The notes beneath the pieces are model-generated. The model was not told where the DNA came from. It saw only the letters and a program-made list of their open reading frames with translations, and did not search any database. A stretch of 33,886 bases of DNA from Lysobacterales bacterium (GTDB lineage: Bacteria > Pseudomonadota > Gammaproteobacteria > Xanthomonadales > Xanthomonadaceae), in the NCBI GenBank assembly GCA_017302035.1, contig JAFLEA010000027.1:1-33886 (forward strand). Direction: 5' to 3'. The position numbers were made by a program, and so were the translations under genes. Of the stretch, positions 1 through 33,886 are shown in pieces (the first letter of the stretch is position 1; each line of letters starts with the position of its first letter).

Positions 1-266
1 CGCGCCAGCTCGCGCGCGCCGGCAGGCTCAACGCACACCTGGACGCGTCCGCGCTGGCGGCCAGCTGCCGCCTCGACGACGCCCGCCAGCGCTTGCTGGA
101 GCAGGCCGGCGAACGCCTGCAGCTGACCGCACGCAGCCTGCACCGGACGCTGCGGGTGGCCCGCACCATCGCCGACCTGGCCGGCAGCAACGGGATCGCC
201 AGCGCGCACCTGGCCGAGGCCCTGGGGTACCGGATGCCGGCACCGCCCGCCATGGTCGCCGGCTAG
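1..266 (+). CDS. comM: ComM/YifB family Mg-chelatase-like AAA ATPase, C-terminal fragment
   Basis: The window opens inside this gene. Reading from base 3 gives 87 codons and a TAG stop. The fragment matches the Mg_chelatase_C domain at the end of ComM/YifB proteins: an ARAGRLNAHLD stretch, a CRLDDARQRLLEQA helix, then the conserved SLHRTLRVARTIADLAGS and the closing HLAEALGYR. In naturally transformable bacteria ComM is a hexameric helicase that extends heteroduplex joints during recombination of incoming DNA. Its AAA core lies outside the window, so activity cannot be judged. The ending is a normal one for the family, followed by a few extra residues (MPAPPAMVAG). Family assignment is firm; the role in transformation is taken from family knowledge. 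Confidence 0.88.
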   Translation, partial: RQLARAGRLNAHLDASALAASCRLDDARQRLLEQAGERLQLTARSLHRTLRVARTIADLAGSNGIASAHLAEALGYRMPAPPAMVAG

Positions 267-407
267 GCGGGTTCGGGGCACGCTGGTCGCGTCCTCGCCC
301 CATCCCATCGGTCATGGTCCCCGTTTAACGGGTCCAGAACGTCGCCGGCGCCGGCCTGCGCTAGCGTGGCCGTCCCGATGCCAAACGCATCCCCGGAGCC
401 ACCCGCC

Positions 408-2480
408 ATGCGCCCCACCACCGTGCTCGTCTCCAGCCTCGCCCTGGCCCTCGCCGCCTGCACCGGCAAGCCGCAGGACGCCACCGCCGAGGCGCCCGCG
501 CCGCCGAAGGAAGTGGAACTGATCCCGCGCGATGCGCTGTTCGGCAACCCCGAGCGCGCCAGCGTGCAGATCAGCCCCGACGGCAAGTACCTGAGCTGGA
601 TCGCGCCGGTGGACGGAGTGATGAACGTCTGGGTCGCGCCCGCCGGCGATCCCTCCGCCGCGCGCGCGGTCACCGACGACAAGGCGCGCGGCATCCGCAA
701 CTATTTCTGGTCCTACCGCCCCGACACCCTGCTGTACCTGCGCGACAGCGGCGGCGACGAGGACTTCCACCTGTACGCGGTGGACCTGGCCGGCAACCAG
801 ACCCGCGACCTCACCCCGTTCGCGAAGACCACCGCGCAGGTGTTCGGGCTCAGCCCGACCCAGCCGGACAGCATCCTGGTGGGCATGAACGACCGCGATC
901 CGAAATGGCACGACCTGTACCGGGTCGACCTGGCCAGCGGCCAGCGGACCTTGTTGCAGAAGAACACCGACGACATCGCCGCCTACGTCGCCGACGGCGA
1001 CTTCAACCTGCGCTACGCGCAGCGCTCGCGCGCGGACGGCGGCATGGACATCCTCAAGCGGGCGGGCGACGGCTGGGAGAAGGCCGAGGACATCCCGTTC
1101 GGCGACGTGCTCACCACCGCCATGCTCGGCCTGACCAGCGACGGCAAGACCCTGTACCTGGCCGATTCGCGCGACCGCAACACCGCCGCGGTGTACGCGG
1201 TGGACGGCGCCAGCGGCCAGCGCACCCTGCTGGCGGAGGATGCGCGTGCCGACATCGGCGGCGGCCTGGCCGATCCGCGCACCGGCGAGCTGCAGGCGGT
1301 GTCGGTCGACTACTTGCGCAACGAATGGAAGCCGGTGGGCGAGGCGGTGGCCGCCGACCTCAAGGCGCTGGAGGCCCTCGGTCCGGGCGAAGTCGGGGTC
1401 AACGCGCGCACGCTCGACGACCGCACCTGGATCGTGGCCTATTCGGCCGCCGAATCCCCGGTGGTGTACTACCGCTACGACCGCGAGCCCGGCGCCGAGG
1501 GCAAGCTGACCAAGCTGTTCTCCGCGCGCCCGGCGCTGGACGGCAAGCCGCTGGTGCCGATGTGGCCGCAGGAACTCAAGTCGCGCGATGGCCTGAACCT
1601 GGTCAGCTACCTCACCCTGCCGGCCACGGCCGACGCCGACGGCGACGGCAAGGCCGACCACCCGGTGCCGATGGTGCTGCTGGTCCACGGCGGCCCGTGG
1701 GCGCGCGACGGCTACGGCTACAGCGGCTGGAACCAGTGGCTGGCCAACCGCGGCTACGCGGTGCTGTCGGTCAACTACCGCGGCTCCACCGGCTTCGGCA
1801 AGGACTTCACCAACGCCGGCGATGGCGAATGGGCCGGCAAGATGCACGACGACCTGATCGACGCGGTGCAGTGGGCGGTCGGGCAAGGGATCACCACCGC
1901 CGACAAGGTCGCGATCATGGGCGGCAGCTACGGCGGCTACGCCACCCTGGCCGGCCTGACCTTCACCCCGGACACCTTCGCCTGCGGCGTGGACATCGTC
2001 GGCCCGTCCAACCTCAATACCCTGCTGGCCACGGTGCCGCCTTACTGGGCGAGCTTCTACGAGCAGCTGGCCAAGCGCATGGGCGACCCGCGCACCGAGG
2101 AAGGCCGCAAGTGGCTGACCGAGCGTTCGCCGCTCACCCACGCCGACAAGATCGTCAAGCCGTTGCTGATCGGCCAGGGCGCCAACGACCCGCGGGTGAA
2201 GCAGGCCGAAAGCGACCAGATCGTCGAGGCGATGCAGGCCAAGAACATTCCGGTCACCTACGTCCTGTTCCCCGACGAGGGCCATGGCTTCGCCCGCCCG
2301 GAGAACAACAAGGCGTTCAACGCGGTGGCCGAGAACTTCCTGGCCAAGTGCCTGGGTGGACGCGCGCAACCGATCGGCGCGGACCTGGACGGTTCCAGCA
2401 CCACCGTCCCGGCCGGGGCCGCCGGCGTGGACGGCCTGGCCGAAGCGCTGCAGGCGCATACCCAGGACGTGCGCAAGTAA
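408..2480 (+). CDS. S9 family (prolyl oligopeptidase-type) serine peptidase, predicted lipoprotein
   Basis: A 690-residue protein with an N-terminal beta-propeller (about residues 40-390) and a C-terminal alpha/beta-hydrolase peptidase domain. The oxyanion-hole motif HGGPW, the nucleophile motif GGSYGGY (Ser507), Asp594 in GANDPR and His626 in DEGHGF form the catalytic triad. I chose the ATG at 408 because GGAG (395-398) lies 9 bases upstream and because it opens a lipoprotein signal peptide ending in the lipobox LAAC (Cys18). The frame stays open upstream to a GTG at 366 and an ATG at 378, but those would bury the signal. It probably cleaves short peptides in the periplasm. Just before the hydrolase domain, residues 409-417 (DADGDGKAD) look like an EF-hand calcium loop. 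Family certain; substrate unknown. Confidence 0.93.
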   Translation: MRPTTVLVSSLALALAACTGKPQDATAEAPAPPKEVELIPRDALFGNPERASVQISPDGKYLSWIAPVDGVMNVWVAPAGDPSAARAVTDDKARGIRNYFWSYRPDTLLYLRDSGGDEDFHLYAVDLAGNQTRDLTPFAKTTAQVFGLSPTQPDSILVGMNDRDPKWHDLYRVDLASGQRTLLQKNTDDIAAYVADGDFNLRYAQRSRADGGMDILKRAGDGWEKAEDIPFGDVLTTAMLGLTSDGKTLYLADSRDRNTAAVYAVDGASGQRTLLAEDARADIGGGLADPRTGELQAVSVDYLRNEWKPVGEAVAADLKALEALGPGEVGVNARTLDDRTWIVAYSAAESPVVYYRYDREPGAEGKLTKLFSARPALDGKPLVPMWPQELKSRDGLNLVSYLTLPATADADGDGKADHPVPMVLLVHGGPWARDGYGYSGWNQWLANRGYAVLSVNYRGSTGFGKDFTNAGDGEWAGKMHDDLIDAVQWAVGQGITTADKVAIMGGSYGGYATLAGLTFTPDTFACGVDIVGPSNLNTLLATVPPYWASFYEQLAKRMGDPRTEEGRKWLTERSPLTHADKIVKPLLIGQGANDPRVKQAESDQIVEAMQAKNIPVTYVLFPDEGHGFARPENNKAFNAVAENFLAKCLGGRAQPIGADLDGSSTTVPAGAAGVDGLAEALQAHTQDVRK

Positions 2481-2520
2481 CAAGCAACCCGCGTCCCCCG
2501 GGCGTGGCAAGGCGGGCCGT

Positions 2521-2549
2521 TGCAGGGCCGACTGCCAGTCGGCCCTGCA
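2521..2549. repeat. REP-like extragenic palindrome
   Basis: Two perfect 14-base arms, TGCAGGGCCGACTG (2521-2534) and its reverse complement (2536-2549), surround one C. It lies between the convergent ends of the S9 peptidase and aceA genes. Translated, this type of palindrome gives the RADWQSAL-like peptides often seen in false ORFs from Xanthomonadaceae and Pseudomonas intergenic repeats. It may also stop transcription in either direction, but there is no T-tract. Whether it is a multicopy REP cannot be seen from one window. Confidence 0.6.
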
Positions 2550-2576
2550 GGAAGATGGATGTTGGCGGTGATCGGG

Positions 2577-2618
2577 AAAAAACCGCGGGTGCGCCCATCG
2601 GCGCAGGCGCACCCGCGG
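2577..2618 (-). terminator. Rho-independent terminator of aceA
   Basis: On the minus strand a perfect 13-bp stem (arms 2606-2618 and 2583-2595, CCGCGGGTGCGCC) with a 10-base loop is followed directly by six T (2582-2577). It lies 43 bases past the aceA stop codon. Confidence 0.9.
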
Positions 2619-2660
2619 CACCGGCGTCCCCTCCCCGGAACGCCGGCAAGGACGCTGGCC

Positions 2661-3953
2661 TCAGGCCGCGGCGCGGTCGTGGAACTGCGCTTCCTCGGTC
2701 GAGCCCTTCAGCGCGGTGGTCGAGGACTGGCCCTGCTGGATCGCCTGGGTCACCTGGTCGAAGTAGCCGGTGCCGACCTCGCGCTGGTGCTTGACCGCGG
2801 TGAAGCCCTTCTCGGCGGCAGCGAACTCGGCCTCCTGCAACTCGACGAAGGCGCTCATCTGCCGGCGCGCGTAGCCGTGCGCCAGGTTGAACATCGAGTA
2901 GTTCAGGGCGTGGAAGCCGGCCAGGGTGATGAACTGGAACTTGTAGCCGTAGCTGGCGATTTCCTTCTGGAATTTCGCGATGGTGGCGTCGTCCAGGTTC
3001 TTCTTCCAGTTGAAGCTCGGCGAGCAGTTGTAGGCCAGCAGCTTGCCCGGGAACTTCGCATGGATCGCCTCGGCGAACTTGCGCGCGAACTCCAGGTCCG
3101 GCTTGCCCGTCTCGCACCACACCAGGTCGGCGTACGGGGCGTAGGCCAGGCCGCGACTGATCGACTGCTCCAGGCCGTTGCGGACCTTGTAGAAGCCCTC
3201 GACGGTGCGCTCGCCCGTGCAGAATTCCCTGTCGTTGTCGTCGATGTCGGAGGTCAGCAGGTCGGCGGCCTCGGCGTCGGTGCGCGCGACCAGGATCGTC
3301 GGCACGCCCATCACATCGCTGGCCAGGCGCGCGGCGTTGAGCTTCTCCACCGCCTCGCGGGTGGGCACCAGCACCTTGCCGCCCATGTGCCCGCACTTCT
3401 TCACCGAGGCCAGCTGGTCCTCGAAGTGCACCCCGGCCGCGCCGGCCTCGATCATCGCCTTCATCAGCTCGAAGGCGTTGAGCACACCGCCGAATCCGGC
3501 CTCGGCGTCGGCCACGATCGGCTGCAGGAAGTCGATCTCGTCGTTGCCCTCGGCGTGGTGCAGCTGGTCGGCGCGCAGCAGCGCGTTGTTGATGCGCTTG
3601 ACCACCGCCGGCACCGAATCGGCCGGGTACAGCGACTGGTCCGGGTACATCTGCCCGGCCAGGTTGGCATCGGCGGCGACCTGCCAGCCGGACAGGTAGA
3701 TCGCGTTGAGCCCGGCCTTGACCTGCTGCATGGCCTGGTTGCCGGTCAGCGCGCCGAGCGCGTTGACGAAGTCCTTTTCCTGCAGGTAGCGCCACAGCTT
3801 GTTCGCCCCGATCTTCGCGATCGAATGCTCGACCGGGATGGTGCCGCGCAGGCGGACCACGTCCTCGGCGGAGTAGTTGCGGGTGATCCCGGCCCAGCGC
3901 GGATCGGTGTTCCATTCGTGGCGGATCTGGTCGGCGGTCTTCAGCGTGGTCAT
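2661..3953 (-). CDS. aceA: Isocitrate lyase
   Basis: The 430-residue length is typical of bacterial isocitrate lyases. The enzyme splits isocitrate into succinate and glyoxylate, the first step of the glyoxylate shunt, in the cytoplasm. The signature KKCGHMGGK is at residues 185-193 with catalytic Cys187. Mg/substrate-binding segments VHFEDQ (175-180) and VARTDAEA are present, as is the [12 protein letters not shown] motif. It is the second gene after aceB, with 81 bases between them that include a hairpin, and it ends in a strong terminator. Together with malate synthase it lets the cell grow on acetate or fatty acids. No isocitrate dehydrogenase kinase (aceK) lies in this stretch. Identification is very secure. 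Confidence 0.98.
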
Positions 3954-3999
3954 CTCGGTACTCTCCGTGGGGGCGCTTGCAGCGTGAGGTCGTGAGCCG

Positions 4000-4023
4000 T
4001 CGTTCCCGCCTTCGCGGGGACGA
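4000..4023. repeat. Intergenic hairpin between aceB and aceA
   Basis: TCGTTCCCGC (4000-4009), loop CTTC, GCGGGGACGA (4014-4023): a 10-bp stem with one G-T pair. This resembles the common TCATTCCCGC...GCGGGAATGA extragenic hairpin of Xanthomonadaceae. Its place within the operon suggests it could stabilise or uncouple the aceA part of the message. Confidence 0.55.
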
Positions 4024-4034
4024 TGGCGTTTGGA

Positions 4035-5753
4035 TCAGGCCAGCCGGGCGTAGGCCGGCAGGGTCAGGAAGTCGATGAAGTGACAGGCGCGGGTGAGCTG
4101 GTCGAGCAGGGCCATGGCCTCGGGAATGCGCGATCCGCCCGGCAGGGTCGCGGTGTCGCCCAGCCGGCCCGGCAGCGCGGCCAGGGTGCGCTCGAACAGA
4201 CCGAAGTCGATCGTGGTGCCGTCGTCCAGGTGCACCGGGCTGCCGTCGGCGTGGCAGCCGCGCGGATCGGAATGGTGCAGCCACTGCCACAGCTGCGCGC
4301 GCGCGATCTCGGCGGTGGCCGCGTCCTCCATCAGCCAGTGGATCGGGACGCACCCGTTGCCGTCCAGCCACGCGGCCATGTAGCGCACGCAGACCTCGAC
4401 GTTGTTCTCGAAGCCGGCGCGGGTGATCGTGCCTTCGCACGGACGGATCAGGTCGTCGCGGCCCGCCTGCACGTCCTGCCGCAGCACGTGCTGCTGGTGC
4501 GGCGTGGGCATGTGCTGGTCGAAGATCGCGCGCGCCACCGGGATCAATGCCGGATGCGCCACCCAGGTGCCGTCGTGGCCGGCGGTCACCTCGCGCAACT
4601 TGTCGGCGCGCACCCGCGCCATCGCCCGTTCGTTGGCTTCGGCATCGTCCGCAATCGGGATCTGCGCGGCCATGCCGCCCATCGCGTGCGCGCCGCGCCG
4701 GTGGCAGGTGCGGATCAGCAGTTCCGAGTACGCCTTCAGGAACGGCTGGGTCATGGTCACCTGGCCGCGTTCGGGCAGCACCTTGTCGGCGTGGGCGCGG
4801 AAGGTCTTGAGGTAGGAGAAGATGTAGTCCCAGCGCCCGCAGTTCAGGCCGACGATGCGGTCGCGCAGCGCGTGCAGGATCTCGTCCATCTCGAACACCG
4901 CCGGCAGGGTCTCGATCAGCACCGTGACCTTCATCTGCCCGCGCGGCAGCCCCAGCATTTCCTCGACCTGCGACAACGCCGCCTCCCACAGCGCCGCCTC
5001 CTCCATAGACTGCAGCTTGGGCAGGTAGAAGTACGGGCCGCGGTCGTTGGCCATCAGCGTGGCGGCGTTGTGCCAGGCGAACACCGCCATGTCGAACAGG
5101 CTGCCGGCGATCGGCTCGCCGTCGATGCGCACGTGCTTCTCGTCCAGGTGCCAGCCGCGCGGACGCACGATCAGCACCGCTCGCTCCTCGTAGGGGCGCA
5201 GGCGGTACTGCTTGCCGTTCTCCGCGTCGAAGCTGAGCGTGCCGGCGACGGCTTCGGCCATCGTGCGCTGGCCGGCCAGGACGTTGCGCCACGCCGGCGC
5301 GGTCGAATCCTCGAAGTCGGCCATGTAGCACTGCGCGCCGGAGTTGAGCGCGTTGATCGCCATCTTCGGATCGGTCGGGCCGGTGATCTCCACCCGGCGG
5401 TCCTGCAGCGCGCGCGGAATCGGCGCCACCTTCCAGTGGCCTTCGCGGATGTGCGCGGTGTCGGCGCGGAAGTCCGGCAGGCCGCCGGCGTCGAAGAAGG
5501 CCTGGCGCTCGCGGCGCGCGGCCAGGCGGGCGCGGCGTTGCGGTTCCAGGGTCCGGTGCAGCGACACCAGCAGATCCCGCAGCGGCGCCGGCAGCAGTTG
5601 CTCCTGCCCGGCGACCCGCTCGGTCAGCGCAAGTCCGGCTGCCGCGCGCGGGGCGGCGGGAGCGCCGACGGTCCCCGCCGTCGGGCGGCTGGTGGCCGGA
5701 CGGGCCTGGATCGGAGCGGCGGGGGCGGTCGCAATGGCGGCGTGGGGGGACAT
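4035..5753 (-). CDS. aceB: Malate synthase A
   Basis: A 572-residue malate synthase of the A type, which condenses glyoxylate and acetyl-CoA to malate. The family signature is seen as GLNCGRWDYIFSYLK. The MADFEDSTAP segment and the C-terminal helices ending HFIDFLTLPAYARL also fit. I chose the ATG at 5753 because AGGAG lies 6 bases upstream; an in-frame ATG 25 codons earlier (5828) would read through the AT-rich promoter region. The first 45 or so residues (rich in A, P and T) are extra compared with E. coli AceB. First gene of aceBA, divergent from a LysR regulator. Very secure. Confidence 0.97.
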   Translation of the reverse strand: MSPHAAIATAPAAPIQARPATSRPTAGTVGAPAAPRAAAGLALTERVAGQEQLLPAPLRDLLVSLHRTLEPQRRARLAARRERQAFFDAGGLPDFRADTAHIREGHWKVAPIPRALQDRRVEITGPTDPKMAINALNSGAQCYMADFEDSTAPAWRNVLAGQRTMAEAVAGTLSFDAENGKQYRLRPYEERAVLIVRPRGWHLDEKHVRIDGEPIAGSLFDMAVFAWHNAATLMANDRGPYFYLPKLQSMEEAALWEAALSQVEEMLGLPRGQMKVTVLIETLPAVFEMDEILHALRDRIVGLNCGRWDYIFSYLKTFRAHADKVLPERGQVTMTQPFLKAYSELLIRTCHRRGAHAMGGMAAQIPIADDAEANERAMARVRADKLREVTAGHDGTWVAHPALIPVARAIFDQHMPTPHQQHVLRQDVQAGRDDLIRPCEGTITRAGFENNVEVCVRYMAAWLDGNGCVPIHWLMEDAATAEIARAQLWQWLHHSDPRGCHADGSPVHLDDGTTIDFGLFERTLAALPGRLGDTATLPGGSRIPEAMALLDQLTRACHFIDFLTLPAYARLA

Positions 5754-5870
5754 GGCAGGCTCCTGGAGGCTCGGCTCGGGAGTCCACGCTGCGTTGCACC
5801 AAACTATTTGACAACTAAGAATTTGCAATGTACTTCATAAGAATAACTAATACGTAGAAACAACCATTCC
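5754..5870. promoter_or_regulatory. Divergent control region between aceB and the LysR gene
   Basis: This 117-base spacer is markedly AT-rich between 5800 and 5862, unlike the rest of the window. The heptamer TAAGAAT occurs twice in the same orientation, at 5816-5822 and 5838-5844, exactly 22 bases apart (two helical turns), a plausible pair of regulator half-sites. Possible promoter parts: TTGCAA (5823-5828) with ACTAAT (5846-5851), 17-base spacing, reading toward the LysR gene; the same palindromic TTGCAA with TAGTTT (5806-5801), 16-base spacing, reading toward aceB. A TTGACA also lies at 5808-5813. The promoter assignments are guesses; the direct repeat is plain. Confidence 0.6.
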
Positions 5871-6833
5871 GTGAGCCCGTCGGCAAGTCCTCGTTTTTCC
5901 TACAAATCCGACAAGCTCAAGCCGCTGCGCGCGTTCTGCCAGACGGTCCGGCTGGGCTCGGTTTCGCGGGCCGCGGATGCGCTTTTCGTCAGCCAGCCGG
6001 CCATCACCCTGCAGTTGCAGGCCCTGGAACGGGACCTGGGCGTGCCCCTGCTGGAACGCAACGGGCGTCGCCTGTCGCCGACCCGGGAGGGCGAGCTGCT
6101 GTACGAAATGGCCCTGCCGCTGGTCGAGCAGATCGACGGGCTGGAGGCCGGGTTCCGCGAGCGGGTGCGCGGGCTGGAGGGCGGCGAACTGAGGATCGCC
6201 GCCAACAGTTCGACCATCCTGTTCCTGCTGCCGAAGATCGTGGCGGCCTTCCGCGAGCGCCACCCGGAAGTGCGCCTGTCCCTGGACAACGTGGTCACCG
6301 GCGAAGGCACCGACCTGCTGCGCGAAGACGCGGTCGACCTGGTGGTGGGCACCCTGCTGGACGTGCCGGCCGACCTCAGCTACCAGGCCGCCTACCGCTT
6401 CGAGCAGCGCCTGATCGCCCCGTCCGGTCACCCGCTGCTGACCAGGCCGCGACTGGAACTGCACGACCTGGCCGGACACCCGCTGATCCTGCCGCCCAAG
6501 CGCCAGGTCACCTGGCGCCTGGTCGACCTGGTGCTGCAGCGCAACCGCGTGCCCTACGAGGTGGCGCTGGAAGTCAGCGGCTGGGACGTGATCAAGCAGT
6601 ACGTGGCGATGGGCATGGGGGTATCGATCGTCCCCTCGGTCTGCCTGGTCGAGTCCGACCGCGATCGCCTCGGCTCGCGTTCGCTGTCCAGCTTCTTCCC
6701 CTCGCGCAGCTACGGGGTGGTGGTGCGCAAGGGCCGGGTGCTGTCGCCGCAGGCGCGCGCCTTCATCGCCCTGATCAAGCCCGACCTGCTGGCGCCGCGC
6801 GAATACGACGAGAGCGGGCCCTCGGAGCGCTGA
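5871..6833 (+). CDS. LysR-family transcriptional regulator, likely regulator of aceBA
   Basis: A 320-residue LysR-type protein. The winged helix-turn-helix spans about residues 17-77 (SVSRAADALFVSQPAITLQLQ), followed by a linker helix and a periplasmic-binding-protein-like effector domain from about residue 95 (ELRIAANSSTILFLLPKIV) to the end. The effector domain is of the CysB-like group. I used the GTG at 5871; no good ribosome-binding site is visible. It is divergent from aceB with a shared AT-rich spacer, the classic arrangement for a LysR protein and its target. Enterobacteria control aceBA with IclR and Pseudomonas with RccR, so a LysR controller would be a different solution. Family certain; target inferred from position. 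Confidence 0.92.
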   Translation: MSPSASPRFSYKSDKLKPLRAFCQTVRLGSVSRAADALFVSQPAITLQLQALERDLGVPLLERNGRRLSPTREGELLYEMALPLVEQIDGLEAGFRERVRGLEGGELRIAANSSTILFLLPKIVAAFRERHPEVRLSLDNVVTGEGTDLLREDAVDLVVGTLLDVPADLSYQAAYRFEQRLIAPSGHPLLTRPRLELHDLAGHPLILPPKRQVTWRLVDLVLQRNRVPYEVALEVSGWDVIKQYVAMGMGVSIVPSVCLVESDRDRLGSRSLSSFFPSRSYGVVVRKGRVLSPQARAFIALIKPDLLAPREYDESGPSER

Positions 6834-6839
6834 GCGCCG

Positions 6840-7472
6840 CTAGAGCCGCTTCCAGGACAGCCCCTCGCCGCGCCGCCAGTACACCGCCACCGCCCTGCCG
6901 TAGATCGCGTCGGCCTCGACGAAGCCGAAGTAGCGCCCGTCCGCGCTGCGGCCGCGGTGGTCGCCCAGGACCAGCACGTAGCCTTCCGGAACGGTCACGC
7001 TGATGATGTCCGGACCGCCACCGTCGGCCAGGTCCAGGCGCGCCACGCGCGGGCCGAACTGTTCCGAATCGACTTTCCCCGGGATGGCCAGCGGCTGGCC
7101 GTTGATCGCCAGCCGGCCATCGATCAAGCGCACCTTGTCCCCGCCCACGGCGACCACGCGCTTGATCAGGCGCGTGCCGTCGGCCGGCGAGGCGAACACC
7201 GCGATCTCGCCGCGCTGCGGCGTACCGCGTTCGATCAGCACGCGACGGGTGAAAGGCACCCGCAGGCCGTAGGCGCTCATGTCCACCACCACCCGGTCGC
7301 CCAGTTCCAGGGTCGGCTGCATCGAGCCGCTGGGCACGTGGTAGTGGTTGGCGAACGAGGACCGAGCGACAACCAGCAGCCCCAGCATCAGCAGCAGGGG
7401 CAACGCCTCGCGGTACAGCCAGGCGGCGGCCCGGCGGCTGCGGGAGGGCGGGCGGGGCGCGGGCGTATCCAT
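6840..7472 (-). CDS. lepB: Signal peptidase I, short form
   Basis: A 210-residue S26 peptidase that would cut signal peptides at the outer face of the inner membrane. One membrane segment (residues 23-37, ALPLLLMLGLLVVAR) precedes the catalytic domain. PSGSM (47-51) carries the Ser50 nucleophile and RLIKRVVAVGGD carries the general base Lys104. The usual box GDNRDNSxDSR is altered to GDHRGRSADGRYFG. Start ATG 7472; a GTG 10 codons earlier (7502) is possible. The gene is convergent with the LysR gene, 6 bases between stops, and follows the acyltransferase gene, not lepA-rnc-era as main lepB genes often do. It may therefore be a second, paralogous signal peptidase. Family firm. Confidence 0.92.
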   Translation of the reverse strand: MDTPAPRPPSRSRRAAAWLYREALPLLLMLGLLVVARSSFANHYHVPSGSMQPTLELGDRVVVDMSAYGLRVPFTRRVLIERGTPQRGEIAVFASPADGTRLIKRVVAVGGDKVRLIDGRLAINGQPLAIPGKVDSEQFGPRVARLDLADGGGPDIISVTVPEGYVLVLGDHRGRSADGRYFGFVEADAIYGRAVAVYWRRGEGLSWKRL

Positions 7473-7611
7473 CGACGGTTCCGGCAGGACGGGCCCGGCC
7501 ACGCTATCGCCTGCCCGCGGGCAATGCCAGATGACCTATGGCAGGGATCGATGCCGCGACGGCGCGCAGGACGATCCACCGGATTGGTCCGCTTCGGTTC
7601 GTGACCGCCCG

Positions 7612-8217
7612 CTACACCGTGCCGCGGTTCCTGCCCATCCACGGCCGGTACCACTCGCGCACCGCGACCATGTCGGCCTTCGCATCGCCGCTGGTGTGGA
7701 ACAGCGGGCCGATGCCGATGATCCGTTCCGGATAGTGGAAGTACGCCATCAGCACCGGCACGCCGGCGCCGTGGGCGATCTTGAGGAACCCGCTCTTCCA
7801 TTCCCTGACCGGCTTGCGCGTGCCTTCCGGGGCGAGCGCGAACCACAGCTTCGGCGAACTGCGGATCAGTTCGATCGCCTGCTCGACCACGCCCTGCGGA
7901 TTGCTGCGGTCCAACGGGATCACCCCCAGCCGGTGCAGCACGATCGACAGCGGCCACCAGAACAGGGTGTCCTTGCCCAGCACCCGCACGTCGACCCCCA
8001 GCGCCATCTTCGCCGCCATGCCCCAGATGCCGTCCCAGTTGGACGAATGCGGTGCGGCGATCAGCACCAGCTTCGACAGGTCCGGGATCGTGCCCACCAC
8101 CCGCCAGCCGCCGAGTCGCAGCAGGGTGCGCCCGAACCAGCGCGAGAAGCGCCGTTGCGGCGGCACCAGCGGCATGCTCGGCGGGATCGGCGGCAACAGC
8201 GGTTCGCGCGTGGCCAC
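7612..8217 (-). CDS. PlsC-type 1-acyl-glycerol-phosphate acyltransferase family protein
   Basis: A 201-residue protein of the LPLAT/PlsC superfamily. The catalytic HX4D motif is HSSNWD (residues 57-62) and the phosphate-binding motif is EGTR (131-134). Enzymes of this group move acyl chains to lysophosphatidate or other glycerol or sugar lipids at the inner membrane. The protein is short and has no clear membrane-spanning segment. The GTG at 8217 begins 2 bases after the arfB stop, which suggests translational coupling; an ATG at 8175 would remove 14 residues (a PPIPPSMPLVPP-rich leader). The true acyl acceptor cannot be told. Third gene of the truC-arfB-acyltransferase-lepB run. Confidence 0.85.
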   Translation of the reverse strand: MATREPLLPPIPPSMPLVPPQRRFSRWFGRTLLRLGGWRVVGTIPDLSKLVLIAAPHSSNWDGIWGMAAKMALGVDVRVLGKDTLFWWPLSIVLHRLGVIPLDRSNPQGVVEQAIELIRSSPKLWFALAPEGTRKPVREWKSGFLKIAHGAGVPVLMAYFHYPERIIGIGPLFHTSGDAKADMVAVREWYRPWMGRNRGTV

Positions 8218-8219
8218 GC

Positions 8220-8651
8220 TCAGTCCCAGGCGCGGGTGCTGCGCCCGCGCTTGAGTTCGCTGCGCTCGCGCTTGCCCTGCAGGCGGCGCTGCTTCGAGGC
8301 GCGGGTCGGCCGGGTGCCGATCCGGGGCTTGGGCACGGCCAGTCCGGCGGCGATGAACGCGGCCAGGCGTTCGCGCGCGTCCTGGCGATTGCGGTCCTGG
8401 GTGCGGAAGCGCTGGGCATCGATCACCAGCACGCCCTCGTCGGTGACCCGGCGATCGCGCCGCGCCAGCAGGCGCGCGCGCAGCGGCTCGGGCAGCGACG
8501 GCGAGCCGGCGATGTCGAAGCGCAGTTCGACCGCGGTGGCCACCTTGTTGACGTTCTGCCCGCCGGCACCGCTGGCGCGGACGAAGCGCTCGACGATCTC
8601 CGATTCCGGGATCGCCAGGTCGGGAGCGATGGTCAGCGCGTCGGCGGGCAT
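8220..8651 (-). CDS. arfB: Alternative ribosome-rescue factor / peptidyl-tRNA hydrolase
   Basis: A 143-residue ArfB (YaeJ/ICT1) protein. It hydrolyses peptidyl-tRNA on ribosomes stalled at mRNA ends lacking a stop codon. The GGQ catalytic motif is in RASGAGGQNVNKVAT (GGQ at residues 30-32). The C-terminal tail is very basic (ASKQRRLQGKRERSELKRGR), as needed to enter the empty mRNA channel. The short length with no stop-codon recognition domain separates it from RF1 and RF2. A TACAAT box (8663-8658) sits 6 bases before the ATG, so the mRNA is probably leaderless. Confidence 0.95.
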   Translation of the reverse strand: MPADALTIAPDLAIPESEIVERFVRASGAGGQNVNKVATAVELRFDIAGSPSLPEPLRARLLARRDRRVTDEGVLVIDAQRFRTQDRNRQDARERLAAFIAAGLAVPKPRIGTRPTRASKQRRLQGKRERSELKRGRSTRAWD

Positions 8652-8657
8652 GGGCCG

Positions 8658-8663
8658 ATTGTA
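8658..8663 (-). promoter_or_regulatory. -10 element of arfB, leaderless type
   Basis: TACAAT on the minus strand ends 6 bases before the arfB ATG, which puts the expected transcription start on the initiation codon. Confidence 0.6.
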
Positions 8664-8689
8664 CGGGAGCGCGAACGCGCCGGCCGGCG

Positions 8690-9409
8690 TCACAGGCACC
8701 AGTCGAACAGGGCCAGGGCGAGGGCGAACTCGTCGTCCAGCGGTGCCTCCACCCGCACCATGCGGCCGTCGCGCGGATGCGGGAATCCCAGCTTCCAGGC
8801 GTGCAGCAGCATCCGGTGCACGCGGCGCATGCGGAACTCGCGGTTGTGGCGCCCGTCGCCGTGGCTGGTATCGCCGACCAGGTGGTGCGAGGCATGCTTG
8901 AGGTGGCGCCGGATCTGGCGGAAGCGCCCGCTCAGCGGCTCGCATTCCAGCAGCGCGTAGCGCGAGGTGGGGAATCCGGCCGAGGGCACCGGCAGTTCGC
9001 CGGTGGCCAGGCGGCGGAAGCGGGTCACCGCCGGTTTCTTCTGCGGCTTGCCCGGCCCGCCATCGAGCGGGTGGTCGACCTCGAACGCCGGTTCCGGCCA
9101 GCCCCGGCACACCGCCAGATAGCGCTTTTCCAACTGCTGCGCCATCACCGTCCTGCCCAGTGCCGAGGCGGTGTCGCGGTCGAAGGCCAGCAGCAGGCAG
9201 CCACTGGTGGCGCGGTCCAGGCGATGCACCAGGTGAATGGCACGGCCGAACTGCGCGCGCAGGCGGTTGGCGGCGAAGTCGGTCTCGCCGGCCGCCAGCA
9301 TGCTGTCGTGCACCATCAGCCCGGCCGGCTTGCCGACCACCGCCAGCCACTCGTCCTCGAACAGTACCGGCAACCGCACCCGAACCTCCGCTGCAACGTT
9401 CCGCCGCAT
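8690..9409 (-). CDS. truC: RluA-family pseudouridine synthase, probably tRNA U65-specific TruC
   Basis: A 239-residue RluA-family enzyme. The active-site signature HRLDRATSG is at residues 62-70, with catalytic Asp65. The early motif LFEDEWLAVVGKPAGLMVH and the later PLSGRFRQIRRHLKHASHHLVGDTSHGDGRHNREFR closely follow TruC, which makes pseudouridine 65 in tRNA. There is no S4 domain at the N-terminus, which argues against RluC/RluD. I chose the ATG at 9409; the frame is open further upstream but would overlap the divergent M16 gene. Divergent from the M16 protease with 56 bases between. Confidence 0.88.
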   Translation of the reverse strand: MRRNVAAEVRVRLPVLFEDEWLAVVGKPAGLMVHDSMLAAGETDFAANRLRAQFGRAIHLVHRLDRATSGCLLLAFDRDTASALGRTVMAQQLEKRYLAVCRGWPEPAFEVDHPLDGGPGKPQKKPAVTRFRRLATGELPVPSAGFPTSRYALLECEPLSGRFRQIRRHLKHASHHLVGDTSHGDGRHNREFRMRRVHRMLLHAWKLGFPHPRDGRMVRVEAPLDDEFALALALFDWCL

Positions 9410-9413
9410 TTGC

Positions 9414-9419
9414 GACAAT
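9414..9419 (+). promoter_or_regulatory. Possible -10 element of the M16 protease gene
   Basis: GACAAT within GCGACAATC lies 46 bases before the ATG. A GGAG ribosome-binding site follows at 9455-9458, 7 bases before the start codon. The same GCGACAATC string precedes the rhodanese gene on the other strand near 30618. No -35 box is evident. Confidence 0.35.
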
Positions 9420-9465
9420 CCCGCGGCCGGCACGACCGCCGGCGCGACCCATTCGGAGACCACGG

Positions 9466-12237
9466 ATGATCCCCAGCAAGCCGATTCTCGCACTCGCCCT
9501 GGCGTTCGCACTCCTCCTGCCCGGCGTCCCCTTGCCCGCCGATGCCCAGGCGCCCACCCTGCCCAATGGCGTAACCGCCGGCCCCAGCATCGAGGGCATC
9601 AGCGAATTCACCCTGGCCAATGGCCTGCGCGTGCTGCTGTTCCCCGACCCGTCCAAACCCACGGTGACCGTGAACGTGGTCTACGGCGTCGGCTCGGCGC
9701 AGGAAAACTACGGCGAGACCGGCATGGCGCACCTGCTCGAGCACCTGGTGTTCAAGGGCACGCCGACCCACACCGACATCCCCGGCGATTTCAAGAAGCG
9801 CGGCATCAGCTACAACGGCACCACCTGGCTGGACCGCACCAACTACTTCGGCTCGTTCCCGGCCAACGACGAGACCCTGGAATGGTTGCTGGCGCTGGAA
9901 GCGGACCGGATGGTCAATTCCAACATCGCCAAGAGCGACCTGGAAAGCGAGATGACCGTGGTCCGCAACGAGATGGAGCGCGGCGAGAACGAACCCGGCC
10001 GCGTGTTCCAGCAGCGCCTGCGCGCGGCGGCCTACCACTGGCACAACTACGGCAAGAGCACCATCGGCAACCGTTCCGACGTGGAGAACGTACCGATCGA
10101 GCGGCTGCAGGCCTTCTACCGCCTGTGGTACCAGCCCGACAACGCGACCCTGATCGTGGCCGGCCGCTTCGATCCCGGACGCGTGCTCAAGTCGGTGCAG
10201 GCCAGCTTCGGCAAGCTCAAGCGCCCCACCCGTACCCTGCCCTCGCACTACACGGTGGAACCGACCCAGGACGGCGAGCGCGAAATCAACGTGCGCCGGG
10301 TCGGCGACCTCAACCTGATCGGCCTGACCTACCACATCCCCGCCGCAACCCATCCGGACAACCCGCCGCTGGGCGTGCTCGCCGAGATCATGGGCCACAC
10401 GCCCAGCGGCCGCCTGCACAAGGCGCTGGTGGAAACCAAGCTGGCCGTGGCCAGCGGCGCCGGCAGCGATTCGTACCGCGATCCGGGCCTGGCGATGTTC
10501 ATGGCCGTCCCGCCCAAGGACGGCAACACCGCCGAAGCGGAGAAGGCGCTGCTGGCGCAGGTCGAAGGCCTGGCCGGCAAGCCGTTCACCGCCGAGGAAG
10601 TGGACGCGGCCAAGCAGCGCATCGCCAACGGCTTCGAGCTGTCCTTCAACAACGTCAATGCGGTGGCCACTTCGCTGTCCGAGTACATCGCCAGCGGCGA
10701 TTGGCGACTGTGGTTCGTCAACCGGGACGCGGTGGAGAAGGTCACCGTGGACGACGTGAACCGTGTCGCCCGCGCCTACCTGCTGCCCAGCAATCGCACC
10801 CTGGCCCGCTTCATCCCCACCACCGAGCCGGTGCGCGCCGAGATCGGCGCCGCGCCCAGCGCGGCCAGCCTGGTGGAAGGCTACAAGGGCCGCGCGGCGG
10901 TCGCTGCCGGCGAGGCGTTCGATCCCACCCCGGCCAACATCCAGGCCCGCACCGACAGTTTCGTCCTCGGCGAAGGCCTGCGGGTCTCGCTGCTGCCGAA
11001 GAAGACCCGCGGCGAGATGGTCACCGCCACCCTGGTGTTCCGCTTCGGCGACGAACCGGCCATCACCGGCCGCACCGACGCGGCCGGGTTCGCCGGCAGC
11101 CTGCTGATGCGCGGCAGCAAGGGCATGACCCGCGAGCAGATCGACAAGCGCTTCGACGACCTGAAGACGACGGTGGGTATCGACGGCGGCTCGCAGAATG
11201 CCTACATCTCGGTCACCACCAAGCGCGAGTACCTGGCGCAGGCGCTGGCGCTGGCGGCCGACGTGCTGCGCAACCCGTCCTTCCCCGACAGCGAGTTCGA
11301 GCAGCTGCGCGAACAGAGCATCACCGGAATGGAGGCCAGCCGCCGTGAACCGGCCCGCTATGCGGGCGAGGCGATGAACAAGCGCTTCAACCACTGGCCG
11401 GCCGGGCACCCGTTCGCGTTCCGCACCCTGGACGAGAACCTGGCCGCCACCCGTGCGGTGAAGCTGGAGGACGTGCGCGCCTTCCACCGGGACTTCTACG
11501 GCACCGCCGTCGGCGAAGTGGCGGTGGTCGGCGACTTCGATCCGGCACAGATGAAGCAGCAGCTGCAGGAGCTGTTCACGGGCTGGAAGAGCACCAAGCC
11601 GTACGTGCGCATCGCCGATGGGTTCCGCCCGGTGGCCGCCGTGCGCGAGGCGTTCGAGACCCCGGACAAGGCCAACGCGGTGCTGCTGGCGCGCAGCGAC
11701 TTCCCGCTCAGCACCAGCGATCCCGACTATCCCGCGCTGACCATCGCCAATCGCGTGTTCGGCGGCGGCGGCATGGCCTCGCGGCTGGGCAACCGCATCC
11801 GCCAGAAGGAAGGCCTCAGCTACGGCGTCGGCAGCCAGATCGGCGTGCCCGACCTGGACGACGATGCCACCCTGCTGATCCAGGCTTCCGCGGCGCCCGA
11901 GAACATGGCCCGGCTGGAACAGGCCATGCACGAGGAACTCGAGCGCTTCGTCCGCGACGGCATCACCGCGGCCGAACTGGCCGACGCCAAGGACGGGATG
12001 CTGACCTCGATGGCCAACGCCCGCGCCAGCGACGGCACCGTGGCGGGCATCCTGCGCGGCAACCTGTACCTGGACCGGACCATGCAGTGGACCGCCGACC
12101 AGGAGGCCGCCATCCGCGCCCTGACCGTGGAGCAGGTCAACGCGGCGATCAAGCGCCACATCAAGCCGGATACGCTCAGCGTGTTCGTGGCCGGCGACTT
12201 CGCCGGCGCGGCGCGCAAGGCCGGCGCGGCGAAGTAA
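9466..12237 (+). CDS. M16 family (insulinase/pitrilysin-like) zinc metallopeptidase, periplasmic
   Basis: A 923-residue protease with a signal peptide (residues 1-27, ending ADAQA). It holds two M16 halves. The first has the inverted zinc motif HLLEH (89-93) and the distal glutamate in VVRNEMERGENEP (Glu169), so it should be active. The second half (from about residue 480) lacks HxxEH, as in non-catalytic M16 halves, but keeps the R/Y substrate motif region (RIRQKEGLSYGVGS). It is expected to degrade peptides in the periplasm. The start is set by GGAG 7 bases upstream and by the signal peptide. A second M16 gene lies at 22602-25478 on the other strand; the two are clearly diverged paralogues. 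Confidence 0.94.
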   Translation: MIPSKPILALALAFALLLPGVPLPADAQAPTLPNGVTAGPSIEGISEFTLANGLRVLLFPDPSKPTVTVNVVYGVGSAQENYGETGMAHLLEHLVFKGTPTHTDIPGDFKKRGISYNGTTWLDRTNYFGSFPANDETLEWLLALEADRMVNSNIAKSDLESEMTVVRNEMERGENEPGRVFQQRLRAAAYHWHNYGKSTIGNRSDVENVPIERLQAFYRLWYQPDNATLIVAGRFDPGRVLKSVQASFGKLKRPTRTLPSHYTVEPTQDGEREINVRRVGDLNLIGLTYHIPAATHPDNPPLGVLAEIMGHTPSGRLHKALVETKLAVASGAGSDSYRDPGLAMFMAVPPKDGNTAEAEKALLAQVEGLAGKPFTAEEVDAAKQRIANGFELSFNNVNAVATSLSEYIASGDWRLWFVNRDAVEKVTVDDVNRVARAYLLPSNRTLARFIPTTEPVRAEIGAAPSAASLVEGYKGRAAVAAGEAFDPTPANIQARTDSFVLGEGLRVSLLPKKTRGEMVTATLVFRFGDEPAITGRTDAAGFAGSLLMRGSKGMTREQIDKRFDDLKTTVGIDGGSQNAYISVTTKREYLAQALALAADVLRNPSFPDSEFEQLREQSITGMEASRREPARYAGEAMNKRFNHWPAGHPFAFRTLDENLAATRAVKLEDVRAFHRDFYGTAVGEVAVVGDFDPAQMKQQLQELFTGWKSTKPYVRIADGFRPVAAVREAFETPDKANAVLLARSDFPLSTSDPDYPALTIANRVFGGGGMASRLGNRIRQKEGLSYGVGSQIGVPDLDDDATLLIQASAAPENMARLEQAMHEELERFVRDGITAAELADAKDGMLTSMANARASDGTVAGILRGNLYLDRTMQWTADQEAAIRALTVEQVNAAIKRHIKPDTLSVFVAGDFAGAARKAGAAK

Positions 12238-12264
12238 GCCCCGCGCCCGCTGTATCGCTGCAAC

Positions 12265-12292
12265 GCGAACGGCCCGGAGACGGGCCGTTCGC
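12265..12292. terminator. Terminator-like hairpin between convergent genes
   Basis: Perfect 12-bp stem GCGAACGGCCCG (12265-12276) with a GAGA tetraloop and its complement (12281-12292), 27 bases after the M16 stop. There is no T-tract, so it may be a weak terminator or a message-stabilising end for either strand. Confidence 0.6.
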
Positions 12293-12336
12293 ATGTTGCC
12301 GCCCTTCCCCCTCCTGCCGGGGAAAGGCTCCAGCGA

Positions 12337-13158
12337 TCATTCGATGCTGCGGATGCGCCTGGAATTGCGTGCCATGCGCTTGAGCAGGAAACGGTCCGGG
12401 AGCAGCCAGACCAGCATGCGCAGGCACTTGTAGGCCAGTCCCGGCACGGCGACCACGCGCCCGGCCTCCACCGCATCGATGCCGACCCGTGCCACCTCGT
12501 CGGCCTGCAGCCACAGCCAGCTCGGCAGTTTCGACATCATCTCGCGGGTGCCGGTGACGTCGTGGAACTCGGAGCGGGTGAAACCGGGGCACAGCACGGT
12601 GGCGTGCACGCCATGGTCCGCGTTCTCCAGGGCGAGCGCCTCGGAGAACTTGACCATCCAGGCCTTGACCGGCGCGTACAGCGTCTGCCCGTCGGAAGCC
12701 GGCACCAGCGCGGCGAACGAGGATACGTTGAGGATCCGCCCGGCGCCGGAAGCGCGGATCGACGGCAGCAGCCGCCAGGTCAGCTCCGCGACCGTGCCGA
12801 CCATCAGCTGCAGGAAGCGGGCGTGCGTGTCCCAGTCGTTCCGCAGGTAGCGTCCCGGCACGCCATAGCCGGCATTGTTGACCAGGATGCGGATGGCCAG
12901 ACCGCGCCGTTCCAGTTCCTGCACCAGCACGGCGGGAGCCGTGGGCTCGGCTAGGTCGGCGGCGATGGTTTCCACCGGCACCTGCGCGCGCAGTTCGGTC
13001 GCCAGTGCCTGCAGCCGGTCGAGCCGGCGTGCGGTGAGGACCAGCGGCACGCCGCGCCGCGCGTACTCGCGCGCGATGGCTGCGCCGATGCCGCTGGAAG
13101 CGCCGGTGACCAGCGCGTAGCCGCGCTGATCGTTCGACGGAAGGCGTTCGTTGCCCAT
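12337..13158 (-). CDS. Short-chain dehydrogenase/reductase
   Basis: A 273-residue classical SDR. The NAD(P)-binding TGASSGIG is at residues 18-25, the NNAGYG motif follows, and the catalytic Tyr and Lys are in YAPVK with a preceding Ser in NVSSFAALVPAS. A hydrophobic and basic C-terminus (CLRMLVWLLPDRFLLKRMARNSRRI) suggests membrane association. It starts 6 bases after the ubiB stop, so it is very probably co-transcribed with ubiJ-ubiB. A link to quinone or lipid metabolism is possible from this position, but the substrate is unknown. Confidence 0.9.
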   Translation of the reverse strand: MGNERLPSNDQRGYALVTGASSGIGAAIAREYARRGVPLVLTARRLDRLQALATELRAQVPVETIAADLAEPTAPAVLVQELERRGLAIRILVNNAGYGVPGRYLRNDWDTHARFLQLMVGTVAELTWRLLPSIRASGAGRILNVSSFAALVPASDGQTLYAPVKAWMVKFSEALALENADHGVHATVLCPGFTRSEFHDVTGTREMMSKLPSWLWLQADEVARVGIDAVEAGRVVAVPGLAYKCLRMLVWLLPDRFLLKRMARNSRRIRSIE

Positions 13159-13164
13159 GCAGGG

Positions 13165-14823
13165 TCAGCGGCGCGGCAGCGCGGCCAGGATCGCCCACAA
13201 CCCGCCGATGCCGGCGACCCACGCCGACAGCGGCACGCCCAGCAGGCGCGGTCCGCCGGCTTCCAGTGCGTACAGCACCGCGGCCACCAGCAGCAGGCCG
13301 CTGCCCAGGATCGCCGCCACCGAGCGCCGCTGCAGGGTCTGCAGGGTGCGCGCCATCTCCGCCAGCTCGCGCGAATGGATGCCGGTGCTATGCCGGCCCT
13401 CGACCTGCTGCTCCAGCCAGGCATGCACCAACCGCGGCATGTCCGGAGCACGGGTCATCATCTCCGGCGCGCGGTCGCGCAGTTCGCGCAGCAGCCGGCG
13501 CGGGCTGTAGCGCTCGCGCAGGATCTTCTCCAGCACCGGTTGCGCCACCGCCCAGATGTCCAGCTTCGGATCCAGTTGCCGGCCCACGCCCTCGATGTTG
13601 AGCAAGGTCTTCTGCAGCAGGATCAGCTGCGGCTGCAGGGTGAGCTGGTAGCGCTGCGCGGTGCGGAACAGCTTGCCCAGCACCTCGGCCAGCGGCACCT
13701 CGCTCAACGGCCGGGTGAAGTACGGCTCGCACACCGCGCGCGCCGCCGCCTCCAGTTCGTCGATGCGCACGGTCGCGGGCATCCAGCCGGCCTCCACGTG
13801 CAGCTCGGCGATGCGCCGGTAGTCCTTGTTGAAGATCGCCATGAAGTTCTCGGCCAGGTAGTACTGGTCCTGAGCCGAGAGCTGGCCGACGATGCCGAAG
13901 TCCAGCACCACGAAGCGCGGGTCTTCGCGCCGCGCCGGGTCGTCGTCGACCCAGACGTTGCCGGCGTGCGCGTCGGCGTGGAAGAAGTTGTCGCGGAACA
14001 CCTGGGTGTAGAACACCCGCACGCCCTTGGCGGCCAGCCTGCGGCGGTCGATCCCGGCCGCGTCCAGCGCGGCGATGTCGTCGGAGGGAATGCCGCTGAC
14101 CCGTTCCATGGTCAATGCGCGCTCGGCGCTGTGGCTCCAGATCACCTCGGGCACGTACAGGTCGGGCGAGCCGGCCCACAGCCGGCGCATGACGCTGGCG
14201 TTGGCGCCCTCGCGCTGCAAGTCCAGCTCGGCGGCCAAGGTGGCCTGGATCTCGTCCACCACCAGTTGCGGGCGGATCTTGTCGGCGTTGGGATGGGTGC
14301 GGTCGACCAGTGCCGCCAACGAACGCAGCAAGGCGATGTCGGTGGCGATCTGCTTCTCGACGGCCGGGCGCAGCACCTTGACCACCACCTCGCGCCCGTT
14401 GTGCAGGCGCGCGGCGTGAACCTGGGCGATCGAGGCCGAGGCCAACGGCACGGTATCGAAGCGGGCGAAGGCTGCGGCGACGGGCATGCCCAGCGCCTGC
14501 TCCACGATCGCCTGCGCGGCAGCGCCGTCGAACGGCGCCACCTGGTCCTGGAGCAGGGTCAGTTCCTCGGCGATGTCCGCCGGCACCAGGTCGCGGCGGG
14601 TGGAGAGCACCTGGCCGAACTTGACGAAGATCGGGCCGAGTTCCTGCAGGGCCAGGCGTACGCGCGCCCCGCGCGGCAGCGCGGCCACCTGCGCCGGCGC
14701 CCTCGGCACGAACGGCCGGGCCAGGCGCAGCCAGCGTTCGGCCGGAGTGTCCTCGAGCAGTTCGTCCAGGCGGTAGCGCAGCACCACCCGCCCGATGCGC
14801 CAGACCCGCAGCGCGGACTTCAT
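13165..14823 (-). CDS. ubiB: UbiB/ABC1 atypical kinase, ubiquinone biosynthesis
   Basis: A 552-residue UbiB-family protein, needed for coenzyme Q assembly as an atypical kinase/ATPase that probably helps extract membrane-bound Q intermediates. The family KxGQ motif is [14 protein letters not shown] (68 onward); the alanine-type nucleotide loop is [10 protein letters not shown]; the ATP-binding lysine lies in VVVKVLRP; catalytic and metal-binding motifs are HADAHAGN and LDFGIVG. Two membrane segments close the protein ([18 protein letters not shown] and [15 protein letters not shown]). Its ATG overlaps the ubiJ stop by four bases (ATGA), indicating translational coupling. Confidence 0.96.
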
Positions 14824-15452
14824 GCCGCACCCCCGGCCCGGACAAGCCTCGACACGCGCGCGGCGAGGCGCTCGGCATCGTCGCGCAGCGCATCGACGTC
14901 GTCGTTGAACGCGGCCACCTCGGCGCGTGCGACCACGTCGCGGGACTCCTCGGTGACGTACTCGGCGCCGGACCGCGCCAGCCCGGCAGCGACCCCGCGC
15001 GCACCCCGCATTGCGGCCGCGGTGGCGTTGGCCACCTGCACCCCGACCACCTCGCCGAACACGGCCACGAAGGGCTGCTGCCAGTCCGGATCGAAGCCGG
15101 CGGCCAGCTTCTGCAGGCGCTGCGCCAGTTCGGCATCACCGGATACGTGCAGGCGGCCGGGCGGCCGGCCGCGCGCGACGTCGGCGAAGAACGGCAACTG
15201 TCCCAGCAGGCCGCCGATGCTGCCGCGCACCGCCAGGTCGGCTTCGCGCAGCGGCGGGCCGACCTGCAGGTAGCCGCCGTGCACGCCGACCTCCAGCGCC
15301 AGCGGCGGCGCGTCCAGGGCCAGCGACACGTAGCGACCCTCCAGTGCGGCCAGTGCCTCCCGGGTGTCGGGATCCAGCGCCACCGCGCGGTTCAGGGCCG
15401 TCTCCAGGGCACGGCCGAGCAGCGGCTTCAAGGCATCGAAAGGGGTCGGCAT
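14820..15452 (-). CDS. ubiJ: Ubiquinone biosynthesis accessory factor UbiJ (SCP2 domain)
   Basis: A 210-residue protein with an N-terminal SCP2-like lipid-binding domain (about residues 10-115, including [25 protein letters not shown] and [16 protein letters not shown]) and a C-terminal helical region ending [18 protein letters not shown]. UbiJ binds ubiquinone intermediates and scaffolds the soluble Ubi complex with UbiK. First gene of ubiJ-ubiB-SDR. E. coli has ubiE directly upstream; here it is not adjacent. A TAGAAT box 6 bases before the ATG predicts a leaderless message. Confidence 0.92.
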
Positions 15453-15458
15453 GCCGGC

Positions 15459-15464
15459 ATTCTA
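15459..15464 (-). promoter_or_regulatory. -10 element of ubiJ, leaderless type
   Basis: TAGAAT on the minus strand (15464 to 15459) stands 6 bases before the ubiJ ATG, so transcription should start at the initiation codon. Confidence 0.6.
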
Positions 15465-15609
15465 CCGGCGGCGACCCGCGTGCGTTGCCTGCCCGCCCGG
15501 AATCCCGGCCCGCGGCCAGCGACCTGCCGCGACCTTCGGCCAATGCGCCGGCTACCAGGTCCGGCGATGGCTGGCCGGGACCGCGCGCACGATCAGGTGC
15601 GGAGTCGGG

Positions 15610-15768
15610 TCACGCCTTGCGGCCACGCAGCAGCGAGATCGCGCCGAGCACCAGGAACACCACGAACAGGATCCACGCGATGTTGGTCGCGGCGCCGGCG
15701 ATGCCGCTGAAGCCCAGCAGCGCGGCGACGATGGCGATCACGAAAAAGACGACGGCGTAGTGCAGCAT
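15610..15768 (-). CDS. DUF1328 (YtjA-like) small membrane protein
   Basis: A 52-residue inner-membrane protein made almost entirely of two hydrophobic segments ([22 protein letters not shown] and [18 protein letters not shown]) and a basic RGRKA end. This is the full pattern of the DUF1328/YtjA family, found widely in proteobacteria with no settled function. The start ATG at 15768 has GAGGGG 7 bases upstream; an in-frame ATG 8 codons earlier is not needed. It follows oleD by 66 bases on the same strand and may share its message. Confidence 0.9.
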
Positions 15769-15834
15769 GGGATACCCCTCGAAGAATGCCATTGCCTGGC
15801 TGTTGCGAGGATCCTGCCTGCCGCGCGGTCGCGA

Positions 15835-16842
15835 TCAGGTGACGATGCCGGCGCCTGCCCAGGCGGCCTTCAGCCTTGTGAGGCCTTCGTCAAAGGACAC
15901 CCGCGGCACATAGCCGAAGTCGCGGCGTGCCGGCTCCATGCTGTACCAGTGGGGGGTACTGAGCTGCTCGGCGAGGAAGCGGGTCATCGGCGGCTCGCCG
16001 GCGAGGCGCAGCAGTGGCCACAACCGGTCGCATGCCGCGCCGATCCGGTAGGCGGTCCTGAATGAAATCGTCTTGCGCACCGGCGGCGCGCCGGCCGCGG
16101 CGAGCAGCGCGTTGAGCACTTCGCGCATCGGCCTGGGCTCGCCGTTGGAGATGAAGTAGGCCTTGCCCGCGCATGCGGCTCCGGGCGCCAACCGCTCGAA
16201 CGCGTCGAAGTGCGCCTGCGCGGCGTTGTCGATGTAGGTGGTGTCGACCAGGTTGTCGCCGCTGCCGACGATCCGCAGCCGGCCGGCACGGGCGCGCTCG
16301 ACCAGGCGCGGCAGGAGTTGCACGTCGCCCGGCCCCCAGATCAGGCGCGGGCGCAGCGCGACCACCGCCAGCGAGGCATCGCTGGCGGCCAGCACCTCGC
16401 GCTCGGCGATGGCCTTGGTCGCCGCGTACGGCGCCTGCAGGTCCTCGCCATAGGGCACCTCGTCGGCGCCCAGGCCCTCGACCGGATGGGTGGCACGGTG
16501 GGTCACGCTCGGCGTGGAGGTGTGCACCAGTCGGCCGATGCCGTGCGCGCGGCAGGCGGCGAGCACGTTGCGGGTGCCGACCACGTTGGCCTGGTGGTAG
16601 CTGTCATAGCTGCCCCAGGCCCCCGCCTTGGCGGCATTGTGGAACACCGCCCCGGCCCCGGCGGCGGCATGCATCACCGCATGGGCATCAGCCAGGTCGC
16701 CGCGCACCTGCCCGACTCCCAGCGCGGCCAGTTGCGGCGAATGCCGGCGCTGGAAGCTCACCACCTCGTGCCCGCGCTCGCGCAGGCCGCGACACAAGGC
16801 CAGGCCCAGGAAGCCGCCGCCGCCGGTGACCAGGATCTTCAT
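15835..16842 (-). CDS. oleD: OleD, 2-alkyl-3-oxoalkanoate reductase (olefin biosynthesis)
   Basis: A 335-residue extended SDR of the 3-beta-hydroxysteroid dehydrogenase type. The nucleotide-binding TGGGGFLG is at residues 6-13; Ser109/Thr110 in HTSTPSV and Tyr139/Lys143 (YAATK) make the catalytic set. OleD reduces the 2-alkyl-3-keto acid made by OleA to the beta-hydroxy acid, using NADPH. The assignment rests on the family match plus its position 13 bases downstream of oleC and close to oleB and oleA. In known organisms it sits in a soluble OleBCD complex. Confidence 0.93.
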
Positions 16843-16855
16843 CGTTCGCCCGACC

Positions 16856-18541
16856 TCATGCGCTTGCCCCCGTGTCGCGTGGCCGGGACCGATAGGCCGC
16901 GGCCCATGCAGCCAGTTTTTCGCGGCCGATCTTGGCGTTGTGGCGGATATCCACCGGAAAACCGGGGTGCCGCAGGAAGGCGGTGATCCGCGCGGTGTGC
17001 GGATGGCGCGTGCCCAGTGCGCGCAGTTCGCGCTCGATCCGCGCGAACTGGCCGGCCTCCACGCCGTCGGCCAGTTCCACGCACAGCACCGGCCGCTGCG
17101 CGCCCGTGCCCCCGATGCCGACCAGGGCCGTACGCCGCACCTGGGGATGGACGTTGAACACCGGCTCGACCTGCTCGGTGTGGAGCGGACCGTCGGCCGT
17201 TTCCACGCGCTGGGTCTTGCGTCCGCAGAACCACAGCCGGCCCGCGGCATCGAAATAGCCGACGTCGCCCATCCGGTGCACCACCCGCTCGCTGCCGTCT
17301 TCCCGGGCCTCGCGGATCTTGGCCGCGCGCGTGGCCGCCTCGCGGTTGAAGTAGCTGTCGGTGACGGTGGGGCCGGCGACGGTGATCTCGCCGACCTCGC
17401 CCGCCGCCAGTTCGCGCGCGTCGCTCCACTGGGCGATGGGCGCATCGTCGATCGCGATGATCCGCACCTGGTTCGGCGCCACCGGACGGCCGACGCAGGT
17501 GCCGGCTCCGGCTTCGGTCGCCGCGCGCGTGTCCTGCAGTTCGCGGCCTTCGATCACCGCCACCGGCAGGCATTCGGTGGCCCCGTAGGGTGTCCAGAAC
17601 TGCGCCTCGTCGGCCAGCAGGACACGGATCTTCTCCACCACCTCCGGCGGCACCGGTGCGCCCGCGGACGTCACCCGGCGCAGGCTCGGCAGTGGCCGGC
17701 CGTGGTCGGCCAGTACCCGCATCAGCGCCGGCGAACCGAACAGCTGGGTCGCGCCGAAGCGGTCGATCGCGTCGTGCAGCCGTTCCGGATCGGCCTGCGC
17801 CGGGCGCGTGGGATCCATGTCCGGGATCACCGAGGTCAGGCCCAGTGCCGGATCGAACAAGGCGAACGGCGGGAACGTAGGCAGGTCCACCCCGCCCGGC
17901 GCGATGCCGAAGGCCTCGCGCATCATCGAGATCTGCGCGACGAAATGGCGGTGGCGATAGACCACGCCCTTGGGCACGCCGGTCGAGCCGCTGGTGAACA
18001 GGATCGCGGCCACCTCGTCCGGTGCAGTGGCGGCCAGCTGCGGACCGTCGTCCGCGCCCTCGCGCTCGACCTGAGCCAACGTGGCCCCCCCCCAGCCCCA
18101 GCGCCGGCCCACGGTGACCAGCGTCGTGGCCGAGCGCGCCCAACCCAGCAGCACCCTCGCCAGGTGCGCCAGCGGGATGCCGACGAAGGCCTGTGCCTGC
18201 GCCTCGTCCAGGCACTGCTTCAGCGCGCGCCGGTCGATGCCCGGATCGACCAGCACCGGCACCGCGCCGGCCTTGAACAGGGCGAACATCAGCAGGAAGA
18301 ACTCCGGCGAGGGCCGCACCATCACCACCGTGCGCACGCCGCGGCCGATGCCGTGCCGCGCCAGGCCGGCAGCGATGGCGTCGCTGCGCGCGTCCAGCGC
18401 GCGGTAGTCCAGGACCACGTCGTAGGCGGCCAGCCCGTTGCCCGGACCACGCCGGCCCGGGCAGCGGATCGCCGGCTGGCCGGGGCGTTCGGCCGCCAGC
18501 CGCGGCAGGGCGGCGGCGATGTTGCAGGGGGGGGGCGTCAT
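16856..18541 (-). CDS. oleC: OleC, beta-lactone synthetase (olefin biosynthesis)
   Basis: A 561-residue member of the AMP-forming acyl-CoA synthetase superfamily. The P-loop [10 protein letters not shown] is at 183-192, YGATE at 319-323, the hinge region MGDVGYFD at 424-431, and a C-terminal catalytic-type lysine is in NAKIGREKL. OleC adenylates a beta-hydroxy acid and closes it to a cis-beta-lactone. A GATAAT box 6 bases before the ATG suggests its own leaderless promoter. Two 9-base homopolymers lie in the gene: nine C straight after ATGACG (18535-18527) and nine G coding for WGWGGA (18093-18085). Slippage in either would break the frame. Confidence 0.94.
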
Positions 18542-18547
18542 CGGCCG

Positions 18548-18553
18548 ATTATC
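18548..18553 (-). promoter_or_regulatory. -10 element of oleC, leaderless type
   Basis: GATAAT on the minus strand stands 6 bases before the oleC ATG. It implies that oleC-oleD can be transcribed apart from oleB, which is separated from it by an opposing gene. Confidence 0.6.
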
Positions 18554-18575
18554 CCAGATGGATCTCGCCGATCGC

Positions 18576-18594
18576 CGGTGGCCCGGGGCCACCG
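18576..18594. repeat. Hairpin upstream of oleC and ykgJ-like gene
   Basis: CGGTGGCC (18576-18583), loop CGG, GGCCACCG (18587-18594): a perfect 8-bp stem in the spacer between two divergent genes. Function unknown. Confidence 0.4.
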
Positions 18595-18634
18595 CTGCCC
18601 GCGCCCGCCCGGATCCCTCGCGCCGCCACCCAAG

Positions 18635-18655
18635 CCCGCCCCCGGGGCGGGTTTT
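18635..18655 (+). terminator. GC hairpin followed by TTTT ahead of the YkgJ gene
   Basis: CCCGCCC (18635-18641), loop CCG, GGGCGGG (18645-18651), then four T. On the plus strand this looks like a small terminator or attenuator in the 5' region of the YkgJ-family gene; no plus-strand gene lies directly upstream. Confidence 0.4.
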
Positions 18656-18721
18656 GCGCAGCCCGCGCATGCTGCAAACTCCGCCCTCCGCCCGGCATCC
18701 CGCCGCGCAAGGCCGCCACCC

Positions 18722-19150
18722 ATGCATCCCTGCCTGACCTGTGGCGCCTGCTGCACCCAGTACCGCGTCGCCTTTCACTGGATGGAATCGGACGAAGTCA
18801 CCGCAGGCGGAGTGCCGGCCGCGCTGACCGAGCGCCTGGACCCGCACCGGCTGTGCATGCGCGGCACCGCCTCCCTGCCCGTGCGCTGCGTGGCCCTGGA
18901 CGCGGAGATCGGCGTGCATTCGCGCTGCACCATCCACCCGATGCGGCCCAGCGCGTGTCGCGAAGTCGATGCCTCGTGGGAGAACGGCGTCGCCAGCCGC
19001 CAGTGCGACCAGGCCCGGATCGCCCACGGCCTGCCGGTGCTGACCGCCGCCGCCTGGCGCTGGCGCGATCCGGCCGGCAACGACGACCATCCCGACGACA
19101 ACGGCAACAGCCCGTCGCCGCCGGCGATGCCGCCGCCGGTCGCGGCATAG
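18722..19150 (+). CDS. YkgJ-family cysteine-cluster protein
   Basis: A 142-residue protein of the YkgJ (UPF0153) type, a putative Fe-S or zinc protein. It opens with CxxCxxCC (Cys 4, 7, 10, 11) and has further cysteines at 45, 56, 69, 79 and 95, including the family's C-x-I/V-H-P-x-R-P-x-x-C pattern (CTIHPMRPSAC, 69-79). The C-terminus is a disordered run of D, N, S and P. It lies on the plus strand between oleC and oleB, convergent with oleB (10 bases between stops), so it splits the ole genes. The biochemical role of the family is unknown. Confidence 0.9.
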   Translation: MHPCLTCGACCTQYRVAFHWMESDEVTAGGVPAALTERLDPHRLCMRGTASLPVRCVALDAEIGVHSRCTIHPMRPSACREVDASWENGVASRQCDQARIAHGLPVLTAAAWRWRDPAGNDDHPDDNGNSPSPPAMPPPVAA

Positions 19151-19160
19151 GCGACGCGGA

Positions 19161-20069
19161 CTACAGCGGATTGGCGTCGAGGAAGGCGCGGATCTCCGGC
19201 ACCAGCACTTCGTGCCGGTCCTCCAGCACGTAGTGGCCGGCATCCTCGAAGGCATGCACCTGCGCCCGCGGCAGATCGGCGCGGAAGCGTTCCAGGAAAT
19301 GGCGGTCGAACACGAAGTCCTTCAGGCCCCAGGCGATGAACGCCGGCCGGTCGGCGAACGACGCCAGCGCCTTGCCCGCCGCCGCCAGCAGTGGCCATGC
19401 CGGATCCTTCGGCGACAACGGGATGTCCTGCATGAAGCGGATGGTCGAGATGCGGTTCTTCCACGAGTCGTACGGCGCCACATAGGCACGGCGCACGGCG
19501 GCCGGCATCTTCCGTTCCACGCCGAAACGCGAAGCGCCGGCGGAGAACGCATTGAACGCACGGATCACGACCTCGCCGATGAAGTAATCGCGGCCCAGGG
19601 CGATCTGCCAGGGCATCCGCTTCGCCGCCGGCATCGGGAACGCGGCGGTATTGAGGATCACCAGCCGCTTCACCTGCGCGGCATGCGCCAGGGCCCAGCC
19701 GAAACCGATCATCCCGCCCCAGTCGTGCACGGCCAGGGTGACCGGCGTGGCGTCGTCGACGCCCGCATGGCGCAGCAATGCCTCCAGGTCGTCCACCCGC
19801 GACTGCAGGGTGTAGTCGTAGCGGGGCGATGCGGCCAGGTAGTCGTCCGGCTTGTCGGACAGGCCCATGCCGACGTGGTCCGGGACGATGCAGCGGTACC
19901 TGTCCGACAGCCCGGCCACCAGCGTGCGCCAGTAGTAGCTCCACGACGGGTTGCCGTGCAGCATGACCACGATTTCGCCGTCGCGCGGGCCTTCGTCCAG
20001 GTACGACATGGCGATGCCGGGGCGGACCTCGAAGCGGCGGGGGTGCGCGGGATAGCCGGGAAGATTCAT
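19161..20069 (-). CDS. oleB: OleB, beta-lactone decarboxylase (olefin biosynthesis)
   Basis: A 302-residue alpha/beta hydrolase of the haloalkane dehalogenase-like group. HGNPSW (38-43) forms the oxyanion region; the nucleophile is Asp116 in AVHDWGGM, not Ser, as in OleB; the histidine lies in EDAGHYVLED. OleB removes CO2 from the cis-beta-lactone made by OleC to give the cis-olefin. I chose the ATG at 20069; the frame runs upstream to 20162 but crosses a palindromic promoter. Taken alone it could be called a haloalkane dehalogenase; the oleA, oleC and oleD neighbours decide the call. Confidence 0.92.
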   Translation of the reverse strand: MNLPGYPAHPRRFEVRPGIAMSYLDEGPRDGEIVVMLHGNPSWSYYWRTLVAGLSDRYRCIVPDHVGMGLSDKPDDYLAASPRYDYTLQSRVDDLEALLRHAGVDDATPVTLAVHDWGGMIGFGWALAHAAQVKRLVILNTAAFPMPAAKRMPWQIALGRDYFIGEVVIRAFNAFSAGASRFGVERKMPAAVRRAYVAPYDSWKNRISTIRFMQDIPLSPKDPAWPLLAAAGKALASFADRPAFIAWGLKDFVFDRHFLERFRADLPRAQVHAFEDAGHYVLEDRHEVLVPEIRAFLDANPL

Positions 20070-20094
20070 GGATGGCCTGTCATTTCGACTACGG

Positions 20095-20106
20095 GATTCT
20101 AGAATC
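20095..20106. promoter_or_regulatory. Palindromic bidirectional promoter between oleB and the UPF0149 gene
   Basis: GATTCTAGAATC is a perfect 12-base palindrome that yields a TAGAAT -10 element on each strand (plus 20100-20105, minus 20101-20096). The oleB ATG begins 26 bases beyond its box and the plus-strand ATG at 20131 begins 25 bases beyond the other. No clear -35 boxes are visible. Confidence 0.55.
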
Positions 20107-20160
20107 AACCTCTTGGTTCCGCGAACTATCATGAGCGGACCGTCACCGCATACCGCCGCC

Positions 20161-20913
20161 ATGTCCAGCCCGATCTCGCCCCCGCCTTACCTCGACGACG
20201 ACCAGGTCGAACGCCTCACCGAACTGCTGGAACAGCGCGCGGTACCGTTCAAGGGCTTCAACCTGGAAGCGCTGGATGGGTTCCTGTCGGCGCTGGCAGT
20301 GTCACCGTCGCTGGTGCCCCCGGACGAATGGCAACCCTTGGTATGGGGCGGCAAGGCGCCCACCTGGACCGACGAAGATGAGGCGGCACAGGTACAGACA
20401 TTGCTGATGGGCCACTGGAACATGTGCGTGGCACGCGTGCGCCAGGACGGGGACGACCTGCCCGACCATCTCGCGCCGCTGATGTGGCTGCCCGAAGACC
20501 CCGACCTGACCGGCGAGGACGCCGTGCAGGAGGATGCGCTGGACGTGGGCAGGGACTGGGCGCTGGGCTTCTTCGCCGGAGCCACGCTACGCGAAGCCGA
20601 GTGGGACCAGTGGCTCGACGGGAACGACTGGATCGAGGAGGTCTTCGAACTGCTCGACCAACTGGCCAGCGGAGAAGCGCTCAACCCGGAAGATCCGACC
20701 GCACCGGCCACCGCACTCGGCTACCGCGACCGGCTGGGAATCGTGCTCGGATTGCCGGCGATGCTGGCCGACCTCAACCACCACCGGGTCGAGTCGCTGA
20801 CCCCGCGCACCCCGATCCGCCGCGATGCGGTGCCCGGACGCAATGCTGCCTGCCCCTGCGGCAGCGGCAGGAAGTACAAGAAGTGCTGCGGGCTTGCAGG
20901 CGCCGGGACATGA
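20161..20913 (+). CDS. UPF0149 (YecA-like) protein with C-terminal SEC-C zinc motif
   Basis: A 250-residue protein. The UPF0149/YgfB helical domain covers about residues 12-205 (LEALDGFLSALAVSPSLVPPDEWQPLVWG; DWALGFFAGATLREAEW). A SEC-C zinc-binding motif, NAACPCGSGRKYKKCCG, closes the protein (Cys 231, 233, 242, 243). Related E. coli YecA binds metal through this motif and can contact ribosomes or SecB, but its role is not settled. The start is uncertain: ATG 20161 or ATG 20131 (10 residues more), neither with a clear ribosome-binding site. It lies opposite oleB and oleA and separates them. Confidence 0.88.
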   Translation: MSSPISPPPYLDDDQVERLTELLEQRAVPFKGFNLEALDGFLSALAVSPSLVPPDEWQPLVWGGKAPTWTDEDEAAQVQTLLMGHWNMCVARVRQDGDDLPDHLAPLMWLPEDPDLTGEDAVQEDALDVGRDWALGFFAGATLREAEWDQWLDGNDWIEEVFELLDQLASGEALNPEDPTAPATALGYRDRLGIVLGLPAMLADLNHHRVESLTPRTPIRRDAVPGRNAACPCGSGRKYKKCCGLAGAGT

Positions 20914-20957
20914 ATCCAGCCCCGCCCCCTGCGCGCGGAGAGGGCGCCGATGCCCGG

Positions 20958-20975
20958 CGTCGCCCGGGGGCGACG
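20958..20975. terminator. Terminator-like hairpin between UPF0149 gene and oleA
   Basis: CGTCGCC (20958-20964), loop CGGG, GGCGACG (20969-20975), between two convergent genes, without a T-tract. Confidence 0.45.
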
Positions 20976-21058
20976 GGGGCGTCACCCCGGACATAGGGCG
21001 CGTGCAGGCTTGCCGGGCTTCCCGAGCACCCAAGGCGCCCGGGCACACCCGCGGATTG

Positions 21059-22075
21059 CTACCACTCCACCTCGGCCATCGAGCAGTTCAGCCCGGAGCC
21101 GATGCCCAGCAACGCGATCCGGTCGCCCTTCTTCAGGCGCCCCAGCTCCTTGAGCTTGCTCAGCACGATCGGCACCGATGCAGGCCCGATGTTGCCGTGT
21201 TCGCCGAAGATAGTCATGACTTTCTTCGGATCGATGCCGATCGACTTGACGAAGGCCTGGGTGTGCGGACGGCTGACCTGGTGGATCACGAACTGGTCCA
21301 GCTCGTCCACCGCCCAGCCCAGCGCCAGCTTGGCCGCGCCGAAGGTCTTGTTGGCCAGCTTGATGCCCTCGATCAGCAGCATCCGGGTGTCGGTGACCAT
21401 GCGGTCCAGGTTGCCGCGGCACAGGGTGTTGAACTCGGTGGCCGAGCGGGTCACCCCACCCTTGTAGCGCGGGGCGTCCGGGACCAGCTCGCGCCGAGCC
21501 AAAACCATCGCCGCCGCGCCGCAGCCCAGGGTCAGGGCGGCCATCTCGTCGCGGAACTGCTGTTCGGTCACGTCCGGGGCGGCCATCCGCTCCAGGGTCT
21601 TCTCGTAGACCAGGTTGGCGGTTTCGCCGTCCACCACCAGGGCGTAGTCGATCTCGCCGCGCTCGAGCATGCGTGCGGCGATGTCCATGCCGTTGATGAA
21701 AGCCAGGCAGGCGTTGGCGATGTCGAAGGTCATGCACTCGTCGGACACGCCCAGGTTGCCCGAGACGATCGAGGCGGTGGACGGTTCCAGGAAGTCGCGG
21801 CTGACCGAGGTGTTGACCAGCAGGCCCACCTGCTCCACGCCGATGCCGGCGTCGGCCAGGGCCTTGCGCGCGGCCAGGGTGGCCGCGTCGGAGGCCTGCA
21901 CGTCCTCGTCCCACATGCGGCGGGCGTGGATGCCGGCGATGTCGCCGAGCACGTCGACCCGGATGCCCAGGCGGTCCAGGGTCGGCTTCAGCCGCTGGTT
22001 GATCTCCTGCGAGGTCAGGGTGTGGGGCGCGTCGACGTGCGCCAGGCCGGCGATGGATACGTTCTTGAAAAGCAT
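21059..22075 (-). CDS. oleA: OleA, acyl-CoA head-to-head condensing enzyme (olefin biosynthesis)
   Basis: A 338-residue thiolase-superfamily enzyme (KAS III-like), very close along its whole length to X. campestris OleA as I remember it. It joins two long-chain acyl-CoAs in a non-decarboxylative Claisen condensation to a 2-alkyl-3-keto acid. Expected active-site residues are present: Cys123 in NACLAF, Glu97 in DFLEPST (the base special to OleA), His265 in VIHQVSRPHT and Asn295 in GEHGNIGPAS. A TAGAAT box (22116-22111) gives it a short leader of about 30 bases. It is the committing enzyme of the pathway. Confidence 0.97.
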   Translation of the reverse strand: MLFKNVSIAGLAHVDAPHTLTSQEINQRLKPTLDRLGIRVDVLGDIAGIHARRMWDEDVQASDAATLAARKALADAGIGVEQVGLLVNTSVSRDFLEPSTASIVSGNLGVSDECMTFDIANACLAFINGMDIAARMLERGEIDYALVVDGETANLVYEKTLERMAAPDVTEQQFRDEMAALTLGCGAAAMVLARRELVPDAPRYKGGVTRSATEFNTLCRGNLDRMVTDTRMLLIEGIKLANKTFGAAKLALGWAVDELDQFVIHQVSRPHTQAFVKSIGIDPKKVMTIFGEHGNIGPASVPIVLSKLKELGRLKKGDRIALLGIGSGLNCSMAEVEW

Positions 22076-22110
22076 GGCTGGACCGGACCGGTCGAGCGAA
22101 AGGACCGACG

Positions 22111-22116
22111 ATTCTA
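22111..22116 (-). promoter_or_regulatory. -10 element of oleA
   Basis: TAGAAT on the minus strand, 35 bases before the oleA ATG; unlike arfB, ubiJ and oleC this leaves a real leader. Confidence 0.5.
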
Positions 22117-22180
22117 CCGGCTGCCCGCCCCCACCGCACCCAAAAGTACGGGGACGGCTACGCCCCGGACCGCGCCCGGT

Positions 22181-22504
22181 TCAGCGTGGGCAGTTCCAGG
22201 CAGCGAAGTTCTGGCTGCCGTTGGCGGGCTCGCCCAGCGGTTGCAGGGTGTTGGCCGGGACGCTCGGCGCCTTGTTGCGGGCCAGGGTCTCCAGCTCGTC
22301 GCGGACCTTGAGCGGATCGCGGTCGTAGAAACCCACCGCGTGCTGGACCGAGACTTCGACTTCGCCCGCCTTGGTGCAACCGGCAGGCGGGGCGCCGGCC
22401 GGGACCACCCGGACCTGCTTGGCCTCGGGCTCCAGCGGCACCCAGGTGCAGGCGGCCACGGGCAGGACAAGCAGCAGAAGGAACGGAAGTTGGCGGATCG
22501 TCAT
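22181..22504 (-). CDS. DUF4156 lipoprotein
   Basis: A 107-residue lipoprotein with a signal peptide and lipobox VAAC (Cys19). The mature part fits the DUF4156 family: WVPLEPEAKQVRVV, a CTKAGEVEVSV strand, the DELETLARNKA helix and a closing NGSQNFAAWNC. Family members are small envelope lipoproteins of unknown function. Start ATG 22504 is fixed by the signal. It follows the M16 protease gene by 97 bases on the same strand. Confidence 0.85.
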   Translation of the reverse strand: MTIRQLPFLLLLVLPVAACTWVPLEPEAKQVRVVPAGAPPAGCTKAGEVEVSVQHAVGFYDRDPLKVRDELETLARNKAPSVPANTLQPLGEPANGSQNFAAWNCPR

Positions 22505-22601
22505 GGTCGAAGGGTCCGGTTGGGACGGTCGGCAGGACCAGCCTGCCGATTCCTGGATGAACCGCGCCTGCAGAACCGGGCGCCGCCGGCGCGCGGCGCG
22601 G

Positions 22602-25478
22602 TCAGGGCTTGGCCGCCATCGGCTGGCCATCGGCGTCGACGAGGCGGACCTCACCCAGGTTCAACGCACGTACCGGCGCCTCGGTCTGCTTGAGGTCGCC
22701 CACCACCACCCAGACCAGCCGGTCCGGATCGATCGTGGCCGCCGCCTGCTTGACCTGGTCCACGCTCAGCGCCTCGATTTGCGCCTTGCGCTGGAACACG
22801 TAGTCGTCCGGCCGGTCGTAGCGGACCATGCCGCCGATGGTGCCCATCACCGAACGCCCGGTCTCGTAGGCGCCGGGCAGGCTGCGGATCTCGCTGGCCT
22901 GGATCTTGGCCACTTCCTTCGCGCTCGGCGGCACCTGGCCGCCGGCGAACTGGCGGATCTCGCGGTCCAGCTCCTGCAGCGATTCGGCGGTCTTGTCGAT
23001 CTGTACCGGGGCAAACGCGATCCACGGCCGCTGGCCCAGCGCGCCGGAGGCGAAACTGTAGGCACCATAGGCCCAGTGCTTGTCCTCGCGCAGGTTCATG
23101 TTCAGGCGCGAGGTGAACTCGCCGCCCAGCACCGAGTTGGCGAAATCGAACTTGATCGTGTCCGCGGACTTGGTCGAGGGCACCACCTGGCCGGCCAGGA
23201 TCGTGGCCTGGACCGCGCCGGGCTGGTCGATCAGGTACACGGTCGGCCGCGCCGGGCGCGGCACTTCGGCGACGGGCCTGGCTTCCGCCGCGGCACCCTC
23301 GCCCTTCCAGTCGCCGAAATGCTTCTCCAGCAGCGGCACCACTTCGTCCAGGGTGGTGTCGCCGACCACGATCAGGGTCGCATTCTCCGGGCGCACCCAC
23401 TGCCGGTGGAACCCGACCAGGTCGTCGCGGGTCAGCGCACCGATCGAGGCCTCGGTGCCGGTGCCGCTGAACGGGATCGCGTAGGGGTGGCCCTTGCCGT
23501 ACAACAGCGGCGGCAGCACCCGCAGGGCGGCGCCGTTCGGGCGCGCCTTTTCCTGGCCGATGCCGGCGATCCAGCTGGCGCGGACGCGGTCGATCTCCTT
23601 CTGCTCGAAGCGCGGCCGGCGCAGCATCGCCGCGTACAGATCGAGCGATGCGTCCAGGTTCTCCTTCAATGCCGACAGATAGGCATTGCCGCCGTCCAGC
23701 GAGGCGCCGCCACCGAGGCTGGCACCCAGCGCTTCGGCGCGGTTGGCGAAGGCCAGCGCATCCAGGTCGCCGGCACCCTCGTCGAGCATGCTCATGGCGA
23801 AGCTGGAGGTGCCGAGCTTGCCGCCCTGGTCGGTGGCGAAACCGCCCTTGAACTCGTAGCTGAACTGCACCACCGGCACCGAATCGCGGCGCGCCAGGAT
23901 CACCCGGGTGCCGTTGCTCAGGGTCGCACGCTCCAGGGCCGGGAACTTCAGGTCGGGGAACTCGTCGGGCATCGGCACGCCCTGGCTGCGGTCCACCTTG
24001 CTCGCAGTCGTACTGAACTTCGGGTCCGGTGCCGGCAGCACGAACGGGGCCGGGGTCGGCGAGGCGTCCTCGGCCAGCGCGGTGCGCTCGCCCGGTTCCA
24101 CCAGCAGGGTGTGCGAGCCTTCGCCCAGCCACTTGCCGCCCGCGGCCTTCAGGTCGGCGGCAGTGGCGGTGGCGATCGTGTCCAGGTCGTCGCGGAAACA
24201 GCCGGGGTTGCCGGAATACACCGCGCACTCGGCCAGCGCGTCGGCCTTGCCGCCGAAACCGCCGATGCGCTCGATACCGCGCACGAAGTCGGCACGCAGC
24301 ACGGCCTGCGCCTGGGCCAGTTCTTCGGCGGTGGGGCCTTCGGCAATCAGCCGGCGCAGTTCCTCGTCGATGATCCGTTCGACCCGCGCCGGGTCCACGC
24401 CCTGCTTCACGTCGGCGGTGATGTTGAAGGAGGAGGCCAGTTCGAACGGCCATACGGACGTGCTGACCTTGTCGACCAGCTTCTCCTCGTGCACCAGGCG
24501 CCGATCCAGGCGCGAGCTCTTGCTGCCGCCGAGCACCTGCGACAGGACCAGCAGGCGGGTGGCATCGGCGTCGCGGTAAGGCGCCACGCTCCAGGTACGG
24601 TAGATCCGCGTCTGCGGCACCTTGTCGGTCATGCTCGCGCGGGTGGTCGCACGCCTGGCCGGACCGGCCTGCACGCGCTCGAGGGCGGGACCGGCGGGGA
24701 TGTCGCCGAAATAGCGGCTGACCTTGTCCTTCGCGGTGGCCAGGTCGATGTCGCCGGCCAGCACCAGCACCGCGTTGTTCGGGCCGTACCAGGCGCGGAA
24801 CCACTGCTTCACGTCCTCCAGCGAGGCCGCGTCGAGGTCGTTCATCGAGCCGATGGTGCTGTGGTGGTACGGGTGGTCCTGGGGGTACAGCGCGCGGAAT
24901 ATCTGGTCGTAGGCCTGGCCGTAAGGCTCGTTCTCGCCCTGGCGCTTCTCGTTCTGGACCACGCCGCGCTGCTCGTCGAGGGTCTTCTGGTCGATCGCGC
25001 CCAGCAGGTGGCCCATGCGGTCGGACTCCATCCACAGCGCCATGTCCAGCGCGGTGGTCGGCACGTTCTGGAAGTAGTTGGTGCGGTCCAGCCAGGTGGT
25101 GCCGTTCTGGTCGGTGGCGCCGACCAGCTCGAACGGTTCGAAGAACTCGCCCGGATGGTTTTCCGAGCCGTTGAACATCAGGTGCTCGAACAGGTGGGCG
25201 AAACCGCTGCGGCCGGCCGGCTCGTCCTTGCTGCCGACGTGGTACCACAGGTTCACCGCCACGATCGGCGCCTTGCGGTCGGTGTGCACGATCACCCGCA
25301 GGCCGTTGGGCAGGGTGAACTCCTGATAGGGCACCAGGGCCTCGGTACCGGCACTGGCGGCCTGCCCGGCGAGCAACGGCGACGGCGCGAGCGTGGCGGC
25401 ACCGAACGCGGCGGCGATGGCCAGCACCAGGGCGGCCGGGCGCGGCCGGCGGGACAACCTTGAGGCGGTCGTGGTCAT
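22602..25478 (-). CDS. M16 family zinc metallopeptidase, periplasmic (second copy)
   Basis: A 958-residue two-half M16 protease with an N-terminal signal region (RRPRPAALVLAIAAAFGAATLAPSPLLAGQA). The active half has HLFEH (95-99) and Glu177 in VVQNEKRQGENEP; the second half (from about residue 520) has no HxxEH. Start ATG 25478 is chosen because it opens the signal peptide; an ATG 14 codons earlier would not. It differs from the 9466-12237 protease in most of the sequence, so the two are old paralogues. Expected to break down peptides in the periplasm. Confidence 0.94.
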   Translation of the reverse strand: MTTTASRLSRRPRPAALVLAIAAAFGAATLAPSPLLAGQAASAGTEALVPYQEFTLPNGLRVIVHTDRKAPIVAVNLWYHVGSKDEPAGRSGFAHLFEHLMFNGSENHPGEFFEPFELVGATDQNGTTWLDRTNYFQNVPTTALDMALWMESDRMGHLLGAIDQKTLDEQRGVVQNEKRQGENEPYGQAYDQIFRALYPQDHPYHHSTIGSMNDLDAASLEDVKQWFRAWYGPNNAVLVLAGDIDLATAKDKVSRYFGDIPAGPALERVQAGPARRATTRASMTDKVPQTRIYRTWSVAPYRDADATRLLVLSQVLGGSKSSRLDRRLVHEEKLVDKVSTSVWPFELASSFNITADVKQGVDPARVERIIDEELRRLIAEGPTAEELAQAQAVLRADFVRGIERIGGFGGKADALAECAVYSGNPGCFRDDLDTIATATAADLKAAGGKWLGEGSHTLLVEPGERTALAEDASPTPAPFVLPAPDPKFSTTASKVDRSQGVPMPDEFPDLKFPALERATLSNGTRVILARRDSVPVVQFSYEFKGGFATDQGGKLGTSSFAMSMLDEGAGDLDALAFANRAEALGASLGGGASLDGGNAYLSALKENLDASLDLYAAMLRRPRFEQKEIDRVRASWIAGIGQEKARPNGAALRVLPPLLYGKGHPYAIPFSGTGTEASIGALTRDDLVGFHRQWVRPENATLIVVGDTTLDEVVPLLEKHFGDWKGEGAAAEARPVAEVPRPARPTVYLIDQPGAVQATILAGQVVPSTKSADTIKFDFANSVLGGEFTSRLNMNLREDKHWAYGAYSFASGALGQRPWIAFAPVQIDKTAESLQELDREIRQFAGGQVPPSAKEVAKIQASEIRSLPGAYETGRSVMGTIGGMVRYDRPDDYVFQRKAQIEALSVDQVKQAAATIDPDRLVWVVVGDLKQTEAPVRALNLGEVRLVDADGQPMAAKP

Positions 25479-25522
25479 GGTGGCCTGGCACTCCTTGGAA
25501 GAGAAAAGACACGAAGGCATCG

Positions 25523-25528
25523 ATCCTA
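25523..25528 (-). promoter_or_regulatory. Possible -10 element of the second M16 gene
   Basis: TAGGAT on the minus strand, 44 bases before the ATG, with AAGGAG in the leader. No clear -35 box. Confidence 0.35.
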
Positions 25529-25585
25529 CCCAGCGCCGGCGGCCTTTACACTAGGCCACAAGCCATGCCGGAACGGAGCCGCCGA

Positions 25586-26323
25586 ATGCCCGAATCCGCC
25601 TCCTTCGGGCGCCACTGCCTGGTCACCGGCGCCAACCGTGGCCTGGGCCTGGAGTTCGTCCGCCAACTGCTGGCGCGCGGAGCGCGGGTGGTCGCCACCT
25701 GCCGCCATCCCGGACGCGCCACCGCGTTGAATTCCCTGGCCGGCGAATATCCCGGACACCTGCACGTGCTGCCGCTGGACGTGGCCTCCGCCCGCAGCCG
25801 CGAGGAGTTGCTGCGCGAGCTGCCGCTGGTACTCGACGATGGCCGCCTGGACCTGCTCATCAACAACGCCGGCATCCTCCACGGCGGCGAGCGCTTCGGT
25901 CAGGTCGCCGAATCCGACCTGGAAGCCAGCCTGCGCACCAATGCGATCGGCCCGTTCCTGCTGACCCAGGCCTTGGCGCCGTTGCTGGCCGATGCCCGGG
26001 ACGGAAGGCCGGGCGCGGTGGTGGCCAACCTGTCCTCCGAGATCGGCTCGATCGCCCAGCGCCGCGAGTTCCGCACGCCCAGCTACGCCATCGGCAAGGC
26101 CGCGCAGAACATGGGCACGGTCTTGCTGGACAAGGCCCTGGCACCGCGCGGGATCCGCGTGGTGGCGCTGCACCCCGGCTGGGTGCGTACCGACATGGGC
26201 GGTCCCCAGGCACCGCTGACGGTTGCCGACTCCGCCGCGGCGCTGCTGCGCGCGCTCGACGGCCTGGGTGCCTCGGACGGCGCCCGTTTCATCGACAGCG
26301 AAGGGCGCACCCTGCCCTGGTAA
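25586..26323 (+). CDS. Short-chain dehydrogenase/reductase (C-factor-like)
   Basis: A 245-residue SDR. TGANRGLG is at residues 14-21, NNAGIL marks the fourth strand, and SSEIGSI followed by YAIGK gives the catalytic Ser, Tyr and Lys. The short C-terminus and the WVRTDMGGPQAPLTVADSA segment are like the CsgA/C-factor type of SDR. GGAG 8 bases before ATG 25586 decides the start over ATG 25565. Substrate unknown. Divergent from the second M16 gene. Confidence 0.9.
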   Translation: MPESASFGRHCLVTGANRGLGLEFVRQLLARGARVVATCRHPGRATALNSLAGEYPGHLHVLPLDVASARSREELLRELPLVLDDGRLDLLINNAGILHGGERFGQVAESDLEASLRTNAIGPFLLTQALAPLLADARDGRPGAVVANLSSEIGSIAQRREFRTPSYAIGKAAQNMGTVLLDKALAPRGIRVVALHPGWVRTDMGGPQAPLTVADSAAALLRALDGLGASDGARFIDSEGRTLPW

Positions 26324-26331
26324 CACCCGTG

Positions 26332-26349
26332 GGCGCCGGATCCGGCGCC
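26332..26349. terminator. Palindromic hairpin after the SDR gene
   Basis: GGCGCCGGATCCGGCGCC, an 18-base perfect palindrome 8 bases past the stop, followed by TTCCTG. Weak terminator-like element. Confidence 0.5.
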
Positions 26350-26487
26350 TTCCTGCCCCGTCCCGCAGGCCTTCCATACCCCTGCCACGCATCAGACGCC
26401 GCGTCTGGACGGGCCTGCGGACGTCCGCGCCCGCGCCGGACAGGTCTTCGTCGCGGGACAAATCTTTTTAAATCAATTACTTGAAGT

Positions 26488-26502
26488 TGGCACGCGGTGT
26501 GC
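26488..26502 (+). promoter_or_regulatory. Sigma-54 type -24/-12 promoter
   Basis: TGGCACGCGGTGTGC fits the RpoN consensus TGGCACG-N4-TTGC at 14 of 15 positions (counting N as free), with GG and GC exactly 10 bases apart. AT-rich DNA (26462-26480) lies just upstream. The predicted start near 26514 gives a leader of about 135 bases before the repeat-protein gene. The spacer 26324-26649 otherwise holds only the GGCGCC palindrome and a small GGGAAA/TTTCCC hairpin (26564-26583); I see no gene in it. Confidence 0.65.
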
Positions 26503-26649
26503 GTTGGCTATGGGCAGGCCACGCGATCCACCCTCAGAACGTGAATGGATGGTGAACGTGGCTGGGAAAGGCTCAAGTTTCCCTTGCACTTGCTGGTTAG
26601 GTGTATTACTTTACTACCACACCACTGACACAGAACACCGGAGCACGCC

Positions 26650-27066
26650 ATGAACACCACCACCGCCAAGTCCCTGTCCGCCGCCCTGATCCTGTCCCTG
26701 GCCGTCCTGTCCGGCGCCCGCGCCGCCGAGGCTCCGCGCGCGGAGCACATCGTCGACCTGCCGGCCGTGACCGTCCGCCCCGATGCCGCCCTGCGTACCG
26801 AACTGGCCGCCCACGCCGCCAAGGTCGATCGCATCGTCGACCTGCCCGCGGTCACGGTCCGCCCCGACGGCGCCCTGCGCACCGAACTGGCCGCCCGGGC
26901 CATGGTCGCCCACATCATCGACCTGCCGGCCGTGACCGTGCGCCCGACCGCCGAGCAGCTGGCCGAGCGCGCCGCCGTCATCGCCGCCGAGCGCGCGCAG
27001 GCGCTGACCGCGCAGCTGGCCGCCAGCCTGATGGCCGAGACCGCCGCGGCCGCCGGGCTGCGCTGA
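26650..27066 (+). CDS. Small secreted protein with three DLPAVTVRP repeats
   Basis: A 138-residue protein that I cannot name. A signal peptide (residues 1-25, ending ARA) is followed by three repeats of 27-28 residues that begin at 33, 61 and 88. Each starts with (H/R)I(V/I)DLPAVTVRP and the first two continue with a near-identical LRTELAA stretch. The third runs into an alanine-rich helix (AERAAVIAAERAQALTAQLAASL). GGAG 6 bases before the ATG sets the start. The repeats resemble the short extended strand at the start of TonB-receptor plugs only loosely. A sigma-54-type promoter lies upstream. Likely periplasmic or secreted; function unknown. Confidence 0.75.
   Translation: MNTTTAKSLSAALILSLAVLSGARAAEAPRAEHIVDLPAVTVRPDAALRTELAAHAAKVDRIVDLPAVTVRPDGALRTELAARAMVAHIIDLPAVTVRPTAEQLAERAAVIAAERAQALTAQLAASLMAETAAAAGLR
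26746..26976 (+). repeat. Three in-frame coding repeats of about 84, 81 and 66 bases
   Basis: Units begin at 26746, 26830 and 26911. The first two are nearly identical in DNA across the ATCGTCGACCTGCC and CGAACTGGCCGCCC parts; the third is shorter and diverged at its end. This looks like tandem duplication within the gene. Confidence 0.8.
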
Positions 27067-27097
27067 TCCGCCGCGCCGGCGCGGCGCACGGCCCGCA

Positions 27098-27103
27098 TAC
27101 AAT
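27098..27103 (+). promoter_or_regulatory. -10 element of trmL, leaderless type
   Basis: TACAAT stands 7 bases before the trmL ATG; transcription should begin at or next to the A of the ATG. Confidence 0.6.
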
Positions 27104-27110
27104 CGCCCCG

Positions 27111-27587
27111 ATGCCAGGTCCTGCCTTCGACATCCTGCTGTACCAGCCGGAGATCCCGCCGAACACCGGCAACGTGATCCGGTTGTGCGCCAACACCGGC
27201 GCGCGCCTGCACCTGGTCGAACCGCTCGGGTTCGCGATGGAGGACAAGCAGCTGCGCCGCGCCGGACTGGACTACCACGAGTTCGCCAGCGTGCGCGTGC
27301 ACGCCAGCCTGGACGCCGCCCTGGCCGCGATCCGGCCGACGCGCCTGTTCGCGCTGAGCACCCGCGGTCAGGTCCGCCACGACCAGCCGCGCTATGCCGA
27401 CGGCGACGCCTTCCTGTTCGGCCCGGAAACCCGCGGCCTGCCGGAAAGCGTGCTCGAGGCGGTCCCGCCGGCACAACGCCTGCGCCTGCCGATGCGACCG
27501 GGCAACCGCAGCCTGAACCTGTCCAACGCGGTGGCGGTGGTGGTGTTCGAGGCCTGGCGCCAGAACGGATTCACCGGAGCTGGCTGA
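27111..27587 (+). CDS. trmL: tRNA (cytidine/uridine-34-2'-O)-methyltransferase
   Basis: A 158-residue SPOUT methyltransferase of the TrmL (YibK) type, which adds a 2'-O-methyl group to the wobble base of two leucine tRNAs with S-adenosylmethionine. Seen motifs: LYQPEIPPNTGNVIRLCANTG at the start, LFGPETRGLP, and the trefoil-knot end LRLPMRPGNRSLNLSNAVAVVVFEAW. Length is normal for the minimal TrmL. It starts 44 bases after the repeat-protein gene but has its own TACAAT box. Confidence 0.95.
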   Translation: MPGPAFDILLYQPEIPPNTGNVIRLCANTGARLHLVEPLGFAMEDKQLRRAGLDYHEFASVRVHASLDAALAAIRPTRLFALSTRGQVRHDQPRYADGDAFLFGPETRGLPESVLEAVPPAQRLRLPMRPGNRSLNLSNAVAVVVFEAWRQNGFTGAG

Positions 27588-27629
27588 ACCGGACGTGCAG
27601 GCCTTGGACCTGCCGCCCCCAATTTATGT

Positions 27630-27692
27630 ACCGGTCAGTTTGATATTCAGGGCCGATTGCATTGCCATCCGAATAATTACCCACACCGGTCA
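27630..27692 (+). repeat. Direct ACCGGTCA pair ahead of the Ax21-like gene
   Basis: ACCGGTCA occurs at 27630-27637 and 27685-27692, 55 bases apart, in the AT-richer 150-base region before the Ax21-like gene. A regulator site is possible, or it may be chance. Confidence 0.3.
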
Positions 27693-27737
27693 ATCCAAAG
27701 GCCGGACATCACAACCGACATAAAGGTCGATAGAACA

Positions 27738-28292
27738 ATGAAGAAGTCCCTGCTTGCCCTGACCCTGCTTGCCGCCCTGCCGTTCGCCGCTTCTGCCGCC
27801 GAGGGCGTGTCCTGGAACTACGTGGAGGGTGGCTACGTCGCCACCAACACCGACGGCGGCGACGCCGACGGCTGGGCCTTGGGCGGCTCGTTCGCCATCG
27901 CCCCGAACTTCCACCTGTTCGGCAACTACGGCAACCAGAAGATCGACGGCACCTCGATCGACTTCGACCAGCTGCGCCTGGGCGTGGGCTACAACCGCGA
28001 GATCTCGCCGAAGGCCGACCTGGTCACCCGCGTGGCGTACGAGAAGTTCGATGCCGGCGGGATCTCCGACTACAACGGCTGGAGCGCCGAGGTCGGCGTG
28101 CGCGGCGCGCTGGCGCGCAACTTCGAAGGCTACGTGATGGCCGGCTACGAGGATGGCGATCACTACGACGGCGAGTTCTACGGCCGCCTCGGCGCGCAGG
28201 CCAAGTTCAACCAGAACTGGGGCGTGAGCGGCGACGTGAAGTTCGTCGACGGCGACACCCAGTGGTTCGTCGGCCCGCGCTTCAGCTGGTAA
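27738..28292 (+). CDS. Ax21-family outer-membrane beta-barrel protein
   Basis: A 184-residue protein with a clear signal peptide (MKKSLLALTLLAALPFAASA, cut after residue 20). The mature part is rich in alternating aromatic and polar strands (VSWNYVEGGYVATNT; FHLFGNYGNQKI; LRLGVGYNREI; FEGYVMAGYEDGDHYDGEFYGRLGA) and ends in a terminal aromatic, RFSW, as outer-membrane barrels do. It matches the Ax21 (OmpO) family of Xanthomonas and Stenotrophomonas. Published claims that Ax21 is a quorum signal and immune elicitor were withdrawn, so only an outer-membrane or vesicle protein can be claimed. ATG 27738 opens the signal peptide. Confidence 0.88.
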   Translation: MKKSLLALTLLAALPFAASAAEGVSWNYVEGGYVATNTDGGDADGWALGGSFAIAPNFHLFGNYGNQKIDGTSIDFDQLRLGVGYNREISPKADLVTRVAYEKFDAGGISDYNGWSAEVGVRGALARNFEGYVMAGYEDGDHYDGEFYGRLGAQAKFNQNWGVSGDVKFVDGDTQWFVGPRFSW

Positions 28293-28349
28293 CGACGACG
28301 ATAGCGGCAAGGCCGGGGGCGGCCCTCTCTCCCCGTTCCCGGCCCCTGC

Positions 28350-28377
28350 CTGGCGTGATTCCCTCCCCTCACGCCAG
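28350..28377. repeat. Hairpin before the Ax21 terminator
   Basis: CTGGCGTGA (28350-28358) and TCACGCCAG (28369-28377), a perfect 9-bp stem with a 10-base pyrimidine loop, just 6 bases before the main terminator. Confidence 0.5.
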
Positions 28378-28383
28378 TCCCCG

Positions 28384-28412
28384 GAGCCCGGCTTGCGCCG
28401 GGCTCTTTTTTT
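28384..28412 (+). terminator. Rho-independent terminator of the Ax21-like gene
   Basis: GAGCCCGGC (28384-28392), loop TTGC, GCCGGGCTC (28397-28405), then seven T. A strong intrinsic terminator ending the plus-strand transcript before the convergent gpsA. Confidence 0.95.
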
Positions 28413-28457
28413 GCGCGGCGGGGATGTGCGCGTCGACCGGCGACCGGCCCGCTTTCC

Positions 28458-29492
28458 TTACCGGAACAACGTTTCCGGATACTCCGGCTTCTGCTCGCGC
28501 GCCAGCAGCTGGCGCAGGCCGTCGGCGGGGGTGATCTCGCCGTGCAGCACGGCGCGCACGCCGGCGGAGATGGGCAACTCGACGCCATGGCGGCCGGCCA
28601 GGCGCATCACCTCGTCGGCGGTCTGCACCGATTCGACCACCTGGCCGATCTGGGCGATCGCTTCGGCCATCGGCTGGCCACGGCCCAGGGCCAGGCCCAG
28701 GCGACGGTTGCGCGACAGGTCGCCGGTGCAGGTCAGCACCAGGTCGCCCAACCCGGCCAGGCCCATCAGGGTTTCCGGGCGGGCGCCGATCGCCGCGGCC
28801 AGGCGCAGCATCTCGTTGAGGCCGCGGGTGATCAGGCCGGCGCGGGCGTTCAGGCCCAGCTCCATGCCGTCGGCCACGCCGGTGGCCACCGCCAGCACGT
28901 TCTTCATCGCCCCGCCCAGCTCGGCGCCGACCATGTCGTTGCCGGTGTAGGCGCGGAACGCGGGGCCGTGCAGGGCCGTGGCCACGGCCTGGGCGAAGCC
29001 GGCGTCGGCGCCGTGCACGGTCACCGCGGTCGGCAGGCCCAGCGCGACTTCCTTGGCGAAGGAGGGGCCGGTCACCACCGCCAGCGGCGTGGCCGGACCG
29101 AGCACGTCCTCGGCCACCTCGTGCAGGAAGCGGCCCGAACCGGGCTCGAAACCCTTGCTCGCCCAGGCCAGGCCGGTGCCGGGCGGCAACAGCGGCTTGA
29201 GCGCGTGCAGGGTCTGGGTGAAGGCGTGCGAGGGCACGACCACCAGCACCCAGTCGCAGCCGGATACGGCCGCGGCCAGGTCGGTGGTGGCGCGCAGGCT
29301 GCCCGGCAGTTCGATGCCGGGCAGGTAGCGCGGGTTCTGGTGGGTGCGGTCGATCGCCTCGACGATCGCCGCATCGCGGCCCCACAGGGTAGTGGCCAGG
29401 CCGTTGCGCGCGGCCAGGGTGGCCAGCGCGGTGCCCCAGGAACCGGCGCCCAGTACCGCGAGGGTGCCAGGCGCGGCCGCTCCGGCGGTCAT
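28458..29492 (-). CDS. gpsA: NAD(P)H-dependent glycerol-3-phosphate dehydrogenase
   Basis: A 344-residue enzyme that reduces dihydroxyacetone phosphate to sn-glycerol-3-phosphate, the backbone for phospholipids. The Rossmann motif GAGSWG is at 15-20; [16 protein letters not shown] and the catalytic-lysine region [17 protein letters not shown] are present; [23 protein letters not shown] is the family C-terminal signature. It follows secB by 17 bases, the same order as in enterobacteria. Confidence 0.97.
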
Positions 29493-29509
29493 GGCGCCGG
29501 GGTCCGGAC

Positions 29510-30031
29510 TCAGGCGTTGCCGACCGGAGCGGCCAAGGCCGCGTCGGCGTCGTTGCCCTGGGCCTGGCGCTGGCGCAGGGTCTCGGCGTACAGCGCGTCG
29601 AAGTTGATCGGCTGCAGCAGGAACGGCGGGAAGCCGCCGGCCTGGATCAGGTCACCGACGGTCTGGCGCACGTACGGGAACAGGATGTTCGGGCACTGGG
29701 TGCCGAGCAGCACGTCGATCGCCTGCGGCTCCAGGCCGACCAGGGCGAACACGCCGGCCTGCTGGACCTCGGCCACGTAGGCGGTCTTCTCGCCGAGCTT
29801 GCAGGTCAGGGTCACGCCCAGCACGACCTCGAACAGGGCCTCGTTCAGGCGCTGCACGCGCTGGTTGAGGTTGAGCTGCAGGTCCGGCTGGCCCTGCTCG
29901 TTGAAGATCGCCGGCGCGCCGGGAGCCTCGAAGGAAACGTCCTTGACGTAGACCTTCTCGACGGTGAAGGCGGGACCCACGGCGTCCTGCTGGGCGGGGG
30001 CGGCGGCGCCGTTGGTGGTTTCGTCGGACAT
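29510..30031 (-). CDS. secB: Protein-export chaperone SecB
   Basis: A 173-residue SecB, the tetrameric cytoplasmic chaperone that keeps preproteins unfolded and passes them to SecA. Family motifs include [23 protein letters not shown], the [43 protein letters not shown] core and a variable Ala/Gln-rich tail. GGAG 8 bases before ATG 30031. Second in a rhodanese-secB-gpsA run. Confidence 0.97.
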
Positions 30032-30098
30032 TTCGGCAACTCCAGAACTGATGCGTAGTAGATAGATGGGCGATCGACGCGGATCGCGTGGACCGCGG

Positions 30099-30104
30099 AT
30101 TATG
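30099..30104 (-). promoter_or_regulatory. Possible -10 element of secB
   Basis: CATAAT on the minus strand, 67 bases before the secB ATG. A GGCCGG/CCGGCC hairpin (30109-30123) lies just upstream and could end the rhodanese transcript. Confidence 0.35.
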
Positions 30105-30142
30105 GCATGGCCGGGGTCCGGCCACCCTGCGGAGGCGAGGAC

Positions 30143-30580
30143 TCAGCCGCGGCCCTTGACCAGGGGCAGCCCCGCCGCCTCCCACGCGGCGATGCCGCCG
30201 TCGAGCCAGTGGACCTGCTCGAAGCCGGCCTTCTTCAGCTTCTTGGCCGCGTCGGCCGAAGCCATGCCGTTGCGGCAGACCAGCACCACCGGCGACTGCT
30301 TCGCACCCGCCAGCAGCTTGCCCTGCGGGTCGAACTGGCTGGGGATGACGTTGCGGCTGCCCGGCACGTGCCCCTTCTCGAAATCGGCGATCGCCGACAG
30401 GTCCACCACCCGCGCGCCGCCCTGGTTGACCAGTTGGGTCAGTTCGGCGGGCTTGAGCGCCTGGTAGCCGCGGAACAGGCGCGCGATCTCGGTGTAGACG
30501 ATGGCCACGGTCAGGCCCGCCAGCGCCAGCGACAGCATCGGGTGGCGGCCGAAGAAGGCCAGCAGGGATTCGAGGTCCAC
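30143..30580 (-). CDS. Membrane-anchored rhodanese-like protein (YibN-like)
   Basis: A 145-residue protein with one N-terminal membrane segment (about 15-33, MLSLALAGLTVAIVYTEIA) and a rhodanese domain. The active Cys102 sits in VCRNGMASADAAKKL; WLDGGIAAW is the usual rhodanese end. Sulfur transfer or a redox role is likely but the partner is unknown; YibN in E. coli stands beside grxC and secB. The start is a GTG at 30580, needed to keep the membrane segment. The glutaredoxin gene usual at this locus is absent. Confidence 0.9.
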   Translation of the reverse strand: MDLESLLAFFGRHPMLSLALAGLTVAIVYTEIARLFRGYQALKPAELTQLVNQGGARVVDLSAIADFEKGHVPGSRNVIPSQFDPQGKLLAGAKQSPVVLVCRNGMASADAAKKLKKAGFEQVHWLDGGIAAWEAAGLPLVKGRG

Positions 30581-30613
30581 GGGGTAGGGGTCGATTGCCG
30601 GGAAAGGGCGGCG

Positions 30614-30619
30614 ATTGTC
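30614..30619 (-). promoter_or_regulatory. Possible -10 element of the rhodanese gene
   Basis: GACAAT within GCGACAATC on the minus strand, 33 bases before the GTG start. Confidence 0.35.
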
Positions 30620-30664
30620 GCACAGGCACGCCGGCCGGCGCCGCGATCCGGCCGCAGCAGCCGG

Positions 30665-31087
30665 CTACTTCCCGTCCCAGAAATCCGGCAACCCCGCGGC
30701 CTGCCACCAGCGCTTGGCCTGCGGATCCCAGCGCCAGTGCTCCTGGTAGCGCACCATGCGCTCGGCCTGGGTGTGGCGGTTGACCACTCCGATCTCCACC
30801 CCGCGCACCACCGTGCCGTCGTCGAGCAGGCCGTTGCCGCCTTCGCGGTAGCTGGATACCTGCAACTGGCGGTAGCGCTCCAGTTCCAGTTCGGTGAGCG
30901 GACGTTCGGCGCGCAGCGCCGGGTCGACCATTTCCCAGGCCGCCTCGAAATCGCTCCAGCGCACCGCCGAGGACCAGGCCGCCTGGGCCTGGTCGAGCCT
31001 GGCCCGCTGCCGTGCCCCGGCCGCGGCGGCCGGTGCGGCCGGGACCGCCAGCAGGGCGAACAGCAGCAGGGACAGGAGCAGGCGCAT
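30665..31087 (-). CDS. Secreted hypothetical protein
   Basis: A 140-residue protein with a strong signal peptide (MRLLLSLLLFALLAVPAAPAAAAG). The mature part has a helix (LDQAQAAWSSAVRWSDFEAAWEMVDPALRA) followed by probable strands (GTVVRGVEIGVVNRHTQAERMVRYQEHWRWDPQAKRWW), which recalls the NTF2-like fold; I cannot name the family. ATG 31087 has a TAGCAT box 7 bases upstream; an ATG 3 codons earlier (31096) is the alternative. Likely periplasmic. Confidence 0.78.
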   Translation of the reverse strand: MRLLLSLLLFALLAVPAAPAAAAGARQRARLDQAQAAWSSAVRWSDFEAAWEMVDPALRAERPLTELELERYRQLQVSSYREGGNGLLDDGTVVRGVEIGVVNRHTQAERMVRYQEHWRWDPQAKRWWQAAGLPDFWDGK

Positions 31088-31094
31088 CGGGGCC

Positions 31095-31100
31095 ATGCTA
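31095..31100 (-). promoter_or_regulatory. Possible -10 element, leaderless type
   Basis: TAGCAT on the minus strand stands 7 bases before ATG 31087 of the secreted hypothetical protein. Confidence 0.4.
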
Positions 31101-31123
31101 GCAGGGCCGGCGCGGCCCGCCGC

Positions 31124-31579
31124 TCATGCCTTGGCCAGGGCGACGAAGCGGCCGCTGAAGCGGGTGGCCTCGCCGCCGTCGGGCAGGCGCACGCAGGCGG
31201 CGATCCGGCAACGGGCCTTGCCGCGCTCGCGAAACGCAGCCAGGAAACTGTCCCAGTCGCCTTCCTCCAGCCAGGCCTCCGCTTCCAGGTCGGCACGCAA
31301 CGGCGCGAGGTAGTGCACCAGGCTGTCGGCGACATAGACCTCCGCTTCCAGCCCGGCCCGTTCCAGGCGACCGCTCACCAGGCACCAGCCGGCCAGGGTC
31401 ATCAATGACACCAGGCTGCCGCCGAAGGCGGTGCCCTTGTCGTTGACGTTGGGCGCCAGCGGTGCGCGCAGGCGCTGGCGCCCGTCGCTTTCGCCGGCCA
31501 GTTCGACCTGCATCGCAAGTACCTGCGGGATCGAGCGCAGGTGCTGCTGCAACGCGATCGGAGAAGGGTTCGGACTCAT
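31124..31579 (-). CDS. YiiD_C-type hotdog-fold thioesterase
   Basis: A 151-residue protein of the putative thioesterase (YiiD C-terminal) family. The signature APNVNDKGTAFGGSLVSLMTLAGW covers the central hotdog helix; the later VYVADSLVHYLAPLRADLEAEAWL and a final GGEATRFSGRFVALAK fit the strands. It would hydrolyse an acyl-CoA or acyl-carrier thioester, substrate unknown. Here it stands alone, with no fused acetyltransferase domain. Divergent from hemD with 50 bases between. Confidence 0.88.
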   Translation of the reverse strand: MSPNPSPIALQQHLRSIPQVLAMQVELAGESDGRQRLRAPLAPNVNDKGTAFGGSLVSLMTLAGWCLVSGRLERAGLEAEVYVADSLVHYLAPLRADLEAEAWLEEGDWDSFLAAFRERGKARCRIAACVRLPDGGEATRFSGRFVALAKA

Positions 31580-31617
31580 GGGGCCTGGCCGGCGGGCGCG
31601 GAGCGTGCGCGGGCCCG

Positions 31618-31623
31618 CATAAT
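31618..31623 (+). promoter_or_regulatory. -10 element of hemD, leaderless type
   Basis: CATAAT stands 6 bases before the hemD ATG. Its opposite strand reads CATTAT one base over (GCATAATGC), which could serve the divergent thioesterase gene. Confidence 0.55.
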
Positions 31624-31629
31624 GCCGCA

Positions 31630-32391
31630 ATGAACGCCCCGCGTCCGCCTGCATGGTGCCTGGTGTCGTTGCGCGCGCGCGGCGACCATCGCGCCCTGCG
31701 CCGGGCCGCCGCACGTCACGGCGGCAGCCTGCTGGCGCTGTCGCCGTGGACGCTGCAGCCACGCAGCGACGACGCCAGCCGCCAGGCGCTGGCCCGGGTG
31801 CTGCAGGCGCCGGTGCTGGTGTTCACCAGTCCGGCGGCGGTGCGCGCCGCCGCTGCGCTGCAGCCGCTGCAGGCCCGCCCCGGACAGCACTGGCTGGCGG
31901 TCGGTGCCGGCACCGCCGCCGCCCTGCGCCGGGCCGGTATCGCCACGGCGCTGGCGCCGCAGCGGATGGACAGCGAAGGCCTGCTGGCGCTGCCGGCGCT
32001 GGCCGCTGCGCGCCGGGTCGGCCTGGTCACCGCACCGGGCGGGCGCGGGATGCTCGCCCCCGCGCTGGAAGCACGCGGCGCCCGGGTGGAGCGCGCCGAC
32101 GTGTACGAACGGGTACCGCTGGCCCTGGCCGATGCGGACATCGCCCGGCTGCTCGCGCTGGATGTTCCGGCGGCGCTGGCGCTGAGCAGCGGCGAGGCCC
32201 TGCAACAGGTGCTGGCGCAGCTGCCCGGGGCCGCCGCCGAGGCATTGCGCGCGGCCGTCGCGGTGGCCGCCAGCGAACGCCTGGCCGAACTGGCCCGCGC
32301 GGCGGGCTGGCGGCAGGTTGCGGTTGCCGGCAGCCCGCGCCCGGCGGCCCTCGCCCGTACCGCCGCCCGGGTGCTCGCGACCAAGGCCTGA
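31630..32391 (+). CDS. hemD: Uroporphyrinogen-III synthase
   Basis: A 253-residue HemD-domain protein, which closes hydroxymethylbilane into uroporphyrinogen III. The family is poorly conserved; the signs are the two-lobed layout, VFTSPAAVRAAAAL and WLAVGAGTAAALRRAGI in the first part, VGLVTAPGGRGMLAPALEARGARVERADVYERVP in the hinge, and ALSSGEALQQVLAQL near the end. The call is backed by hemX and hemY directly downstream. hemC, often just before hemD, is not here. Confidence 0.9.
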   Translation: MNAPRPPAWCLVSLRARGDHRALRRAAARHGGSLLALSPWTLQPRSDDASRQALARVLQAPVLVFTSPAAVRAAAALQPLQARPGQHWLAVGAGTAAALRRAGIATALAPQRMDSEGLLALPALAAARRVGLVTAPGGRGMLAPALEARGARVERADVYERVPLALADADIARLLALDVPAALALSSGEALQQVLAQLPGAAAEALRAAVAVAASERLAELARAAGWRQVAVAGSPRPAALARTAARVLATKA

Positions 32392-32426
32392 ACGACCGCC
32401 GCTTGCGGCTGCGCAGGCGCCAAGCG

Positions 32427-33494
32427 ATGCTTTTGCGCGGAGCCGCCTGTGCGACGCACGTCACATCCGACGATGCGAACGGCGCCCCGCCGGACAAGGA
32501 TGCTGCTGCCGTGGACGAAGCCCTCCCCACCCCCCGCCGCGCGCGCTGGCGCGTGCCGGCTGCGACCATGCTGGTGCTGGTGCTGGGCGCGGCCGGGTGG
32601 TTCGGCTGGCAGGCCCTGAGCACACGCCAGCAACAGGCGCAGGCACGCGCCCAGGATGATGCGCGCCAGCTCGAAGCGCTGGGCGAACGCATGGACACGC
32701 TGCGCGCCGACCTGCGCGCGCAGGGCCGGCTGCTGCAGGACGCGTCCGCCTCCAGCCGCGTGCTGCGCGACGAAGTGCTGGGCCTGGGCCAGCGCAATGC
32801 GCTGCTGGAAGACAGCGTGGCCCGGCTCGATGCCAACGCGCGCGAAGGCCACCAGGCACTGGGCCTGGACGAAGCCGAGCTGCTGCTGGTGCTCGGCGCC
32901 CAGCGCCTGCACCTCGCCGGCGATCTGGATGGCGCACGCCGTGCCTATGCGCTGGCTGCCGGCGTGCTTGAAGGCCTGGACGATCCAGGCCTGCTCAACC
33001 TGCGCCAGGCCCTGGCCGCCGAACGCGACGCGCTGGACGCGATGGGTCCCGGGCCGCGCGCCGAACTCGCGCGCCGGCTGCAGGCCCTGGATGCGGGCAT
33101 CGCGGCGCTGCCGCGCGAAGCCCAGGCCCCCATGGCCGCCAACGGCGCCGCCAGGCCGCCGCTGTGGCAGCGCCTGCTGTCGCCCCTGCTGGAGATCCAC
33201 CCTGCCGGCAGCAACGCCCTGATGGCCGATGCCGAGCGCCGCCAGGGCGAGGATGCGCTGCAGGTCGAACTGACCCTGGCCCGCGCCGCGCTGGAGCGCG
33301 GCGACGGCGACGGATTCCGCACGGCGCTGAACCGCAGCGAACGCTGGATCGCCCGGTTGTGGCCCGATTCACCGCAACTGCGGGACGTTGTGCGCGAGCT
33401 CGATGCGTTGCGCGAGGCGCCGCTGCTGCCGCAGTCGCCGCTGCTGGACAGCACCCTGCGGCAGTTGCGCGCATTGCGCGACGGCAAGCCATGA
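32427..33494 (+). CDS. hemX: HemX-like inner-membrane protein
   Basis: A 355-residue protein with one N-terminal membrane segment (about 46-62, ATMLVLVLGAAGWFGWQ), a coiled-coil stretch (QALSTRQQQAQARAQDDARQLEALGERMDTLRADLRAQGRLLQ) and a helical periplasmic domain, the pattern of HemX. Its function in heme synthesis is not proven; it was once mislabelled a uroporphyrinogen methyltransferase. The start is uncertain: ATG 32427, or GTG 32511 which has AAGGA 10 bases upstream and would cut 28 residues. 35 bases after hemD. Confidence 0.86.
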   Translation: MLLRGAACATHVTSDDANGAPPDKDAAAVDEALPTPRRARWRVPAATMLVLVLGAAGWFGWQALSTRQQQAQARAQDDARQLEALGERMDTLRADLRAQGRLLQDASASSRVLRDEVLGLGQRNALLEDSVARLDANAREGHQALGLDEAELLLVLGAQRLHLAGDLDGARRAYALAAGVLEGLDDPGLLNLRQALAAERDALDAMGPGPRAELARRLQALDAGIAALPREAQAPMAANGAARPPLWQRLLSPLLEIHPAGSNALMADAERRQGEDALQVELTLARAALERGDGDGFRTALNRSERWIARLWPDSPQLRDVVRELDALREAPLLPQSPLLDSTLRQLRALRDGKP

Positions 33495-33525
33495 TGGAGG
33501 AGCCGCGATGAAGGAGCCGGGATGA
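33494..33525 (+). other. Two overlapping 5-codon mini-ORFs between hemX and hemY
   Basis: A 14-base unit is present twice in tandem, ATGGAGGAGCCGCG (33494-33507) and ATGAAGGAGCCGGG (33508-33521), 12 of 14 bases the same. Each encodes a 5-codon ORF (MEEPR and MKEPG) whose TGA overlaps the next ATG as ATGA. The second one ends over the hemY ATG at 33522. The hemX stop (33492-33494) overlaps the first in the same way. Confidence 0.6.
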
Positions 33526-33886
33526 AGCCCTACCGCTGGCTGGTCGCGATGCTGGCCGTGGCCGTGGCCGGCGTGATCGGCGCGCAATGGATGGCCCAGC
33601 ACGATCCGTCCGCGCTGGGCCAGGTGATCGTGCGCACCGGCGGCTACGATTACAGCACCACGGTGCCGCGGGCATTGTTGCTGCTGGTGCTGGCGTGGCT
33701 GGCGCTGGGCTTCGCCTGGTCGCTGTTGCGGCTGCCGTTCCGCGCCTGGGGACGCTACCGCGAGCGCCAGGGCCGCGCACGCCTGCTCGAAGGCCTGCGC
33801 GCGTTGCAGGGCGGCCACTGGCAGCGCGCCGAACGCCTGCTCGGCACCGCCGCCGAGGACGCTCAGGCCGGCGCGATCGCGCTGGC
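33522..33886 (+). CDS. hemY: HemY-like protein, N-terminal part (cut by window end)
   Basis: The first 121 codons of a HemY protein (proteobacterial HemY_N type, not protoporphyrinogen oxidase). Two membrane segments are seen (WLVAMLAVAVAGVIGAQWM and ALLLLVLAWLALGFAWSLL) with HDPSALGQVIVRTGGYDYSTTVPRA between them, then a charged helix (RYRERQGRARLLEGLRALQGGHWQRAERLL) that begins the TPR-like cytosolic region. AAGGAG lies 5 bases before ATG 33522. The gene continues beyond the window. Confidence 0.9.
   Translation, partial: MKPYRWLVAMLAVAVAGVIGAQWMAQHDPSALGQVIVRTGGYDYSTTVPRALLLLVLAWLALGFAWSLLRLPFRAWGRYRERQGRARLLEGLRALQGGHWQRAERLLGTAAEDAQAGAIAL

Follow-up and report, generated by a model that had tools for sequence, protein, structure and literature searches.

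What does a small gene for an exported repeat protein do behind a sigma-54-type promoter, and from where does it derive? The gene was analysed within a window of 33,886 nucleotides (the whole stretch of DNA under study), from a 2.9-Mb assembly that is 99% complete. An earlier note had described an RpoN-type promoter and a lineage-specific periplasmic or secreted protein, but missed a second promoter (P2) overlapping a YtrA-type operator, as well as the gene’s homology to one of the first genes in the YtrA operon. From comparative sequence analysis, we interpret the gene as a satellite of that operon that has moved elsewhere, has had its boxes amplified and is under dual control.

In the encoded protein a signal-peptide-like N-terminus precedes three boxes of the form I(V/I)DLPAVTVRP, and a long helix occupies the C-terminal end (Table 1), in agreement with the signal peptide and three repeats described before. 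The AlphaFold model (26 sequences; mean pLDDT 72.6 and pTM 0.32, weak overall) consists of helices and coil with no strands; the first two residues of Box 3 form the end of a helix and the remainder is coil, at moderate confidence, while block mean pLDDT reaches 86–97 across residues 101–138. With 138 residues, no Pfam match above cut-off and a model of helices and coil, the protein is devoid of the plug and beta-barrel domains of a TonB-dependent receptor. No solved structure was found for the family profile in a search up to E 1, and the sole match in an Rfam scan was sX9, below threshold (20 bits versus a gathering value of 44).

Table 1. Positions in the window of the gene, its predicted promoter elements and its neighbour, with the basis of each assignment
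Feature	Position	Strand	Basis
Enhancer-like half-sites CGGACGTCCGC (26418-26428) and CGGACA (26437-26442)	26418-26442	+	Half-site clustering
IHF-type site AATCAATTACTTG	26471-26483	+	Exact match to WATCAANNNNTTR
Sigma-54-type promoter P1 (-24/-12), TGGCACGCGGTGTGCG	26488-26503	+	Conserved spacing and distance
Direct repeat TGAAT-N6-TGAAC, 11-bp step	26542-26557	+	By eye, upstream alignment and upstream stretches
Sigma-70-like promoter P2, TTGCAC-17-TACTTT	26584-26612	+	Read from sequence
YtrA-type operator dyad GGTGTATTACTTTACTACCACACC, 24 bp, over P2 -10	26600-26623	+	Genome-wide motif search
Exported three-box protein gene (XAC0231-like), 138 aa	26650-27066	+	ORF and family comparison
Box 1 IVDLPAVTVRP, residues 34-44	26749-26781	+	Coil in model, moderate confidence
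Box 2 IVDLPAVTVRP, residues 62-72	26833-26865	+	Coil in model, moderate confidence
Box 3 IIDLPAVTVRP, residues 89-99	26914-26946	+	Coil in model, moderate confidence
C-terminal helix, residues 101-137	26950-27060	+	AlphaFold model
SpoU-family methylase gene, neighbour	27111-27587	+	Pfam SpoU_methylase

By profile comparison, the three-box protein is a divergent relative of the NCBIfam family NF052303, ‘XAC0231 family protein’, aligning over residues 6–129 to positions 3–122 of the 146 in the model (59.5 bits, E 4e-16). The same repeats, signal-peptide-like start, SpoU methylase locus and promoter architecture are found in this family, the difference being that the window protein scores under the curated cut-off of 140 bits; so do the relatives L059 (64.9 bits) and L072 (79.3 bits), whereas four Xanthomonas-/Stenotrophomonas-type homologues (L083, L079, L086 and L189) pass it at 153–197 bits. 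‘XAC0231 family protein’ is the sole name found and the NCBIfam model assigns no function to it; a literature search for XAC0231 found no paper, in keeping with the earlier note, which knew of no described function. Of the 17 genomes from the genus, 16 have a homologue (the exception being an 87%-complete assembly), as do 93 of 297 genomes and 13 of 54 genera of the family (E 1e-3) and, order-wide and with weak matches counted, 97 of 398 genomes (E 0.01), a distribution that bears out the lineage restriction proposed before. With the single protein as query, no relative was found in the genome contigs; an alignment query yielded 28 loci. One member of the genus, L071, has been deposited as Xanthomonas sp. 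The C-terminal part of the homologue from Pseudoxanthomonas sp. NC8 (G011; L012/L065) is wholly unlike the others past residue ~109, a pattern consistent with a frameshift or an error in sequencing; this sequence entered the alignment unaltered.

Conservation of the reading frame in relatives, on which the earlier proposal hinged, is evident from the genome searches and from dN/dS values of 0.27–0.74 for the whole gene in all nine pairs tested. Values for the boxes lie below those of the remainder in seven of the nine pairs, the boxes being no more constrained in the other two; constraint on the boxes in most pairs is a computed part of the model developed below. Near-identity of the first two repeats in DNA had been overstated: copies 1 and 2 share 83% identity over 75 nt, and across the (H/R)-box they agree at 31 of 36 nt. 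Four of the five differences there are silent, which suggests that the peptide is under selection and that the duplication is not recent. Variation in repeat number, envisaged between strains, is observed between species, with two to four boxes by pattern count in 25 sequences. Box spacing varies between 20 and 46 residues; this variability, the constraint on the boxes and their placement in coil fit an array of short linear motifs better than a repeat fold.

The distal promoter, P1, centres on TGGCACGCGGTGTGC (26488–26502), where GG and GC are ten bases apart, the RpoN spacing recognised previously; the -12 GC at 26501–26502 predicts a start at ~26513 and a leader of ~136 bases, close to the ~135 given before. 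Taken by its own score the element is not significant, with one match to TGGCAYN6TGCD in the window against 0.85 expected (chance level), and with two mismatches to TGGCACGN4TTGCW, a pattern matched within three mismatches 49 times in the window against 66 expected. It becomes convincing because it is conserved across species: the element recurs, always equally far upstream of the gene, in 15 of the 16 sequences from the genus, in all 14 loci compared at family level and in 24 of the 28 named loci (those without it being L070, L078 and the paralogues L080 and L084), three sets that overlap one another. P1 is thus supported as a putative sigma-54 promoter by conservation rather than by score.

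The AT-rich DNA remarked on upstream of P1 contains an exact match to WATCAANNNNTTR, which we take to be the IHF consensus; exact matches in the window number two against 0.04 expected, the other lying at 20103–20115. Among 37 distinct homologous promoters (41 chosen for having the P1 element, less four duplicates), 14 have an exact IHF match as their best within 40 bp, in another 14 the best match has one mismatch and in nine it has two or three, compared with 0.3% exact and 3.2% with up to one mismatch in shuffles, and all 28 matches with no or one mismatch sit at -17 from the TGG. In the same promoters CGGAC/GTCCG half-sites average 4.65 per promoter versus 0.41 in mononucleotide shuffles, counted over the first 95 of the 130 bp preceding the -24 element. 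Enhancer, IHF site and -24/-12 element is the order expected of a sigma-54 promoter. The combination of CGGACGTCCGC with TGGCACG 40–90 bases on occurs once in the genome and is uninformative alone, since the reversed control also occurs once. The TGAAT-N6-TGAAC direct repeat, which is conserved in the upstream alignment, is a possible response-regulator site.

Of the regulated expression that the earlier note attributed to an enhancer-binding protein for nitrogen, pili, biofilm or stress, the conserved sigma-54-type promoter is supported, and one rpoN was found in the genome. Activator candidates comprise three strong matches (over 230 bits) and two at 24–26 bits, the strong ones reading as an NtrC-like protein, a PilR-like protein and an orphan enhancer-binding protein. 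The orphan, which adjoins a biofilm-amyloid-like gene cluster, is disfavoured: its N-terminal domain was matched in 19 of 149 genomes and was unmatched in at least three, including G013, G022 and G031, all of them with both the gene and its sigma-54 element in place, in a search that could overlook a diverged copy. Both the NtrC-like and the PilR-like protein remain candidates. PilR recognises the motif (C/G)TGTC, of which two copies lie in the 300 bp before P1 of the window, three or four in most of six relatives listed, and one before the genome’s own pilA element. The genome’s pilA and Fap-like promoters have -24/-12 elements with poor IHF matches (four and three mismatches, respectively), and no half-site cluster was seen before either. 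The cluster beside the orphan (L146, C1:47000–62000 of the same genome), which reads as Fap-like, encodes a repeat-rich secreted protein, a C39 peptidase (Pfam), another exported protein and a barrel protein; a sigma-54-like site, TTGGCACGGGTCGTGCG, was picked out by eye in front of it.

Closer to the gene, the sigma-70-like P2 has the counterpart TTGACC-17-TACCTT in several relatives, and its -10 region is covered by the dyad. The pattern GGTGTNNTANTNNANTANNACACC, allowing up to one mismatch, has two occurrences across the 2.9 Mb of the genome and its reversed control has none; the second occurrence precedes a small ORF, a 120-residue GntR-domain protein (Pfam GntR, 57.9 bits) and an ABC ATPase, the regulator probably belonging to the YtrA subfamily by its small size and by our reading of its sequence. 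Across the family the dyad is found in 137 of 149 genomes and 50 of 54 genera, mostly at one or two sites (range 0–4), with the reversed control present in one genome, G068, among the matches listed. P2 and its dyad are kept more widely than P1, as in Pseudoxanthomonas broegbernensis (L070), which has the dyad and, by pattern, no sigma-54 element.

Thirty dyad loci were read. A YtrA helix-turn-helix sequence lies 412–601 bp downstream in 19, seven precede a small GYGxSSGY protein, and four do neither, these being two loci before genes read as RND efflux periplasmic adaptors (L123 and L145), one before a short box protein (L144) and one before a small ORF without the YtrA sequence searched for (L122). 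The adaptor loci suggest that drug efflux forms part of the dyad regulon in some lineages. The GYGxSSGY proteins follow a second dyad of other genera (L117, L118, L128, L130, L136, L137 and L140), with a further copy nearby in L118 and L137; they have no obvious signal peptide, and the one tested gave no Pfam or NCBIfam match. Retention of the promoter with exchange of the gene at a single locus was considered for these and rejected, as six of the seven are without a downstream SpoU-methylase start in the stretch read, which marks them as a different target. Boxes also exist outside the dyad regulon, in the paralogues L080 and L084 and in the family member L188, which carry boxes and no dyad.

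A link to the operon itself emerges from outside the family, where eight loci were sampled from 23 genomes with a match. In all eight the homologue lies 3' of a dyad (0–2 mismatches; 60–364 bp before the match, the greatest distance being that of L183, where another small ORF intervenes) and carries box-like motifs together with PYYSF near the C-terminus. The YtrA gene and ABC ATPase follow in two of three longer stretches; the third has the ATPase, its YtrA gene being absent from the filtered list. Two of these three stretches continue, at a greater distance, with genes read as fumarase and purB, as does the window’s own genome, where a 344-residue lipoprotein-like gene (L190:4616–5647) also follows in the YtrA operon region. 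Within Xanthomonadaceae the features are divided: first genes of the YtrA operon have a box in 0 of 19 and keep a PYFSF-like tail in 14 of 19, and the gene linked to the trmL-like methylase has boxes and no such tail. NF052303 matches the trmL-linked proteins and, weakly, two outside-family proteins tested (E 1.5e-4 and 0.003), with no match to the one Xanthomonadaceae YtrA-operon first-gene protein tested; the proposed outside-family homology carries modest E-values. The simplest reading would be duplication, relocation and a division of parts, with the operator retained at both loci, and we infer the relocation from homology and the common operator only. The gene, its family, both promoter architectures, the common operator and homology with the small gene of the operon are the computed parts of this account. 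By comparison, the regulation and the family link are well supported, and molecular function is put forward as a hypothesis.

The product would be a small exported, largely flexible protein displaying two to four box copies on helical spacers, descended from, or related to, the small exported protein at the start of the YtrA operon and still a member of that regulon. A YtrA-type GntR repressor would occupy the dyad over the P2 -10 region until an inducing envelope signal removes it, turning on the ABC transporter operon and the three-box gene together, and P1 could be driven independently by sigma-54 RNA polymerase with IHF and an activator bound at the CGGAC/GTCCG cluster. Beyond the inner membrane the boxes may act as a multivalent array binding a periplasmic partner by beta-strand addition, for which the C-terminal domain of TonB, occupied during envelope stress, would be the leading candidate. 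Here we infer YtrA repression, export, mode of binding, partner and purpose. The model in its entirety, from relocated YtrA-operon relative through dual P1/P2 control to a box array with a periplasmic partner, strikes us as having slightly better than even prospects.

Should P1 be unused, P2 alone would work and the upstream conservation would belong to another regulator. Two of the 26 dyad-bearing named loci (L070 and L078) do lack a sigma-54 element by pattern, and a single P1 match carries no significance; however, the fixed -24/-12 spacing, the IHF-type site in register and the half-site cluster recur in most loci, and we give this alternative little credence. We rate as equally improbable that the repeats form a functional amyloid, or a fibre of the biofilm matrix, that is secreted and switched on by sigma-54. 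Imperfect repeats of ~27 residues, a signal-peptide-like start, the sigma-54-type promoter and the Fap-like cluster adjoining the orphan activator would suit such a fibre, although box spacing is variable, the predicted model is without strands, no half-site cluster was seen before the Fap-like promoter, and the orphan’s domain is unmatched in G013, G022 and G031 despite retention of gene and site there (a diverged copy could escape the search).

A role as accessory to the YtrA-operon ABC transporter, whether as periplasmic adaptor, sensor or cargo, would dispense with TonB, the boxes binding the periplasmic parts of the transporter or each other. Homologues at the start of the YtrA operon outside the family and the common operator favour it, as does analogy with S. 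aureus PmtR, described in an excerpt of PMC5080381 as a YtrA-subfamily repressor of an exporter operon that is released by exported peptides; the regulator and ATPase match the PmtR and PmtA models at 58 and 129 bits, below the cut-offs of 200 and 350 bits, respectively. Against this, in Xanthomonadaceae the gene and the transporter genes occupy separate loci, and it is there that the boxes were amplified. We consider such an accessory role a substantial possibility, short of an even chance. The dual-control model with a periplasmic partner remains our preferred reading, and its boldest part, that the boxes bind TonB, is an interpretation of predicted motif likeness.

That likeness is to boxes of the genome’s own receptors, which carry, for example, TDLPAVQVTA and VDLDAVQVNA before the plug. 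A matrix was built from 25 TonB boxes, selected visually among 27 Plug loci; no box was recognisable in L111 and L112, which were left out. The window boxes score 12.7, 12.7 and 9.1, compared with a median of 21.0 and a lowest value of 9.7 for real TonB boxes by leave-one-out scoring; of 18,043 control 10-mers three reach 9, the highest at 12.0. A second control of 42,978 10-mers, contaminated by receptor boxes and leftover family repeats, includes a single unrelated 10-mer that outscores the window boxes (14.0); we rely on the first control, which is slightly weakened by the second. All three window boxes end in Pro, as do none of the 25 TonB boxes. Among 77 boxes of 26 homologues, 55% reach the control maximum and about 3% the lower quartile of real boxes, rising to 66% and 23% when the last position is omitted, and some Stenotrophomonas boxes (VTLDTVQVRP, 19.7) are fully receptor-box-like. 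TonB boxes of receptors and TonB-dependent colicins are likewise short, flexible and hydrophobic-alternating, and colicin M provides an instance in the unstructured N-terminus of a non-receptor protein (both from an excerpt of PMC11658791); the present proteins differ in having two to four copies, Pro after the core, and neither plug nor barrel. A multivalent TonB-box decoy under YtrA and sigma-54 control, occupying TonB and throttling TonB-dependent import in envelope stress, is on balance an unlikely outcome. If the boxes do bind TonB, they would represent the bacteria’s own means of lowering TonB-dependent import, with a bearing on the entry of siderophore-antibiotics and bacteriocins; a true decoy would shut a door for antibiotics and bacteriocins and save energy during envelope stress.

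The three-box gene system is not new in kind. B. subtilis YtrA and S. aureus PmtR–Pmt similarly comprise a small GntR-domain regulator adjoining an ABC ATPase, with a palindrome over the promoter, but here the first gene of the operon encodes a small exported protein, and the palindrome recurs at a distant gene for a multi-box protein, which has a sigma-54-type promoter of its own. HpaR1 of Xanthomonas campestris, from the same bacterial family as the present regulator, is identified in an excerpt of PMC4730234 as an autorepressor of the YtrA subfamily, and is likened to it here at the level of subfamily. No description of this gene, of its dual control or of a tie to the YtrA operon was found among the titles and abstract openings listed in literature searches. 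For a protein family of unknown function the analysis supplies a regulon, a probable evolutionary source and a binding motif open to testing, and one gene is seen to combine a sigma-54/IHF-type promoter with a YtrA-type operator.

Several further observations concern the surroundings of the gene and its relatives. Of 26 relatives examined, 24 have a SpoU methylase start motif no more than 700 bp downstream, the paralogues L080 and L084, at other loci, having been excluded beforehand; the methylase gene of the window, putatively trmL-like by our own reading, is recorded as a neighbour and not counted into the system. In the flanks of L066, L067 and L070 there is a canonical TonB box (SELDTVVVTG or NELDTVVVTG), and a large frame lies beyond the methylase gene, so that a receptor gene is probable there. 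The two paralogues, from P. yeongjuensis (L080) and P. gei (L084), combine a membrane-anchor-like N-terminus with one or two boxes and with a Cys that is C-terminal or nearly so, and adjoin a conserved small ORF starting MKTSTYNSWWREMGAISRGMMF.
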